Origin: Bifidobacterium bombi DSM 19703
GTDB lineage: Bacteria; Actinomycetota; Actinomycetes; Actinomycetales; Bifidobacteriaceae
Direction: 5' to 3'
DNA: 64,000 nucleotides
NCBI RefSeq assembly: GCF_000737845.1
Contig: NZ_ATLK01000001.1
Span: 186,001 to 250,000, forward strand
The translations under genes and the position numbers were made by a program. Below, piece after piece: positions 1-64,000 of this stretch. Each line of letters opens with the position of its first letter. Within the stretch, counting starts at the first letter, position 1. Below the pieces are notes generated by a model that was not told where the DNA came from, searched no databases, and saw only the letters and a list, made by a program, of their open reading frames with translations.

Positions 1-111
1 TGTGCTCAGGCTTTGGAGCGCGGAGGTGCACACGTCGGTGTTTGCCTTGCTCTTGCGGGAAGTGCCAAGAACGTTGGTGCGATGGGTCTGACGGATATTC
101 ATTCCGCATGA
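1..111 (+). CDS. C-terminal fragment of a ComF-like phosphoribosyltransferase
   Basis: An open frame enters from the left edge and ends at a TGA at 109-111; only the last 36 residues are visible. They read CAQALERGGAHVGVCLALAG followed by a short tail, which matches the end of a phosphoribosyltransferase Rossmann domain (a helix, then a strand ending in a small-residue turn) as in ComF proteins linked to DNA uptake. The PRPP-binding motif would lie upstream and cannot be seen. The assignment is an inference from a short tail and could be another nucleotide-binding fold. Confidence 0.4.
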   Translation, partial: CAQALERGGAHVGVCLALAGSAKNVGAMGLTDIHSA

Positions 112-264
112 TCGTATGGCCTTGCTGGATCCGATTCGTTGGTCAGGTTTTTTTATGAAGAGGTATTACAGGGTGTGGAGCATGGTCTTGCCAGCCATGA
201 CGTCTCGTGCATGGTGATTGCATGACGCCGATGAAGAGGTCTTTGGATCACTTGTCCGGCACCG

Positions 265-1662
265 TCATCGTGCGTACGCCACCGCCAACTCATCCCAACG
301 GGTGGTGCAGCGCGGAGAGAGCATGTCCCTGCGCATGCTCCATTGGGCGCCGGTGTCATCCCCCTGCCGGCCGGACCCACGTATGCCGCCGTAACCGATG
401 CCGACCCGGAACGGACCGAATTTCCTTGCGGCCTGATCAAGCACGGAACCTAAATCGTGAGTGTCCTGCCGGGCCTGCAGTCCGTTCAATGTGTCGAATC
501 TACCGGCATCACTCAAGCCGATCAGCATGACTCCGGCCCGTATGTACCGTGCATGCGCATCGAAACGTCCTTCAATGGCCGAACATGCAGCCTTGCTGAT
601 TACCAGTGGGTCATCGCTCGGATCCGTCAGCGCAGTGGTGCCATGAAGTGCTACGTAATCCTGATGGTTGTTGAACGGGCTGCTGGAACAGAACGCGGAC
701 ACGTATGAGCATAGGCTGTTCTGACGTCTCAGGCGTCTGCACGCTTTCTGGGCGTAGACGCTCAGGGCCTGGCGCATATCGTCGATGCCCTGAATTGGCG
801 TGGAGAACATTCTTGAACACAATATCTGGTCTTTGCGGCTGCCTCCGTCGGCATCGCTTTCCTCCTGCATGCATGGCACGCCGTTGAGCTCCAGCACGGT
901 ACGCTCCATGACGATGGAAAAACGGTGGCGCATCTGCAGATGATCGCTGTTTTTGAGGTCCAATGCTGTGACGATTCCCAAGGACTGGAGTTTTTTTGTC
1001 ATCCTGCGACCTACGCCCCACACCTTTTCCACGGGCACGCTCCGCAAAGCGGCGTCACCGTAGCGTTCCTCGATGTCTTTCCAAAGTGCCACCCCTTGTG
1101 AGGATTGATGGTCTTTTGCCCAATGATTCGCCACTTTGGCCAGGGTCTTGGTGGGTGCGATGCCTATGCTTACCGGTATTCCGACCCCCTTGAGCACCGC
1201 CCGGCGCATGGCTTGCGCCGTTTCCACGGTCTTGTTGGCAGAAGCATGCGGCTCGAGAAAACACTCGTCAATGGAGTAGACCTCTTGGTCGGGCATGTAC
1301 CGGCGCATGAGCGACATCATGCGTGCGGAAAGACTGGCGTAAAGCTCGTAATTGGAGCTGCGGGCGACGATGCCATGTCGTTGCGCCTGATCGCGAATCT
1401 GATACCATGGCGTGCCCTCCTCGATGCCGATGCGTTTTGCTTCGGCTGATCTCGCCACCACACAACCGTCGTTGTTGGACAGAACAATGACGGGTTTGTG
1501 TGCCAAGGATGGATCGAAGACGCGCTCGCAGGAGGCGAAAAACGAGTTGGCGTCCGCCAGTACATAGCGGCATTCATCGTTGTCCGTTGTGTGGTCGTGG
1601 GTTGTTGTGTGATTGTGGTCCATCGTCGGGTCGTCTGGTGTCATGTTCCTGCTGTCCGTCAT
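265..1662 (-). CDS. umuC: Y-family DNA polymerase V catalytic subunit, UmuC-like
   Basis: Encodes an error-prone translesion DNA polymerase. After a His/Asp-rich N-terminal stretch of about 30 residues, the catalytic palm begins with ADANSFFASCERVFDP (metal-binding Asp, steric-gate Phe region), followed by SNNDGCVVARS and the second metal-binding motif YSIDECFLE; helix-hairpin-helix and little-finger regions follow and the 465-residue length is slightly above the usual 420-430. It lies 109 bases downstream of umuD on the same strand and probably shares its SOS promoter. The start is uncertain: no strong ribosome-binding site precedes the first Met, and Mets at 1644 or 1626 would shorten the unusual His-rich leader. 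The identification of the family is secure. Confidence 0.9.
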   Translation of the reverse strand: MTDSRNMTPDDPTMDHNHTTTHDHTTDNDECRYVLADANSFFASCERVFDPSLAHKPVIVLSNNDGCVVARSAEAKRIGIEEGTPWYQIRDQAQRHGIVARSSNYELYASLSARMMSLMRRYMPDQEVYSIDECFLEPHASANKTVETAQAMRRAVLKGVGIPVSIGIAPTKTLAKVANHWAKDHQSSQGVALWKDIEERYGDAALRSVPVEKVWGVGRRMTKKLQSLGIVTALDLKNSDHLQMRHRFSIVMERTVLELNGVPCMQEESDADGGSRKDQILCSRMFSTPIQGIDDMRQALSVYAQKACRRLRRQNSLCSYVSAFCSSSPFNNHQDYVALHGTTALTDPSDDPLVISKAACSAIEGRFDAHARYIRAGVMLIGLSDAGRFDTLNGLQARQDTHDLGSVLDQAARKFGPFRVGIGYGGIRGSGRQGDDTGAQWSMRRDMLSPRCTTRWDELAVAYAR

Positions 1663-1771
1663 GGTATGTTCGGTGTCATGGAGCCGATTGAAATGTGGCT
1701 GTGACGGTCACGACCGGTATGGGGCCGTGGTGTTCCGGGATCTTGCCATGCTCGGCATGCATTTCGCTTGA

Positions 1772-2347
1772 TTATGATATCCGGTGCGGGCCGGGTGCGG
1801 GTCGGACGTTGCTTTTGCGGTAACAGTCACGTTGCATGTGGAAGTTACCCACTACGACGCCCCAGATCTCCAATTGCTCGGCATCTGCGGAACTGAAATC
1901 GGGGTATCGTGGGTTCTCCGCGTGGAGTACGGGCGTGGAACCATGCATCACGAGCCGTTTGACCGTAAGTTCGTCATCGAGAATCGCGATCACGACGTCA
2001 CCATCACGTACTTCCAGAGAGCGGTCCACGACCAGTAGGTCGCCGTCCCAGATTCCCGCGCCCTGCATGGAATCGCCTGCTACGGTGACGATGAATGTGG
2101 TGTCGGGGTGTTGGATGATGTGTTCATCAAAGCTGAAATCGCCGGCGAAATAATCCTGGGCCACCGACGGGAAACCCGCGTGCACCGATTCCAACGTGAT
2201 GGGCACCGGGGTGGGGGAGAGCGTCGAACGGTAGAGCGATGAGACGGTGCACCGCTGGGCGGGCCCCTGCGCCCGCCGTCCCGATTCCGTGTGGTGCCGC
2301 GTGTCGCCAGGCATCTGTGCCGTCTGAATGACCGGACTGCGTTGCAT
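1772..2347 (-). CDS. umuD: UmuD-like S24 self-cleaving SOS protein
   Basis: A 191-residue LexA/UmuD-family serine peptidase that, after RecA-stimulated self-cleavage, partners the UmuC polymerase. The Ala-Gly cleavage dipeptide sits in SVHAGFPS, the catalytic Ser in VAGDSMQG and the catalytic Lys in DELTVKRL, in the usual order and spacing. There is no N-terminal DNA-binding domain, which separates it from LexA. The start at 2347 is chosen because a GGAGG lies 5 bases upstream; a longer frame starting at 2371 would place its start codon inside the LexA operator. It is the first gene of a umuD-umuC unit. Confidence 0.9.
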   Translation of the reverse strand: MQRSPVIQTAQMPGDTRHHTESGRRAQGPAQRCTVSSLYRSTLSPTPVPITLESVHAGFPSVAQDYFAGDFSFDEHIIQHPDTTFIVTVAGDSMQGAGIWDGDLLVVDRSLEVRDGDVVIAILDDELTVKRLVMHGSTPVLHAENPRYPDFSSADAEQLEIWGVVVGNFHMQRDCYRKSNVRPAPGPHRIS

Positions 2348-2357
2348 GTTCACCTCC

Positions 2358-2385
2358 AGGTATTCGAACATATGTTCGAATACCT
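2358..2385. promoter_or_regulatory. LexA (SOS) operator of umuDC
   Basis: A perfect 28-bp palindrome whose core is CGAAC-ATAT-GTTCG, the Gram-positive/actinobacterial SOS box (CGAAC-N4-GTTCG). It ends 10 bases upstream of the umuD start, so bound LexA would block the promoter or initial transcription of umuD-umuC. Confidence 0.9.
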
Positions 2386-2478
2386 AGTATGAATCGAACA
2401 CTGGACACGGCATTTGACACGTGTCCTCGCTTGGAGCGGGCTTGGCGCAGGTCCGGCCGGGAGGTTTGCGTGAACCGT

Positions 2479-3588
2479 TCAAAGTGCCGCTGGGGCGGGC
2501 GAGCCTTGATTGTGGTCGCCGTCGTGGTGTTTGGGCAGCGTAATCTCGAAATCCGGGCCTCGGGCGTCATCCACGACGCGGACTGTCCCTCCGTGAAGTC
2601 CCGCGGCCCAGCGGGCTATGGAGAGTCCTATGCCCGTGCCGCCGGATTCCGTGCCCACGCCGTTGTTGCCTTTGACGAAGCGTCGGAAGATGTCGGCCCG
2701 TTCGGATCGTGGTATCTGTGTCCCGAAATTGACGACATTGGTCACCACGGTGCCGCGAATATGATCCTCATGCGCTTGGATGAGGATGTCCGTGTCGTCG
2801 TCGGAATGCTTGAAGGCGTTGGATATGACATTCGTGAACAATTGGCGTAGCCGGTCCTTGTCGCCTTCGAGGGTGATCGACCGGGGAATGCGGAAACGTA
2901 CGTTGTGGTTATGTCCGGCATCGGCTATTTCGAGTGGTTCCACGGTCTCGTCAAGAAAATCAGCGAAGTTGAACTGTTCGGTGTTCAAGCTGGCGGCGCC
3001 GGCCTCCATACGCGACAGGTCCAGAAGGAAGGCGATGAGGTCGGAAAGTCGGTGCGTTTGGTCGAGGATACGGTTCATGTTGGCTTCGGTGGGCTCCACG
3101 ACGCCGTCTGCCAGATTCTCAAGCATGGCCTGAAGAGCTGATACGGGTGTCCTCAGCTCGTGGCTCACATTGGCCACCATGTCTCGGCGCATTTTGTCGG
3201 CGTGCTCAAGTTCCCCGGCCATGACGTTGAATGAGCGGGCGAGCTGCCCCACCTCGTCGTTGCGCCTTTCATCGGCGTTCACACGCACGTCGTACCTGCC
3301 GTCCGCCATCGACTCGGCGGCATCCCTCATCTGTTTGAGAGGCGCTGTCAGACCGCGTGAAAACACATATGTGATGCCCAACGCCACCACCATGGTCACC
3401 GGCATGGCTATCCAGCCGCTGAGGCCTACTTTGAGCAGGAACCAGGCCATGACGAAGGCTATGGCCGTGGAAAAGACGATGATGGCGCTGAGTTCGACTT
3501 TGAGCGAAGAGAACAGCGCGACCGGGCGGCCCTTCTCCAGAAGCTTTTCGGAGCCTTCCCTGATGTTTTGCATATTGGCCTTACGCAT
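2479..3588 (-). CDS. Sensor histidine kinase
   Basis: A 369-residue membrane histidine kinase. Two membrane segments (about residues 32-54 and 57-78) have almost no extracellular loop, so the sensed signal is probably membrane-borne or intracellular. They are followed by a HAMP linker (about 78-130), a dimerisation/phosphoacceptor helix with the H-box VSHELRTPVS (phosphorylated His about residue 143), an N-box (NVISNAFKHSDDD) and a G-box (GTGIGLSIA). It starts 11 bases after its response regulator gene and forms an operon with it. The ligand cannot be inferred. Confidence 0.93.
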   Translation of the reverse strand: MRKANMQNIREGSEKLLEKGRPVALFSSLKVELSAIIVFSTAIAFVMAWFLLKVGLSGWIAMPVTMVVALGITYVFSRGLTAPLKQMRDAAESMADGRYDVRVNADERRNDEVGQLARSFNVMAGELEHADKMRRDMVANVSHELRTPVSALQAMLENLADGVVEPTEANMNRILDQTHRLSDLIAFLLDLSRMEAGAASLNTEQFNFADFLDETVEPLEIADAGHNHNVRFRIPRSITLEGDKDRLRQLFTNVISNAFKHSDDDTDILIQAHEDHIRGTVVTNVVNFGTQIPRSERADIFRRFVKGNNGVGTESGGTGIGLSIARWAAGLHGGTVRVVDDARGPDFEITLPKHHDGDHNQGSPAPAAL

Positions 3589-3599
3589 GTGCTCGAACC

Positions 3600-4454
3600 T
3601 TAGAATCCAGGTGTGTCGTAACTTGGAATCGTGCCGTTGGGCATCGTACGTGAATCAGGCAGGGCACCGCCCTCCTTTGCCGTTTCACCGTCCCTGCTCC
3701 CGCCCGTCTGGTGCATCCAGCTGGAGTCGTCCTCGCCGTCGTCGGGAGGGATGAACGCATAGCCCACCCCGTGGGTGGTTCGGATGCGGGCCGTACCTAT
3801 CTTGTGGCGCAGTGCCTTGACGTGGGAGTCGACGGTGCGGGTGGTGGATGAGTCATACCAATTCCAGATGCTTTTGAGCAGTTCGTCGCGTTTGAATACC
3901 GTCTTCGGCTTACGTGCCAGAGTGACGAGCAAGTCGAATTCGGTCGGTGTGAGATGTATGGGCTCCCCGTTGAGCGTCACAGTCCTTTCACCGGGGTTGA
4001 TGACCAGTGAACCGAAATCCAGCACCTGCTCATGCGCATTGTTCTGTGCGATGATGCTGGCACGTTTGACCCTGCGCAGCAATGCTTCGCAACGGGCTAT
4101 GAGCTCGCGAGGGGAAAATGGCTTGGTCATGTAGTCGTCGGCGCCCGCATTCAAACCGTTGATTTTGTCCGCTTCGCCGTCACGGGCGGTGAGCATGAGC
4201 ACGGGGACCGGGCGCTCTTCTACGATGTGCCTGGTGGCGGTGATGCCGTCCATGATCGGCAGCATGATGTCCATGATCACAAGATCCGGTTTGATGGTTC
4301 TGGCCGCGCGCACCGCGCTCGCTCCGTCGGACGCCACCCGCGCCCTCCATCCCTTGGCCGCGATTCGTTGGGCGATCGCGGTGGCCAGATCGGGTTCGTC
4401 CTCGACCACCAGGATGGTCACAGGATCCGTATGTTGAGCCAAGCCGCTGTCCAT
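3600..4454 (-). CDS. OmpR-family response regulator
   Basis: A DNA-binding response regulator of 284 residues, partner of the histidine kinase encoded just downstream. The receiver domain has the acidic pair in VVEDEPDL, the phosphoacceptor Asp (about residue 62) in VIMDIMLPIMDG, and the conserved Lys in YMTKPFSPREL. The C-terminal winged helix follows (TPTEFDLLVTLARKP ... VDSHVKALRHKIG ... RTTHGVGYAF). A tail of about 45 polar residues follows the winged helix and looks disordered. The start has a GGAAAGG about 10 bases upstream. Targets are unknown. Confidence 0.93.
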   Translation of the reverse strand: MDSGLAQHTDPVTILVVEDEPDLATAIAQRIAAKGWRARVASDGASAVRAARTIKPDLVIMDIMLPIMDGITATRHIVEERPVPVLMLTARDGEADKINGLNAGADDYMTKPFSPRELIARCEALLRRVKRASIIAQNNAHEQVLDFGSLVINPGERTVTLNGEPIHLTPTEFDLLVTLARKPKTVFKRDELLKSIWNWYDSSTTRTVDSHVKALRHKIGTARIRTTHGVGYAFIPPDDGEDDSSWMHQTGGSRDGETAKEGGALPDSRTMPNGTIPSYDTPGF

Positions 4455-4611
4455 GAGCGTGCCGCCTTTCCGTAAAACAAGCTTCCGGGGGAGGATGGAT
4501 GAAATCCGTTTCCCTATGTTTTCTAGAGTAGTATCACCGCTTCCTCATGTAAAAAGTCGTTACCTTATGGGATTATAGGCAGGATTGAGGTGGAATCTCT
4601 ACGGAGGGTGC

Positions 4612-5223
4612 ATGGAGTATCAGATTGGTGATGTGGTCGTGTATCCACGCCACGGGGCTGCTAAGGTCGTCGCTTTTACGGAGCATACGGTGAAGGGAGT
4701 GACCCGCCAATACATGCAGTTGTCGGTGCTTTCCTCCGATGGTCTCAACATCGAAGTCCCTATGGACAACGTCAAGAAAGTCGGCATTCGTAATGTCGTC
4801 GATGGCAAGCAGGTCTCCAAGGTTTTTGAGATTCTCCGTACCCCCGTCGTCGAAGACGAGAAGATGAACTGGTCCAGGCGCTATAAGCTGAATGTGGAGA
4901 AGATCGCCACCGGTGAAGTCAATAAGATAGCCAAGGTCGTGCGGGACCTTTCGCAGCGCAATGTGGATGAGCATGGTCTTTCCGCAGGGGAGAAGCGCAT
5001 GCTGACCCGATCGAGGGGCATTCTCACTTCGGAGATTGCCTTGGCGGAGAAGATTGACGAGGATGAGGCCCAGCGCCTGCTTGATGTCAATCTGGGGTTC
5101 GCTCCGGCGGAACCCGGGGACGACAGACATCATACGAAGTTCCCTGACGAGCCTGCCAGCAAAACCTTGGCGCGTGTGGCCGCCGAGGCTGCTGCCGCTA
5201 AGGCCAAGGATAAGAAGAAGTAG
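4612..5223 (+). CDS. carD: CarD-family RNA polymerase-binding regulator
   Basis: A 203-residue CarD protein, which binds the RNA polymerase beta subunit and stabilises open complexes at rRNA and other housekeeping promoters in actinobacteria. The N-terminal Tudor-like domain begins QIGDVVVYPRHGAAKVV; the helical DNA-binding domain contains the conserved NWSRRYKLN stretch with the Trp that touches the promoter fork. The C-terminus is Ala/Lys-rich. The start at 4612 is preferred because GGAGGG lies 4 bases upstream; an earlier in-frame ATG at 4585 lacks such a site. Confidence 0.93.
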   Translation: MEYQIGDVVVYPRHGAAKVVAFTEHTVKGVTRQYMQLSVLSSDGLNIEVPMDNVKKVGIRNVVDGKQVSKVFEILRTPVVEDEKMNWSRRYKLNVEKIATGEVNKIAKVVRDLSQRNVDEHGLSAGEKRMLTRSRGILTSEIALAEKIDEDEAQRLLDVNLGFAPAEPGDDRHHTKFPDEPASKTLARVAAEAAAAKAKDKKK

Positions 5224-5819
5224 GTCCGTGCGGCGGATCGTTCCTGCAGGAGTTCCGTTTACGGGTACTGGTTTCGTCGTTGATGACGTGGTTTTTGTGC
5301 TACCCTGCTCGTTCGGGATCCGCCCACTTGGCCGGTCCTTCAGGCTTTTGCATTTCCTGTGTGGTCTCAGTTTGAACCGCGTACCACTGTTGCGCGATTT
5401 TCCGCTTCCTTGTGCCCGTGTCCGGTGTCGGACGGAATTCCGTGTACCGTTGCGCGTCGTTTACGTGCCTGCTCGTCGTGCATTTCGTGCTTCCTGATGG
5501 GGCGCAGAAGATGCCCACTTCTCCGTGTATATCTGCGACGATCCCGCTGCGTTGTGGGCCGCCGTGCGTGTCAGTGGATGTGTGGTGTCAGGGAGAAGGT
5601 TAGGGCCTATGGTCGAGTTGCGGCTTCAATGAAGGTGCGAAGGTCATCTCCTGGATTCGTTTCCAGAAGAGGTCCTTGCCGCTACTTGGAGAACGGAATG
5701 CCGAAGTGCGACCAGTCAAGATATTTCCTGATGGAAACGACGGTCGTCCGTTGAATGGAAGCGACGTCGGTACGTGGTGTCCTGGCATCGGGTTTGAGCC
5801 TATGAACGGTACGTTCCGG
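5224..5819. other. Intergenic stretch, nothing recognised
   Basis: About 600 bases lie between the convergent ends of carD and parC. Short open frames occur on both strands, but none has a ribosome-binding site, recognisable domain or codon pattern like its neighbours. No tRNA, clear terminator or repeat was seen. Confidence 0.5.
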
Positions 5820-8591
5820 CTACGCCACGAACTCGACCGGGGACTCCAGTTCCACGCCTGAGGCATCGCGGCGCATGTCGGGCTTGGGCAGTTCCACTGG
5901 AGAGCCTGCGGAACTGCTTGCATGCAACGGATATGTTCCCACGCACGCGATGGTCAGGGTGTCCTGTCCCTTGAGGAAACGCTGTGAGCGCACGCCACGG
6001 GTGCCACGACCTTTGGTGGGGTACATCTCCAAAGGCGTTACCTTGGCAGCACCTGTTTCGGTTCCCGGCAAAGCCGACGAATCTCCGGCGACCGTGAGCA
6101 CCACGGCTCCCGATGCCGAGTACAGGCCGTTTTCGCCTTCCTCATAGTTCCAAGCTACCTTGCCGGCAGGCACCACGCCGAAGGCGGACACATGGCGTCC
6201 CGCCGCCAGTCTGATGCCGTTCATGCCGGCCGAGGCGCGCCCTTGGGGTCTTACCTCGGCGGCGTCGAAGGTGAGCAACGAGGAATCCGACGCGATGAAC
6301 ACGAGCCGATCGCCGTCTGCGGCGGGCGCCGCGCCGATCACGCTGTCGCCGTCCTTGAGTTCGATGACCTGCCATGAATCCATGGTGCTCGGCGACTCCC
6401 GGTTCCAGCGCTTGACGATGCCTTGAGCCGTTCCGATGGCCAGTGGCGTGCTGCTTTGGTCCGTCGGCCCCGCCGTGCGATCATCCGCGCCATCGGCGGA
6501 AGTTATGCCATCCATCACGCCGTTCTTCGCGTTGCCTGTCGTTTTCTTGCCCTCGCCGATTGCGATGGCAGCCACCACGCGCTCGGCGGGGACCGGTTCC
6601 GTGCTTTGGGTCCCGAACAGCAGCTCCCGGGCCGCCACGCCGCCTGTGAGATCGGGTACATCGACGATGTCGAGCGCCGGTAGGTCCGCCACGTGGGCCA
6701 GCACAAGCCTCCCTTGCGAGGTGATCAGTCCGTATCTGGACCGCGTGGTCGTGGCGAACAGCGAGACGATCTGGTCGTTCGGGTGCCGCCTGTCGGAGGC
6801 CGAACGACTGTTCCATAGGTCCAGCGCGGCTTCAGGCAACCTCGCCACCAGGCCTGAGGTGCTCAAGCCGACCGTGCACGGTGAATCGTCTAGCTGCAAC
6901 GCCTGCAGCGCGACCTCGTCCTTGCCGGCTTTGCGCGCCGCGTTCGCCGCTGCTATGTCGGCCGCCGCGGAAGAGACCACTTGCGCCGTCCTGATTGCCT
7001 TCAAAGCGGTTGTGCTGACGCCCGGTTTGGTGCCCGCACCGTCGGCTCCTTCCGCATGCACGGGGCTCAGCGTGCCGTCTTCGGCTTTGTCGAGCAGCAC
7101 GGTGCGCCGTGGGTCGCCCCACTGTGCCACCGCTTCGTCCATCTCGCCCTCGATGACCTCATCGAGCCGTTCGGGGGAGGCCAGGATCTCGTTGAGCTCC
7201 TCGATGCGCCGCTTCAAATCGTCGCGTTCGCCTTCAAGCTCGATGCGGCTCATTTTCGTGAGCCGGCGCAGCCGCAGGTCGAGGATGTATTGGGCCTGGG
7301 TCTCATCAAGGTCGAAGACGATCATCAGCGCCTGTTTTGCCGCGTCGGCGTCTTCCGATGACCTGATCACCTGGATCACTTCGTCTATGTCCACCATTGC
7401 CAGCAGCAGGCCCTCCACGAGGTGCAGCCGTTCCTGGGCCTTCCTGAGCCGGAATTCACTGCGGCGATGTACCACGGTGCGCCGGTGCTCGACCCAGACC
7501 TCAAGCATCTCCTTGAGGCCCATGGTGTGTGGTCTTCCGTGCACGAGCGCCACGTTGTTCATGGCGAAGTTGTCTTGCAGCGGTGTGTTCGCGAAAAGCT
7601 GGGCGAGTACCGAAGCCGGGTCGAACCCCGTTTTGATCTCGATGACGATGCGTGTGCCGTTGTGCCGATCCGTCAGATCGATGGCACCGGACACACCTTC
7701 GATCTTATGGTTCTTGACGCCGGCCGATATGCGCTCCAGGACTTTTTCCGGGCCGACCATGAACGGCAGCTCGGTGACGACAATCGCCTTCTTGCGGGCG
7801 GTCACGTTCTCGACGTGTGTGGCCGATCGGGTGGTGAGAGTCCCGCGCCCGGTCTCGTAGGCCTCGCGGATGCCGTCACGGCCGATGATGATGCCGCCGC
7901 CTGGCCAATCGGGGCCGGGCACGAATCGCATGAGGTCGTCCAACGTCGCGTCCGGATGTTTCATTAGGTATTTGGCGGCGTTCACCACTTCACCGAGGTT
8001 GTGGGTGGCCATGTTGGTCGCCATGCCGACCGCGATTCCCGAGGCGCCGTTGACCAGAAGATTCGGTATGGCTGCGGGAAGTACGTCGGGCTCCTTCAGT
8101 TTGTTGTCATAGTTGGGCGAGAAATCGACCGTGTCCTCATCGATGTTGGCGTTCATGCCGAGTGCGGCCGGTGCCAGGCGTGCCTCTGTGTAGCGCGACG
8201 CCGCCGGTCCGTCGTCAAGGGATCCGAAGTTGCCGTGCCCGTCCACCAGCGGCAGTCGCATGGCGAATGGCTGCGCCAGACGAACCATGGCTTCGTAGAT
8301 GGAGGAATCGCCGTGAGGGTGTAGTTTGCCCATGACCTCACCCACGGCGCGTGCCGATTTCATGTAGGCCTTGTCCGGTGTGAGGTTCATCTGGCCCATT
8401 TGGTAGATGATGCGTCGCTGCACTGGTTTCATGCCGTCGCGGGCGTCCGGTAGGGCGCGGGCGTAGATCACCGAGTAGGCGTATTCCAGGAACGACGTGC
8501 TCATTTCCTTGTTCAACGGCGTTTCGACGATGTTTTCCTTGACGGTGCGAGGGTCATACCCCGGTTTCGTGGGTTTGCGGCGTACGGCCAT
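5820..8591 (-). CDS. parC: DNA topoisomerase IV subunit A (type IIA, ParC/GyrA family)
   Basis: A 923-residue breakage-reunion subunit of a type IIA topoisomerase. The winged-helix/tower domain is intact: quinolone-resistance region [17 protein letters not shown], then the catalytic Tyr (about residue 134) in ASRYTEARL. The C-terminal beta-pinwheel carries only a degenerate GyrA box (GRGTRGVRS), which fits topoisomerase IV rather than gyrase, although actinobacterial GyrA/ParC naming is imperfect. The start at 8591 has GGGAGGGAATC directly upstream; a longer frame to 8735 lacks support. No parE is adjacent in the window. Confidence 0.88.
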
Positions 8592-8881
8592 GATTCCCTC
8601 CCCAGACGCGTCGTTAAATCCCAACCATACTAGCCGAAAACCTCGCCAAATCGAAGAAAACAGGTTTCGGAAGTCTTGCCGACCGGACGCTCGTGGCACG
8701 CGCGGCGCATGCACATCGGCCGGGTGCCGAGCCATGGAGGCATGGGACTTGCCTGGGGCGGAGGTGATACCGATTCATTGGTGACGCTTGAAATTATACG
8801 GAGTCGTTGTCCGGGGCAGTCTGTAGTCGGGGCTTGTGCCAGTTCCTCAAAACGGATGCATGCAGGTGTATAAATGGAAGT

Positions 8882-10204
8882 ATGAGTATTGAGATTCCGA
8901 GTATGACGCAACTGCTCGACCATGCACCGTTGGCCGCGTTCGGTGACGAGGACACAGGATCGGCCGCAGACTGCGGGCATGCGGGATTGGCCGGTGCCGA
9001 GCTTGAAAACGACCAGTGGAGGAATCGGGAGTTTGGGCAGTCTGGATCCGATGGGCGTCAACGCGGGGGAGCGTTGCATTTATCCGCCTTGTTGCCGGCG
9101 TTGAGTGCCGCCATCGGTTTCCCGGTCAAGACGAGCGTCCATGACGATTCGGAAGGTTGCCGGAAGGCACTGGGGCTGCCTCAGGCGAGTTCGGCCGTGG
9201 TGGTCCTCATTGATGGTCTGGGCTATTGGAATCTCAATATGAGAATCGGCCATGCGCCGTACCTGCGTTCCCTGATGAATCGCAGTGAAAATCAAAGACC
9301 CATCAGCACTTGCGTGCCGAGCACGACAACGGCGGCTATGGGCACGTTCGGAACGGGAACATGCCCTGGAGTGACCTGCATGACCGGCTATACGCAACGC
9401 AACCCGCAGACAGGACAGTTGGCTCAGCTCATCAGCTTCAAGGGGGCGGGTGAACCATTCGATCTGCAACGCGAACCTACGGTGTTCGAGCGTCTCAAAG
9501 AGCGAGGCGTCAGGGTTACCAGTGTGGGGCTGCGTGAATTCTCGGATTCCTCGCTCACCAAGGCGGCACTTCGTGGTCCGGATTATATCAGCGCGGGCAC
9601 AGCCAGGGCGCGACTCATGAAAGCCGCCAAAGCTGCGCGCGAGCCCGGACTGACTTACTTTTACCTGCGCGACATCGACAAAACCGGTCACCGGGAAGGC
9701 TGGGGCGAAGAGGCATGGGTGGCGTCATTGGAAAACGTGGATGCGCAGCTTGGCCTGCTTTCGCGCAGCGTCCCTTCGGGTACCCTGATTGTCATCACCG
9801 CTGATCACGGTATGGTGGCGGCTGACCCGCGACGACGCATGGACATCGCCGGTTGCGGCGAGCTTACCCGCGGGGTCGCGCAGGTGGGCGGCGAACCCAG
9901 AGCGCCGATGTTGTATGTGAATCCAGGGGTCGATCCGCACGATGTGGCGGGGCGCTGGCGGAAGGTGCTCGAAGGGCGGGCCGTGGTGCGGACCAAAGAT
10001 GAAGCGGTTGCAGCAGGAATGTACGGGCCGGTAAGCGAACGCGCCATGTCGGTGTTGGGTGATGTCATCGTCCATGCGATGGGCGAATCGACCATCGTTG
10101 ATTCACGCATCCAGGGCGAAGGAGAGATGAGTCTTCCCGGGGTGCATGGTTCGTTGAGTCACATGGAGTCCGACATTCCCTGTCTGGTCGATGTCGTGGA
10201 CTGA
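8882..10204 (+). CDS. Alkaline phosphatase/nucleotide pyrophosphatase superfamily protein
   Basis: A 440-residue protein of the type I phosphodiesterase/nucleotide pyrophosphatase fold. The metal-binding core starts with VVVLIDGLGYWN; the nucleophile Thr lies in VPSTTTAAMGTF; later metal ligands are in DIDKTGHREGW and ITADHGMV. No signal peptide is visible, so it is probably cytoplasmic, unlike many family members. It is divergent from parC. The substrate is unknown. The start is the first ATG after a GGAAG; the next Met (TQLLDHA) is an alternative. Confidence 0.8.
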   Translation: MSIEIPSMTQLLDHAPLAAFGDEDTGSAADCGHAGLAGAELENDQWRNREFGQSGSDGRQRGGALHLSALLPALSAAIGFPVKTSVHDDSEGCRKALGLPQASSAVVVLIDGLGYWNLNMRIGHAPYLRSLMNRSENQRPISTCVPSTTTAAMGTFGTGTCPGVTCMTGYTQRNPQTGQLAQLISFKGAGEPFDLQREPTVFERLKERGVRVTSVGLREFSDSSLTKAALRGPDYISAGTARARLMKAAKAAREPGLTYFYLRDIDKTGHREGWGEEAWVASLENVDAQLGLLSRSVPSGTLIVITADHGMVAADPRRRMDIAGCGELTRGVAQVGGEPRAPMLYVNPGVDPHDVAGRWRKVLEGRAVVRTKDEAVAAGMYGPVSERAMSVLGDVIVHAMGESTIVDSRIQGEGEMSLPGVHGSLSHMESDIPCLVDVVD

Positions 10205-10240
10205 TAGGAGCGTCGGGATTGCGAGCATGCGGTGGCTCCA

Positions 10241-11467
10241 TCAGTCCCCGAAGATGATTTCGTCCCAACTGGGCATGGCTGATCTTCCCGATTTGCGTTT
10301 GGCGTGTTGCTGGACCGATGGCTCGTTGCCGTCAATCGATCGCGGAAGTGAAGGATTCGGTGCCTGTGAAGATTGCTCGGTGTCACGCACAGCACCCCAG
10401 AGACTTCCCTGTGTCTTGTTGAATCCATTTTCCGCATCGTTGCCGGCTGCCTGCCGGTCATACGGTGAACCGGCGGCGTCATTGGCGGATTGTCCGTTAA
10501 CAGGGGGACGGGTGTCCGTCGTTGCGCCGTGCGATATGTTCGGCGTCTTTCCATTGGTCGTGGAGTTGCCGACGGATGCATCATGGCGTGTCCTTTCTAT
10601 CGGTGTTCGGGATTCTCGCTGGTCGAATGCATAAGGCATCTGTACCACCCTTTGCATACGTTGTGCATCGGTGTCTTGAGGTGCCGTGAGTGGTGCTGAG
10701 GTCATGGGCAAGCGCTCGTCGCCCTGCGAAGAGACGGTTCCTGTGGTCGCGCTGCTCTGCTCATACGGCCGGTAGGGAGGCAGTGGATCATACGTTTTGG
10801 GGTTGCGCATGTTCGACTCGTCTTGTGATGATGCGGGCGCGCGTGTTGAGCCCTCCCCGTCTGACTGCGGGGGTGCGGGTTTTACCCTTTCGCCCAGCAG
10901 TATCCTGGAGGCCGCGTTCATGCATTCCACACCGTTATCTCGGATGTTCCAGCTCCAGATCGCGCGTACCGAATTATGCGGCGTCTGGAATTGGGCACAA
11001 ATCATCCAGGGCTCTCTCCCACGGCGTGTCGCGTTCCATTTGACGGATTGTGGGTCGACTTTGGCTGCGGTCAGCGTCGACTCTATCAGGTCCCCGATGG
11101 TGCGCATCCGACTGCCCTTGGGTGCGTTCACCGCCAGGAATTGCTCTATCGCGTCTTGCTTCTCCGTCTGCACCGAGGACGTGAACCGGCGCACCAAGGT
11201 GGCGCTGAGATCATAACGCTCAGCGACTTTGCCTGGTTCTTCGCCGGCCCTGATAAGAGCCTGAATCTTCGATATCGGCAGGGTTTTGGTCTCATGCACG
11301 CCTGCCGCGTCCGAGTTCTCCTGCTGGACTTGCCTCGCTTCCAGTATGGCCCGCTCGAGTCTGTCGTCGACGCTGACATGAAACGCCGAAGTCTCGGAGA
11401 GAAACACCAACTCGCCGGTGTCGTCAATATGATCGAACCTAGCTTGCACACCTGATTTGGCCGGCAT
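10241..11467 (-). CDS. sepH: Septation protein SepH (DUF3071 family)
   Basis: A 408-residue SepH protein, an actinobacterial cell-division factor that promotes FtsZ assembly. The N-terminal DUF3071 domain (about residues 1-190) has the helix-turn-helix-like motif ISKIQALIRAGEEPGKVAER followed by LSATLVRRF; the second half is low-complexity, rich in Ser, Thr, Pro and Asn, and ends in a short basic segment. This domain order is typical of the family. AAAGGGTGACGA precedes the start. It is divergent from the DUF4193 gene. Confidence 0.85.
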   Translation of the reverse strand: MPAKSGVQARFDHIDDTGELVFLSETSAFHVSVDDRLERAILEARQVQQENSDAAGVHETKTLPISKIQALIRAGEEPGKVAERYDLSATLVRRFTSSVQTEKQDAIEQFLAVNAPKGSRMRTIGDLIESTLTAAKVDPQSVKWNATRRGREPWMICAQFQTPHNSVRAIWSWNIRDNGVECMNAASRILLGERVKPAPPQSDGEGSTRAPASSQDESNMRNPKTYDPLPPYRPYEQSSATTGTVSSQGDERLPMTSAPLTAPQDTDAQRMQRVVQMPYAFDQRESRTPIERTRHDASVGNSTTNGKTPNISHGATTDTRPPVNGQSANDAAGSPYDRQAAGNDAENGFNKTQGSLWGAVRDTEQSSQAPNPSLPRSIDGNEPSVQQHAKRKSGRSAMPSWDEIIFGD

Positions 11468-11630
11468 TCGTCACCCTTTCGCTGGAAAAAGAACCGATAT
11501 TTTTTATGCTAGTCCTATAATGCCCCACGTGTCGTATTTTACCTTCTCCACAAATCGTGTATTCTGTAGCGCATAAAAGTGTTATCGTCCATGTCGGATG
11601 ATTCACGAAGGTCGATGAAAGGAGTGCATT

Positions 11631-11924
11631 ATGGCTCAGGATTATGACTCTCCACGTAATAAGGACGAGGATGAGGAGTCGCTGCAGGAACTCGGCAAGA
11701 GCTCGCAGAACGAAAACACCGATATCGATGATGACGAGAACGCCATCGCAGAGGACTATGAACTGCCGGGCGCTGACCTGAGCAATGAGGATTCCTCGGT
11801 GACGGTGATCCCCATGCAGGGGGACGAATTCATCTGTTCGCAGTGCTTCCTCGTCAAGCATCGCAGCCAGTTGGCCTATACCGATGAATCGGGGCAGCCG
11901 ATCTGCAAGGAGTGCGCCGCCTGA
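11631..11924 (+). CDS. DUF4193 family zinc-ribbon protein
   Basis: A 97-residue acidic protein conserved in actinobacteria. The first two thirds are Asp/Glu-rich (an acidic run around residues 40-52), and the end holds a CxxC...CxxC zinc-ribbon: ICSQCFLVKH and PICKECAA. Its function is unknown; RNA polymerase or nucleic-acid association is only a guess from the acidic and zinc features. Its TGA overlaps the ATG of dut by one base, so the two are translationally coupled. AAAGGAG precedes the start by 7 bases. Confidence 0.85.
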   Translation: MAQDYDSPRNKDEDEESLQELGKSSQNENTDIDDDENAIAEDYELPGADLSNEDSSVTVIPMQGDEFICSQCFLVKHRSQLAYTDESGQPICKECAA

Positions 11925-12400
11925 TGGCTTGGGATGAGTCTTATAACAAACCTGAACAGGTTGAGGTGCTGGTCAAGGCCGAGAACGGTGATGTGCCGGC
12001 GCTTCGGTATGCCCACGCCGGCGATGCCGGCGCCGATCTGGTCACGACCGAGGAGGTGACGTTGGAACCCTTCCATCGGGCGCTGGTGCCTACCGGGGTC
12101 CGCATCGCCCTGCCCGCCGGGTATGTGGGTCTGGTCCACCCACGCTCGGGGCTCGCCGCCAAGCAAGGGGTGACCGTGCTGAACGCCCCGGGGACCATTG
12201 ATGCCGGTTATCGCGGCGAGATCAAGGTGCCCCTCATCAACCTCGATCCGCAGAATACGGTCGTGTTCCATCCCGGGGACCGCATTGCGCAGCTGGTCAT
12301 ACAACGCTATGTCGAGGCGCGTTTCGTGCTGTCCCGGAAATTGCCGGGTTCGGACAGGTCGGAACGGGGGTTTGGCTCCACCGGTCTGGGGTCGCATTGA
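11924..12400 (+). CDS. dut: dUTP diphosphatase
   Basis: A 158-residue trimeric dUTPase (dUTP to dUMP + PPi), which keeps uracil out of DNA and supplies dUMP for thymidylate. The five family motifs are present in order: AGDAGADLV, HPRSGLAAKQG, NAPGTIDAGYRGEI, GDRIAQLVI and, at the C-terminus, ERGFGSTGLGS, the arm that closes on the nucleotide. The start overlaps the upstream stop codon (TGATG), giving coupled translation. Confidence 0.96.
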   Translation: MAWDESYNKPEQVEVLVKAENGDVPALRYAHAGDAGADLVTTEEVTLEPFHRALVPTGVRIALPAGYVGLVHPRSGLAAKQGVTVLNAPGTIDAGYRGEIKVPLINLDPQNTVVFHPGDRIAQLVIQRYVEARFVLSRKLPGSDRSERGFGSTGLGSH

Positions 12401-12598
12401 GGCTCGCGGCCCGTGCGGTGGGGGCATGGCCGGATGAATGATGATGCTCACGGCTCCATGTCGATTGCGTCGCCTCACTGCGGCAATCGCGTGACGGCAT
12501 GACCGCAGGGCCGGCTGAGGTATCGCATCTGCGGCCGCGCGGTGCAGGTGTCGGTTTTTACCGCTATGATGGGCATGAAAAGCGAAGGGGGACTGCAT

Positions 12599-14950
12599 AT
12601 GGCGGACCAGGAATACGAGAGCCGTTCTGCCAGGATGCTCGGCTGTGAAATCAGCACCGATCCTCTAGACCCGTTGGAGCCCATCGTCATGCTTTGCTGC
12701 CAGCATCATCCCGATGCCGATATGGAAATACTTGAGAGGGCATATCGCCGTGCTGTATGGCAGCACCGCAACCAGCGTCGCCGTTCGGGAGAACCCTACA
12801 TTATCCACCCACTCGCAGTGGCCCAGATTTTGGCCGATCTCGGTATGGGGCCCGTGGTGGTCGCGGCTGGATTGCTGCACGACACAGTGGAGGACACCGA
12901 TTACACGCTTGACCAGTGCCGTGAGGAATTCGGTGATACCGTGGCCGGTTTAGTGGACGGCGTCACCAAACTCACCAACATGGAATACGGCGATTCGGCA
13001 CAGGCCGAGACCATCCGCAAGATGGTCGTGGCCATGAGCGCTGATGTGCGCGTCCTGGTCGTGAAGCTCGCTGATAGGGTGCATAATGCGCGTACGTGGC
13101 GATACGTCAAACCATCCAATGCTCAACGCAAGGCCCGCGAAACCCTTGATGTCTATGCGCCGCTGGCGAACCGCCTCGGAATCAACGCCATCAAGACCGA
13201 GCTTGAAGAGCTGAGCTTCAAAGTGCTGTACCCGAAGATCTACAACGAGATCGTGGTTCTCGTCAGCCGCAGGGCCGGACAGAGGGACGTGTATCTCAAG
13301 CAGATCCTCGAAGAGATCAATGAGGATTTGGACGAGATCCATGTCAAGGCGAGCGTCACCGGCCGTCCAAAGGATTATTTCTCGATTTATCAGAAGATGA
13401 TCGTGCGCGGGCATGATTTCTCCAACATATACGACCTCGTCGGCGTGCGTATCATTGTCGATACGATTCAGGACTGCTATGCCGCGCTCGGTGCCGTGCA
13501 TGCGCGTTGGAGTCCGGTTCCCGGGCGCTTTAAGGACTACATCGCCACGCCGAAGATGAATATGTACCAGAGCTTGCACACCACGGTCGTGGGGCCGGGC
13601 GGCAAGCCGGTGGAGATACAGATCCGGACTTGGGACATGCACCGCCGCTCGGAATTCGGCATCGCCGCCCATTGGAAGTACAAGGAGAACGGTCAGGCGG
13701 GGCGTAAGCTGAGCGCACCCGACAAGGACGATAAGAAGCGCGAAGGTTCGACGGCTGAGTCCCAGGACCGCAGCGAGATGGATAATCTTAAATGGATTCA
13801 GCAGCTCGCAGACTGGACCAGCGAAACTCCGGACTCCGATGAATTCCTCGGCTCGCTCAAAGAGGACCTCGGATCGGATGAAGTATACGTCTTCACGCCC
13901 AAGGGCAGGATCGTCTCCTTGCCGGCTAAGGCGACGCCGGTGGACTTTGCCTACGCGGTTCATACCGAAGTCGGGCACCGTACCATGGGCGCTCGCGTCA
14001 ACGGAAGGTTAGTGCCGCTGGACACCGTGCTCGAAAGCGGCGACACCGTCGAAGTGCTCACGTCCAAGTCAGACACCGCAGGCCCTTCGCGCGATTGGCT
14101 GAGCTTTGTGAAGAGTCAGAAGGCACGCAACAAGATCCGTCAGTGGTTCAGCAAAGAACGGCGCAGCGAAGCCATCGATGAAGGCCGTGATGAGCTTACC
14201 CGTGCCATGCGCAAACGTAATTTGCCCGTCAACGCTCTGCTTACGCCTGAGGCCCTGGTCGGCCTTGCCGATGAGCTCAATTACGATAACGCGGATGCCG
14301 TGTTCGCGGCTATCGGTGAGGGGCAGGTTTCCACACAGAATGCCATCACGCATCTGGTTCACGATGTGGGAAGCGAAGAGGTCGAGGACAACGCTGAGCA
14401 GGCCGAGCTGCAGCTTCCTTCGAAAGGGCAGCGCTCCGCCAAGAAGAACAGTTCGTTGGGCGTGGCCGTCAAAGGCGTGGGTGATGTGTGGGTCAAGCTT
14501 GCCGGATGCTGCACCCCGGTTCCAGGTGACAAGATCGTAGGCTTCATCACCCGCAACGAGGGTGTTTCGGTGCATCGCGCGGATTGTCAGAACCTGCTGG
14601 ACCTCAGGAAACACCAGCCGGAACGGATCATCGAAGTTAGCTGGACCAGCGCCAAAGGCCTGTTCATGGTCAAGATTCAGGTTGAGGCGTTGGATCGTCC
14701 CCATCTGCTCACGGACATCACCCAAGTGCTTTCCGACAATGGCGTCAACATCATCAGCGCCACGGTGTCGACGGGCTCCGACCGCGTCGCCATCAGCCAG
14801 TTCTCCTTTGAAATGGCTGACCCTCAACACATGGCCACGCTGCTTTCTGCCGTGAGAAAGGTGGATGGGGTCTTCGACGTGTATCGCATCACCGGGGCCA
14901 AGGATTCGCAGGAGCCGCGGATGCGTAAGATGCGCAATGGCGCGGATTGA
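12599..14950 (+). CDS. rel: Bifunctional (p)ppGpp synthetase/hydrolase
   Basis: A 783-residue RelA/SpoT homologue, the single long Rel of Gram-positive type. The hydrolase HD domain is intact (YIIHPLAVAQIL, LLHDTVEDTDY), so it can both degrade and make the alarmone. The synthetase domain contains RPKDYFSIYQKM and the EIQIRTWDMH motif; a TGS domain (VYVFTPKGRIVSLP), a conserved-Cys region (KLAGCCTPVPGD) and a C-terminal ACT domain follow. The start at 12599 has AAGGGGG 8 bases upstream; upstream in-frame Mets lack this. Confidence 0.95.
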   Translation: MADQEYESRSARMLGCEISTDPLDPLEPIVMLCCQHHPDADMEILERAYRRAVWQHRNQRRRSGEPYIIHPLAVAQILADLGMGPVVVAAGLLHDTVEDTDYTLDQCREEFGDTVAGLVDGVTKLTNMEYGDSAQAETIRKMVVAMSADVRVLVVKLADRVHNARTWRYVKPSNAQRKARETLDVYAPLANRLGINAIKTELEELSFKVLYPKIYNEIVVLVSRRAGQRDVYLKQILEEINEDLDEIHVKASVTGRPKDYFSIYQKMIVRGHDFSNIYDLVGVRIIVDTIQDCYAALGAVHARWSPVPGRFKDYIATPKMNMYQSLHTTVVGPGGKPVEIQIRTWDMHRRSEFGIAAHWKYKENGQAGRKLSAPDKDDKKREGSTAESQDRSEMDNLKWIQQLADWTSETPDSDEFLGSLKEDLGSDEVYVFTPKGRIVSLPAKATPVDFAYAVHTEVGHRTMGARVNGRLVPLDTVLESGDTVEVLTSKSDTAGPSRDWLSFVKSQKARNKIRQWFSKERRSEAIDEGRDELTRAMRKRNLPVNALLTPEALVGLADELNYDNADAVFAAIGEGQVSTQNAITHLVHDVGSEEVEDNAEQAELQLPSKGQRSAKKNSSLGVAVKGVGDVWVKLAGCCTPVPGDKIVGFITRNEGVSVHRADCQNLLDLRKHQPERIIEVSWTSAKGLFMVKIQVEALDRPHLLTDITQVLSDNGVNIISATVSTGSDRVAISQFSFEMADPQHMATLLSAVRKVDGVFDVYRITGAKDSQEPRMRKMRNGAD

Positions 14951-15136
14951 TGGGTTTAGACTGGCCATTGCGGGCAGGCTCCGTCATGATGTGTCGGCTT
15001 GAAAGGCGCGCGCCCATTGGGCTGATGGCGCCGATGGGGCAGTTGCCGCGTCGAAAGTTCGTTTCACGAGGTTGACCATCATTGCGTGAGATTCATTCCA
15101 CGGTGGTGTGGACGTTCCTTGGCTCCATGGTGGCAT

Positions 15137-15189
15137 CGCTGAAAGGGCGGCAGCACATGGGAAGAACCTGTGCCGCCGCCCTTTCAGCG
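15137..15189. terminator. Long hairpin between convergent rel and cyclophilin genes
   Basis: Two 21-base arms (15137-15157 and 15169-15189) are complementary with a single mismatch around an 11-base loop. It stands between the ends of two converging genes, so it could stop transcription from both sides, although neither side has a long T-run. Confidence 0.6.
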
Positions 15190-15211
15190 TTCGTTGGAAA
15201 TCGTCATGATC

Positions 15212-15748
15212 TCATTTGACTTCCACGGAGACGATGATGGCCGGTTCGGTGGGTCGGTCGCTCCGGTCCGTGGGCAGGGCTTCTAACTTATCGACCACCT
15301 TTTTGGAATCATCATCGGCCACTTCACCGAAAATGGTGTGATGTCCGTTGAGCCATGGCGTGGCGACGGTGGTGATGAAGAACTGTGAGCCGTTGGTGCC
15401 ATGCATCTTTCCGTCGCGTCCAGGGTGCACCCCGGCATTGGCCATCGCGAGTTTGTAAGGTTTGTCGAATTTCAGATCGGGGTCGATCTCGTCGTCGAAT
15501 TCGTAGCCTGGACCTCCGGTCCCTGTTCCCAGAGGGCAGCCGCCCTGAATCATGAAGTCCTTGATGATACGGTGGAAGGTGAGTCCATCGTAGAATCTGT
15601 CGTTTGATTTCTCACCGGTGGCGGGATTCGTCCATTCCTGTTCGCCCGTGGCCAGGCCGATGAAGTTCTTCACGGTCTGCGGAGCCTTGTCGTCGAAAAG
15701 GTTCAGGGTGATATCGCCCTCGGATGTATGCATGATAACTGTCGTCAT
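15212..15748 (-). CDS. Peptidyl-prolyl cis-trans isomerase, cyclophilin type
   Basis: A 178-residue cytoplasmic cyclophilin that catalyses proline isomerisation. The family core is intact: [22 protein letters not shown] with catalytic Arg and Phe, and [25 protein letters not shown]. There is no signal peptide. The start at 15748 ([13 protein letters not shown]) matches the usual N-terminus; an ATG six codons earlier is possible. Confidence 0.93.
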
Positions 15749-16010
15749 GGTCTTATTTTCACACATGCGTCAGACGGTTCCGATGGTTCGAGGTTCGTCT
15801 GCGATGCGAGACGCTGACCTCTCTCCTTTTGGTCGTTCCTGCGATACCGGTCGCCGGTGATGTCGGGCGTTGTACGCCAGCTATAACAAACACGAATAAG
15901 CTGAGCACTGATTGTGGTGGAATATGGCGGTTTTTTCGTTATCCTTGCCTTCTAAGGCGCTTTAATTCGTATCGTGGTATTTTCCAGGTCAGCCAGCACG
16001 GGAGTAAACA

Positions 16011-17198
16011 ATGAGTGAGCGTATCGGGATTTCGCCGCAAATCGTGTCCATCCGGCATCATTTGCACCAACATCCGGAACTTGGGTTCAAGGAGTTCGAG
16101 ACGACGGAATTTCTGCGCAGGCAATTGCGCCGTCACGGCATCCAGGTGTTGGACACGTCGTTGCCGACCGGACTCATAGCTCAGATCGACGGAAAGTCCT
16201 CGGGGCCGAGGATCGGGCTGCGTGCCGACATCGACGCGCTTCCGATCCAGGAAGAGACGGGCCTGGAGTTCGCTTCCGTCAATAATGGGGTGATGCACGC
16301 CTGTGGACATGATTTTCATGCGGCGGCATTGCTTGCTGCCGCCTTTTGGCTGGCGGAGCATCGTGACCTCATTCATGGTTCGGTGGTCTTGGTTTTCCAA
16401 CCTTCGGAGGAAAGCGCGATGGGCGCGAGGAAGGTGGTGGAGTCGGGCGCATTAGGTCATCTTGACGCCATGATAGGTCTGCACAACAGCCCAAGTCTTT
16501 CCCCCGGCCAGATAGCGGTGGGTAGTGAGACCATGATGGCCGGATGCGTCAAATTCGATGTCACGCTGCGCGCGCAAGGGGCTCATGGCGCTCATCCCGA
16601 CCACGGCACTGGTCCGATCGAGGCTTTGGCTTCGATGGTTCTCGCGCTGCAGACCGTGGTCTCGCATGACGTGCAGGCGTTCCATCCGGCGGTCCTTTCG
16701 GTCACTTCCGTACGTGGCGGGAATGTCTGGAATGTGATACCGGCGGAAGCGGGCTTCCTCGGCACGGCACGTTACTTCCGAAAAGAAGATGGCGAGTTGA
16801 TGGAGGAGCGTTTCCGTCGAATCGTGCAATCAACGGCTCGTGCGTTCCGGATTGATGCTGATATCGCTTGGCAGGAGCTCACAGGTCCTGTGGGCAGTGA
16901 TCCGCGACTGGCATCCATCGTAGAGCAGGACGTGAAGGATTATGCCGAACTGGTGCCGATCACCGCGTCCATGGGAGGTGATGATTTCGGCAATTACCGT
17001 GGCATCGCGCCGATGGTTTTTGCATCGGTGGGTTCGGATGGGCGAAGCGGCCACGCCTCGCTGCACAATTCGCATTTCGTCGGGTCGGACGCCACGCTGC
17101 GTCCTGAGGCGGAGTTTTATGTCAATGAGGCGCTTTCCGTGGCGAACGCGCTTGAGCAGGGATTGCCTGACGATACCGATGATGGCTCCGGCCGATGA
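16011..17198 (+). CDS. M20 family metal-dependent amidohydrolase
   Basis: A 395-residue M20D peptidase/amidohydrolase, the family of hippurate hydrolase, IAA-amino-acid hydrolases and N-acetyl-diaminopimelate deacetylase. Metal-site motifs: GLRADIDALPIQE, MHACGHDFHAAAL, FQPSEESAMGARKVVESGAL and, near the end, ASMGGDDFGNY. The dimerisation lid lies between about residues 185 and 295. GGGAG lies 6 bases upstream of the ATG. It is monocistronic by spacing. The substrate (an N-acyl amino acid or small peptide) cannot be fixed from sequence. Confidence 0.88.
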   Translation: MSERIGISPQIVSIRHHLHQHPELGFKEFETTEFLRRQLRRHGIQVLDTSLPTGLIAQIDGKSSGPRIGLRADIDALPIQEETGLEFASVNNGVMHACGHDFHAAALLAAAFWLAEHRDLIHGSVVLVFQPSEESAMGARKVVESGALGHLDAMIGLHNSPSLSPGQIAVGSETMMAGCVKFDVTLRAQGAHGAHPDHGTGPIEALASMVLALQTVVSHDVQAFHPAVLSVTSVRGGNVWNVIPAEAGFLGTARYFRKEDGELMEERFRRIVQSTARAFRIDADIAWQELTGPVGSDPRLASIVEQDVKDYAELVPITASMGGDDFGNYRGIAPMVFASVGSDGRSGHASLHNSHFVGSDATLRPEAEFYVNEALSVANALEQGLPDDTDDGSGR

Positions 17199-17453
17199 TT
17201 CGGGTGGTTGTTGTGGTCGGCGGATTCGGAAGGGGAGTTCGTACGACGGTCTGTGATCGCAGGATGAGGTACGAAGTCTTCCTTTGGTGGATTCGGGGCA
17301 GATGTAGCTGCGACCCTTCAGTGATGATGCATTCGTATTGTGCCGCGACCGCACGCATGGCAGGCGCGACGGCTTGACATCGAAGGTCAGGTGACTTGTT
17401 GATCATTTGTCCTCGTTGCGCGAGAGGTTACCAGGGTGCAATAAGATGGACGC

Positions 17454-19232
17454 ATGACTCAACTTCGTTTCGCCTTGGCACAAATCGACACTTGCGTGGG
17501 GGACTTGGAGGGCAACGCATCCTCGGTTCTGCAATTCAGTCGAATGGCCGCGGCTCACCATGCGGATGTCGTCGTCTTCCCCGAGATGACCCTGACCGGG
17601 TACCCGATCGAAGATCTGGCATTGCGCCGTACGTTTCGTGAGGCGCCTTGGAACAAGGCCGATCAGTTGGCTGGCGTCTTGCGCGACGAGGGGCTTGGTA
17701 ACCTGTACGTGGTGGTCGGCACTGTAGGCAGCGCCCAGCCGCTCGCTCAGACGTCCGCAGGCGAACGCAAGGACGAGGAGACTGCACGTGGCCCCCGTGA
17801 TGTCGAAGACGAATCCAAGGCCGAAGGCAAGCCCACCAACCGCCTCGTGGTGCTTCATGATGGTGTTGTCTATGCAGGTTATGACAAGCATTTTCTTCCC
17901 AATTACGGCGTGTTTGACGAATTCAGGATCTTCCAATCAGGAACACGAACCACCATTCTTGAAATCGGCGGCGTGAGGATAGGATTCGCCATATGCGAGG
18001 ATATATGGCAGGACGGCGGCCCGGTGGCGGTGCTGGCGACTTGCGGCATCGATGTACTGCTTACCATCAATGGTTCGCCTTATGAGGAGGGCAAGACCCA
18101 CACGCGCCTTGAATTGGCCGCGAAACGTGCGGCCCAGGTGGGTGCCCCGCTGATCTACGTCAACCAGGTGGGCGGGCAGGACGACCTTGTGTTCGATGGC
18201 GGGACCTTCGTGGTTGATGCGGACGGTACCTTGCTTGAGCGCTCGCCGATGTTTATGGAGGATTTGGGATACTTTGATTTCGATTCTCAGGCGCGGCGCC
18301 AGAAACCGGGCAAGATCCATGAACTGCCCGATCCGGACGAGGAGGTCTACACCGCGTGTGTGCTTGGTCTGAGCGATTACATGACCAAGAACCATTTCAC
18401 CGGCGTCACGCTGGGGTTGTCCGGCGGCATTGATTCCGCGCTCGTGGCGGCCATGGCGGCCGACGCCTGCGGTGGTGAGCACGTGTGGGGAGTCTCGATG
18501 CCGAGCATGTACTCGTCTGACGGTTCAAAAGATGATGCGGCAGATCTCGCCCGCAACATCGGCGGGCATTATGACGTCCAACCGATAGAGCCGTTGTTTG
18601 ATGCTTTCCAAGGTCAACTTAACCTCGAAGGGATTGCGGCGGAGAACCTTCAGGCGCGCATCCGCGGGGTCATCGTCATGGCGTATTCCAATTCCAAGGG
18701 GCTGCTCGCCTTGGCCACAGGCAACAAATCCGAGCTGGCTTGCGGATATTCCACCATTTACGGTGACGCGGTCGGCGGCTATGCGCCTATCAAGGATCTG
18801 CTCAAGACCCGTGTCTGGGAGCTGGCCAGGTGGCGAAATAAAGCGACTGTTGCGGGTATGGGGATCGGTGGGCTCCATATGGTGGGCAACGAGTCGGGCA
18901 ATCGTGGTATCGAGCCGGATGGTGGCGTCATTATTCCCGTAAACAGCATCGAAAAGGCGCCCAGCGCCGAGTTGCGTCCCGGCCAGAAGGATTCCGATTC
19001 GCTGCCGGAGTATGCGATGTTGGACAAGGTGCTTGCCGCATACATCGAGAAGGCTCATGGACGCGCGGACCTGATCGCCGATGGTTTCGACGAGCGCACC
19101 GTGGATACGGTGATGCGTTTGGTTGATCGGGCTGAATGGAAACGTCGCCAGTACCCGTTGGGGCCTAAGGTGACGGCACTTGCTTTTGGTAGGGACCGTC
19201 GCCTTCCTGTGACCAGCGCGTTTGCGGAATGA
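17454..19232 (+). CDS. nadE: Glutamine-dependent NAD+ synthetase
   Basis: A 592-residue two-domain enzyme making NAD+ from nicotinate adenine dinucleotide with ammonia from glutamine. The N-terminal nitrilase-type glutaminase has its Glu-Lys-Cys triad in VFPEMTLTGYP, KHFLPNYGVFDE and GFAICEDIWQDG. The C-terminal synthetase has the ATP-pyrophosphatase loop LGLSGGIDSALVA and the deamido-NAD contact region TGNKSELACGYSTIYGD. It stands alone, flanked by gaps of about 255 and 307 bases. Confidence 0.95.
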   Translation: MTQLRFALAQIDTCVGDLEGNASSVLQFSRMAAAHHADVVVFPEMTLTGYPIEDLALRRTFREAPWNKADQLAGVLRDEGLGNLYVVVGTVGSAQPLAQTSAGERKDEETARGPRDVEDESKAEGKPTNRLVVLHDGVVYAGYDKHFLPNYGVFDEFRIFQSGTRTTILEIGGVRIGFAICEDIWQDGGPVAVLATCGIDVLLTINGSPYEEGKTHTRLELAAKRAAQVGAPLIYVNQVGGQDDLVFDGGTFVVDADGTLLERSPMFMEDLGYFDFDSQARRQKPGKIHELPDPDEEVYTACVLGLSDYMTKNHFTGVTLGLSGGIDSALVAAMAADACGGEHVWGVSMPSMYSSDGSKDDAADLARNIGGHYDVQPIEPLFDAFQGQLNLEGIAAENLQARIRGVIVMAYSNSKGLLALATGNKSELACGYSTIYGDAVGGYAPIKDLLKTRVWELARWRNKATVAGMGIGGLHMVGNESGNRGIEPDGGVIIPVNSIEKAPSAELRPGQKDSDSLPEYAMLDKVLAAYIEKAHGRADLIADGFDERTVDTVMRLVDRAEWKRRQYPLGPKVTALAFGRDRRLPVTSAFAE

Positions 19233-19434
19233 GCCGCGGGGCATCCAAGCCCGGGTGCGAATGGACGGCGTCATGATGCGGGCGGGATCATAGGCAATGT
19301 CGTGCACGTGCTCGCAAGACCTCGTTTACTACGTCGTGTCCTCTCTAAGCCGCGCCGGCGACCGGTCCCGTGGTGCGGACCTGTGTGTGATGTCGTGTGC
19401 ATTATAGCGGCAGAATTCCTCATCGGTACTAAAG

Positions 19435-19450
19435 TGTGATGCAGCTCACC
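19435..19450. promoter_or_regulatory. CRP/FNR-like site upstream of pflB
   Basis: TGTGA-TGCAGC-TCACC, one mismatch from the canonical TGTGA-N6-TCACA palindrome. Its centre is about 54 bases upstream of the inferred start of transcription for pflB. The binding protein is inferred, not shown. Confidence 0.55.
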
Positions 19451-19483
19451 ACTTTTTTTCTCATATTTTCGCGGGTTGCTTCT

Positions 19484-19489
19484 TATAAT
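19484..19489 (+). promoter_or_regulatory. pflB promoter, -10 element
   Basis: A perfect TATAAT 51 bases upstream of the pflB start codon. No good -35 is present at the normal spacing, which fits an activator-dependent promoter using the CRP/FNR-like site further upstream. Confidence 0.55.
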
Positions 19490-19539
19490 GGTGGTAACGC
19501 AACGTAATGATGCGTTACTAAGTTATCAAGGAGTGATAC

Positions 19540-21915
19540 ATGACCGCAGTTGATGAGAAGGCACCGAGTGCCGAAGAGCTCAACGCGAAGGCTTGGAACG
19601 GCTTCGTAGCTGGCGACTGGCAAAAGGGCATCGATGTCAGGGACTTTATTCAGAAGAATTACACACCGTACGACGGGGATGAGTCTTTCCTTGCCAAGGC
19701 CACCGATAAGACCAAAGAGATGTGGAACTACCTCGATACGCATCAGCTTGCGGTCGAACGCAAGCAGCGTGTCTATGACGTGGAGACCCACATTCCCGCA
19801 GGCATCGATAACTTCAAGCCGGGCTACATCATGGATAAGGAGCACGACAATGTGATAGTCGGCATCCAGACAGATGAACCCTGCAAGCGCGAGATGATGC
19901 CAAATGGTGGTTGGCGTATGGTCGAGCAGGCCATCGGTGAGGCCGGCAAGGAAGTCGACCCCAACATCAAGACCATCTTCACCAAATACCGTAAGACGCA
20001 CAATGATGGCGTGTTCGGCGTATACACCAAGCAGATCAAGCTCGCGCGCCATAACAAGGTCCTCACCGGTTTGCCCGATGCTTACGGTCGTGGCCGTATC
20101 ATCGGCGATTACCGTCGAGTGGCACTCTATGGCGTCAATTACCTCATTGAGCAGAAGAAGATTGACAAGGACTCGATTCCTTACCGCAACGATTTCACCG
20201 AGACTGAGGTCGAGCACTGGATTCGGTTCCGCGAGGAGCACGCCGATCAGATCAAGGCGTTGCAGGAGCTCATCGCTCTGGGCAAGACCTATGGTCTCGA
20301 TCTTTCGCGTCCGGCGCAGAATGCCCAGGAAGCCGTGCAGTGGACCTACATGGGTTACTTGGCCTCGGTCAAGAGCCAGGATGGTGCAGCCATGAGCTTC
20401 GGCCGCAATTCCGCCTTCTTCGATTGCTACTTCGAACGCGATTTGAAGAACGGCACGCTTGATGAAGTCCACGCTCAGGAGATCATCGACCAGATCGTCC
20501 TCAAGCTGCGCATCGTCCGCTTCCTGCGTACCGAGGAATATGACCAGGTCTTCTCCGGCGATCCCTACTGGGCCACTTGGTCCGATGCGGGCATGGGTGA
20601 TGACGGCCGTCATATGGTCACTAAGACCTCGTTCCGTCTGCTTGCCACCTTGACCTTGGACCACTTGGGGCCGGGGCCGGAACCGAACATCACCATTTTC
20701 TGGAACCCGAAGCTTCCTGAAGCCTACAAGCGCTATTGCGCCCGTATCTCCATCGAGACCTCCGCCATCCAATACGAGTCCGATCCTGATATCCGCGGCC
20801 ATTGGGGCGACGATGCGGCGATCGCCTGCTGTGTGTCCCCGATGCGCGTAGGAAAGCAGATGCAGTTCTTCGGTGCGCGCGTGAACTCGGCCAAGGCCCT
20901 GCTTTACGCCATCAACGGTGGTCGCGACGAGATGACCGGCATGCAGGTCATCGACAAAGGTGTCATCGATCCGGTTCGTCCCGAGGCTGACGGCACCCTT
21001 GACTACGAGAAAGTCAAGGCTAACTACGAGCGTGCCCTTCAGTGGCTCTCCGAGACCTACATGGAAGCGCTCAACATCATCCATTACATGCATGATAAGT
21101 ATGCTTACGAGGCCATCGAGATGGCTTTGCACGACAAGGAGATCTACCGCACCATGGCCTGCGGCATGTCGGGTCTGTCCATTGCGGCGGATTCGCTGTC
21201 CGCGCTGAAATATGCCAAGGTGTACCCGATCACGAACGCGCAGGCCAAGGACATGCCTGGCCATGAGGACGAGTACGTCGAAGGCGTGGACGATGACCTG
21301 ATCGTCGGCTATCGTACCGAGGGTGAGTTCCCGCTGTACGGCAACGACGACGACCGGGCCGATGACCTCGCCAAGTGGGTCGCAGCGACGGTCATGAGCC
21401 AGCTCAAGAAGCTGCCGGTGTACCGTAACGCGGTCCCCACGCAGTCCATCCTCACCATCACCTCCAATGTGGTGTATGGCAAGGCCACTGGCTCCTTCCC
21501 GTCCGGGCACAAGAAGGGCACCCCGTACGCTCCTGGCGCCAATCCGGAGAACGGCATGGACACCCATGGCATGCTGCCCTCCATGTTCTCGGTAGGCAAA
21601 ATCGACTATGACGATGCGTTGGACGGCATTTCGCTTACCAACACCATCACTCCCGACGGCTTGGGCCGTGACGATGAGGAGCGCATCACCAACCTGGTGG
21701 GCATCCTCGATTCGGGCAACGGTCACGGTCTGTATCACGCCAACATCAACGTGCTTCGCAAGGAGCAGCTTGAGGACGCGGTGGCGCACCCCGAAAAGTA
21801 CCCGCACCTGACCGTGCGCGTCTCGGGATATGCCGTGAACTTTGTCAAGCTCACTCGCGAACAGCAGCTTGACGTCATCTCCCGTACGTTCCATCAGGGT
21901 GCGGTGACGGACTGA
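19540..21915 (+). CDS. pflB: Formate acetyltransferase (pyruvate formate-lyase)
   Basis: A 791-residue glycyl-radical enzyme converting pyruvate and CoA into acetyl-CoA and formate, the alternative to lactate formation at the end of the bifid shunt. The adjacent catalytic cysteines are in IACCVSPMR (about residues 430-431), and the radical glycine is in [10 protein letters not shown] (about residue 763). The full-length domain is intact. AAGGAG lies 7 bases before the ATG. A perfect-stem terminator follows, and the activating enzyme gene lies downstream with its own regulatory region. Confidence 0.97.
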
Positions 21916-21954
21916 TTGCAGCGCGTGCCGTGAAAGGCGATGCGCCAAGATAGA

Positions 21955-21995
21955 TTCAGGGGCGACACCTTAGGGGTCGCCCCTGAACGTTTTTA
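21955..21995 (+). terminator. Rho-independent terminator of pflB
   Basis: Perfect 12-bp arms (TTCAGGGGCGAC at 21955-21966 and its complement at 21976-21987) with a 9-base loop, followed by CGTTTTTA. It separates pflB transcription from pflA. Confidence 0.9.
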
Positions 21996-22014
21996 TTGTG
22001 AAAGAGGTCACAAT
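21995..22014. promoter_or_regulatory. Perfect CRP/FNR-like palindrome upstream of pflA
   Basis: ATTGTGA-AAGAGG-TCACAAT, a perfect 7+7 inverted repeat of the CRP/FNR type, located between the pflB terminator and pflA and ending 80 bases before the pflA start. A further half-site (ATTGTGA) occurs at about 22032. Confidence 0.65.
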
Positions 22015-22094
22015 GCATGCTCGCATGGTTCATTGTGACGCTTCGCCGTTGAGCCTTCGACTACAATGATAGAGGAAGCAAAAGGAGTGCGACG

Positions 22095-23060
22095 ATGACT
22101 GCCACCACACCAATGAAGATGGAGACCTCCGCAAATGGCTCCACGACGCGCGTTGAGGTTTCTTCTGGTGCGTCCCGCGATTCGGAGAATACGGGATTCC
22201 GCACCACGACGCCTCATATGCTCAAGACCTCCAAGGTATATGCCAAGCGTGCCCTGATGGGTGGGCTCTCGGGTTTCCGTTCGCCCGTGGGAATGGACAG
22301 GCGCGACCGTGTCCAAGCCATGAGAACGGGTGATATCGGCTTCGTGCATTCCTGGGACATCAACACTTCAGTCGATGGACCTGGTACGCGCATGACGGTG
22401 TTCATGAGTGGTTGCCCGTTGCGCTGTCAGTTTTGTCAGAATCCGGATACATGGAAGATGCGCGACGGCAAACCTGTCTATCTGGACGATATGGTTGGAC
22501 ATATCGTGAGATATAAGGACATATTCCAATCCACTGGTGGCGGCGTCACCGTGTCCGGTGGGGAATCGATGATGCAGGCCGCATTCGTCTCTCGGGTTTT
22601 TCACGCTGTCAAGAAGGAGGGTGTCGGCACCTGTCTCGATACATCGGGTTTCCTCGGCCGCTCATGGACCGACGAGATGCTTGAGGATGTGGACATGTGT
22701 TTGCTTGACGTCAAAAGCGGCGACGAAGAGACCTATCACAGGGTCACCGGTGCGGCGTTGGCGCCGACGATTGAGTTCGGAGAGCGCTATGCGAGGCTCG
22801 GCAAGAGGATCTGGGTGCGGTTCGTTCTAGTTCCCGGTCTGACCGATAGTGTGGAGAACGTGGAGAATGTGGCGAAGATATGCGAGCGTTTTGGAGATGC
22901 GGTCGAGCATATCGATGTGCTCGGTTTCCACCAGCTTGGCCGTCCGAAGTGGCATGAGTTGCGCATCCCCTATCCGTTGGAGACGTGCGAGGGACCGAGC
23001 AGGGAACTCAAGGATCGGGTAAGGCAGCAGTTCCGCGACCACGGTTTCGTGGTGTACTGA
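22095..23060 (+). CDS. pflA: Pyruvate formate-lyase activating enzyme (radical SAM)
   Basis: A 321-residue radical-SAM activase that installs the glycyl radical on PflB. The 4Fe-4S motif is GCPLRCQFCQN (Cys 107, 111, 114), followed by GGGVTVSGGESMMQ, which binds SAM, and LLDVKSGDEETYH. Compared with E. coli PflA the cluster motif is displaced by about 77 residues because of a polar N-terminal extension; AGGAGTGCGACG directly precedes the ATG, so the extension appears to be translated. It is in the same orientation as pflB but separated by a terminator and a second CRP-like site. Confidence 0.95.
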   Translation: MTATTPMKMETSANGSTTRVEVSSGASRDSENTGFRTTTPHMLKTSKVYAKRALMGGLSGFRSPVGMDRRDRVQAMRTGDIGFVHSWDINTSVDGPGTRMTVFMSGCPLRCQFCQNPDTWKMRDGKPVYLDDMVGHIVRYKDIFQSTGGGVTVSGGESMMQAAFVSRVFHAVKKEGVGTCLDTSGFLGRSWTDEMLEDVDMCLLDVKSGDEETYHRVTGAALAPTIEFGERYARLGKRIWVRFVLVPGLTDSVENVENVAKICERFGDAVEHIDVLGFHQLGRPKWHELRIPYPLETCEGPSRELKDRVRQQFRDHGFVVY

Positions 23061-23140
23061 CCGCATTGCTTCTTCGTGTCGGGACTTGCCTGCAGCGATT
23101 GTTCCGGTCAAGGCCGTCAGGCAGTCAATACGCCGCTGTT

Positions 23141-23177
23141 GCGGACTCCGCAGTCTCCTGTAGCCTGCGGAGTCCGC
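23141..23177. terminator. GC-rich hairpin after pflA
   Basis: Perfect 12-bp arms (GCGGACTCCGCA at 23141-23152 and its complement at 23166-23177) with a 13-base loop. There is no T-run, so termination is likely but not certain. Confidence 0.5.
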
Positions 23178-23363
23178 GTTGTCCATTGTCGGTATCCGTG
23201 GTCGTGTGGTTTGTGTACGACCGGCATATGGTGTTGGTTTCGTCGCAAGGCGTGGCATGTGTTACGTTTCGACAATGGTTCGGCGTAGTGTTGTGGGCGG
23301 TTGGATCGGCGGTGGAGGTTGAACCGTCGCAACGAACTGAAACAGCCCAGAATACACAGGAGA

Positions 23364-24674
23364 ATGAGGTTGAGCGCTGAACCCAAGCTGCTTGCGGAAC
23401 CACGTGGGGGCGTTCCTGAAGTGGTGGATACCTTGCGGGGTTTCGAAGAGGCATGCGATCGTCTGGCGTCGGCTGACGGCCCCTTGGCGGCCGATGCGGA
23501 GCGTGCGTATTCTTATCGCTATTCACATAAGGACTGGCTCATCCAATTCAAACGTGAGGGCGCGGGCATCGTACTGCTTGATCCGGTGGCGCTGTCGGAG
23601 TTGGGTGTGCATTGGGATGTGTTCAATCAGGCCGTAGGCGGTGCCACATGGATATTGCATGATGCCATGCAGGATCTGCCCGGCTTCAATGAAATAGGTT
23701 TGAAGCCCGCGTCGTTGTTTGATACGGAGATCGCCGCCAAGCTTTTGGGGCAGCGTAAATTCGGCCTCGCCGCTGTAACAGAGCGCTACCTTGGAGTGAC
23801 GCTCGCCAAGGAGCATTCGGCCGCAGACTGGTCGTATCGGCCTTTGCCACGTGATTGGCGTAATTACGCCGCGCTCGACGTCGAAGTGCTCATCGAATTG
23901 GAGGAAGCGCTTCGCAGGGATCTTGAGGCCGAAGGCAAGTGGGAATGGGCCTTGCAGGAATTCGAAGATATCCTGCGAAAAGGGTTCTCCAGGAAGCGAC
24001 CAAGCCCAGACCCGTGGATGAACATCTCGCATTTCACTGCTTTGGGACAGGACAGGCGGGCGCAGGCGGTCGCGAAGGCGCTTTGGGAGAAGCGTGATGC
24101 ATTGGCCCGTGGTTTTGACATCGAGCCGACGCTGCTCCTTTCCGATGCCGCCATCATCGAAGCCGCACTGAAAAAACCTCACAACGCCGCTCAATTTCGT
24201 GCCATACGCTCGCTTAATGAACGTGTTCGGCGTAACGCCAGCGGTGAACAGGCGAAGATGTATGAGCGATACGCCCCGATTCAGCGCAAGGTGAAGCCTT
24301 CGGTATGGAAACAGGTCATCGAGCAGGCGCTTGAGTTGCCGCGCAGCAAATGGCCGAAACAGGTGCCCGGCAAGGAATCGCGACATGGAAAGGCGCCAAA
24401 ATCCATGTCGTATTGGGCCAAGCATCATCCGGAACGTCTCGATCGCCTGCGGACGGTGAGAAAGGCTGTGGGGCAGATTGCGGCCCGGACGAGGACACCT
24501 GATTCCATGGTGATAAAACCGCAGATATTGCGTAATCTCTGCTGGCGCGATGACGTCGATCGTTTTGACGAAGACGACGTGGCTTCGTTCTTTCGGGAGC
24601 AGGGTGCTCGTCAGTGGCAGATAGACCTCACTGCAGAGTCCGTAAGTCGAGCTATCATATGTGGGTTGCCTTAA
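23364..24674 (+). CDS. rnd: Ribonuclease D-like 3'-5' exonuclease with HRDC domain
   Basis: A DEDD-superfamily RNase D of 436 residues that trims RNA 3' ends. The catalytic acidic residues fall in LAADAERAYSYRY, WILHDAMQDLPGF and the DEDDy signature around NYAALDVEVLIELEEAL. HRDC-like helical domains occupy the second half. AGGAG lies only 1 base from the ATG at 23364, and a TTG at 23370 would be better spaced (7 bases), so the true start may be that TTG. It precedes tig by 33 bases. Confidence 0.85.
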   Translation: MRLSAEPKLLAEPRGGVPEVVDTLRGFEEACDRLASADGPLAADAERAYSYRYSHKDWLIQFKREGAGIVLLDPVALSELGVHWDVFNQAVGGATWILHDAMQDLPGFNEIGLKPASLFDTEIAAKLLGQRKFGLAAVTERYLGVTLAKEHSAADWSYRPLPRDWRNYAALDVEVLIELEEALRRDLEAEGKWEWALQEFEDILRKGFSRKRPSPDPWMNISHFTALGQDRRAQAVAKALWEKRDALARGFDIEPTLLLSDAAIIEAALKKPHNAAQFRAIRSLNERVRRNASGEQAKMYERYAPIQRKVKPSVWKQVIEQALELPRSKWPKQVPGKESRHGKAPKSMSYWAKHHPERLDRLRTVRKAVGQIAARTRTPDSMVIKPQILRNLCWRDDVDRFDEDDVASFFREQGARQWQIDLTAESVSRAIICGLP

Positions 24675-24707
24675 GGCATAAGTAGTCGTTATCAACAGGA
24701 GACCAGC

Positions 24708-26090
24708 GTGAAAATCAGCGTTAGAAATCTCGAGCCCACCAAGGTGAAGCTCACCGTCACAGTAGACCCAGAAGAGTTTGAGCCGTACATGGACAATGCT
24801 CGTAAGGAGATTGGCAAGCAGATCAATATTCCGGGCTTCCGTAAGGGCCATGTTCCGGGCAAGATTGTCGATCAGCGCGTTGGTTATCAAGCGGTGGCCG
24901 GCGAGGCTGCAAACAACGCTGTTCCGGAGTTTTATAGCAAGGCGCTGGAGGAGAAGAAGATCAGCGCCATGGCTCAGCCAGAGCTGGACGTTGCCGATCT
25001 GCCTTCCTCCGGCAAGGACGACACCAAGCTCAAATTCACGGCTACCGTGGAGCGTCGCCCCGATATCGAGCTTCCGAAGCTTGATGGCATGGTGATTGAC
25101 GTGGAGAAGGTGGAAGTCACCGATGAGGACGTCGACAAGCGCCTCGACAATCTGCGTCAGCGGTTCGGCACTTTGGTCGGTGTCGACCGCCCAGCCAAGA
25201 AGGGCGATTACGCGAACATCGATCTCGATGCGCAGATTGACGGTGAATCGGTCGATTCCCAAGAGGGAGTGAGCTATGAGTTGGGCAGCGGCACGTTGCT
25301 CGACGGCATCGATGAGGCACTCGACGGTCTTTCGGCGGGTGAGGAGACCACGTTCGAAGGTACGCTTGAAAGCGGCGAACATGAGGGCGAAAAGGCCCAG
25401 ATCAAGGTGAAGGTCAATTCGGTCAAGGCTGAGGAGCTTCCAGAACTTGACGATGACTTCGCCCAGGAGGCTTCCGAATTCGATACCTTGGATGACCTCA
25501 AGGCGGACATCCGCAAGCAGAGCGAACGCGACAGCGAGGGTCGTCAGGCCAACAACGCCCGCGATGCGTTCATTGCCCGTCTGGAGGACGGCTTGGATAT
25601 CCCGCTTCCCAAGGGCATCAAGGAGCAGATGGTCTCCGACCAGCTCAAGCAGGTCACGGCGGATCCGGACAAGGCCACTGCCGAGCAGAAGAAGCAGGCT
25701 GTGGAGAGCGTCGAGAAGGAGCTGCGTGATCAGATTGTGCTCGACACGCTCTCCGAGCAGATGGATGTTCAGGTGTCCCAGATGGATGTGATGAACTTTC
25801 TGATGTCCATTGCGCAACAGTACGGCATGGATCCCAATGCGTTCATCAGCGCCATCGTGAACAACGGACAGTTCGATTCCGCGGTACAGGAGGTTCGTCG
25901 TTCCAAGGGGCTGCTCGCGGGCATGCGCGCAGTCAAGTTCACCAGCGATGGCAAGGATCTTGATTTGAGCGCCTTCCTGAACGACGAGGAGTCCGAAGTT
26001 GAGGAAGAGGATGAAAGCGTCGAGGCCGCGACCGCTGCCGCTGCAGTGGCTGACGAGATCGCCTCGTCCGATGCGGACAAGACCGAGTGA
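24708..26090 (+). CDS. tig: Trigger factor, ribosome-associated chaperone
   Basis: A 460-residue trigger factor that binds nascent chains at the ribosome exit. The ribosome-docking signature is INIPGFRKGHVPGKIV in the N-terminal domain; an FKBP-type isomerase domain (about residues 150-240, KKGDYANIDLDAQIDG) and the long alpha-helical arm domain follow. The C-terminus is an acidic Glu/Ala-rich tail. The start is GTG, preceded by CAGGAGACCAGC. It is followed by the ClC gene and the clp genes, a common link of nascent-chain folding with proteolysis. Confidence 0.95.
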   Translation: MKISVRNLEPTKVKLTVTVDPEEFEPYMDNARKEIGKQINIPGFRKGHVPGKIVDQRVGYQAVAGEAANNAVPEFYSKALEEKKISAMAQPELDVADLPSSGKDDTKLKFTATVERRPDIELPKLDGMVIDVEKVEVTDEDVDKRLDNLRQRFGTLVGVDRPAKKGDYANIDLDAQIDGESVDSQEGVSYELGSGTLLDGIDEALDGLSAGEETTFEGTLESGEHEGEKAQIKVKVNSVKAEELPELDDDFAQEASEFDTLDDLKADIRKQSERDSEGRQANNARDAFIARLEDGLDIPLPKGIKEQMVSDQLKQVTADPDKATAEQKKQAVESVEKELRDQIVLDTLSEQMDVQVSQMDVMNFLMSIAQQYGMDPNAFISAIVNNGQFDSAVQEVRRSKGLLAGMRAVKFTSDGKDLDLSAFLNDEESEVEEEDESVEAATAAAAVADEIASSDADKTE

Positions 26091-26347
26091 TCGATCGGTT
26101 GTATCAATGAGTATGCAAAGGGCCTGAGCCATGTGCTTGGGTCCTTTTTGGTTCGTATGATGTTATCAGCGGACGTTCTTGTACCTGATGCCGGATAGGG
26201 ATTCAGGCAGGGCCGATTGTTGTGTCTCGTTGTCCGTGTTGCGTACGGGCCACAACATGATGGACGCGGTTCCGCAGGCTCGTGCCGCAGACGGATGAAA
26301 AACAATGTATGGCCTGCTTCTTCGACGGCCTACGGTGGGAGGCTCCA

Positions 26348-27721
26348 ATGAAACGGACGGATGCCAGTGGCGTCAGACGCGGTTTGACGACTTTGACGCT
26401 GCTTCTCGCTCTTGGCGTGGTCATAGGCTTGGCCTCTGGCCTGCTCGCCGTCATGCTCAAGGTCGTGGAACGCTTCATGATGGGCTACAGTGAGACCGCA
26501 GATGTGCCAGGACCGTATGCAGTCGCTTCTTGGCGTCGTGTCACCTCTGTCGTGTTGGGTTCGCTGTTCGCCGGCTTCATCTGGTGGCTGTTGCGCACCC
26601 GTACGAGACGCGTTCCTTCCGTCTCCAAAGCGGTGGAGGGCGAAAGCCTGCCGGTCTGGCAGACCACTGTCCATGTCCTGCTACAGATCTTCATCGTGGG
26701 TTCCGGCTCGTCGATTGGAAGGGAGGTGGCGCCACGCGAGTTCGCGGCGATGCTCGCACAACGTATGTGCAAGGCGTTCGGCATCGACGGACGTCAGGGA
26801 CGCGCCATTGTTGCGTGTGCGGCCGCCGCTGGTCTGGCCGGTGTCTATGACGCGCCGCTGGCCGGGGCTTTTTTCGCTGTCGAGATTCTGCTTGTCGACA
26901 TCAGTATCAGGACCGTTGCGTTGGCTTTGGGAATGTGCGCGGTCTCGGCCTACGTCGCTTCATTCATCAAAGGCGATGCCGTGTTTTACGATATGCGCCT
27001 CATAAAGGGTTCGATACCTGACTGGCGGCTGGTCGTATTCGCTGTGATTTGCGGTGTCTGCGCAGGCATGGTCGGCTTGCTTTTCCGTAAGGCGTCATCG
27101 TGGGCTCAAACCAACCAGGCGCAGGGAATCGGCATCGTCTGGCAGATGCCATTGGCTGCAATGTTTACGGGCGTGGTTGCCATATGGTTGCCGCAGGTGA
27201 TGGGCAATGGCAGGACTGCGGCGCAATTCGCCTTCTCTACGGCACCGGGGGGCAAAATGTCGATAAACGCAGGATCGACGCCGGCGACTGCTCCGTCCTT
27301 ACGATGGGTTGCGCTTGTTATGCTGGCGGTGCTGTTAGCCAAAATGGCGCTTACCGTACTCACGATTCGATCAGGAGCTTCCGGTGGCGTGCTTCAGCCG
27401 GGCATAGCCCTTGGTGCTGTTTTGGGTGGTCTGCTTGGTATCTTGGCGTTTCTGGTCTTTCCGGGCTTTGCTGCCCATCTCTCCGTCACGGCGTGTGCTC
27501 TGGTGGGTGCCGCCGGTCTTTTGTCGGTGTCGCAACAGGCGCCTTTGATGGCGATGAGCTTGGTGATGGAGCTGACGAACGCACCCTCCTCATACTTACT
27601 GCCCATGGCAATCGCCAGTGTTACCGGGTTGGTCGTATCGTGGTGGTTGGAAGCGTCCTTTTCTTCACGTCCTCAGCTCAAAGAGCCTCGGTGTCGCGGA
27701 GTTCAGGGTAAGATTTCATAA
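26348..27721 (+). CDS. ClC-family chloride channel/antiporter
   Basis: A 457-residue polytopic membrane protein of the voltage-gated chloride channel superfamily, with about 10-12 hydrophobic segments. The anion-selectivity motif is GSGSSIGREVAP. The usual gating-Glu position of the GREGP motif is occupied by Val (GREVAP), which in other ClC proteins separates channel-like from proton-coupled transport. A second signature, GVYDAPLAGAFFAVEILL, follows. The start at 26348 has GGGAGG 5 bases upstream. It ends 26 bases before clpP1 and may be cotranscribed with it. Confidence 0.88.
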   Translation: MKRTDASGVRRGLTTLTLLLALGVVIGLASGLLAVMLKVVERFMMGYSETADVPGPYAVASWRRVTSVVLGSLFAGFIWWLLRTRTRRVPSVSKAVEGESLPVWQTTVHVLLQIFIVGSGSSIGREVAPREFAAMLAQRMCKAFGIDGRQGRAIVACAAAAGLAGVYDAPLAGAFFAVEILLVDISIRTVALALGMCAVSAYVASFIKGDAVFYDMRLIKGSIPDWRLVVFAVICGVCAGMVGLLFRKASSWAQTNQAQGIGIVWQMPLAAMFTGVVAIWLPQVMGNGRTAAQFAFSTAPGGKMSINAGSTPATAPSLRWVALVMLAVLLAKMALTVLTIRSGASGGVLQPGIALGAVLGGLLGILAFLVFPGFAAHLSVTACALVGAAGLLSVSQQAPLMAMSLVMELTNAPSSYLLPMAIASVTGLVVSWWLEASFSSRPQLKEPRCRGVQGKIS

Positions 27722-27747
27722 CGTAACAACCGTAGGAACAAGGAGAT

Positions 27748-28404
27748 ATGGTGGCAGGATTGCTGACATCTACGCCGTTGATGGCGGCTCCCTCGATGGA
27801 CGATGGGGACAGCGCCCCGACCGCCATCACGGACCCGATTTTCAACAGGCTGCTCAAGGATCGAATTATTTGGCTTGGTGATGAAGTCAAGGATGCCAAT
27901 GCCAATGTCATCTGTGCCCAGATGCTGATGCTCGCGGCCGAGGACCCGAAGAAGGATATCTGGCTTTACATCAATTCGCCCGGCGGATCCATCACTGCAG
28001 GCATGGCCATCTACGACACCATGCAGCTCATTGAACCGGATGTCGCCACCGTGGCCGTCGGTATGGCAGCGTCGATGGGACAGTTCCTGCTTTCCAGCGG
28101 TACTAAGGGCAAGCGTTTCGCAACAAGCCATGCGCGCATCCTTATGCATCAGCCTTCAGGCGGCATCGGTGGCACCGCGACGGATGTGCGCATCAACGCT
28201 GAGCTCATCATGGATATGAAGAGGACATTGTCGCAGCTCACTGCTGAACAGACGGGGCACACCCTTGAGGAAATCTATCGGGACAACGAGTATGACCATT
28301 GGTACACGGCTCAGCAGGCTTTGGAATATGGTTTCTTCGACAAGATCGTGACCACTCCGGGCACCATGAGTACCTCGGATGCCGCAGGTAAGGATGGTGA
28401 ATGA
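27748..28404 (+). CDS. clpP1: ATP-dependent Clp protease proteolytic subunit 1
   Basis: A 218-residue ClpP with Ser (about residue 109) in [11 protein letters not shown], His in [11 protein letters not shown] and the catalytic Asp region RDNEYDHW. The handle region [19 protein letters not shown] is typical. An AAGGAG precedes the ATG by only 2 bases; the adjoining GTG codon would be better spaced. The last four bases overlap the start of clpP2 (ATGA), so the two subunits are made in a coupled manner, as expected for the mixed ClpP1P2 barrel of actinobacteria. Confidence 0.95.
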
Positions 28405-29081
28405 GCATGGCCAGTGAAGAGGCGAAATTCGTCGAGCGTGCAAACAGGCTCGCGGGTCCGGCGGGTGTGGCTGGATCGGGCTCACCGCTGAACCGTTACG
28501 TCATGCCCCAGTTCAGCGAGAAGACACCTTACGGCATGAAGACCCAGGATGCGTACTCGAGGTTGTTCGAGGACCGTATCATCTTCATGGGCGTGCAGGT
28601 GGACGACACCTCGGCCGACGATATCATGGCGCAGCTGCTTGTCTTGGAAAGCCAGGATCCCAATCGCGATGTCATGATGTACATCAATTCGCCCGGCGGT
28701 TCGATGACCGCCATGACGGCGATTTACGACACCATGCAGTACATCCAGCCTGACGTACAGACGGTGTGCCTAGGTCAGGCGGCTTCAGCGGCGGCGATTC
28801 TGCTCGCGGCGGGAACGAAGGGCAAAAGGCTCATGCTTCCCAACGCCCGCGTGCTCATCCATCAGCCGGCCATTGACCAGGGATTCGGCAAGGCCACGGA
28901 GATCGAGATCCAGGCCAAGGAGATGTTGCGCATGCGCGAGTGGTTGGAGGAGACCCTCGCCAAGCACACCGGCCAAAGTGTCGAACGCGTCCGTAAGGAC
29001 ATCGAAGTCGATACCTTCCTTACCGCTGAGGAGGCCAAGGAGTACGGCATGGTAGACGAGGTTCTCGAACGTCGTAAGTGA
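28401..29081 (+). CDS. clpP2: ATP-dependent Clp protease proteolytic subunit 2
   Basis: The second ClpP paralogue, 226 residues, with a longer N-terminal propeptide region before the conserved core. Catalytic Ser (about residue 129) is in [11 protein letters not shown], His in ARVLIHQPA and the Asp in [12 protein letters not shown]. It overlaps clpP1 by four bases. Two non-identical ClpP subunits are expected to form a heterotetradecamer served by ClpX and ClpC. Confidence 0.96.
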
Positions 29082-29117
29082 CGGCCTATGGGCTCGGACC
29101 GAGCGAATATATGCACC

Positions 29118-29146
29118 ATACCCCGGCGTTCGCGCGTCCGGGGTAT
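29118..29146 (+). terminator. Hairpin between clpP2 and clpX
   Basis: Perfect 9-bp arms (ATACCCCGG at 29118-29126 and CCGGGGTAT at 29138-29146) with an 11-base loop and a following TCTGTT. It probably terminates or attenuates the clpP transcript before clpX. Confidence 0.6.
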
Positions 29147-29178
29147 TCTGTTGATACTAGCATCGTAAGGAGTTGGTC

Positions 29179-30504
29179 ATGGGGCGAGTGGTGAGCTACA
29201 ACGAAGACGTGCCGCATTGCACGTTTTGCGGTAAGTCGGAACGACAGGTGCACAAGCTGGTCACCAGCCAGGCGGCCGCCATATGTGACGAGTGCATCGG
29301 GTTGTGCGTCGACATCATCTCCGAGGAAGGTCGCGGTGACGCCGAAACGAATATGCTCCGCCTGCCCAAGCCTTCACAGATATACGATCATTTGGACGAG
29401 TACGTGGTGGGGCAGAGCGACGCCAAGCGTACGCTGTCAGTGGCCGTGTACAATCATTTCAAACGCGTGAACATGGAGCTTAGGGAGGCCGCCCATCCGG
29501 ACATACCATCCACGGCGATGCGCGGGGTCAAGGTGGCGAAGTCCAATATCCTGTTGCTGGGGCCGACTGGTGTCGGTAAGACGTATTTGGCGCAGACGCT
29601 GGCCGATGTCATGAATGTGCCCTTCGTCATCACAGATGCGACTACGCTCACCGAAGCGGGGTATGTTGGTGACGACGTCGAGACCGTGCTGCAACGTCTG
29701 TTGCAGGCGGCTGACGGTGATGTTGACCGTGCCGAGCATGGAATCGTTTACATAGACGAGATCGACAAAATCGCACGCAAAAGCGGAGAGAACACGTCCA
29801 TAACGCGTGATGTGAGCGGGGAGGGCGTCCAGCAGGCGTTGCTGAAGATTCTTGAGGGGACGATTGCCTCCGTGCCGCTGGAGGGCTCACGCAAGCACCG
29901 CGAGGTGGAGAGTGTCAAAATGGACACCAGGGGCATCCTCTTCATCTGCGGTGGTGCGTTCGTAGGCCTCGATGACATCATCAAGACCCGTCTTGGCGCA
30001 CGCGAAAGTGGGTTCACCGCTTCATGGCGCGAAGGTTCCGGCAGCGCAGTCGAGGCGCATGAGTTGCTCAGCCGCGTCTGTGCGGATGATCTGGTGGAGT
30101 TCGGACTTCTCCCGGAGTTCATCGGCCGACTTCCCGTCGTGACCGTATTGGATGAGCTGACCGAGGCCAACCTGCGCGATATCCTCACTAAGCCGGCCAA
30201 CGCGCTGGTGAAACAGTACGTCAAGCTGTTCGCGGAAGATGGCGTGGAGCTGGAGTTCACGGACGAAGCGGTGGCGGCCATTGCCCATACCGCCATGAGT
30301 GAGGGCACCGGTGCTCGAGGACTGCGTTCCATCATCGAGAAAACATTGGAAGACACGATGTTCCGTCTGCCGGAGATGGAAGGTGCCCGGCGGGTGGTCG
30401 TGGACGAAGCGCCTGTGGGCACGACTGATGAGCCACGGTTGGTAGTCCGTGAAGGTGTGGACGATGATGGCAAGCTCGGCCTCCTTCGTCGGAAGGTCGC
30501 CTGA
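29179..30504 (+). CDS. clpX: ATP-dependent Clp protease ATP-binding subunit ClpX
   Basis: A 441-residue AAA+ unfoldase that feeds substrates to ClpP1P2. The zinc-binding domain is [10 protein letters not shown]...CDECIGLC; Walker A is GPTGVGKT, Walker [12 protein letters not shown], and the sensor-2/C-domain holds [17 protein letters not shown] large family-typical insertion loop with the RKH-type pore residues is seen around GSRKHREVE. The start at 29179 has AAGGAG 6 bases upstream; a TTG two codons earlier is less likely. Confidence 0.97.
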
Positions 30505-30970
30505 ACTTCGCGCATGGCCCGACTAAGTCGTCTGTCTTATAGGTTGTGTCCTATGTACGGTTGCTTTCGGCCCGGAGCGTTGGAGTTACCTGCCGCCTCG
30601 CTAGGTGAAGATGCGGCCTATTAGCATTTCATCGTCCGCCATTCATGCCGGTCATCGCCATCTCGCCGGGTGGGAATCTTGTCGCCATCCGTGGGTGTTC
30701 GTTCAACGTTGCAGTCATCGAAAAGCATGTCAGCCGAGCGATGTTGGATGTTTTGCTGGTGTGTCGGTCATGTTCCGGGGCGTGACGGCGATTGCATCGC
30801 CATCGGGAAGGAACGCAGTAATGTGATACGCGCAGGACGGGGTTATTGCAGGTCAAGGATCCCGTCATGGCATAGTTTGCAGTCATATAATGGTCACAGG
30901 AGCGTTGGGGAGGATCATTATGATCGTTCCCTTCGGTGGAAGCGATGCGACATGCTGCGACACGCTGTTC
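30505..30970. other. Intergenic stretch upstream of tRNA-Arg, no gene recognised
   Basis: About 470 bases with no convincing coding frame. An isolated TATAAT is at about 30886, with no recognisable gene downstream before the tRNA promoter. Confidence 0.5.
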
Positions 30971-30999
30971 TTGCGCGACGGTCGGTTGAGCGCTATAGT
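30971..30999 (+). promoter_or_regulatory. Promoter of tRNA-Arg
   Basis: TTGCGC (30971-30976) and TATAGT (30994-30999) are separated by 17 bases, and the tRNA starts 35 bases downstream. Confidence 0.65.
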
Positions 31000-31033
31000 A
31001 GACGAGTTGTCAGGATGAAGTTCCTGATGATGC

Positions 31034-31107
31034 GCGCCAGTAGCCCAATGGATTAGAGCAGCTGACTACGGATCAGCAGGTTGCAGGTTCGAATCCTGTC
31101 TGGCGCA
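31034..31107 (+). tRNA. tRNA-Arg (anticodon ACG)
   Basis: The acceptor stem GCGCCAG (31034-31040) pairs with CTGGCGC (31100-31106), with discriminator A; CCA is not encoded. The anticodon stem GCTGA/TCAGC encloses the loop CTACGGA, giving anticodon ACG, which is edited to ICG in bacteria and reads CGU/CGC/CGA. The T arm contains GGTTCGAATCC. The 3' half, from 31074, is part of the attachment site of the integrative element, and the tRNA is kept intact. Confidence 0.95.
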
Positions 31108-31133
31108 CAGAAGGTAATGGTTCCAAGGTTTTA
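31074..31133 (+). repeat. attL, left copy of the 60-bp direct repeat
   Basis: Starts in the anticodon stem of tRNA-Arg (CAGCAGGTTGCAGG...) and runs past the tRNA 3' end into the tRNA terminator. It is identical over 60 bases to 36622-36681; the sequences differ immediately outside. Confidence 0.93.
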
Positions 31134-31153
31134 TGGCCTTGGGGCCTTTCTTT
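31123..31153 (+). terminator. Terminator of tRNA-Arg, partly inside attL
   Basis: CCAAGG (31123-31128) pairs with CCTTGG (31137-31142) around an 8-base loop, followed by a T-rich run (TTTCTTTTTT). One arm lies in the attachment repeat, so integration replaces the distal arm; at the right end the equivalent is CCAAGG/CTTTGG, also followed by T-rich sequence. Confidence 0.7.
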
Positions 31154-31209
31154 TTTCGGAATCGGGCACATTTCGGGCACATCGTATGTGCAGGGTCCCC
31201 CCCTCAAGC

Positions 31210-31434
31210 TCACTCCGGCCGCACCGTGTTGCGGCGTATCAGATTCGTCACATCCTCGGGCCGGTATCTGACCTGGCGCCCTATATGCACATACGGAAGC
31301 TCGATTTTTTGCGCTCTCCAGGCGTTCAGGGTGCTTACCGGGATCACCAGGATCTCGGTTACCTCCGCAGGAGTGAGCAATTTGGCCGATGTCGCGGCCG
31401 TGTTTTCGTTCGTTGGTTCTTGTGTTTGGCTCAT
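31210..31434 (-). CDS. xis: Excisionase-like helix-turn-helix protein
   Basis: A 74-residue MerR/AlpA-type helix-turn-helix protein: LLTPAEVTEILVIPVSTLNAWRAQK followed by the wing LPYVHIGRQVRYRPEDV. Such proteins beside a tyrosine integrase usually act as excisionases or as directionality regulators. It is divergent from int, and the two leaders share an inverted repeat. AGGAACAGGT precedes the start. Confidence 0.8.
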   Translation of the reverse strand: MSQTQEPTNENTAATSAKLLTPAEVTEILVIPVSTLNAWRAQKIELPYVHIGRQVRYRPEDVTNLIRRNTVRPE

Positions 31435-31442
31435 ACCTGTTC

Positions 31443-31518
31443 CTATGCGTCAGCGTGCGCCTCCATGAGTTCGAGCTGGTTATCGCTAAACGGAACGAGT
31501 TGTTGTCTGACGCATAGA
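31443..31518. promoter_or_regulatory. Symmetric inverted repeat in the xis-int divergent region
   Basis: CTATGCGTCAG (31443-31453) and CTGACGCATAG (31508-31518) are perfect 11-bp inverted copies, each standing 7-8 bases upstream of one of the divergent start codons (xis and int). This mirror arrangement suggests a common regulator or a shared translational control of the two genes. Confidence 0.55.
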
Positions 31519-31525
31519 GGTTGGT

Positions 31526-32794
31526 ATGGCAAAAGCATGGATACATGACAAATGGTTGAAGTCCGCCCAGGTCACGACGGCGGATGGGCATAGCAGGAAA
31601 GTAGAGCCCCCGTCATCCGTGAAGCGATCGTTGGCGATGTACGCCGACGAGCCGGGGAAGGCGAAGGTGCCCGATGACTTCAGGTCGAAGGACTTCGGTA
31701 AAGGCGCGCGCTGGGAGGTGCGCTGGAGGGTTGATGGCACGGGCCGGCGCAAGCTCTTCCGCTACCGGGCCGACGCCGAGGCGTTCATGGCCGAGATCGA
31801 GGATAGGATACGGTCGAACCGGTACACGGACCCCAGGGACTCCCGCAGGCCGTTGAGCGAGGTGGCTGACCTGTGGCAGCAGGGGCTGGCGGGCACGGTC
31901 AAGGGCTCGACGGAGGGACGGTACCGGCGCGAGCTGCGCTGCTGGGTCCTGCCCAAATGGGGGGAGGTCGCATTGAAGGACATCACCACGGTGGGGATCC
32001 AGCACTGGTATGTTGAACTGGCGGAGGGGACGGCACCCTACGCCGGCAAATGGGGCTCCGGCTCCCCGCTGTCCGCGTCCTCGATCCGCTCGGCGGGCAA
32101 GATAGTCCTGGGCTCCATCCTGGACGTGGCTGTGGAGAACCGGTGGCTGGAGGCCAATCCCGTGGCCAAGGCGAAAGTGCCGCACAACAGGGCCGTCCAA
32201 CGGCGAATATACCTGACCCCGCAGGAGATCAAAACCATCGCGGGGCAGATGGACGAGGTCAACGCCACGGTCGTCTACCTGCTCGCGTACACGGGACTGC
32301 GCATCGGCGAGGCCCTGGCCCTGCGGTGCGGGGACGTGGGTCTGAGCCGGAACCGGATCAACGTCCTGCGCACCCAGTCGGTCGATGCCAACTACCTCCT
32401 GGTGGAGACCCTGCCGAAGGGCAACAGGACCAGGTTCGTGCCGATACCCAGCCAGCTGCTGCCCAGGGTCAAAGCCCTGCTGGAGGGGCATGGACCGGAG
32501 GAGTACCTACTGCGCGGGCCCTGGGGAGGAAGGCAGAACACCGCGAACTGGCGGAACCGGGTATGGGCCCCGGCCCTGCAGGACGCGGGCATGAAGGACA
32601 TAGAGGGCCTGGTCATCCACTCCCTGCGCCACACCTACGCCTCCCTGGCCATCAAAGCCGTCGCGGACGTGAAGACCCTCCAGGCCGTACTGGGCCACGC
32701 CTCGGCCACCGAGACCCTGGACACCTACGCGGACCTATGGCCCAATCGCACCGGGGAGGTGGCGGAGGTGATCGGCCAGGATATCCGAATCTGA
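31526..32794 (+). CDS. int: Tyrosine-type site-specific integrase
   Basis: A 422-residue phage-type integrase. N-terminal arm-binding region (RWEVRWRVDGTGRRKLFRYR), a SAM-like core-binding domain, then the catalytic domain from about residue 230: Arg in YTGLRIGEALALR, the HxxR motif in VIHSLRHTYASLA, His in LGHASATETLD and the nucleophile Tyr in DTYADLWP. All catalytic positions are present, so it may be active. It lies next to attL at the tRNA and has GAGG upstream of the ATG. Its base composition is GC-rich with few rare codons, unlike the cargo to its right. Confidence 0.95.
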   Translation: MAKAWIHDKWLKSAQVTTADGHSRKVEPPSSVKRSLAMYADEPGKAKVPDDFRSKDFGKGARWEVRWRVDGTGRRKLFRYRADAEAFMAEIEDRIRSNRYTDPRDSRRPLSEVADLWQQGLAGTVKGSTEGRYRRELRCWVLPKWGEVALKDITTVGIQHWYVELAEGTAPYAGKWGSGSPLSASSIRSAGKIVLGSILDVAVENRWLEANPVAKAKVPHNRAVQRRIYLTPQEIKTIAGQMDEVNATVVYLLAYTGLRIGEALALRCGDVGLSRNRINVLRTQSVDANYLLVETLPKGNRTRFVPIPSQLLPRVKALLEGHGPEEYLLRGPWGGRQNTANWRNRVWAPALQDAGMKDIEGLVIHSLRHTYASLAIKAVADVKTLQAVLGHASATETLDTYADLWPNRTGEVAEVIGQDIRI

Positions 32795-32863
32795 CCGGCA
32801 CGGAGCTATCTCCATGCAGCGAACATGCTGATAGGTAGCCAGTCTGAGAAGAAGATCGAGGCC

Positions 32864-32905
32864 CGGATGGCACTTCCATCCTTTTATGAACAGAAGCGCC
32901 ATCCG
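32864..32905. terminator. Hairpin downstream of int
   Basis: 13-base arms (32864-32876 and 32893-32905; CGGATGGC core) are complementary with one mismatch around a 16-base loop. It follows int by 70 bases and is a plausible terminator, although without a T-run. Confidence 0.45.
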
Positions 32906-32959
32906 TGATTACTTGATGCTTGCCTATTCCTTAATCTAGGAGATGTGGCTTGCTAACCA

Positions 32960-32995
32960 ATTTAATCTTGACATGTTGGCAAGCTTTAAAGTTGA
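32960..32995 (+). repeat. Imperfect direct repeat, left copy
   Basis: Contains TTTAATCTTGACATGTTGGC. A close copy (TTTAACCTTGACATGATGGC) lies at 36437-36472 in the same orientation near the right end. The pair brackets the AT-rich cargo and could be integrase/excisionase arm sites or the scar of an insertion. Confidence 0.5.
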
Positions 32996-33116
32996 GGCAT
33001 GACACGAGATGACTATGAGAAAACGCGATTCCGTCAAACTATGGCTGAATATCTACGGCGCAGCGGAGTTCGGGGGTGCGGGGGAATACTTGGGCACACG
33101 GTGTTGTGTCGTGTTT

Positions 33117-33236
33117 TTAGGGTATCAGTCCTTGTGTCTTGCGGTATTGGCTGGGGCATTTGGAACCCAGTGGGCGTTTGATGCGGGTGGTGTTGCGCCA
33201 GCCGTGCTTGTGCAGTTTGGACTCAATCCAATCGAG
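33117..33236 (-). pseudogene. C-terminal scrap of an IS3-family transposase
   Basis: The reverse strand encodes 39 residues ending in a stop, including WRNTTRIKRPLGSKCPSQYR, the signature end of IS3/IS150-group DDE transposases (W-N-T-x-R-I-K...L-G...S-P-x-Q-Y-R). Upstream the frame is interrupted by stops and no inverted terminal repeats were found, so this is a decayed remnant. Confidence 0.65.
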
Positions 33237-33749
33237 TCACTGGCAGCGTCCCTCGGTGCGGCAGGAATGCTGGCTTAGATTCGGCAACCCGAGATTTAGC
33301 AGGTCGAGGATACGTTCGACCAGGGCCGGGTCAGAGTGGTTACCAACTGTTCAGATAACGTTCACGCCGCCTTGGTGCTACAGATGGTTTTCCTAGTAGT
33401 TTTCATTGTTGACTGTCCGATCGAAGCTAGAGGAGCAATCGGCAGCTGAATCAGTCTTTCCCAAAGATGTCGAATACTGTAAGATATGGTCAGCGTACCC
33501 TGAGCGGGCGTGTCATTTGTGGATTGCGGCCCCATTGCTCTGAGAACATGATGATTAACTGAGGGAATAGCTGCATCTCCTCATCGCCATAATTGCGTAA
33601 GCAACAGCATTTGCGTGTAATCACTCGAACCGGGTGTAACCAACAGAAAATTTCTGGCACGAGACACCCACAAACATCCTTTTGCTTTAAAAAGTTGAAA
33701 AGTTCTTCATAAATGCAGACTGATATACGCGTTTAGCGTTTGAGCATAC

Positions 33750-33778
33750 TTGACTGCTGTGAAATAGCATGATATACT
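33750..33778 (+). promoter_or_regulatory. Promoter of the lanthipeptide-lipoprotein operon
   Basis: TTGACT (33750-33755) and TATACT (33773-33778) at an optimal 17-base spacing, 90 bases upstream of the peptide start codon. It is the best consensus promoter in the element. Confidence 0.7.
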
Positions 33779-33785
33779 TTCTCGC

Positions 33786-33816
33786 AAGTTGATATATCGT
33801 GGGTTTGTATCAAGTT
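33786..33816. promoter_or_regulatory. Operator-like inverted repeat just downstream of the -10
   Basis: AAGTTGATA (33786-33794) and TATCAAGTT (33808-33816) are inverted copies with one mismatch around 13 bases. It would lie at about +1 to +32 of the transcript, a position where a bound repressor would block initiation; a leader hairpin is the alternative. Confidence 0.45.
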
Positions 33817-33867
33817 ACCTAAGGTATCGGTCGCACATAGAAGTGTCTTATATCAAAAGGAGCAATT

Positions 33868-34011
33868 ATGAATAACGTACTTTCTCTTCAACAAACAAGC
33901 ACTCGTAAGACAGGAGCATCGCCCGATTCGATTTTTTCGCTAGTTTCTGTGGCCGGATGCGGTTGGACAACGCTTATGCCATATAGTACTGCTAGCGTAG
34001 TCTTCTGCTAG
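33868..34011 (+). CDS. Putative class III lanthipeptide precursor
   Basis: A 47-residue peptide with AAGGAG 5 bases before its ATG. The leader contains VLSLQ at residues 4-8, matching the L-x-L-Q recognition motif of class III leaders (as in erythreapeptin and avermipeptin). The C-terminal part has two Ser-x2-Ser-x3-Cys motifs, SLVSVAGC and STASVVFC, the second Cys being the last residue; this is the pattern that class III synthetases turn into labionin or lanthionine rings. Between them is GWTTLMPY with two further Thr. The lipoprotein gene starts 13 bases later. No synthetase, protease or exporter gene is nearby, so activity would need help from elsewhere. The class assignment rests on motif pattern only. 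Confidence 0.72.
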   Translation: MNNVLSLQQTSTRKTGASPDSIFSLVSVAGCGWTTLMPYSTASVVFC

Positions 34012-34024
34012 GAATGGTGCCTTT

Positions 34025-34444
34025 ATGAGGAAGAAACTTGTTGGCACAGTTTTAGCTGCTTTAATTGGTGTGATCATATTTTCCGGGTGTGATGGCACCA
34101 ACCGGGCTGATCCGACCGTGGATGATGTGGTCAACCATTTTTCGTCTATGGCCAGATACGAAGTGGCAAATGACGGCAGCAAGACCGCTATTTCTGCAGA
34201 AAAATCGGGGACCTTATTTGTTCTCGCAACAAGGCAGAACCTCAAAAAGGTAAATGCCAAACGATGCAGAGTAAATGGCAAGGCAATGCATGGTTCTTCT
34301 TCAGATTTGAATTATCCAGCAGGTAACGGGCAGAATTATTTCCCCTTTGCTCGAATTCACATTGATCGCAGTGGTGACTATGAACTCACTTGCAGCCAGC
34401 CAGATAATGTTAGTTTGATTGCGTTGCTTGATCCCACTGGATAA
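34025..34444 (+). CDS. Small lipoprotein, possibly an immunity or accessory protein
   Basis: A 139-residue protein with a lipoprotein signal: basic MRKK, a hydrophobic stretch, and the lipobox IFSGC with the lipidated Cys at residue 22. The mature part is polar, with no domain I recognise. It follows the lanthipeptide-like gene by 13 bases and must share its promoter. Membrane lipoproteins serve as immunity proteins in several lantibiotic systems, so self-protection is a reasonable but unproven inference. Confidence 0.7.
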   Translation: MRKKLVGTVLAALIGVIIFSGCDGTNRADPTVDDVVNHFSSMARYEVANDGSKTAISAEKSGTLFVLATRQNLKKVNAKRCRVNGKAMHGSSSDLNYPAGNGQNYFPFARIHIDRSGDYELTCSQPDNVSLIALLDPTG

Positions 34445-34479
34445 TAACGTAGCTGGACCTCGGAGGCAGGCGTGATATT

Positions 34480-34740
34480 ATGGAGATACAAATTACCCGC
34501 TCTGTAGGATTCTTATCCTTTAAAAAGTGGGGCATCTGGTTTCCTGCTGGTTTATCGACCTGCAACTGGGTTTGCGGCGATTGTTATGTCTTTTCCTGTG
34601 CAGCCCACAGTATTTGTATGCCGGGAAAGACCCCAATGTTTCATACCATGCGTTTACAAATGAGGGCATTCGGGGCAGATTCAATTGAATTAAGTTATCT
34701 TTCTCATTCAAAGATATGCAGGATATTTTTCTCATTTTAA
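34480..34740 (+). CDS. Small Cys-rich hypothetical protein or degraded gene
   Basis: An 86-codon frame with several cysteines (STCNWVCGDCYVFSC). A GGAGG at 34462-34466 is 13 bases from this ATG, too far for good initiation, and better placed for a GTG at 34472 that gives only 11 codons. Another frame reads PQYLYAGKDPNVSYHAFTNE, which looks equally protein-like. The mixture suggests a frameshifted or decayed gene in the lanthipeptide operon. No function is assigned. Confidence 0.3.
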   Translation: MEIQITRSVGFLSFKKWGIWFPAGLSTCNWVCGDCYVFSCAAHSICMPGKTPMFHTMRLQMRAFGADSIELSYLSHSKICRIFFSF

Positions 34741-34794
34741 TGGTAAATTCTCTTTAATGTAAGAATTGGGCGAAACTTAAAATAGGAGAGACTG

Positions 34795-35414
34795 ATGCCA
34801 TTAGATAATTTAGGATACCTAAAAATGATATGGAAAAGAAAAACTGGACAATTTGCAGCTTTTTGTTTTATTACAAAAAAGTAGAATATATTGTACTTGT
34901 AAAGCGCTTCGTCGGTGAGGAAACAAAAGTAAGTAAATATGCTTTAGTAAAATTACATTTTATGAGGTCCGGTGACTTACAAAATGATTTGGAAGTAGAA
35001 GCAAATAGAAAGGGATTACTTGTTGACGCGAAAACACTGCGTGTTTATTTCGGAATAGATTACCAAGAGAATTTGGGGGATATCATCCGTCAGTTTGCTG
35101 AAGCGCTCGACAGCGCGATTCCTACTTCCGTGCCTGATAACTTATCGGATGAAGAAAAAAGTGCAATGGTACGGTCTCTTAGCAAAAGTGATTCTGAGGA
35201 TCCGAGTAAAGTCTACTGTACTAAGGTGAGAAGGAATCCGAACGGTGGACGCCGGAGTGAATTTAATTCTGATAAAACAAAGTTATTGAGACCAAATTTA
35301 TTCGAGTACCTGAGCAATGATCCAGGAATCAGTTTTTGCTATTCTGCTCAGGCATCCCAAGAAAATGATGATGACACAATCTTGAAACACTTTACAGAGA
35401 GCAATGCAATGTGA
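34795..35414 (+). pseudogene. Frameshifted gene, possibly DUF6037-like
   Basis: AGGAGA precedes an ATG at 34795 giving MPLDNLGYLK, but this frame stops after 29 codons. A -1 shift in the run of A at 34821-34825 joins it smoothly to a long frame continuing NDMEKKNWTICSFLFYYKKV and ending at 35414, for a full product of about 205 residues. Conserved-looking blocks are YALVKLHFMRSGDL, ENLGDIIRQFAEALDS and FNSDKTKLLRPNLFEYL. From memory this resembles the uncharacterised DUF6037 family; that label is tentative. It may be a real lesion, programmed frameshifting or a sequencing error in the A-run. The gene is AT-rich with codon use unlike the backbone. Confidence 0.55.
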
Positions 35415-36436
35415 ATCCATCAATCAATGGGGAGCAATGAAATGATGCACAATGCATGTGTAACTGATTGACGAGAACACCTATCAAGTTGGTATGGGTG
35501 ATAAGGCAATTCCTGCGCTCGATTAATGCCAAACAGAGGGATGGGTGGAGCTCCTCAAAGTTCATGTCCTGCCAAAGATGTCCCTGGGGAACGAGACTGA
35601 TGGGTAGGGAGGCAAGCTTCACTACGGCACGTACGTGCCAAAACTTCCGCGGTTTTGCATATTCCTAGCTTCGCAAGAACTTTTCGTGGAGCAGTGGTCA
35701 TCTCCCACAGTTTTCTGAAGTTACAGGAAAAAGTGATGAGAAGATCTGGTATTTCTTGATGTTGGGATATTCGGTCTGCTTCTTGGAACACAGAGTACAT
35801 GGAGACTCTCCATTGCAATCGGGATCCAACTTTGGTCTGGATTGATGTTTTTGGTGACGGTCTGCAGGTGATTTAGCCAAATTCGACACGACCGCCGACC
35901 GTCAGGAAGCTCAAGACAAGGGTGCTCTACCTCTCTACGCCCATTCCATGGACGGAGCCATAGGCTCATCTGTGTTTGAACACCATCCATTGCTGTGCTC
36001 TATAAGGCCGTCCTGTCTTCTCCCATGATTTAGCCTCAAATCGTTGGTTTGCTCACTTGGTTAGCCTTGCCTGGACTGATTGTCGCCTGCGGCCTGGTGT
36101 TGGGCAACAGACGTGTACCGGGCCGCCTCTTCGGAAGTTTCGTCAGTATCGGAATTGCGCATTCGCGTCCCAAGGCGGGCAACAATTTCCTTTCATCGTT
36201 TTTGGATTTAAGATAGTAAAAGTTATATTTTCTGACTAATGCTGAAACTCGTAAAGCGCAAAACTAATGGTTGACTTTTGCTGGCATTCAACTTTTTGAC
36301 CGGGTTTTCTTTAATGGCAGTTCAGTGTGCTATAAATTATATTGTTAGCTGCAAGCATTGGGTACATTTGGAAGTTCTTTTTCGATTCCACTTGCTTCGG
36401 ATGTTTTCAAAGATCTTTTATAATATTTACGCTCTG
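35415..36436. other. AT-rich degraded DNA in the right part of the element
   Basis: No intact gene was found. On the reverse strand around 35990-35450 the translation contains protein-like blocks interrupted by stops and shifts (for example CSKKQTEYPNIKKYQIFSSL and LPISLVPQGHLWQDMNFEEL), suggesting an eroded gene. On the forward strand around 36034-36213 a short hydrophobic frame reads ALPGLIVACGLVLGNRRVPG, possibly a membrane-protein scrap. Neither has a ribosome-binding site. Confidence 0.4.
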
Positions 36437-36472
36437 ATTTAACCTTGACATGATGGCAGAGCTTGGCGTTGA
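36437..36472 (+). repeat. Imperfect direct repeat, right copy
   Basis: Contains TTTAACCTTGACATGATGGC, the partner of 32960-32995, about 150 bases inside attR. Confidence 0.5.
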
Positions 36473-36621
36473 AAATCCAATCGGGCACATTGATACACTA
36501 ACGTACCCGTTTCAGCTCGCATCAGTTAATACTTGGAATGTGCTATCACCGGCAGTATTCCAGTCGTTATTACTAACAGTTAAGGGTAGCTAGCATGTAC
36601 ACATACAGCAGCCTTTCTCAA

Positions 36622-36681
36622 CAGCAGGTTGCAGGTTCGAATCCTGTCTGGCGCACAGAAGGTAATGGTTCCAAGGTTTTA
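36622..36681 (+). repeat. attR, right copy of the 60-bp direct repeat
   Basis: Identical over 60 bases to 31074-31133. It contains the 3' half of tRNA-Arg without the 5' half, so it is not a second tRNA gene. Confidence 0.93.
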
Positions 36682-37547
36682 CGACTTTGGGGCCATTTTT
36701 CTTTTCGCAATGGGGTGTATTGTAACTGTCTGGTTATTTTTTGAAGTTGCATTTGCACACCGTCTTTTGAGTCGGCACAGTCGTCCTGAATTCCTCGGGA
36801 TAACTGTCATTCACCGTCATCGCATGCTGGTTCATATGAATACGATTAAGGCGGTTCATCATGGGGCGGATGTCTGATTGTATCCGCATCTCCATTGCCG
36901 TAGACGAGTCTTCCGAACCTGTCTTCGCCTTGGTCTTAAGTATTCTCAACTGACCGTTCGCATGGGTCTGTAGCCTGAACTCCTGCCGAGCCAACTCGGC
37001 TTGACCGCCCTGTCGTCAAAGTGCTCCAGGACAATACCTTACCGTAGACGGCTTGCCCTTCAGCCTGGGGCCTCGGATAGAAGCAGCGGCGGGTTGGCAT
37101 TCTGGTTTTTGATGCATCAAGCTACCGGCTGGATAATCTGACAAGACGTTGAGCGGGTTGAAAGCAGCAACGTTGGTGGCATCTTGCGTCAGGGGAGAGG
37201 GAGCTTCGTTGCCGGATTGCCAGATGGGTGGCGCCTGCGATTTCGCAATCTGTGTCTTTTGAGGGTGATGCTGAGGGGGCGGTGACTCTGTTATGTTCCT
37301 GCACCAATGGGTGCCGTCTTGTTATGGGTGATGCCTTGTTTTTTGCAGGAAAGGTTCCACCTTGGTCAAGGACCCTCTCAGGCCTTTTGCCTCCAGGGAA
37401 CTGCAAAGGTGCCCCGGATGGGGTTGCCCCACCCGGAGTGGTGGGGCCTCTCACTGGGGGGGTGACGCCAGTGAGGCAGAAATCGGGTTTGACGGGGTTG
37501 TTTCGGGGCGGACACAGTTCCGTCAAACGAGCCGGAGGTTGGTGATT
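36682..37547. other. Non-coding or eroded stretch right of attR
   Basis: About 870 bases without a convincing gene. A reverse frame at 36734-36994 encodes 86 residues with a polar, helical-looking sequence (LRILKTKAKTGSEDSSTAME) that could be the end of an eroded gene. Around 37400-37450 there are short GC-rich inverted repeats (CCCCGGATGGGG). Nothing identifiable. Confidence 0.4.
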
Positions 37548-38237
37548 TCAGATTCGTGTTGCGATGAGCAGACCCGTCCCCGTGGCTGTGAGGACGGAAG
37601 TGAAATCGTCACTGGCTTCTACGCTTTCCATCAGGTTCCGCATTATGGCCGGTTTTGTGTTGTCCGGAGTTGAGACGCCGGAGCCGATGATGTCCGTGAA
37701 AATGATGAATCCTCTGTCTTTCAAGAGATATGAGGCCTGTTTGAAAGTGGGCAGGTAGTTGTCTTTGTCTCCGGAGACGACAATCAGGTCATAGCTTGAT
37801 GGGTTGAGGCGTGGCAGGAATACCGACGGATCGGCGTTGACAGCCCGCAGGGTGATGTGCTTCTGCCGCTTTTCGGAATCGTCTTCGCCGCCTTGCAGAT
37901 CGTCGGGTCGGGCATTGATTTTCCCGATTTGCTCCCGTATGGCCGTGATGCCGCGTGCCGAGGAGTCGACGGCCGTCAACTGGCCGTTGTCATCGAGCCC
38001 CGCTGCCAAAGCAAGGGCTTCAAGTACTGAACCTGTTCCTACGCTGATGACGCTGGTGGCATGTAGTGCCTTGGTCATGAAGGTCAATAGTTGATTCTGT
38101 GCGGCGGAGCTCAGCGGCCAATTCGACTGTTCGGCCTGTGTGCGAGCTCGTTTTTGCGCTTCGGGCTCATTGGCCTGGGCTTGTTGTTCCGCGAGCGCCC
38201 ACGCCGCGCCTGCACTCTCCTGTGTGGTTTCTGTCAT
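37548..38237 (-). CDS. O-methyltransferase-like class I SAM-dependent methyltransferase
   Basis: A 229-residue protein of the class I methyltransferase fold. The SAM-binding motif I is SVISVGTGSVLEALALAAGL, followed by an acidic residue at the end of strand 2 (LTAVDSS) and motif II/III regions YDLIVVSGDKDNYLPTFKQA and FIIFTDIIGSG, the arrangement of the O-methyltransferase family 3 (catechol/caffeoyl type). Motif I is less glycine-rich than usual. The substrate is unknown. Its N-terminal 45 residues are Ala/Gln-rich. Confidence 0.75.
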   Translation of the reverse strand: MTETTQESAGAAWALAEQQAQANEPEAQKRARTQAEQSNWPLSSAAQNQLLTFMTKALHATSVISVGTGSVLEALALAAGLDDNGQLTAVDSSARGITAIREQIGKINARPDDLQGGEDDSEKRQKHITLRAVNADPSVFLPRLNPSSYDLIVVSGDKDNYLPTFKQASYLLKDRGFIIFTDIIGSGVSTPDNTKPAIMRNLMESVEASDDFTSVLTATGTGLLIATRI

Positions 38238-38681
38238 GCTTCACATTCTAGTACCTGCCCTGGCTTGTGAGTTCTGGCGAGGTCTTCCGACTGCGGTTCC
38301 TGATTGTGGTTTTCTGATTACCTAGGGCTGGGTCTGCGGAACCGTGTGTAAAGTGGTCGTGCCTGTGCTTTGAGGAGGGAACCGAAGAAAAATCCTACAA
38401 CAGCGTTGTTCCTGTCTTTTGGCTTAATCGTGAGTTCATGTCGGGACGTTGCTCTCTTCGCTGGGTTTTGTCCGGCTGGTCTTGTCTGGTCACGTCCGGC
38501 TGACTTGACTCATACGGTTTCGCCGCTTTGGTTCTCCCCGCTTTACCATGTCAAGTCTGTTTCATTGAGTCAGGCTTGCTTGTGTTGGTGCCGTATGCTG
38601 GTCGTCGCGTCGGTTGTGCCGTCGTTTTGGCTGTTCGTTGTCTCGACGGTGCCTCTTCTTGAGGCTATTGTGGAATCCATG
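38238..38681. other. Intergenic stretch, nothing recognised
   Basis: About 440 bases between sdhB and the methyltransferase, with no ribosome-binding site plus start pair that leads to a plausible protein. A forward frame runs into the antisense of sdhB and is treated as spurious. Confidence 0.5.
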
Positions 38682-39785
38682 TTACTGGCGCTCATTGGCT
38701 TCAGTGACGAGCCTCCATATTTCTTCGCCTACGTCGATGCCCTGCGGGCAGGGGCGGCTGCAGGCTCGAATGGATTGACAGGCGTTGATGCCGTCATTGG
38801 TCTGTATGCTTTGCAGACGTTGAGTCGACTGGCCATCACGGGAATCGTTGATGAATCGTGATGCCGTGATGAGTGCTGCGGGTCCGACGAATGCTTCTCC
38901 GCCCGAATAGACCGGACAGCTCGCTTCGCAGATGCCGCACGAGATGCAGTTGGTCAGTCGTTCGTAGCGTTCGAGTTCTTCAGGGCGCTGCAGGTGTTCG
39001 ACCATGTCGTGTTCCTCGCCCATACGCTTGTCTACATGGTCCTCATGCCCGGCTGATTCGAGGTATGGCTTCAGTGAACGAATCTGGTTCATCATGCGAT
39101 CGGTGTCCACGATAAGATCCCTCAATACGGTGAATCCGGCTAATGGTTTGATTTCGATTATCCCGTAATCGGGGATGTCGCATCCGTCTTGTGGAGTTCG
39201 GATGTTGGCCTGCGGCGTTTCACCGTCATCGTTTTCGGTAGCAGTACGTCTGAATCCAGATGCGTCCGTTCCCCGCTTTCCCGTTGGGTGTACGGCGTAT
39301 TCAGCCACGCTTGAAGTACACAGCAAAGCCGCCGTGCCGTTGATCGTCACGGCATCCGCACCACAGATGCCGTGACCGCACGAGTGTCGGAAGGCAAGCG
39401 TGGGATCGATGTGGCGTTGTATCTCCAGCAGACAGTCAAGAATCGTCTCGTTGCCATGGACCCTTAGGCTGTACTCCTGCGTCCAGTGTCTCCCGTGAAT
39501 TCGGTTGGTTGAGGTACGTGCGGCGAAGGGACTCCGGCGTGAGGCAAAAGGATTGCTGCGCCTTGTCGCAAAGGGGCTTCCTGAACGTTGCGCCTGGGAT
39601 TGTGAAGCACCGGTGTGGGGCGCGAATCGGCTGATTCGCAGTGTCAGCAGGCCTGCTGCTGTAGGTTCTGCCGGGTTTGGTGTGCTGTTTGTTCCGGTTC
39701 CGGAAGCCTTGTTCAAGGCGGCAGGTTCATTCTCGACACGAGTCTGCGATTGCCTTGTATGAATGTGGATTCCTTCTGCGCTCAT
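38682..39785 (-). CDS. sdhB: Succinate dehydrogenase/fumarate reductase iron-sulfur subunit
   Basis: A 367-residue iron-sulfur protein. The 2Fe-2S ferredoxin domain has SCGHGICGADAVTING...LLC, with Asp in the third ligand position as in E. coli SdhB; the C-terminal domain has the CISCGICEASCP cluster motif and a further CSRPCPQG. The first about 100 residues are a Ser/Arg/Thr-rich extension not seen in standard SdhB. AAGGAG lies 9 bases upstream of the ATG, and the gene begins 13 bases after sdhA. No membrane-anchor subunit is encoded nearby, so the complex may be soluble. Confidence 0.9.
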   Translation of the reverse strand: MSAEGIHIHTRQSQTRVENEPAALNKASGTGTNSTPNPAEPTAAGLLTLRISRFAPHTGASQSQAQRSGSPFATRRSNPFASRRSPFAARTSTNRIHGRHWTQEYSLRVHGNETILDCLLEIQRHIDPTLAFRHSCGHGICGADAVTINGTAALLCTSSVAEYAVHPTGKRGTDASGFRRTATENDDGETPQANIRTPQDGCDIPDYGIIEIKPLAGFTVLRDLIVDTDRMMNQIRSLKPYLESAGHEDHVDKRMGEEHDMVEHLQRPEELERYERLTNCISCGICEASCPVYSGGEAFVGPAALITASRFINDSRDGQSTQRLQSIQTNDGINACQSIRACSRPCPQGIDVGEEIWRLVTEANERQ

Positions 39786-39798
39786 TGTCCGTTCTCCT

Positions 39799-41871
39799 TC
39801 AGTAGACCCGCTGTTTCGGCGGCATGTCGACTATATGCACTGGCTGCCATGATATCGAACCATTCTGGTCTATCATGCTGTGGGCAAGGAAGCCATCATC
39901 GTCACGTCCAGTGAAGTCGTTCCTATGGAAGGCCCCGCGTGATTCATGTCGCGATGACGATGCGTTGAGCATTGCCTTTGCCATCGTGATGAGGTTGCGC
40001 AATTCCCATATCGCCGTAAGCTCCTGGTTGAAGGACGCACCGGAGTCATGAGCGATCAGGTCTTCGGAGCGTGGGGCAAGATCGTTCTCTATCTGGTCCA
40101 ACGCAGATTGGATGCCGTCGCCGTCGCAGCGTACGGCGAGTGCTTCGTCCATGATGGTGCCGAGCTGCTGGAGCAGAACATATGGATTGTCTTCACGTTC
40201 GGTATGTCCTGCATTATCTGCGGTGCTGTCTGTGCTGGCAGTGACAGCACCGGTACGGATTTCGGCCCGGCTGATGTCTGTCTGAGCCGCATCGCTGTTG
40301 GTCGTGGAAGGTGATGAAGCGTGGGAAGGTGTGCACACGGTATCGGAGCGCAACAGTGCCTTCATGTCCTGCAGACGTTTCATGGCAACGCGCTCGCATG
40401 CCAGGTTGTTTGCCTCGCAGAGCCGTTCGTCGTCGGAACTCTCCGTCGTGTTTTTCCTTGAAAAAACGGCTTGCGCGATGGACAACCCTGCGCGTTCGCC
40501 GAACAGGCAGGCATCAAGTAAGGAATTGCCGCCCAGTCTGTTGGCCCCATGCACGCTGACGCAGGAGCATTCACCTGCTGCATAGAGTCCCTTGACTTCC
40601 TTGCGCTGGCCTTTTGTCCAGCGGTAGACATGTCCTTCCGTGGTTATAGGGATGCCGCCCATGGTGTAGTGCGCTGTAGGTTTGACTGCAATCCACTGCA
40701 CGGTGGGATCCAGTCCGGCATAACGCCGTATGGTTTCGAAGACCTGAGGTAGAGCCGTGTTCATACGTCCCGCGTCGATTCCCGTCATATCGAGCCAGAC
40801 ACAGTCCTTGGGGCCGGTGGGGTCCAAGGGGTCGGGAATACCCCGTCCGGCATCGATTTCAGCCATGATCGAGCGGCTTACTACATCACGGGCGGCCAGA
40901 TCTCGATGTTCGGGCGCGTAGCGTTCCATGAACGCTTCGCCTTCGGCGTTGCGCAACACGCCGCCTTCTCCCCGTGCCGCTTCGGAAAGCAATATGCCAG
41001 TATGTCCCAGACCAGTGGGGTGGAACTGCATGAATTCGATGTCCTCCAGTTGCAAGCCGGCTTTAAGTGCTAGAGCCATGCCGTCCCCCGTCAGATCCCA
41101 CGAATTGGACGTGGTATGGAACAGTCTTCCCGCGCCTCCGGTGGCGAGCAGCACGTTGTTTGTGACTATGGAGTGTATCGTCCCGGAACGGGTGTCCAAG
41201 GCGACGATACCTTGGACACCCGGTTCGTCTGTGACGTCGACGGCATGGTTTGCGATATCTTCGGCTGCATTTGCGATGCCGTTCTTGATCTTCGTGCCAA
41301 GGCTGGCCGGTCCTGTCTCTACCACCAGGTCGGTTACATACCATTCCTCAGCGAATTCGATTCCGGCGTGGACGCATTGCTGCCACAGGGCGTAAAGAAT
41401 TTGATGGCCGATGCGATCGGCCGCATATGCTGCGCGTCGTACCGGCTTTCTGCCGAAATCGGCTGTATGACCTCCGAATTTACGCTGCGCGATATGTCCG
41501 TCTTGCGTTCGTGAGAACGCGACGCCGTCGTGCTCGAGCGAGATGACGGTACGGGGCGCCTCTTCCGCGAGAATCCGTGCAGCATCCTGATCGACGAGCC
41601 AATCACCGCCCTTGACGGTGTCGTAGTAGTGCCAATGCCAGTCATCGTGTTCCACATTACCCAGACTGGCGGCAATGCCGCCTTCGGCTGATCCGGTATG
41701 CGAACGCAGTGCCTGCAGTTTGCATAGAACAAGTATTCTTGGCTCCTTGCCCTGCTCTCGTAGACGCTCGAACTGCGTGGAATGCGATATGGCCAAAGCG
41801 GCGGAGAGCCCGGCCGCCCCGGCGCCTACGATCACTGCGTCGTATTTGTCGTTCACTGTGATTTCGCTCAT
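39799..41871 (-). CDS. sdhA: Succinate dehydrogenase/fumarate reductase flavoprotein subunit
   Basis: A 690-residue FAD-containing subunit interconverting succinate and fumarate. The dinucleotide-binding motif is [15 protein letters not shown]; the FAD-linking His motif is [18 protein letters not shown]; the active-site region reads [25 protein letters not shown], and [11 protein letters not shown] follows. A Ser/Thr-rich insertion lies around residues 530-580. The start at 41871 is where the dinucleotide fold begins; the longer open frame is the antisense of the neighbouring gene. It forms an operon with sdhB. Confidence 0.92.
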
Positions 41872-41947
41872 GCTTCGATTTTCCCACAAGCCTTGACTCG
41901 TGGATCGACGTGGCGACGTGCGACCTTTACCGTGGGATAATGGTGGC

Positions 41948-42292
41948 ATGTCAGGAACGTTTAATGCCAAGGTGTATGAAGTGGTCAAGGATATCCCTGA
42001 AGGTATGGTGGCCACGTACGGACAGGTGGCCGAGCTTGCCGGCGCACCAAGGAACGCCCGTTTTGTAGGCTTCGCTCTCCATCGCAACCCCGAGCCCGGC
42101 ATCATACCATGCCATCGTGTGGTGTTCCGGGATGGTTCGCTTGCCCCGGGCTTCGCATTCGGTGGACCTGACGAACAGCGGCGGCTGTTGGAAAAGGAGG
42201 GTGTGACGTTCATTGCCCCTCCGAATCAGCGCAAGAACCAAGGTCAGGATGGATTCGTGGTAGATCTCGCCCGTTGTCAGTGGCGGCGGTAG
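41948..42292 (+). CDS. Methylated-DNA-protein cysteine methyltransferase-like protein
   Basis: A 114-residue protein matching only the DNA-binding/active-site domain of O6-alkylguanine transferases: [23 protein letters not shown], then the active motif [18 protein letters not shown], with the acceptor Cys present. It lacks the N-terminal domain of Ogt, so it is either a minimal transferase or an ATL-like protein that retains Cys. It is divergent from sdhA, and its last 83 bases overlap the 3' end of dprA on the other strand. Confidence 0.85.
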
Positions 42293-44048
42293 GGGAGGAG
42301 ACGATGCGAAGGCAACCTCTTCGTGTTTCCAGCATTCCAAGCAGCTCCAGCTCGCCCAGGATCTCATTCATGCCGTACACGTCCCATCGGGCGTTCCTTG
42401 TCCTGCTTGCCGGACCTTTGGGGGTCGTCCTTTCGTTGAGCATCCTTAAAACGTTGTCATGGTTGGCGATGATGCCTGCTTTCCCACATTGTCGTATGGC
42501 CGTGAGCAGTTCTTCCTGCCGCTGATGATGCGGATTTCGCTCATTCATAGAACCGACGCTCTCCACGTCTTCGGAGCATTCAATGCGGCATGGTCTTTGT
42601 GCGGTGCGCTCGCCGTCCACTGCGCCTTTTCGGGCTTTGCCGCACTCAAATGAACCATGTTCGTCGGTGTGTGGTGTCATGGAGTCCAGCCCATGCGTGG
42701 TCCGTGCCGCGTACCTTTCGCTGATTCGCGTTCCGCTGTCCGTGCAATCTCGGCTTTTCGGTGCGGTCACTCTTTTCTCTTCCGTGGTGTGATTCTTCAC
42801 GGCGTACATGTTTTCCGCGGGGGATTCTCGGGCTTCGGACGTCGTCGCCCACGTCATAGTGATGGGCTTATGTGGGCTGTGGCATATCTGGTTGACGTCA
42901 TGTGCCGACGTAAGCAGCATCGCGCGGTTTTCGCTGATGAGATGATTGCAACCAGTATTGTGAGGGGTGTTGATATCCCCAGGGGCCGCGTAGACCTCGC
43001 GTCCCAGCTCGCACGCCCACGAAGCGGTATTCAGGGCTCCTGAACGAATCCGAGCCTGCGCCACCACCACAGTGGACGACAGCGCGGCGATGATGCGGTT
43101 GCGTAACAAGAACCGTCGTGCCTCGGGAATGGTATCGGGACATAATTCGCTGAGCAAAGCCCCGCCGGAAGCGGTGATTTGCTCGAAGAGCCCTTTGTTG
43201 CGTTCAGGGCCGACATGATCGAGTCCTCCGGCGAATATGGATACGGTTTTCCCCGAGTTTTCGGCTCCTAGTCTGGTCCTGCTCTCCAGTGCTCCCCAAT
43301 GAGCTGCCGCATCGGCCCCATAAGCGCCGCCGGATACGACCAGATGCCCGGCTTCTGCGGCATGTTCGGCAATGTTGCGAGCTACATACCTGCCATATTC
43401 ATCCACTCCTCTGGATCCAACTATGCCTATGGGCTTAGGGCAGCTCGTCAACGCCGACGCATCGCCATATCCCCACAGACACAATGGGGGAGCCCATTGG
43501 CTGCGTATGGCTAGGTCATCGAGTTGCCGTGGCCATAAGTGGCTGCTAGGGCCGATAATCCACAACCTTCCTGATTCGGTAAGCCAGTCGATGAGACTTT
43601 GAGGGTCATAGCTGGGAAGTTGTCTAAAACGCGACTGCCACCGCTGTAGGGCACGGTGGAACGCCTTCATGCCTTGGGAATTAACTTTTCGCCCCCAACG
43701 TGCCGTACCGGTGGCGAAAGTCCGATCGAGGCATTGTGAGCTGCTGTTGCGTTCATCGTTGTTTGCAAGTGAGATGAGTTCAAGGGTCTGCATAGCGTTT
43801 TCACTTCCCTTGATTGTCGCATACATCAACGCATCAGCGCCGTCGATACAGAAGGTCAGCACAGCACGAGCCAAGGTGTCTTCATCGATTCCAAGGCGGG
43901 TCGGTACGTCTGCCTTACGGTTCTGTAAAGAATCGACGCGGGTCATGCAGGCTTGCCGACCACATCGATTGGCGTTGTCGTGTCTTTGATTTGTCAGGAT
44001 TACTGAATCCGGGGCGTTCTTCATTTGTTTTCTTTGTTCTGTTTGCAT
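42210..44048 (-). CDS. dprA: DNA-processing protein DprA (Smf)
   Basis: A 612-residue DprA, which loads RecA on incoming single-stranded DNA in transformation. The Rossmann core is [23 protein letters not shown]...[15 protein letters not shown], followed by [21 protein letters not shown] and [23 protein letters not shown]. It is much longer than the common 300-400 residues because of an N-terminal helical region and a Ser/Thr-rich C-terminal half ending in a winged-helix-like stretch. Its ATG directly follows the comM stop codon. Confidence 0.9.
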
Positions 44049-45578
44049 TCAGTGCTCTTTCGTTCGAAGTGTAATGCTTTGCAGGATTTCCTCGCGGCCT
44101 GGCGAAGTCCTTCCGTTAAGATCCGCCAGTGTCCATGCGAGACGAAGGGAACGATCTGCCCCACGAAGGCTAAGACGATTGGCCGTCATCGCGTGGTCAA
44201 TTATGCTGATGACTGCCCTTGATGACTTGGAGCGCAACCAAGAACCTGAAGCTTGGGCGTTGCAACACCAATGTTGGTCGGAGAAACGTTCTTGTGCTGC
44301 CTGTCGCGCCAGCATGACCCGTTCGCGCATTCGCATGCTTGACATTCTTGGTTCGCCGGTATCGATGATATGTTCGATTGGAGGAATTTCGATTTGAATG
44401 TCGATACGGTCCAGAATAGGTCCTGAAAGTCGAGAAAAATATCGAAGTCGTTCCCTTTCGCTGCAGGTACAGCGTTCCCCAGTTCCGTACGCGAAGCCGC
44501 ACGGGCAAGGGTTGGCGGCCATGATTAATTGGAATCTTGCCGGGTAACATGTCGTGCTGTGCGAGCGGGAAAGCACGACGTAGCCCGACTCGAGCGGCTC
44601 CCGCAGGGTTTGCAACGCCCGTGGTGAGAATTCGGGCGCCTCATCCATGAACAGTACGCCGCAATGTGCTTTCGTAATCGCCCCGGGCTGGGCTATACCG
44701 GGACCTCCACCGACGAGAGACGCTGTTGATGCGGTGTGGTGCGGTGCTTCGAATGGCGGCACGTCGCTGATGCCGTAGCTACTCAAAGTGCCGCACAGTG
44801 AGCGTATGGAGGCTACCTCAAGCTGTTCTTTTTCGTTCAATGGAGCCATAATGCCAGGAAGGCGCGAAGCAAGCATGGTCTTGCCTGAACCCGGAGGCCC
44901 GGTCATGAGCATGTGGTGTCCACCGGCGGCCGCCACCTGAAGCGCCCATTTGGCGTATTCCTGGCCGACTACTTCGGCCATGTCGCCTATTGCTGGAGCA
45001 TGGGCGGCCGTGTTCTCGTCGGTATCTTCCGCGAATGTCTGGCTGTTTTTGAACTCATATGAGGCCTTTCCTCCCATCATCTCGATCAGTTCACCCAAAT
45101 GCCTTACCGGTATCGTCTCCATGCCTTCCACCAATGCGGCTTCTTCCTGGTTGCCTTCGGGGATGAACATACGTTTGATGCCATGTTCTTTGGCGAACAG
45201 GATGATGGGGAGCAATCCTTGTATGGGTAGTACGGACCCGTCAAGATTCAGTTCGCCGAGCACAATTGTCCGTGACAGGCTGTCATGATCAATGACGCCG
45301 GCCGCGCTCAGCACGCTGATGGCTATCGCCATGTCGTGGGACGAACCTCTTTTTGGCATGGATGCTGGGGAAAGGTTCACGGTGACCCTAGTTTGTGGCC
45401 AAGCGAATCCACTGGCTTGGCAGGCGGATTTCACACGTTCACGCGCCTCGCTCAATGAGGCGTCAGGCAGTCCGATAATCGAGAAATACGGCAAACCCGG
45501 GGAAATGAACGCCTGCATTTGGATGGTGAACGCCTTCAGACCGACCAGCCCGACGGACATGGCATTGCCGATTACCAT
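44049..45578 (-). CDS. comM: YifB/ComM family Mg-chelatase-like AAA ATPase
   Basis: A 509-residue ATPase of the ComM/YifB type, a branch-migration helicase linked to natural transformation. N-terminal Lon-like fold with FISPGLPYFSIIGLPDASLSEARERV, then Walker A LMTGPPGSGKTMLASRLPGI, Walker B region VLFMDEAPEFSP and the zinc-type Cys cluster PCPCGFAYGTGERCTC. It overlaps yraN by one base (TGATG) and abuts dprA, forming a yraN-comM-dprA operon. Confidence 0.93.
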   Translation of the reverse strand: MVIGNAMSVGLVGLKAFTIQMQAFISPGLPYFSIIGLPDASLSEARERVKSACQASGFAWPQTRVTVNLSPASMPKRGSSHDMAIAISVLSAAGVIDHDSLSRTIVLGELNLDGSVLPIQGLLPIILFAKEHGIKRMFIPEGNQEEAALVEGMETIPVRHLGELIEMMGGKASYEFKNSQTFAEDTDENTAAHAPAIGDMAEVVGQEYAKWALQVAAAGGHHMLMTGPPGSGKTMLASRLPGIMAPLNEKEQLEVASIRSLCGTLSSYGISDVPPFEAPHHTASTASLVGGGPGIAQPGAITKAHCGVLFMDEAPEFSPRALQTLREPLESGYVVLSRSHSTTCYPARFQLIMAANPCPCGFAYGTGERCTCSERERLRYFSRLSGPILDRIDIQIEIPPIEHIIDTGEPRMSSMRMRERVMLARQAAQERFSDQHWCCNAQASGSWLRSKSSRAVISIIDHAMTANRLSLRGADRSLRLAWTLADLNGRTSPGREEILQSITLRTKEH

Positions 45579-46180
45579 CAGAACGCCCCTGGTATCCAGT
45601 GGACCAGCACATGGCCGTCATGCACCCACAGTGATATAGCGTCGAAACGAATCTGCGTGTGCTTGAAGTTCCTGCCTGGTCCAGAAAGCCATGAGACTGC
45701 GGTTCTGCGCAGGTTGAGCTGTTTGTGTCTGGTGATAGCCTCCTGAGGTGTTCCATAGTGCAGCGTCCTACGGGTCTTGACTTCCACGAAGACGAGAGTG
45801 TCGTCGCGCTCGCGCATGATGATGTCGAGTTCGCCGTGACGGCTGCTCCAATTGCGGGCAAGGATCTGCCAACCGCGTTCCTTAAGCCACTGTGCTGCAT
45901 ATTGTTCACCGAAGGCACCCAATTTACGTGGGGAAAGCCTTTCGTCACATAGGATCCGTTCAATGTTCTGGAGGGATGCCTCTTCCATTGCGATTCCCGC
46001 CGCACGCGGTTGTCCTTCTGGTGAACTGTTCGAGATCGCAACGAGGTTTCTTGCAGCCTCGATGGTCTCGGCGGCGCATTCCGACGTAGTTGCCGCTGGA
46101 AGGGCGCCATCGGTTTGCTGATTCAGTGCCATTCGCGTGCAGTTGGTTTCATTGTAAACTGTGTTCGTATCCATGCACAC
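45578..46180 (-). CDS. yraN: YraN family (UPF0102) putative nuclease-fold protein
   Basis: A 200-residue protein whose second half is the YraN domain: LGAFGEQYAAQWLKERGWQI and the PD-(D/E)xK-like GELDIIMRERDDTLVFVEVKTRR. The first about 80 residues are an extension with no match I recognise; the start may be the Met two codons further in. It is grouped with comM and dprA, as in many actinobacteria, suggesting a role in DNA processing. Confidence 0.88.
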   Translation of the reverse strand: MCMDTNTVYNETNCTRMALNQQTDGALPAATTSECAAETIEAARNLVAISNSSPEGQPRAAGIAMEEASLQNIERILCDERLSPRKLGAFGEQYAAQWLKERGWQILARNWSSRHGELDIIMRERDDTLVFVEVKTRRTLHYGTPQEAITRHKQLNLRRTAVSWLSGPGRNFKHTQIRFDAISLWVHDGHVLVHWIPGAF

Positions 46181-46347
46181 AAGCCAAGCATGATTCGGGC
46201 CATGAAAGAGCCTTGAGGGAGGTCATGTGGTCGAACGGTCCACGCTCATGCGGCGATGGCGTGTCGAATTTGTGGGATTCCCTCCGACTGTTGGATTGAG
46301 AATATACCTATGAGTGTACCAATTCAAGGATGCTCATGCGTTTCGCT

Positions 46348-47190
46348 TCATCGCGCCAGTCCTGTGAGTTCATGTAAATCCAGTTCGAAGCTGACTCCGC
46401 GGTTCTCAAAATCCGGCTGATTAACGGTGTGCTCCATGGAGTGGCGGACGAATTCACCTGCCAGTGCTACCGCGTCTTTCAGCGGTTCACCTGCCATGAC
46501 GGCGCCGCATACGGCTGAAGCGAAGGCGTCGCCTGTGCCGTGAATCATGTAGGGCAGCTTTTCGTGTGTCAGGGAGTCCTTCACGAGTTTCCCGTCTTCT
46601 CTTCTACCCACAAAGTTGTGCAAGGCGCCGTCATTGCGGTCGATGCCTTTGAGGATCACATTCTTTGTGCCCAAATCCAGCAATGCGTTGAGCCAATCGT
46701 CAACCTGTACGTCCGTGAGGTTCTGGCCAGGGTATGTACGTCCCGTCAGCAAGCTTGCTTCAGTGAGATTCGGCAGAAGCACGTCGGCACCTGCGGCGAG
46801 CGTGCCGGTTGCGTCGCACATCTCTTGTGTGTAAGTGGGATACATCTTCCCGCCATCTCCCATCACGGGATCGACGATGCGTAAAGCCGTGGGGTATTCA
46901 TCGTAAAGTCGTTTGATCAGATCGACCTGTGTGGCTGAACCGAGGAAGCCGGAATAGATGCCGTCAAGCTCGACACCGATTTGTTTCCAGGTATCGAGAT
47001 AGTCGTTCAACATGTCTGTGGTGTCGTGAAACGTGTAGACAGGAAATTTTGTATGCGCAGAAAAAAGCGCGGTCGGCACCGGGCATACGTCGCATCCAGC
47101 TGCGGAAAGGATCGGAATTGCCGCGGTAAGGGAACATTTGCCATAGCCGCACATGTCATGCACTGCGGCGACGCGGGGGGATGTATCCAT
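46348..47190 (-). CDS. pdxY: Pyridoxal/pyridoxamine kinase
   Basis: A 280-residue ribokinase-superfamily kinase phosphorylating pyridoxal or pyridoxamine for vitamin B6 salvage. It begins with VAAVHDMCGYGKCSLTAAIPILSAAG, has the PdxK/PdxY stretch YSGFLGSATQVDLI, VDPVMGDGGKMY and PNLTEASLL, and the anion-hole/catalytic motif HGTGDAFASAVCGA with the catalytic Asp. It is divergent from the N-glycan locus. Confidence 0.9.
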   Translation of the reverse strand: MDTSPRVAAVHDMCGYGKCSLTAAIPILSAAGCDVCPVPTALFSAHTKFPVYTFHDTTDMLNDYLDTWKQIGVELDGIYSGFLGSATQVDLIKRLYDEYPTALRIVDPVMGDGGKMYPTYTQEMCDATGTLAAGADVLLPNLTEASLLTGRTYPGQNLTDVQVDDWLNALLDLGTKNVILKGIDRNDGALHNFVGRREDGKLVKDSLTHEKLPYMIHGTGDAFASAVCGAVMAGEPLKDAVALAGEFVRHSMEHTVNQPDFENRGVSFELDLHELTGLAR

Positions 47191-47531
47191 GGGCCCTCGT
47201 GAAGAGCACTGAACTGCTTGTCATCTTGACCTTCTATCTGCACTGCCAGATGGCGGCTTATGTCGCTTTAAGAACTGGCTCTGCGTGAATACCGTACCAT
47301 CGTAGTCAATGCTTCGCCACTTGAAGACCATATCTGAGTGATTCCCCGGGTGAGGGAGCTATGGCGGCAGCCGTTGTACACGAAATGTTGGCGGCGAAGG
47401 AAGTCTGGATTTTCGTGCGGGGTAACATTTGAAGCCGCGCTCATTGACGTCAAAAGCCTGGGCCTCATGGCTTGTCGGCGTTTGGCGCGGAGCTTGATGT
47501 TTCATGCTGACACACCTCATACAAATAGAAT

Positions 47532-47560
47532 TTGACATTTTCGTCACAACTAAGCATTAT
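47532..47560 (+). promoter_or_regulatory. Promoter of the beta-mannosidase gene
   Basis: TTGACA (47532-47537), 17-base spacer, CATTAT (47555-47560). The operator begins 3 bases later, and 135 bases of leader separate it from the gene. The rest of the 524-base gap back to the pyridoxal kinase gene shows nothing else recognisable. Confidence 0.75.
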
Positions 47561-47563
47561 TGA

Positions 47564-47579
47564 ACTAAAGCGCTTTAGT
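47564..47579. promoter_or_regulatory. LacI-type operator 1
   Basis: ACTAAAGCGCTTTAGT, a perfect 16-bp palindrome with the central CG typical of LacI-family sites, overlapping the transcription start. It is one of three matching sites in the locus. Confidence 0.85.
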
Positions 47580-47714
47580 AGTGTCGCATTGGAGGCTGAT
47601 TGTTGCCTTCATTTGCGTCCTTGCTAATTAGTGAAGTCGACGCAAAGACGATTCCGTGCATGGCATACGATGCGAAAACGGATGAGGACCAAAGAGGGAA
47701 GGTGTAAGCAAAAG

Positions 47715-48995
47715 ATGAGGTTTGGAGTTAACTACACTCCTTCGCATGGTTGGTTCCATTCCTGGTTGCATCAGGATTGGGACAGCGTGGCTAGGGATTT
47801 GGACGCCATAGCTTCTCTAGGTCTTGACCATGTCAGGATATTCCCGCTGTGGCCTGTGCTTCAGCCCAACCGTACGTGGATCAACCAGTCTGGGCTTGAC
47901 GATCTTCGTCATATGGCCCAACTGGCTAGCGATCGTGGTCTTGATGTCTATTCGGATGTGCTGCAAGGACATATGTCGAGTTTCGATTTTCTTCCTTCGT
48001 GGCTTATCACATGGCATAAGACGAACATGTTCACCGATTGCAAGGCCATTGAGGCGCAGTCCCAGCTGGTAAGCGCAGTTTACGATGCGCTGGCTGACGT
48101 TCCTCGGTTTAGGGGGCTCACGGTCGGCAATGAATGTAATCAGTTTGAAGACGCCTCGCATCCAATGTCCATGCCCGCGAACGCAGAACAAATCAACGCA
48201 TGGCTTCATGCCATGATCGATCCCATCGAGTCCGAGGCGTCAAGGCGCGGTCAGATTGTTGTTCATGGTGAAAATGATGCCGTCTGGTATGAGGAAGGCC
48301 ATGCGTTCACGCCTACCGCAGCTTCGAGTATCGGTGATGTCTCGGTCATTCATTCATGGGCTTTCAATGGGACGGCCCAAAGGTATGGCTCACTCTCCGA
48401 AGCGACGACCCGGCATGCGGAATATCTTATGGAATTGTCCAAGGCGTTTGCGACGCAGCCGGATCGCCAGGTATGGCTTCAGGAGATCGGTGCGCCAGGC
48501 AATGTCATCAATCAAAGCGACGCCCCTGAATTCTGCAGGCGCTCCGTGGAACACGCGTTGGATTGTGAAAATACATACGCGATTACGTGGTGGTGCTCGC
48601 ATGATGTCGATAAAAGCATGGGTGATTTTCCTCCATTCGAGCACGATTTGGGTCTTTTTGACCAAGATGGAAACCTTAAACCGCTTGGGGTGGAGTTCTC
48701 TCGGTTGGTCAAGGATTACAGCTTGGCCCGCGTTCCCAAACCCCGCAGGTGTGCGCTCGTCGTGCGGAGCGATGAGCAGGGTGAGCCCGTGATGAAGTCG
48801 GCTTGTGCTCCGGGCGGTTCGTTGTTTGACAAGTGGATGGAGCTCAGTGACGCTCATGAACGCCCTGCGATTGTCTCTTCAAAGCAGGCGCAGGACGCGG
48901 AGTTTCTTGCGAACAGAGGAATACAGGAGTGTATAACGGTTCCGATGCAAGCCGGCATTCCGTACAACGCTGTTTCCGACCCCTCACTTGGATAG
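47715..48995 (+). CDS. GH5 (GH5_18-like) exo-beta-mannosidase
   Basis: A 426-residue cytoplasmic (no signal peptide) TIM-barrel glycosidase. It begins MRFGVNYTPSHGWFHSW; the acid/base Glu is in TVGNECNQF (about residue 140) and the nucleophile Glu in VWLQEIGAP (about residue 257). Bifidobacterial GH5_18 enzymes of this length cleave Man-beta-1,4-GlcNAc, the core disaccharide left after alpha-mannose removal, which fits the ENGase, GH38 and importer next door. The start at 47715 follows a purine-rich AAAAG; longer frames lack support. Controlled by operator 1. The exact subfamily is from memory. Confidence 0.8.
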   Translation: MRFGVNYTPSHGWFHSWLHQDWDSVARDLDAIASLGLDHVRIFPLWPVLQPNRTWINQSGLDDLRHMAQLASDRGLDVYSDVLQGHMSSFDFLPSWLITWHKTNMFTDCKAIEAQSQLVSAVYDALADVPRFRGLTVGNECNQFEDASHPMSMPANAEQINAWLHAMIDPIESEASRRGQIVVHGENDAVWYEEGHAFTPTAASSIGDVSVIHSWAFNGTAQRYGSLSEATTRHAEYLMELSKAFATQPDRQVWLQEIGAPGNVINQSDAPEFCRRSVEHALDCENTYAITWWCSHDVDKSMGDFPPFEHDLGLFDQDGNLKPLGVEFSRLVKDYSLARVPKPRRCALVVRSDEQGEPVMKSACAPGGSLFDKWMELSDAHERPAIVSSKQAQDAEFLANRGIQECITVPMQAGIPYNAVSDPSLG

Positions 48996-49119
48996 TGCAA
49001 TACGCGGTGTATGGAGGGAATTCTGAAGGCGGCCTGGTGCCGCCTGAGCTAATGGTCTCGCGAGCCTGTGTCTTAAGAGAAATGCCATCTGACTTTGAAT
49101 GAAACACGTAGTGATGAAA

Positions 49120-49148
49120 TTGACAATCCTGGTTCCATTGTGCATAAT
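49120..49148 (+). promoter_or_regulatory. Promoter of the ABC importer operon
   Basis: TTGACA (49120-49125), 17-base spacer, CATAAT (49143-49148), then the operator after 3 bases. Confidence 0.8.
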
Positions 49149-49151
49149 GTA

Positions 49152-49167
49152 ACTAAAGCGTTTTAGT
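49152..49167. promoter_or_regulatory. LacI-type operator 2
   Basis: ACTAAAGCGTTTTAGT, one base off a perfect palindrome and identical to operator 3, placed at the start of the transport operon. Confidence 0.85.
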
Positions 49168-49264
49168 ATCTTTGTTGAAACGACAGGAGGTGAGTGATCA
49201 CAAGGAAGTGAAATGATGATGAACGTTGATTCTGACTTATCGAAAAATTAAAGAAAGGGAAAAG

Positions 49265-50551
49265 ATGTTTTCAATGAAGAAAGTCGCAGCCGTCACCGGA
49301 GCGGCTGCTATGCTGCTTTCGATGGGCGCCTGCGGCAACAAGGACAATGAAGCCGCCAACGGCAACGTCGAGATTAAGTTCCAGACTTGGAACCTGAAGA
49401 ACGACAAGTACACTCCGTACTTCACCAGTCTTATCTCCGCGTACGAGAAGAGCCATAAGGGCGTGACGATCAAATGGATCGACCAGCTCTCCGATAATTA
49501 TGAAGAGAAGCTTTCCGCTGATGCGGCCGCCAATAACCTGCCGGATGTGCTGGATGCGAATCCGTCGTTGATGTTCGGCCTTGCGAAGGCCGGTGCCTTG
49601 ATGGATGTGGGTAAGGAGGCTCCGAACGCTTCAAAGAATTACTATCCGAACGCTTGGAAAGCGGTCACTTTCAGCGGCAAGGGCATTACGACGGCGGCTT
49701 ACGGCTTCCCCTGGTACGTCAATGACGGCCCGATGTATTACAACATCGAGCTGATGAAGAAGTGCGGGCTTGATCCCGACAAGCTGCCGGTGACGTATGA
49801 TGACTACTTCGCCGATGCCGACACGATGGTTAAGAGCGGTTGTGGTGCGTTCATGTCCACGAACACGGCCAGCGACGCAGCCGACTATGCATCTGCGGGC
49901 GTTCAGTTCATGAGCAAGGACAAGACTGAATACACGTTCAATACGCCGAAGGCGGTCGCTCATCTGCAGCGTTTCATCGATCTGTACAACCAAAAGGGTA
50001 TTCCGCCGGAAGCACTGAATGCACAGTGGTCGCAGCAGGGTGAGTTCTTCCAGCGTGGCAGCATCATCGCCATGGGCGGCAGCGCCTATTCGGCGGCCGA
50101 TTTCAAACAGAACTCGCCGGATTTGTACAAGAACCTGGCTGTAGGGCCCAAGATTACTGATGAGGGTCGTTCCGCGACCGTGAGCTACGAGATGCTGGCG
50201 GTGAATTCACAGACCAAGCATAAGAAGGAAGCACTCGACTTTGCCCAGTTCGTCACGAACTCCAAGAATCAGCTCGAGTTCGCCAAGAAGTCCAACACCT
50301 TCCCGTCCAGTGCCGGCGGTCTCGACGATCCTTACTACAAGAAGATCGATACCAGCGATTTGCAGGGCAAGGCTCTCGCCATCACCCTCAAGGAAGTGCA
50401 GACCGGCTATTCAAGCCGTCCTCCGCAGTTCACCGATGCGGCTGGGAGCCAGTATCTTCAGCAGCAGGTGGCGCTTGCGATGCAAGGCAAGCAGACGGCA
50501 AAGCAGGCCCTTGACAAGACAGTTGATTTCGCGAATAAGAAGTTGAAGTAG
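49265..50551 (+). CDS. ABC transporter sugar-binding lipoprotein
   Basis: A 428-residue extracytoplasmic solute-binding protein of the carbohydrate CUT1 family. Lipoprotein signal with lipobox SMGAC, then the binding fold starting VEIKFQTWNLKNDKYTP with the typical LISAYEKSHKGVTIKW and DAAANNLPDVLDANP. It is the first gene of the importer operon and the most likely receptor for the released mannosyl glycans. GGGAAAAG precedes the start; a Met three codons later is possible. Confidence 0.9.
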   Translation: MFSMKKVAAVTGAAAMLLSMGACGNKDNEAANGNVEIKFQTWNLKNDKYTPYFTSLISAYEKSHKGVTIKWIDQLSDNYEEKLSADAAANNLPDVLDANPSLMFGLAKAGALMDVGKEAPNASKNYYPNAWKAVTFSGKGITTAAYGFPWYVNDGPMYYNIELMKKCGLDPDKLPVTYDDYFADADTMVKSGCGAFMSTNTASDAADYASAGVQFMSKDKTEYTFNTPKAVAHLQRFIDLYNQKGIPPEALNAQWSQQGEFFQRGSIIAMGGSAYSAADFKQNSPDLYKNLAVGPKITDEGRSATVSYEMLAVNSQTKHKKEALDFAQFVTNSKNQLEFAKKSNTFPSSAGGLDDPYYKKIDTSDLQGKALAITLKEVQTGYSSRPPQFTDAAGSQYLQQQVALAMQGKQTAKQALDKTVDFANKKLK

Positions 50552-50558
50552 TTATAAT

Positions 50559-51542
50559 ATGAATGATACGGATATTTCCGTCGGTTCCCGTTCGGAGGCT
50601 TCGGTCTCCGGGCGGGTGGAACCGTCGATGAAGAAACTTGAGGAAGGCAAGCCTCGCAAGCCGAAGCGTTCAATCGGAACAATACTTGCTCCGTACCTGT
50701 TTTCCTTCCCGGCGTTTGCGATTGTGTTTGTATTCGTCGTCATAGCAGCCCTCAATACGTTCCGTTTGGCTTTCACCGATTCAACGCTTTTGATTCCCGG
50801 AAAGTTCGTAGGTTTCCAGAACTTTGTCGAGGTCTTCCATGACGAGTACTTCTGGACCGCAATGTTGAACTCAACGCTATATGTGGTGTGCGTGGTGCCG
50901 TTTATGGTCATCTTGCCCTTAATATTAGCCAATTTGGTGCGTGGTAATTCTAAGATTATGGGCTTTTTCCGGACAGCTTTCTACACACCAGTGGTGATGT
51001 CGGCGGTAGTTGTCGGTATGATTTGGACGAATCTTTTGGATTCCAAGGGATTGATCAATTCCATTCTGGAAACCACACGCATCATCAAGCACCCAATACC
51101 TTTTCTCACTGATCGCTGGCTTATACTTTTCAGCGCGATGTTCGTCACGATTTGGCTGGGTTTGGGCTATTACATGGTAATTTATCTCACCGCCCTGGCC
51201 AATATCGATGATGCGCTTTACGAGGCGGCTTCGTTGGATGGAGCCGGTCCCGTGCGCCAGTTCGTCTCTATCACCATGCCAGGTGTGCGTTCCACGATGG
51301 TGCTGATTATGATGCTTTCGACCATTGCCGCATTCCGCGTGTTCAATGAAATTTATGTTCTTACGAACGGCACCGCAGGTCCTGGTGGTGAAGACATCAC
51401 CATGTCCATGCTTATTCAGCAGCAAGGCACTGGCATTCAGGCTCGCACGGGGTACGCGAGCGCTATATCGCTCATCGTATTGGCAGTTGTCGGAACCATG
51501 CTTATTGTGCAGCAGATTGTCCAAAAAAGGGGTGAGGACTGA
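50559..51542 (+). CDS. ABC sugar transporter permease (MalF-type)
   Basis: A 327-residue permease with six predicted membrane segments after a polar Ser/Lys-rich leader of about 40 residues. The EAA loop that touches the ATPase is EAASLDGAGPVRQFVSITMPGVR. It starts 7 bases after the binding-protein gene, and its TGA overlaps the next ATG by one base. As in other bifidobacterial sugar importers no ATPase is encoded here; a shared MsmK-type ATPase elsewhere is expected. Confidence 0.92.
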   Translation: MNDTDISVGSRSEASVSGRVEPSMKKLEEGKPRKPKRSIGTILAPYLFSFPAFAIVFVFVVIAALNTFRLAFTDSTLLIPGKFVGFQNFVEVFHDEYFWTAMLNSTLYVVCVVPFMVILPLILANLVRGNSKIMGFFRTAFYTPVVMSAVVVGMIWTNLLDSKGLINSILETTRIIKHPIPFLTDRWLILFSAMFVTIWLGLGYYMVIYLTALANIDDALYEAASLDGAGPVRQFVSITMPGVRSTMVLIMMLSTIAAFRVFNEIYVLTNGTAGPGGEDITMSMLIQQQGTGIQARTGYASAISLIVLAVVGTMLIVQQIVQKRGED

Positions 51543-52375
51543 TGGGCCATAAGAAAATAACCTTGGGGAAGGTCGTCCAATATGTTGTTCTTGTTTTCAT
51601 GTTCGTCCTTTTGGTAGGTCCGTTCGTGTGGGAACTTTCCCTATCTTTCAAAGGGCCAGGAGACAACGTCTACGCAGTGCCGCCGTATGTGATTCCCAGA
51701 ACGCCGACCATCGAAAATTACAAACAGGTGTTCCGTCAGGTACCCGTTTTTCACTACATGATCAACACGATCATCGTTGCGATTATCGCCATTGCAGGGA
51801 ATGTCATATTCTCGACTATGGCCGGTTACGCGCTCGGCCGTTTGAAATGGCGTGGGCGCAATGCGATGCTCGCCTTGTTCATGGGCACGATGGTGATTCC
51901 CGTCGAAGGCGTCATGATCTCCCAGTTCCTTATCATCCGCAGCATTCATTTGCAGAATACGCTTCTGGCGGTGGCTCTACCTGGGATGGTGGGTGCCATC
52001 AACATCCTGCTGATGACGAATGCGTTCAAGGCGATACCGAACGAGCTTGAGGAGGCGGCGCAGGTCGACGGCGCCAACGTATGGCAGCAGTTCTTCCATG
52101 TGTGCCTTCCGCAGGTTAAAGGAACGATGACCGTGGTCGGAATATTTGCTTTCGTAGGGGCTTGGAACGATTTCCTGTGGCCATTGATCGTCATATCGGA
52201 TGAAAAGAATTACACGTTGACACTGGGCATGAACAGGTTGAAGGGCATGTTCGTCTCAGACCCCAGGCTCATAGCGGCCGGTGCCTTGGTGTCGTTGATT
52301 CCTATCCTCATCTTCTTCGCCTGCTTCCAGAAGTACTTCTTCCAAGGTCTGGAACAAGGCGGAATCAAAGAGTAA
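51542..52375 (+). CDS. ABC sugar transporter permease (MalG-type)
   Basis: A 277-residue second permease with six membrane segments. EAA motif: EAAQVDGANVWQQFFHVCLPQVKG. It overlaps the preceding permease gene by one base (TGATG) and is the last gene before a strong terminator. Confidence 0.93.
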   Translation: MGHKKITLGKVVQYVVLVFMFVLLVGPFVWELSLSFKGPGDNVYAVPPYVIPRTPTIENYKQVFRQVPVFHYMINTIIVAIIAIAGNVIFSTMAGYALGRLKWRGRNAMLALFMGTMVIPVEGVMISQFLIIRSIHLQNTLLAVALPGMVGAINILLMTNAFKAIPNELEEAAQVDGANVWQQFFHVCLPQVKGTMTVVGIFAFVGAWNDFLWPLIVISDEKNYTLTLGMNRLKGMFVSDPRLIAAGALVSLIPILIFFACFQKYFFQGLEQGGIKE

Positions 52376-52412
52376 AACAGGCATGGCAATCAGCAAAGGT
52401 TGTTTGCTTGGA

Positions 52413-52470
52413 ATTGCTCGTATGCTTTCAATGGCGGTCAATGATTGGAAGCATACGAGCAATGTTGTTT
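52413..52470 (+). terminator. Terminator after the importer operon
   Basis: Perfect 15-bp arms (ATTGCTCGTATGCTT at 52413-52427 and its complement at 52449-52463) with a 21-base loop, followed by GTTGTTT. It separates the importer genes from the endoglycosidase gene. Confidence 0.85.
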
Positions 52471-52659
52471 ACGGATGTTATGGGAATGCGTCCATTGTCC
52501 TGTGTTTGTTTTTCGACAGCTAGGCGGTCACTTCTCTCATTATTCCGCTGGTCTCTTGGGGCTTTCGAGGATGAAGCCCATGCATAAGGCATCGAGTGTC
52601 TTTTCATTTTATGGCGGTGCAGCACAATTGAAAGAGAAATCAACAGCAAAGGAGCAGTT

Positions 52660-54264
52660 ATGAAAAGAAGTGCACGTTTTGGTCACCTTTTGTGGGTGGC
52701 GTTCGCGGTGTTGCTTGCATTAGCTGTGGCATTTTCGGGATTTTCATTGGAGGCCAGCAACACTTATGCGCAGGCGGACAAACAATCAAGCTCCCTCAAT
52801 CGGAAGCATTTTATGGTGTATTACCGTGCTTGGCGTGACAAAACCATGAAGGGTGTCAATACCTCATTGCCGGATGAAAACTGGCTTACGATGTTGGACA
52901 TCCCTTACGGCGTTGATGTCGTTAACGTGTTCAGTTATGTTCCGGCCGGGCAAGAAGAGCAGGCCAAGCCTTTTTACGATGCCTTGAAGAGCACTTACGC
53001 ACCTGAATTGCACAGAAGAGGCGTTCGATTAGTCCGTGGGGTCGGTTACAGCACGATAGTTGCCGTGCCTCATGCCGGAGCTGAGCCGACTGAACAGGAG
53101 TATGAGAATTACGCCGCATATCTTGTCAAGACGCTGTCCACTGATGTCGGTCTCGACGGCCTAGACATCGATATGGAAGAGTATCCCAACGATCAACAGG
53201 TTAAGCTGAGCGATGGAGTTATCAAGGCGATGTCCAGGTTGATTGGTCCACAATCAGGCAACAGACAATCGATATTTCTGTATGACACCAACGGCAGCTA
53301 TCTGAATCCGTTCAAGAATGTAGAGAATTGTTTCGATTTCTTAGCCTATCAGCAATACGGAAGCGACTCGACGCGTACGGCGAGAGCAGTGAATGCTTAC
53401 CAAGGCCAACTGCCGGCCGATCGATTCGTGCCCGGCCTCACTTTCCCTGAAGAACAGGACGGCAATAACAGATGGCTTGACGCTTCTGAGCCATATACCC
53501 AAAGCAATATATATGAGGTGGCCAGCTACGTCCAGCAAAAAAATCTCGGTGGTATGTTCTTATACGCTTTCGATCGTGATGGACGGACGTATGAACCTGA
53601 TGATCTGAATCATATCAAGCCATCCAATTTACTCTGGACGAAAACCGCCATCGCTCAAGTCAACGGCATGGAATTGGGTGAAGCGAAGTCCCTTGCACAT
53701 CACTTCGTCGATCGCATGAAATATGTGAAGTCCAATATCACTGAGGTGTCTGCGGCTATTGATGCCGGAACCAATCTATATGAAGTCAACAAAGCCGTAT
53801 TGGGTTCTGATTATGGCACCGGTTATGACCCTACATATGATCCCATCCTTGAATCGGAGCTCACCCAGGTGGATATTTCCGAAGTGGAACGGAGCATCGA
53901 CCGTGCGGATACACTCATCAACGCGTTGTCTCACGGCGGGTCGTATGATCCTTCTCGAGTCAGCGCATTAAAGAGCGCCCGAGACAACGCCGCGCGGGCC
54001 ATCGGAGGGAAGACCTATACCGTTCAGGGGGTTGCTGGGGTGGCGTCCAATCTTATTGAGTCCTTGAAAACTTTCGACGTTTCGAACCTACCGGCTAATC
54101 CTGCGCAGAATCCTTCGTCGGTGCCCAGGCCGCGCGAGAAAGACTCGTTGGCAGCGACTGGATTTGATGCGGCTTCCTGCATCGAATTCACGGCAGCCGT
54201 GTGTTGCGCGGCCGGTATTCTGCTTGAAATGGCCAAGAAGAGGTCTTCGGCGACGCGGGCGTAG
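52660..54264 (+). CDS. Cell-wall-anchored GH18 endo-beta-N-acetylglucosaminidase
   Basis: A 534-residue secreted GH18 enzyme of the EndoBI type, which cuts the chitobiose core of N-glycans and releases the glycan from the protein. Signal peptide at about residues 1-39 (ending TYAQA), catalytic DGLDIDMEEY (DxxDxDxE, residues 166-173, proton donor Glu 173), then a C-terminal helical region. It ends with LAATG (about 497-501), a hydrophobic segment and a basic tail, the layout of a sortase-anchored protein. GGAG lies 7 bases upstream of the ATG. It has no operator of its own and follows a terminator by about 190 bases. Confidence 0.9.
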   Translation: MKRSARFGHLLWVAFAVLLALAVAFSGFSLEASNTYAQADKQSSSLNRKHFMVYYRAWRDKTMKGVNTSLPDENWLTMLDIPYGVDVVNVFSYVPAGQEEQAKPFYDALKSTYAPELHRRGVRLVRGVGYSTIVAVPHAGAEPTEQEYENYAAYLVKTLSTDVGLDGLDIDMEEYPNDQQVKLSDGVIKAMSRLIGPQSGNRQSIFLYDTNGSYLNPFKNVENCFDFLAYQQYGSDSTRTARAVNAYQGQLPADRFVPGLTFPEEQDGNNRWLDASEPYTQSNIYEVASYVQQKNLGGMFLYAFDRDGRTYEPDDLNHIKPSNLLWTKTAIAQVNGMELGEAKSLAHHFVDRMKYVKSNITEVSAAIDAGTNLYEVNKAVLGSDYGTGYDPTYDPILESELTQVDISEVERSIDRADTLINALSHGGSYDPSRVSALKSARDNAARAIGGKTYTVQGVAGVASNLIESLKTFDVSNLPANPAQNPSSVPRPREKDSLAATGFDAASCIEFTAAVCCAAGILLEMAKKRSSATRA

Positions 54265-54310
54265 ATTATAGGAATGTGCTCGATTTGAATTGACGCGAGA
54301 AGCATATGAA

Positions 54311-54346
54311 AAAACGGACTCGATCTGACGGTCGGGTCCGTTTTCT
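54311..54346 (+). terminator. Terminator of the endoglycosidase gene
   Basis: 13-base arms (54311-54323 and 54332-54344, AAAACGGACTCGA and its near-perfect complement with one G-T type mismatch) with an 8-base loop; the right arm ends in TTTTC. Confidence 0.85.
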
Positions 54347-54428
54347 TGTCATCTTGCTTTGGGAATGCTTAGTGGTGGTGCTTGCCGGAGAATCTCCCGA
54401 TGTCTACGTATAATTTAGCGTGTCGAGA

Positions 54429-54456
54429 TTGACTTTCAGAGTGTGTTTAGGATAAT
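54429..54456 (+). promoter_or_regulatory. Promoter of the alpha-mannosidase gene
   Basis: TTGACT (54429-54434), 16-base spacer, GATAAT (54451-54456), then the operator after 3 bases. Confidence 0.75.
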
Positions 54457-54459
54457 TGA

Positions 54460-54475
54460 ACTAAAGCGTTTTAGT
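54460..54475. promoter_or_regulatory. LacI-type operator 3
   Basis: ACTAAAGCGTTTTAGT, identical to operator 2, downstream of the alpha-mannosidase -10. Confidence 0.85.
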
Positions 54476-54532
54476 ACCGCAAGTTCCGGTGCTGCAACGA
54501 TGCCGCAAAATTCAACCGAGGAGAATTCATAG

Positions 54533-57500
54533 ATGTTTCTTGTACCGGACCAACAATTAAGCAGATGTGATCGGGTCATGCAGCAAAGGCTCGCTCCGCA
54601 CATCCATCATGTGATGGCCACGTGCACTCTGCGTGCTTTTGATAATCCTGGGGAGCCGGAACCGTCATCGGAGTTCTTGGCCAAGGTTCGTGATGGTTGT
54701 GTCGAGTTCCATGAATTCAATGTCCCTGGCGTCTGGGGGACGGTATGGGGAACAACGTGGTTTGAAATCCGCGGCGTGATTGATTTGGCGGCGGCTCAAG
54801 GCAAGAAGATCGAGCTTGTGGTCGATCTCGGTTGGCGTGAGAATGCGGGTCCTGGTTTCCAGGCCGAAGGAATGGTCTATCGTGCGGACGGTTCCGCCAT
54901 CAAGTCGGCTCACCCACGCAATCAATGGATCCCGCTGATTGATGAGGATGGCACCCGTCATTGCGACATCAACCCCGATGGAAGTTTTACGTTGTACATG
55001 GAGGCGGCTTCCAATCCGTTTGTAGAAGGGCCGACTCCTTTCTCTCCCACCGATCGCGGGGAATGCGCCACAGGTAAACCTGATGATCCGTATACGCTGC
55101 GGCGTGTGGACGTTTGCGTGTTCGATCGCGAGGCGCATGGATACTACGAAGACTTGGAAGTGGTCTCACAGCTGATGCGTGAATTGCCGAAGGATTCTCC
55201 TCGGTATTGGCAGCTGGCCAAGGCGTTGCAGCGTAGCCTCAATGCCTATGATGAGCGCAACCTGAGCACTCTCGATGAGGCAAGAGAGCAGCTGGCCGGT
55301 GTGCTGGCCGAACCAGCGCAGTCCAGCGTCGTTAATCATGTCGCAGTGGGTCATGCGCACATCGATTCCGCCTGGCTGTGGCCGGTCAGGGAAACTCACC
55401 GTAAGGTAGCTCGTACTGTCGCCAACGCTTTGGCTCTGATGGATGAGGGTCCGGACTTCATATATGCCATGAGCTCGGCGCAGCAATATGAGTGGCTCGA
55501 ACAGGAACATCCGGACCTGTTCAGGAGGGTGCAACAGCGAGTCAAGGAAGGACGTTTCATACCCGTCGGAGGCATGTGGGTCGAATCAGACGGCATGTTA
55601 CCTGACGGTGAGTCCTTGATTCGTCAAATAAGTTTCGGGCAGCGGTACTTCAAAGATAAATTCGGCATGAATCCACGTGGCGTCTGGCTGCCAGACAGCT
55701 TCGGATATACGGGGGCGTGGCCTCAGATAGCCAGACGAGCCGGTTTTGATTGGTTCCTGACGCAGAAAATCTCCTGGAATGACACTACCAAGTTCCCGCA
55801 TCATTCGTTCGTGTGGAGGGGAATAGACGGAACGGGGATTCTCACGCACTTCCCGCCAGTGGACTCGTACGATGTGCCAATGAATGTGCACGATTTGACG
55901 TACTCGCAAAGTAATTACCTTGATAAGGATCTTTCGCGCAATGCTATCATACTGTTCGGCTACGGTGACGGCGGCGGTGGCCCCACCCGCGAGATGGACA
56001 GCAGGATTCGTCGTATGCGCGACCTTGATGGGGCTCCCAAGGTCGATTTCGGTGCGCCAGATGAACTCTTCGATAGGGTTCGCGAGGAAATCGTGGATCA
56101 CGGCGACGGCGAGACGCCGTCGTATCAAGGCGAACTTTACCTTGAGCTGCATCGCGCCACGCTCACCGCACAGCAGGAGATGAAACGTGGCTGCCGGCGT
56201 GAGGAAAACATGCTGCGAGTTACTGAGTATATGTGCGCTTCGGCCAGTGTGCGCAACCCGGATTATCGGTATCCCGAAGATGAACTCAACCGTATTTGGA
56301 AGACGCTGCTGCTCAATCAGTTCCATGACATTCTCCCTGGTTCAGCCATCGCTTGGGTATGCCGTCAGGCCCGCGAGGAATATGCACGGGACATCGCGCG
56401 TCTCGCTGAAATAGCGCAGGAGGCCGGTGATGCGATTTCCTCCGTCAGACCAGATGTTGCAGAGGTGAGAAACGCACGTATCGTCTCGGTTGCCGACCGT
56501 CCGGAAGACGCTTGGAGAGTATTCCGGGCGAACCACGTGCCTGCGGCTGTGGAGGCTTCGAACCCCGTGACCCAAGCGCAGGTGGCATCTTCGGCTGTCG
56601 GCGTGCAGCCGGTCGGCGCTTCGGCTGTGCTGCTGGACCATGACGGTGAGGACACGGTTCTTGACAATGGTCTTCTTCGTGTCACCGTCACACCTGATGG
56701 TTGTGTCAGTTCACTGTACGATTTGTCGGCAGACCGTGAGCTTATTCCGCAAGGGTCTGCGATGGGTCGTTACGAACTTATGACCGATCAGCCATTCCAG
56801 TGGGACGCTTGGGACATCCAACGCGACTCGTTCCTCATGGCGAGCGCCATTGGAGACTCACAAGTTGTCAATTCAACCGTGGAGCCCGATGGTTCAGTGC
56901 GGGTTGATGTTGAGACCAAGGCGTCCGGCGTTGACATATGCACCCATATCTCATTGCGCCCCGCCAGCCGTGCGCTGGACTTCGACGCGCATGTGGATTG
57001 GCACACGAAGGAGCAGTTCCTTAAAGTCGATCTGCCGCTCGCCTTGACGCCCGTCAATGCCCAATATGAGTGCCAGTACGGCTTGATTGAACGCCCGATC
57101 CGTAAGAACACTCAAGCCGATGAGGCGAAGTTCGAAAGCTGCACTCGCCGATTCGTCCGTTTGGAGGATCCGACCTATGCCGCTGCCGTGGTGAACGCCT
57201 CCACATACGGTTCTGATATAGCTCCTATCGATGCGGACGCGCATGAGTCGAAGCAGGCAGGAACGATGCTTCGGTTGTCGTTGCTTTCCGCTCCGCTGTA
57301 CCCAGATCCCAACACAGATCAGGGTGAGCACAGCTACTCCTGGTCCGTGGTGACTCAGGCGGATTTGGATACGGTGCTGGCCCAGGCGTCCAGAATCAAC
57401 GCACCCGTCCTTCCGGTACTGCCGGACATCAGCCCACTGGCACAGGTTGAAGCACAGGAAGGCCGCATGGTACTGGACTGGATCAAGATGGCAGATGATG

Positions 57501-57733
57501 GTTCCGGCGACGTCATCCTAAGACTTTATGAGCCTTCAGGTGGCCGGGCGAAGGGAACGCTGCACCTGTGCGGCGAACTCGAAGGCGGACGTATTGAGGA
57601 AGTCGGTCTGTTGGAAAACGCGCAGATTGATGATGATTTGTCCCGCGCCATCCAACCGGGGATTCATGATGCAGGAGACATGGAAATACATTTGGAGCCC
57701 TACCAACTCGCCACATTGCGCATACACCGCTAG
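54533..57733 (+). CDS. GH38 alpha-mannosidase
   Basis: A 1066-residue cytoplasmic alpha-mannosidase. Zinc site: GHAHIDSAWLWP (His 274, His 276, Asp 278); nucleophile Asp 388 in WLPDSFGYTG; the middle-domain motif LLLNQFHDILPGSAI is also present, followed by the C-terminal beta-sandwich domains. No signal peptide, so it acts on imported mannosyl oligosaccharides. GAGGAG lies upstream of the ATG. It has operator 3 and is followed by the regulator gene. Confidence 0.95.
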   Translation: MFLVPDQQLSRCDRVMQQRLAPHIHHVMATCTLRAFDNPGEPEPSSEFLAKVRDGCVEFHEFNVPGVWGTVWGTTWFEIRGVIDLAAAQGKKIELVVDLGWRENAGPGFQAEGMVYRADGSAIKSAHPRNQWIPLIDEDGTRHCDINPDGSFTLYMEAASNPFVEGPTPFSPTDRGECATGKPDDPYTLRRVDVCVFDREAHGYYEDLEVVSQLMRELPKDSPRYWQLAKALQRSLNAYDERNLSTLDEAREQLAGVLAEPAQSSVVNHVAVGHAHIDSAWLWPVRETHRKVARTVANALALMDEGPDFIYAMSSAQQYEWLEQEHPDLFRRVQQRVKEGRFIPVGGMWVESDGMLPDGESLIRQISFGQRYFKDKFGMNPRGVWLPDSFGYTGAWPQIARRAGFDWFLTQKISWNDTTKFPHHSFVWRGIDGTGILTHFPPVDSYDVPMNVHDLTYSQSNYLDKDLSRNAIILFGYGDGGGGPTREMDSRIRRMRDLDGAPKVDFGAPDELFDRVREEIVDHGDGETPSYQGELYLELHRATLTAQQEMKRGCRREENMLRVTEYMCASASVRNPDYRYPEDELNRIWKTLLLNQFHDILPGSAIAWVCRQAREEYARDIARLAEIAQEAGDAISSVRPDVAEVRNARIVSVADRPEDAWRVFRANHVPAAVEASNPVTQAQVASSAVGVQPVGASAVLLDHDGEDTVLDNGLLRVTVTPDGCVSSLYDLSADRELIPQGSAMGRYELMTDQPFQWDAWDIQRDSFLMASAIGDSQVVNSTVEPDGSVRVDVETKASGVDICTHISLRPASRALDFDAHVDWHTKEQFLKVDLPLALTPVNAQYECQYGLIERPIRKNTQADEAKFESCTRRFVRLEDPTYAAAVVNASTYGSDIAPIDADAHESKQAGTMLRLSLLSAPLYPDPNTDQGEHSYSWSVVTQADLDTVLAQASRINAPVLPVLPDISPLAQVEAQEGRMVLDWIKMADDGSGDVILRLYEPSGGRAKGTLHLCGELEGGRIEEVGLLENAQIDDDLSRAIQPGIHDAGDMEIHLEPYQLATLRIHR

Positions 57734-57895
57734 AGCTGGAAGTCCTAAATAACGTGGCTATAACATGATTCGTCAATGTGTTCCGCTGTATAAGCCTGTG
57801 CCATATGGTGGAACACATTGCGCAACGGACCTCCTGTCGATGGCTCGTTTTTCGCTACCGTGTTTGCGGCGGGCTTGCGTCTCCCCTATGATAAG

Positions 57896-57924
57896 AATCA
57901 GCCAATCGTTCAAGGCTGATTGGC
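57896..57924. promoter_or_regulatory. Inverted repeats in the leader of the LacI-family gene
   Basis: AATCAGCC/GGCTGATT (57896-57903/57914-57921) and, overlapping, GCCAATC/GATTGGC (57901-57907/57918-57924). They form alternative hairpins or a regulator site about 90 bases before the gene. No copy of the ACTAAAGCG operator is present here. Confidence 0.35.
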
Positions 57925-58014
57925 GCGCTTGATGGAGGAAGGTCAACTCGATACGCAAGTGAGCAGGTTGTGTCGCAGATGCGTTCGTTACAGGTTGGAA
58001 AAGGACGAGTTGTT

Positions 58015-59118
58015 ATGGAAGACGATGGTGTGAACGCTCGTCGGGGGCGTGTCAGCCTCAAGGACGTGGCTGACGACTTGGGTATTTCCCAGACCGCCGT
58101 GTCATTCGCAGTCAACGACCGTCCAGGCGTTTCGAAGGAGACGAAGGAACGGGTCAAGGAAGCGGTTGAAAGACTTGGATGGAGTCCTGTGTACGCCGCC
58201 CAGGCTTTAAGCTCCTCGAAGACCATGACGGTCGGTTTCGCTCCTTCGCGTTCCCACAGCAACCTTCAGTCGGAATCGTTCATGTTGCATTTCATGTCGG
58301 GCCTGCACGATTCTCTCAGTCGCCAAGGTTACGGTTTGCTCTTCCGTCCGACTTCTTCGTTGCGCGAGGAGGTGGAGACCTATCGCGATTGGGGCCGTCG
58401 CAAGCGTGTGGACGGAGTAGTGTTGGTGGATTTGCGCTCGGATGATCCGCGGCCCCAACTGCTTAGAGGAATTGGAATCCGCACAGTGCTTGCCGGAGGG
58501 CCTGATCCGAGCAATCTCATCCCGTCACTCTCGATAGATGATTCGGGAACAATGGCGAAGGTAATTGAGCATCTGGTGCAGGCGGGGCATAGCCATATCG
58601 CTTATTTCGCAGGCAATGAGAATCTTGACTACAGCAAGGCCCGTGTCGCCTCATTCATCAAGCTCGCGCAGCAGGACCATCTTCGCGCACCTACAGTGGT
58701 TCCCACACGGTTCGACACCCAGCTAGCCGTGCGGAAAACCTGTGGTCTGATGGCTTCCCCTGACCCGCCAACGGCATTCATCTATGAAAATGAAACGATG
58801 GCAGCGGCCAGTCAACGGGCGTTGGAAGAGCTGATGGCCAACAGAGGTGTGGTCGCACCAGGGGGTGAGAGTTTCGCTTCCAAAGAAGGATCCGTGGCGA
58901 TGCCGCATTTGCCGGCCATCGTCAGTTTTGAGGATTCGTTCGTGTGCAGCGCCGTATATCCGTCGATAACCGCCGTTCACCGTGACCCCGCTGAATACGG
59001 CAAGAAGGTGGCTCGACTGTTGATCAAGGACATGGATGGCGAGCATGTGGCCGGCAATCGGAGAATTCTTGCGCCAAGACTGGTAGTGCGAGAAAGCACG
59101 AGTTGGACTGTCGATTAG
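58015..59118 (+). CDS. LacI-family transcriptional regulator of the N-glycan locus
   Basis: A 367-residue LacI/GalR repressor. The helix-turn-helix is VSLKDVADDLGISQTAVSFAVNDRPG, the hinge helix lies around YAAQALSSSK, and a periplasmic-binding-like sensor domain follows to the C-terminus (FIYENETMAAASQRALEEL). It lies at the end of the glycan locus, and the three 16-bp palindromes at the glycosidase and importer promoters are its probable operators. The start at 58015 has AAAAGGA about 10 bases upstream; a GTG at 57970 would add 15 residues. Confidence 0.9.
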   Translation: MEDDGVNARRGRVSLKDVADDLGISQTAVSFAVNDRPGVSKETKERVKEAVERLGWSPVYAAQALSSSKTMTVGFAPSRSHSNLQSESFMLHFMSGLHDSLSRQGYGLLFRPTSSLREEVETYRDWGRRKRVDGVVLVDLRSDDPRPQLLRGIGIRTVLAGGPDPSNLIPSLSIDDSGTMAKVIEHLVQAGHSHIAYFAGNENLDYSKARVASFIKLAQQDHLRAPTVVPTRFDTQLAVRKTCGLMASPDPPTAFIYENETMAAASQRALEELMANRGVVAPGGESFASKEGSVAMPHLPAIVSFEDSFVCSAVYPSITAVHRDPAEYGKKVARLLIKDMDGEHVAGNRRILAPRLVVRESTSWTVD

Positions 59119-59291
59119 AAGCTTTGCCTATACAGGGCGACCATGTTGTGGCTGCCATCTCATCCTCGGGAATGAACGCGAGGGCAATCACACACTGAGG
59201 TGAATTCGTCCTTTGGCATGATATCTTCCCGTTGCATCGTCGTCTACAGTTGTGGTCATTGGGTAATGCAACCGATAGATAGGAGAGCGAC

Positions 59292-60221
59292 ATGGCTCAA
59301 CTCCCTAATGATGCACCCGTCTTATTGCGCAACGTGAGTGATGGGAAGCGTGCCGAAGATGGACGATTCGCGGTTCAGGCCATCGACCTCGTCAAGGATT
59401 ATGGTCATGGTGAGAATCTCGTTCATGCGTTGCGGCATGTGGACATAGGGTTCGAGCGAGGTAGATTCAGTGCGATTATGGGTCCTTCGGGCTCGGGGAA
59501 ATCGACGTTGATGCACACGCTCGCAGGTCTGGATTCAGTCACGAGCGGTCGAGTGTTCCTGGGCGGCGACGAGATCACCGGATTGAAGGACAACGAGCTC
59601 ACCGTGCTCAGAAGGTCAAAGATAGGCTTCATCTTCCAGAGTTTCAACCTTCTGCCGATGTTCACCGCGGAGCAGAACATACTCATGCCATTGACGCTCG
59701 CCGGCGGCAAACCTGACAGGGAATGGTATTCCAGGCTGGTGGAGACGTTGGGGATTGCCGACCGTCTCAAACACCGTCCCTCCGAGCTTTCCGGTGGTCA
59801 GCAGCAGCGTGTCGCCATAGCCCGTGCCTTGATCACGCGGCCGCAGGTCGTCTTTGCGGATGAGCCTACAGGGAACCTGGACTCCGCATCAAGCGCCGAG
59901 GTCCTGAGTTTTCTCAAGCAATCTGTGAAGGAGCTGGGGCAAACCATCGTGATGGTGACCCACGATGCCGTGGCGGCTTCGTATTCTGATCGCGCAATAG
60001 TCTTCGCCGATGGCCGCATTGTGGCGGATGTCGACCATCCCGAAGCAGAGCAGATGAGCGATTTGCTGATGAGGGAACGGAAACTTGCCATACGCGATTC
60101 CATCATGCCAAGACACGGCGTGGAGCAGTCGCAGATCGGTGGTGTGGGTTCGGCATTAGGTGTTGCCGCCTCGTCGGGACGCCATGCCATGCCTGGATCC
60201 AACTCGGGTATGCATTATTGA
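59292..60221 (+). CDS. ABC exporter ATPase, MacB/LolD type
   Basis: A 309-residue ATPase. Walker A GPSGSGKST, Q-loop FIFQSFNLLPMFTAEQN, signature LSGGQQQRVAIARAL, Walker B VVFADEPTGNLDS and the H-loop VMVTHD are all present. The FNLLP Q-loop is typical of the lipoprotein/peptide-export MacB/LolD group. About 30 residues precede the domain, and a Gly/Ser-rich tail of about 45 residues follows it. GGAG lies upstream. It pairs with the FtsX-type permease gene after it; the substrate is unknown. Confidence 0.93.
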   Translation: MAQLPNDAPVLLRNVSDGKRAEDGRFAVQAIDLVKDYGHGENLVHALRHVDIGFERGRFSAIMGPSGSGKSTLMHTLAGLDSVTSGRVFLGGDEITGLKDNELTVLRRSKIGFIFQSFNLLPMFTAEQNILMPLTLAGGKPDREWYSRLVETLGIADRLKHRPSELSGGQQQRVAIARALITRPQVVFADEPTGNLDSASSAEVLSFLKQSVKELGQTIVMVTHDAVAASYSDRAIVFADGRIVADVDHPEAEQMSDLLMRERKLAIRDSIMPRHGVEQSQIGGVGSALGVAASSGRHAMPGSNSGMHY

Positions 60222-60271
60222 ACATGTATGGAACCATTGCCGCACGGGCACGGCGTTGCGGCGCCGCCTCG

Positions 60272-60360
60272 AGCGATTCGACGTAAAGGCGCGGAGGACA
60301 GTCGGCAGTTCACGCGCATATGATTGGAGTTCCAAAAAGCGATTCGACGCAAAGGCACGA
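60272..60360 (+). repeat. Short direct repeat in the ATPase-permease gap
   Basis: AGCGATTCGACGTAAAGGC (from 60272) recurs 66 bases later as AGCGATTCGACGCAAAGGC (from 60338), about 20 of 23 bases identical, in the 178-base gap between the two exporter genes. Confidence 0.55.
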
Positions 60361-60399
60361 ATGACGGTGCCATGAGACCGAAGAAATGAGAGAACGGAT

Positions 60400-63165
60400 A
60401 TGTGGTCCATAACTCTGAGACTGATGAAAAAGAACGCGAAGATGCTCATCCCTGCAGGCATCGCCATCATGATAGGCACAGCGTTCATAGCGGCGACCTT
60501 CCTCTTCGGCAATGCCATGGAGGATTCGTTGACGACACAAATGACCGCGCAGTACGGACGGGCTACTCATGTGGTGAGCCAGAAGGACGAGGATGAGGTC
60601 GCGCTCCCGGAGGGTATGACGCCTACCGTGGGCGATTTCAACATTGATTCGATGCGTGCAATCGATGGTGTCGAAGACGTGAGGGTTATGATGCAGACCG
60701 AATTCACGGTTGCGACACAGGGCAGGAAAGCCCATCTGTACGTTGAATCCACTGCGGCGGACACGGCGTTGCTGCCTGTGAGCATCGTCAAAGGTTCACA
60801 GCCGAAGGGTGCCGGTCAGATAGCCCTACCGGAAGGCATCGCGAAGGATTTGCATGTGGGCGTCGGCCAGAGTATGCAGGCGAAGCTGGGAGCTGCCGAT
60901 GTGCCAGATGAAAAGAGTGGTGGTTCTGCGCCGGGTGCGAGTCGAGAGGCATTCGGTGAGGATGTATCAGGGAAACCGGAAGACGGTGGGTCGTCCGACG
61001 ATGCCGTTGCCTCCAGGACATCGTCCCCTGAGAATACAGGCGTGGATTTGAAGGTGGTGGGCCTTACCCGGGACGATACTGGATTATATGGTGCTTTCGG
61101 AGGTGCCGCGATCGTTTCGGATGACGTATTGGTGCGCAGTTACGGCGTCACCGATGTCAATCGGATTCCCGTGGATTCCGCGACGGTGCTGGTGAAGATC
61201 AATCCCGCCAAGTTCGGCACGGCGCCGGCGGCCATCAAAAAACTTCTGCCGAAAGGCTACTCTCTGTCCACCAGGCAGGCTCTGGCCGATGGGCGTATCC
61301 GCAAACTGAGCAAGGAAGGCACGTCTGTGGTCACCACCTTCCTGCTGTGCTTCGCGATTCTCGCCATGTTCGTGGCTGCACTGGTCATCGCCAATACGTT
61401 CCAGGTCATGGTGGCCCAGCGGCGCCGTACGCTTGCGCTGCTGCGCGCCATCGGAGCCAAGAAAGGGCAGTTGTACCGTTCGGTGCTTACGGAAGCTGGC
61501 TTGCTTGGCGTCATCTCCTCCATCTTGGGCATCGTTCTGGGCGTGGCACTCATGGAACTGATGTGCGGTACAAAATGGATGAACGCATCAGGCGCGCCCT
61601 TGAAGGTCGTCGTCACGCCTCCGGTCATTTGGGTGCCATTGGTGTTCGGCGTCATCGTTACGGTTCTGGCCTCCATCTCTTCGGCGCGGTCGGCTACGAG
61701 CGTCACGCCTTTGGAGGCGTTGCAGCCGTTCGAAGCTGCGGCCTCTCGCAAAGCCGGACGTGTTCGTGCCTTCCTGGGGATCTTGATGCTTGTGGCTGGA
61801 TTGGTGCTTTGTTTTGCTGCGATTCGCCAGATGCCCGGTCTCATCAATGGTTCTGGAGCTTCGCAGAAGGATAGTTCGAACACATACGATGGGCTCCTGC
61901 TTTCGGCCATCGCTGGCTGCGCTCTGATATTTCTTGCTCTCGCAATCATGGCTGTCTTCTGGCTGCCTTGGATCATGAAGGGCGTGGGCTCAGTGATCTC
62001 GCATTGCGGTCCAAGCGCCAATGTTGCCAGCGCAAACATCCAAAAGAACCCTCGCCGTGTGGCGGCCACAGGGCTGGCCCTGCTCATCGGCGTCACATTG
62101 GTCTCAACCATCGCGACCGGGGCGGCAAGCGGAAAGCGGACCATCAACGAATCGCTGGACTCCCATTACAGTGTCGACATGTCGGCGGACGGCGACGGGC
62201 TCGACCGGGCGGCGGCCAGGGAGATTGCCGTCGTGAAAGGAGTGAGTAAAACCCTCTATATGCCGGCCGCCATTGTGCAGATCAAAGGGGACAAGGGCCT
62301 ACAGGATGCGGATCGGCAAATGCTTCTTGTCGGTGTGGATTCCATCGAAAGCCTGCGGTCCGTGCTTCGTCTGAATCTCAGTCGCACGACATTGGACGAC
62401 GGCAGCGTGTTACTGCCGCAAATATCCGAGGCAACGGGTCACAAGCTCACCGTCGAAGAAAAAGTGGTGTTCCAATCGGCGGATCTGGGTGATGAGGCCA
62501 AACCTAACGGCAAATCGTTGGTGTTGAAGTCGAGCCAACTTGATTACCGTCGGGTTTCAGGCAGCACTCAACCCGTTGGTTTCGTAACAATGAAGCATTT
62601 TCGCAACGGTGATCTCCACGCCCAAAGCCACTTGCTTATCGGCCGGCTGGTCGATCCGAACGACATGACGGTGTTCAAGGAAATACAGGCATCGGTCTCA
62701 AACAACCACGTGCAGATATCAGGCCCGGCCGTGGAAAGGCAGAGATGGAATAAGACAATCGAGAGTATCATGCTGCTGATCGTAGGGCTTTTGGCTGTCG
62801 CCGTGCTCATCGCGCTCATCGGCGTGGCGAACACGCTCAGTCTTTCGGTCATAGAACGCACCAAGGAGTCGGCGACGTTGCGTGCCATAGGTATGACACG
62901 TGGCCAGTTGAAGCGGTCGCTCGCCATCGAGGCGTTGCTCATATCACTGGTCAATGCCGTATTGGGAGTGATGCTTGGAACCGGCTTCGGCTGGCTGGGT
63001 GCCTACATGGTGTTCAGCCTATACGGGAAGGTTTCGTATCCGTTTAATTGGAAGGTCAATGGCATCATGCTCATCGTCGCCGTATTGGCGGCGCTCTTCG
63101 CCAGTGTGCTTCCGGCCCGCAGAGCTGTGAAGACGCCTCCTGTGGAGGCTTTGGCAGAAGCGTAG
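60400..63165 (+). CDS. ABC exporter permease with two FtsX domains
   Basis: A 921-residue permease. One N-terminal membrane segment (AKMLIPAGIAIMIGTAFIAATF) is followed by a large extracytoplasmic domain (about residues 40-300), an FtsX block of three segments with RRRTLALLRAIGAKKGQL, a further segment, a second extracytoplasmic domain and the C-terminal FtsX block (RTKESATLRAIGMTRGQLK). This duplicated layout is typical of Gram-positive MacB-like or bacitracin-type exporters. It partners the ATPase encoded just upstream. Confidence 0.9.
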   Translation: MWSITLRLMKKNAKMLIPAGIAIMIGTAFIAATFLFGNAMEDSLTTQMTAQYGRATHVVSQKDEDEVALPEGMTPTVGDFNIDSMRAIDGVEDVRVMMQTEFTVATQGRKAHLYVESTAADTALLPVSIVKGSQPKGAGQIALPEGIAKDLHVGVGQSMQAKLGAADVPDEKSGGSAPGASREAFGEDVSGKPEDGGSSDDAVASRTSSPENTGVDLKVVGLTRDDTGLYGAFGGAAIVSDDVLVRSYGVTDVNRIPVDSATVLVKINPAKFGTAPAAIKKLLPKGYSLSTRQALADGRIRKLSKEGTSVVTTFLLCFAILAMFVAALVIANTFQVMVAQRRRTLALLRAIGAKKGQLYRSVLTEAGLLGVISSILGIVLGVALMELMCGTKWMNASGAPLKVVVTPPVIWVPLVFGVIVTVLASISSARSATSVTPLEALQPFEAAASRKAGRVRAFLGILMLVAGLVLCFAAIRQMPGLINGSGASQKDSSNTYDGLLLSAIAGCALIFLALAIMAVFWLPWIMKGVGSVISHCGPSANVASANIQKNPRRVAATGLALLIGVTLVSTIATGAASGKRTINESLDSHYSVDMSADGDGLDRAAAREIAVVKGVSKTLYMPAAIVQIKGDKGLQDADRQMLLVGVDSIESLRSVLRLNLSRTTLDDGSVLLPQISEATGHKLTVEEKVVFQSADLGDEAKPNGKSLVLKSSQLDYRRVSGSTQPVGFVTMKHFRNGDLHAQSHLLIGRLVDPNDMTVFKEIQASVSNNHVQISGPAVERQRWNKTIESIMLLIVGLLAVAVLIALIGVANTLSLSVIERTKESATLRAIGMTRGQLKRSLAIEALLISLVNAVLGVMLGTGFGWLGAYMVFSLYGKVSYPFNWKVNGIMLIVAVLAALFASVLPARRAVKTPPVEALAEA

Positions 63166-63389
63166 CGCAGGCATTCGATGACGTCCTTGTACATACGAAG
63201 TGAAGCGCGGTGTGCAAGGACATCATCGCTGCGCCATGGGCAGTGCAATCCGGGTGGCACGTTGTCATCCGCCAGCGACCATGGTCGTTGATTGCCCGCC
63301 ATGCGCGTTGCCGTTGGGTTTTCTATCGCGGCTTTCTCGGACAAGGCGATATTGCGCCGTGCACTGAATGGCTGGAGTCGTGCGGTTGT

Positions 63390-63416
63390 CGTGCCTATAA
63401 TAAAAGCATAGGCACG
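63390..63416. promoter_or_regulatory. Operator-like palindrome over the promoter of the aldo/keto reductase gene
   Basis: CGTGCCTAT (63390-63398) and ATAGGCACG (63408-63416) are perfect 9-bp inverted copies around 9 bases. A TATAAT (63396-63401) overlaps the left arm, 45 bases from the gene, so a protein bound here would cover the -10. A leader hairpin is the alternative. Nothing else was seen in the gap after the exporter genes. Confidence 0.55.
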
Positions 63417-63440
63417 AAGCCTGTTTTCGGGGAGGAAACG

Positions 63441-64000
63441 ATGTTTGATTATGCAACGACGTATACGCCGGATCAGAACCGGTATGGACGGCTGGATTAC
63501 CAACGGTGTGGGAAGAGCGGTTTGATGCTGCCGCCCGTCTCATTGGGTCTGTGGCACAACTTCGGAGACACCGGCAATTACGACACCATGCGCCGCATGA
63601 TGTTCACCGCGTTCGACAACGGCATCACCCATTTCGATCTCGCCAACAACTACGGTCCCGAACCCGGTAGCGCCGAGGTGAACGCCGGTCGTATTCTGCA
63701 CAAGGATTTCGCCGGTCATCTCGATGAGCTGGTCATCAGCACCAAGGCAGGTTTCGAGATGTGGGAAGGGCCATACGGCAACTGGGGCAGCCGCAAGTAC
63801 CTGCTCAACAGCCTCGATCAGAGTCTGGAGCGTCTGGGGCTTGATCATGTGGACATCTTCTATCACCATCGCATGGATCCGAAGACGCCACTCGAGGAGA
63901 CCATGGGTGCGCTCGCCACGGCCGTGAGTAGCGGCAAGGCCTTGTATGTCGGACTTTCCAACTACGACGGACAGACGCTTGAGGAGGCCGCGAAGATTCT
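63441..64000 (+). CDS. Aldo/keto reductase, N-terminal part
   Basis: The first 186 codons of an aldo/keto reductase; the gene continues past the right edge. The NADPH-dependent fold is seen in FDNGITHFDLANNYGP (catalytic Asp and Tyr), LVISTKAGF (catalytic Lys) and VDIFYHHRMDPKTPLEETM (His). The GPEPGSAE segment resembles the YghZ/L-glyceraldehyde-3-phosphate reductase group. GGGGAGG lies 7 bases upstream of the ATG. Confidence 0.92.
   Translation, partial: MFDYATTYTPDQNRYGRLDYQRCGKSGLMLPPVSLGLWHNFGDTGNYDTMRRMMFTAFDNGITHFDLANNYGPEPGSAEVNAGRILHKDFAGHLDELVISTKAGFEMWEGPYGNWGSRKYLLNSLDQSLERLGLDHVDIFYHHRMDPKTPLEETMGALATAVSSGKALYVGLSNYDGQTLEEAAKI

Follow-up and report, generated by a model that had tools for sequence, protein, structure and literature searches.

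Class III lanthipeptide precursors carry an LxLQ motif in their leader, and the Sx2Sx3C motif of their core gives rise to lanthionine or labionin (PMC7268733, whose main text makes no reference to bifidobacteria). The roles of the LanKC domains in the established class III scheme are described in two papers (PMC4289311, PMC10673953). Within Bifidobacterium, a BAGEL4 analysis of five B. bifidum genomes yielded nine potential bacteriocin operons, one type of which was named Nai_112 (PMC8535415). That paper calls Nai_112 a class III lanthipeptide of Actinoplanes; in its results section the entry appears under another name, and class I or II is mentioned. As a NAI-112-like operon has been predicted in B. 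bifidum, class III-like clusters are not new to the genus as predictions. Other reports, also accessible in part, describe class II and class IV clusters in B. longum (PMC4289311), a class IV cluster in B. pseudocatenulatum (PMC11840169), class I and class IV clusters and the BLD_1648 lanthipeptide cluster (PMC11218132), and class III clusters of bee-gut Lactobacillus together with Bifidobacterium RiPP clusters whose class is not given in the available text (PMC10673953). Our search of the accessible portions of the open-access literature, with subscription papers outside its scope, found no characterised bifidobacterial class III product, and a literature search on mobile elements that carry orphan lanthipeptide precursors returned nothing.

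The closest system to the gene described here lies in Bifidobacterium sp. N4G05 (which we take genome G091 to be), a strain from the human vaginal microbiome that is close to B. kashiwanohense, according to the part of its report that was accessible (PMC5764941). Its class III array consists, in order, of precursor 1 (P0002, L004:9905-10045), precursor 2, LanKC, precursor 3, an ABC transporter, a LuxR-type response regulator and a 388-aa protein. The LanKC is 861 aa long, scores 678 bits against a cut-off of 575, and has RamC_N, kinase-like and LANC_like domains, scoring 53.6 on PF05147 where the model cut-off is 23.2. Precursors 2 and 3 both exceed the lanthi_III_b cut-off, at 44.5 and 52.2 bits. 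A Pfam scan of the 388-aa protein gave no match, and its position and general look suggest a sensor kinase. In class III systems the leader box recruits LanKC. The enzyme would then phosphorylate the Ser residues of the two core Ser-Ser-Cys sets and eliminate the phosphate to yield dehydrated Ser, after which Cys would close the rings to give lanthionine or labionin.

The window, a 64-kb stretch of the Bifidobacterium bombi DSM 19703 genome, contains a gene at 33868..34011 (+) that translates to MNNVLSLQQTSTRKTGASPDSIFSLVSVAGCGWTTLMPYSTASVVFC followed by a stop codon. This 47-residue peptide has VLSLQ at residues 4-8, so that an LxLQ leader box, LSLQ, occupies residues 5-8 (33880..33891, +). 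The strict S-x2-S-x3-C motif occurs exactly twice, as SLVSVAGC at residues 24-31 (33937..33960, +) and as STASVVFC at residues 40-47 (33985..34008, +), the second forming the C-terminal end of the peptide. Translation and motif search thus confirmed the leader and the two motifs reported in a preliminary description of this DNA. That description had also cited a promoter and an AAGGAG as support for expression, and both are present. The ribosome-binding site AAGGAG, read from the sequence, is at 33857..33862 (+), and the promoter-like site TTGACT-17-TATACT at 33750..33778 (+) has 10 of 12 consensus bases and a TG before the second hexamer. The promoter is, however, no better than chance by count: three promoter-like sites were observed in 33400-34900 against a shuffled mean of 3.2, and we therefore give it little weight. 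Just downstream of it, at 33789-33813, is an inverted repeat, TTGATATA-9-TGTATCAA, with seven of eight arm positions paired when counted by eye, which is possibly an operator.

When 199 related genomes, the host's own included, were searched with the peptide, a clear match (54% identity, E 5.4e-8) was found in N4G05, a member of the same genus as the host. This match is P0002, the first gene of the class III array. The two peptides are alike over their whole length, sharing the LxLQ box, both S-x2-S-x3-C motifs and a WTTxMPxSTAS segment. All seven core Ser and Cys residues, among them the Ser, Ser and Cys of each motif, are kept between them, as against 18 of the 36 other aligned residues; the leader's three Ser are not conserved, and counting these, 7 of 10 Ser and Cys residues are kept. 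The surroundings of the two genes differ. Downstream of P0002, but not of the window gene, come precursor 2, LanKC, precursor 3, the transporter and the response regulator, and no tRNA was seen in the 19.9-kb stretch read around the N4G05 locus. A scan of species genomes with two short peptide patterns, which can miss relatives, likewise returned N4G05 alone (contig NZ_NJNQ01000002.1).

At the nucleotide level, the window gene and the P0002 gene are identical at 29, 33 and 19 of 46 first, second and third codon positions, respectively, and the NG86 method gave a dN of 0.44 and a dS of 1.73, the latter being near saturation. Together, the codon positions and dN/dS indicate that selection acted on the encoded protein during at least some of the time since the frame split from the P0002 lineage, as judged from these two sequences. 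The subfamily, with two members found, offers too few sequences to gauge selection after LanKC was lost. The homology of the gene to a precursor encoded beside a full LanKC, with leader box and both motifs conserved, leads us to conclude from sequence comparison that a class III lanthipeptide precursor was its ancestor. This bears out the ancestry first proposed for the gene.

The peptide is short and falls under the curated cut-offs of the precursor models, as might be expected of a chance open frame with fortuitous motifs. We matched it to three NCBIfam class III or SapB-type models (E 2e-5, 0.011 and 0.03), all near full length and with leader and core in register. The match to NF038159 (lanthi_III_b, E 2e-5) covers all 38 model positions and scores 24.5 bits against a curated cut-off of 30; the scores on NF038154 (lanthi_III_a) and NF033212 (SapB/AmfS) are 16.3 bits against 22 and 14.4 bits against 25. 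Given that the peptide misses the curated cut-off on all three models, we term it a homologue of the family and not a curated member. P0002 served as a yardstick here. It scores 24.8 bits on lanthi_III_b, next to 24.5 for the window peptide, and it beats the window peptide on lanthi_III_a (23.5 versus 16.3) and SapB/AmfS (19.5 versus 14.4), passing the cut-off on lanthi_III_a and remaining below it on the other two. For a measure of chance, 60 dinucleotide-preserving shuffles of the window yielded 61,953 frames of 25-90 aa. None had the strict double motif at its C-terminus and none combined a looser double motif with a leader box; the looser pair by itself turned up in 34. The unshuffled window has the strict motif in a single frame of 716 in this size range, and the same frame is the one with both motif and leader. 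The homologue in a LanKC array (E 5.4e-8) speaks strongly against a chance frame, as do the absence of the strict motif from every shuffled frame and a codon-position pattern that is that of a coding gene. On these grounds and that of the genus scan given below we rejected this explanation, whose probability we regard as negligible.

The gene had been placed on a tRNA-Arg integrative element, and the flanking features confirm this. ARAGORN identified a tRNA-Arg (ACG) gene, the integration site, at 31034..31108 (+). An 83-nt direct repeat comprising the 3′ end of the tRNA and a further 48 nt lies on the attL side at 31074..31156 (+), and its counterpart on the attR side, at 36622..36704 (+), is 93% identical over 83 nt, the first 60 nt being exact. 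Beside the tRNA gene is a 422-aa tyrosine recombinase, the integrase, at 31526..32794 (+), which matches PF00589 (E 2.2e-19) and PF14659 (E 3e-6), both over their cut-offs. An HTH_17 protein at 31210..31434 (−) (PF12728, E 2.9e-9, over cut-off) is probably the excisionase. With a tyrosine recombinase next to the tRNA gene and the tRNA 3′ end directly repeated at either boundary, the locus reads as an integrative element of ~5.5 kb at tRNA-Arg. Its base composition is uneven, with a G+C content of 38-46% by segment over 33400-36621, 52% over 32800-33400 and 66% in the integrase, next to 56% for the window. Relatives of the integrase at E up to 1e-40 were found in 33 of 112 Bifidobacterium genomes, the host's own included, at no more than 46% identity apart from the window's own. 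A DNA search for sibling elements found matches to the hydrolase part and to a stretch near attR in G088, and short matches in eight other genomes.

The remaining cargo shows that the element is partly decayed. A 194-aa DUF6037 protein is encoded at 34830..35414 (+) (PF19503, E 1.1e-63), and it is followed at 35452..35974 (+) by a Hydrolase_4-type gene broken into three frames, which tblastn of a protein from locus L065 matched at 53%, 45% and 36% identity. The L065 protein itself matches PF12146. Nine further small frames within the element were scanned against Pfam and gave no match at E up to 0.1. As to the DUF6037 gene, its match starts at profile position 13 and a start codon lies upstream in another frame (stretch 34795-35414); the upstream frame may perhaps supply the missing N-terminal part, in which case the gene would be frameshifted. 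The homologous hydrolase frame in G088 (L065:8759-9334, −) is open.

That a lanthipeptide is made in the host, as first proposed, is not supported. In the host assembly, which is estimated to be 93.4% complete and is in four contigs, four different searches found neither LanKC nor any other LanC-domain protein: LANC_like (PF05147) at E up to 1 gave no match, RamC_N (PF25816) at E up to 0.01 gave none, the LanKC model (NF038151) gave six matches that all lie in the kinase range, and tblastn with the N4G05 LanKC gave one match, again in the kinase range (E 0.0013). A search of the element with the N4G05 LanKC, at E up to 1, found no remnants of the gene. Among the other proteins of the N4G05 cluster compared with the element, only the peptide was clear (E 4e-11), the rest giving short matches with E values no lower than 0.13. 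Elsewhere in the window there is a match to the ATP-binding part of the cluster's ABC transporter (E 1e-8), which any transporter of this type would give. Since no synthetase was found in the host assembly or in the element, we do not file the locus as a lanthipeptide cluster, and the completeness of the assembly makes the absence of LanKC likely but not proved.

Because no LanKC was found in the host assembly, a stranded precursor is the most likely state of the gene. We consider it probable, with good if not high confidence, that the window holds an intact but stranded class III precursor, probably unmodified in its host, on a partly decayed integrative element. The peptide would perhaps be transcribed and translated in B. 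bombi with no ring closure, and the precursor would have been left behind after exchange of cargo or decay of the element; we infer both the absence of modification and this history of loss. Against the stranded reading, the gene is open, has a good ribosome-binding site and has core Ser and Cys residues that have not drifted, which would be unusual for an old relic, and a LanKC could sit in the part missing from the 93.4% complete, four-contig assembly.

The latter point, together with the intact leader box and core, would fit a functional class III system with its LanKC at another genomic site, in DNA that the assembly does not include. Set against it are the four empty searches, when genus scans by comparison recovered LanKC in six other genomes. 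LanKC exceeded the cut-off in 5 of 112 Bifidobacterium genomes, and a sixth reached 537 bits against 575; the G016 gene has a stop inside, and that of G080 is below the cut-off and split. RamC_N was over its cut-off in the same six genomes, with a weak match in G038. Each of the six loci has a candidate precursor with a leader no more than about 3 kb from LanKC, so that precursor and enzyme are found together and not apart. This arrangement also speaks against a distant LanKC, and we think such a system unlikely in B. bombi. In five of these genomes (G032, G070, G016, G080 and G102) the candidate precursors, at most about 3 kb from LanKC, have VLDFQ or LLSLQ leaders, and their cores bear no resemblance to that of the window peptide. 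Such candidates matched single class III models weakly (E 0.014 and 0.051).

The precursor family itself is sparsely distributed. In an NF038159 scan at E up to 0.5, 44 of the 112 genomes had some match. Only four matches were clear, the window peptide (2.9e-4) and three from G091, the next best being 0.012. The window peptide is thus the only clear lanthi_III_b match with no synthetase among these genomes. An alignment of the peptide with P0002 matched 9 of the 112 genomes at E up to 0.05, strongly in the host (1.8e-32) and G091 (1.7e-30) and weakly in the other seven (0.003-0.048), and when 396 genomes sampled from the phylum were searched with it at E up to 0.001, it matched only the window's own. 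Viral contigs, plasmids and phages gave no relatives. On reading of their translations the seven weak alignment matches were judged to be chance. These were dropped along with four weak NF038159 matches and a weak peptide match in G029 from the 199-genome search (E 0.0044, two stop codons inside), as none by eye had LxLQ with the double motif after it; those in G073 and G068, which rank next to the four clear matches, have a looser double Ser-Cys motif and no leader.

The gene that follows the peptide offers a different explanation. Only 13 nt beyond the peptide stop and on the same strand begins a 139-aa lipoprotein-like gene (34025..34444, +), its lipobox-like start read by eye from the translation, and this arrangement suggests that the two genes are co-transcribed. 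The spacing and shared strand, and the fact that the peptide frame is still open amid decayed cargo, are consistent with a two-gene unit of new role, in which the unmodified peptide would act as a signal or membrane peptide and the lipoprotein as its partner or immunity protein. Homologues of the lipoprotein were found in 11 of 199 genomes, namely the host's own, nine other Bifidobacterium, and one weak match in another genus; the homologue in G093 is in two pieces. In eight of the nine Bifidobacterium loci the homologue lies near a gene that we take, from its sequence, to be of ClpC type, and no lanthipeptide cluster that we saw includes a gene of this lipoprotein kind. A looser double core motif was found in none of 535 frames of 25-90 aa on both strands of 7-kb stretches around the nine homologues, and tblastn of the peptide against these stretches at E up to 1 gave a single 19-residue match (E 0.29). 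The nine loci therefore give no support for a lanthipeptide-linked role, and a role for the lipoprotein in lanthipeptide immunity, which we had considered, is weakened by homologues that have no precursor-like frames nearby and lie mostly near the ClpC-type gene. The same nine loci, where no such peptide was found, also argue against the two-gene unit, since the pairing of peptide and lipoprotein is seen once only, and we hold this explanation to be quite doubtful.

The stranded precursor provides a second sequence for a class III precursor subfamily that our searches found elsewhere in N4G05 alone: the peptide is new to a known precursor family and is found apart from its enzyme. It suggests that a precursor gene can travel without its enzyme, and a stranded precursor of this kind would escape any search that takes the synthetase as its starting point. 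An element with no synthetase could also be a mobile, precursor-only satellite, kept by selection and matured in trans by the LanKC of recipient bifidobacteria. We judge this to be very improbable, and the significance of the locus would be higher only if the peptide proved to be matured in trans. The locus also draws attention to LanKC in Bifidobacterium, where a second type of LanKC locus was seen in four genomes (L039, L040, L041 and L043), whose 44-aa candidate precursor (MGNNVLDFQ...) overlaps LanKC at the end of the latter. A stop codon interrupts LanKC in L041, and the N-terminal part of the L043 enzyme seems to be encoded in a frame of its own. Finally, G102 encodes a candidate class III-like precursor (L042:3557-3748, reverse complement) about 2.6 kb upstream of its LanKC, with an LLSLQ leader, a core rich in Cys, His and Trp, and an NF038159 match at E 0.051.
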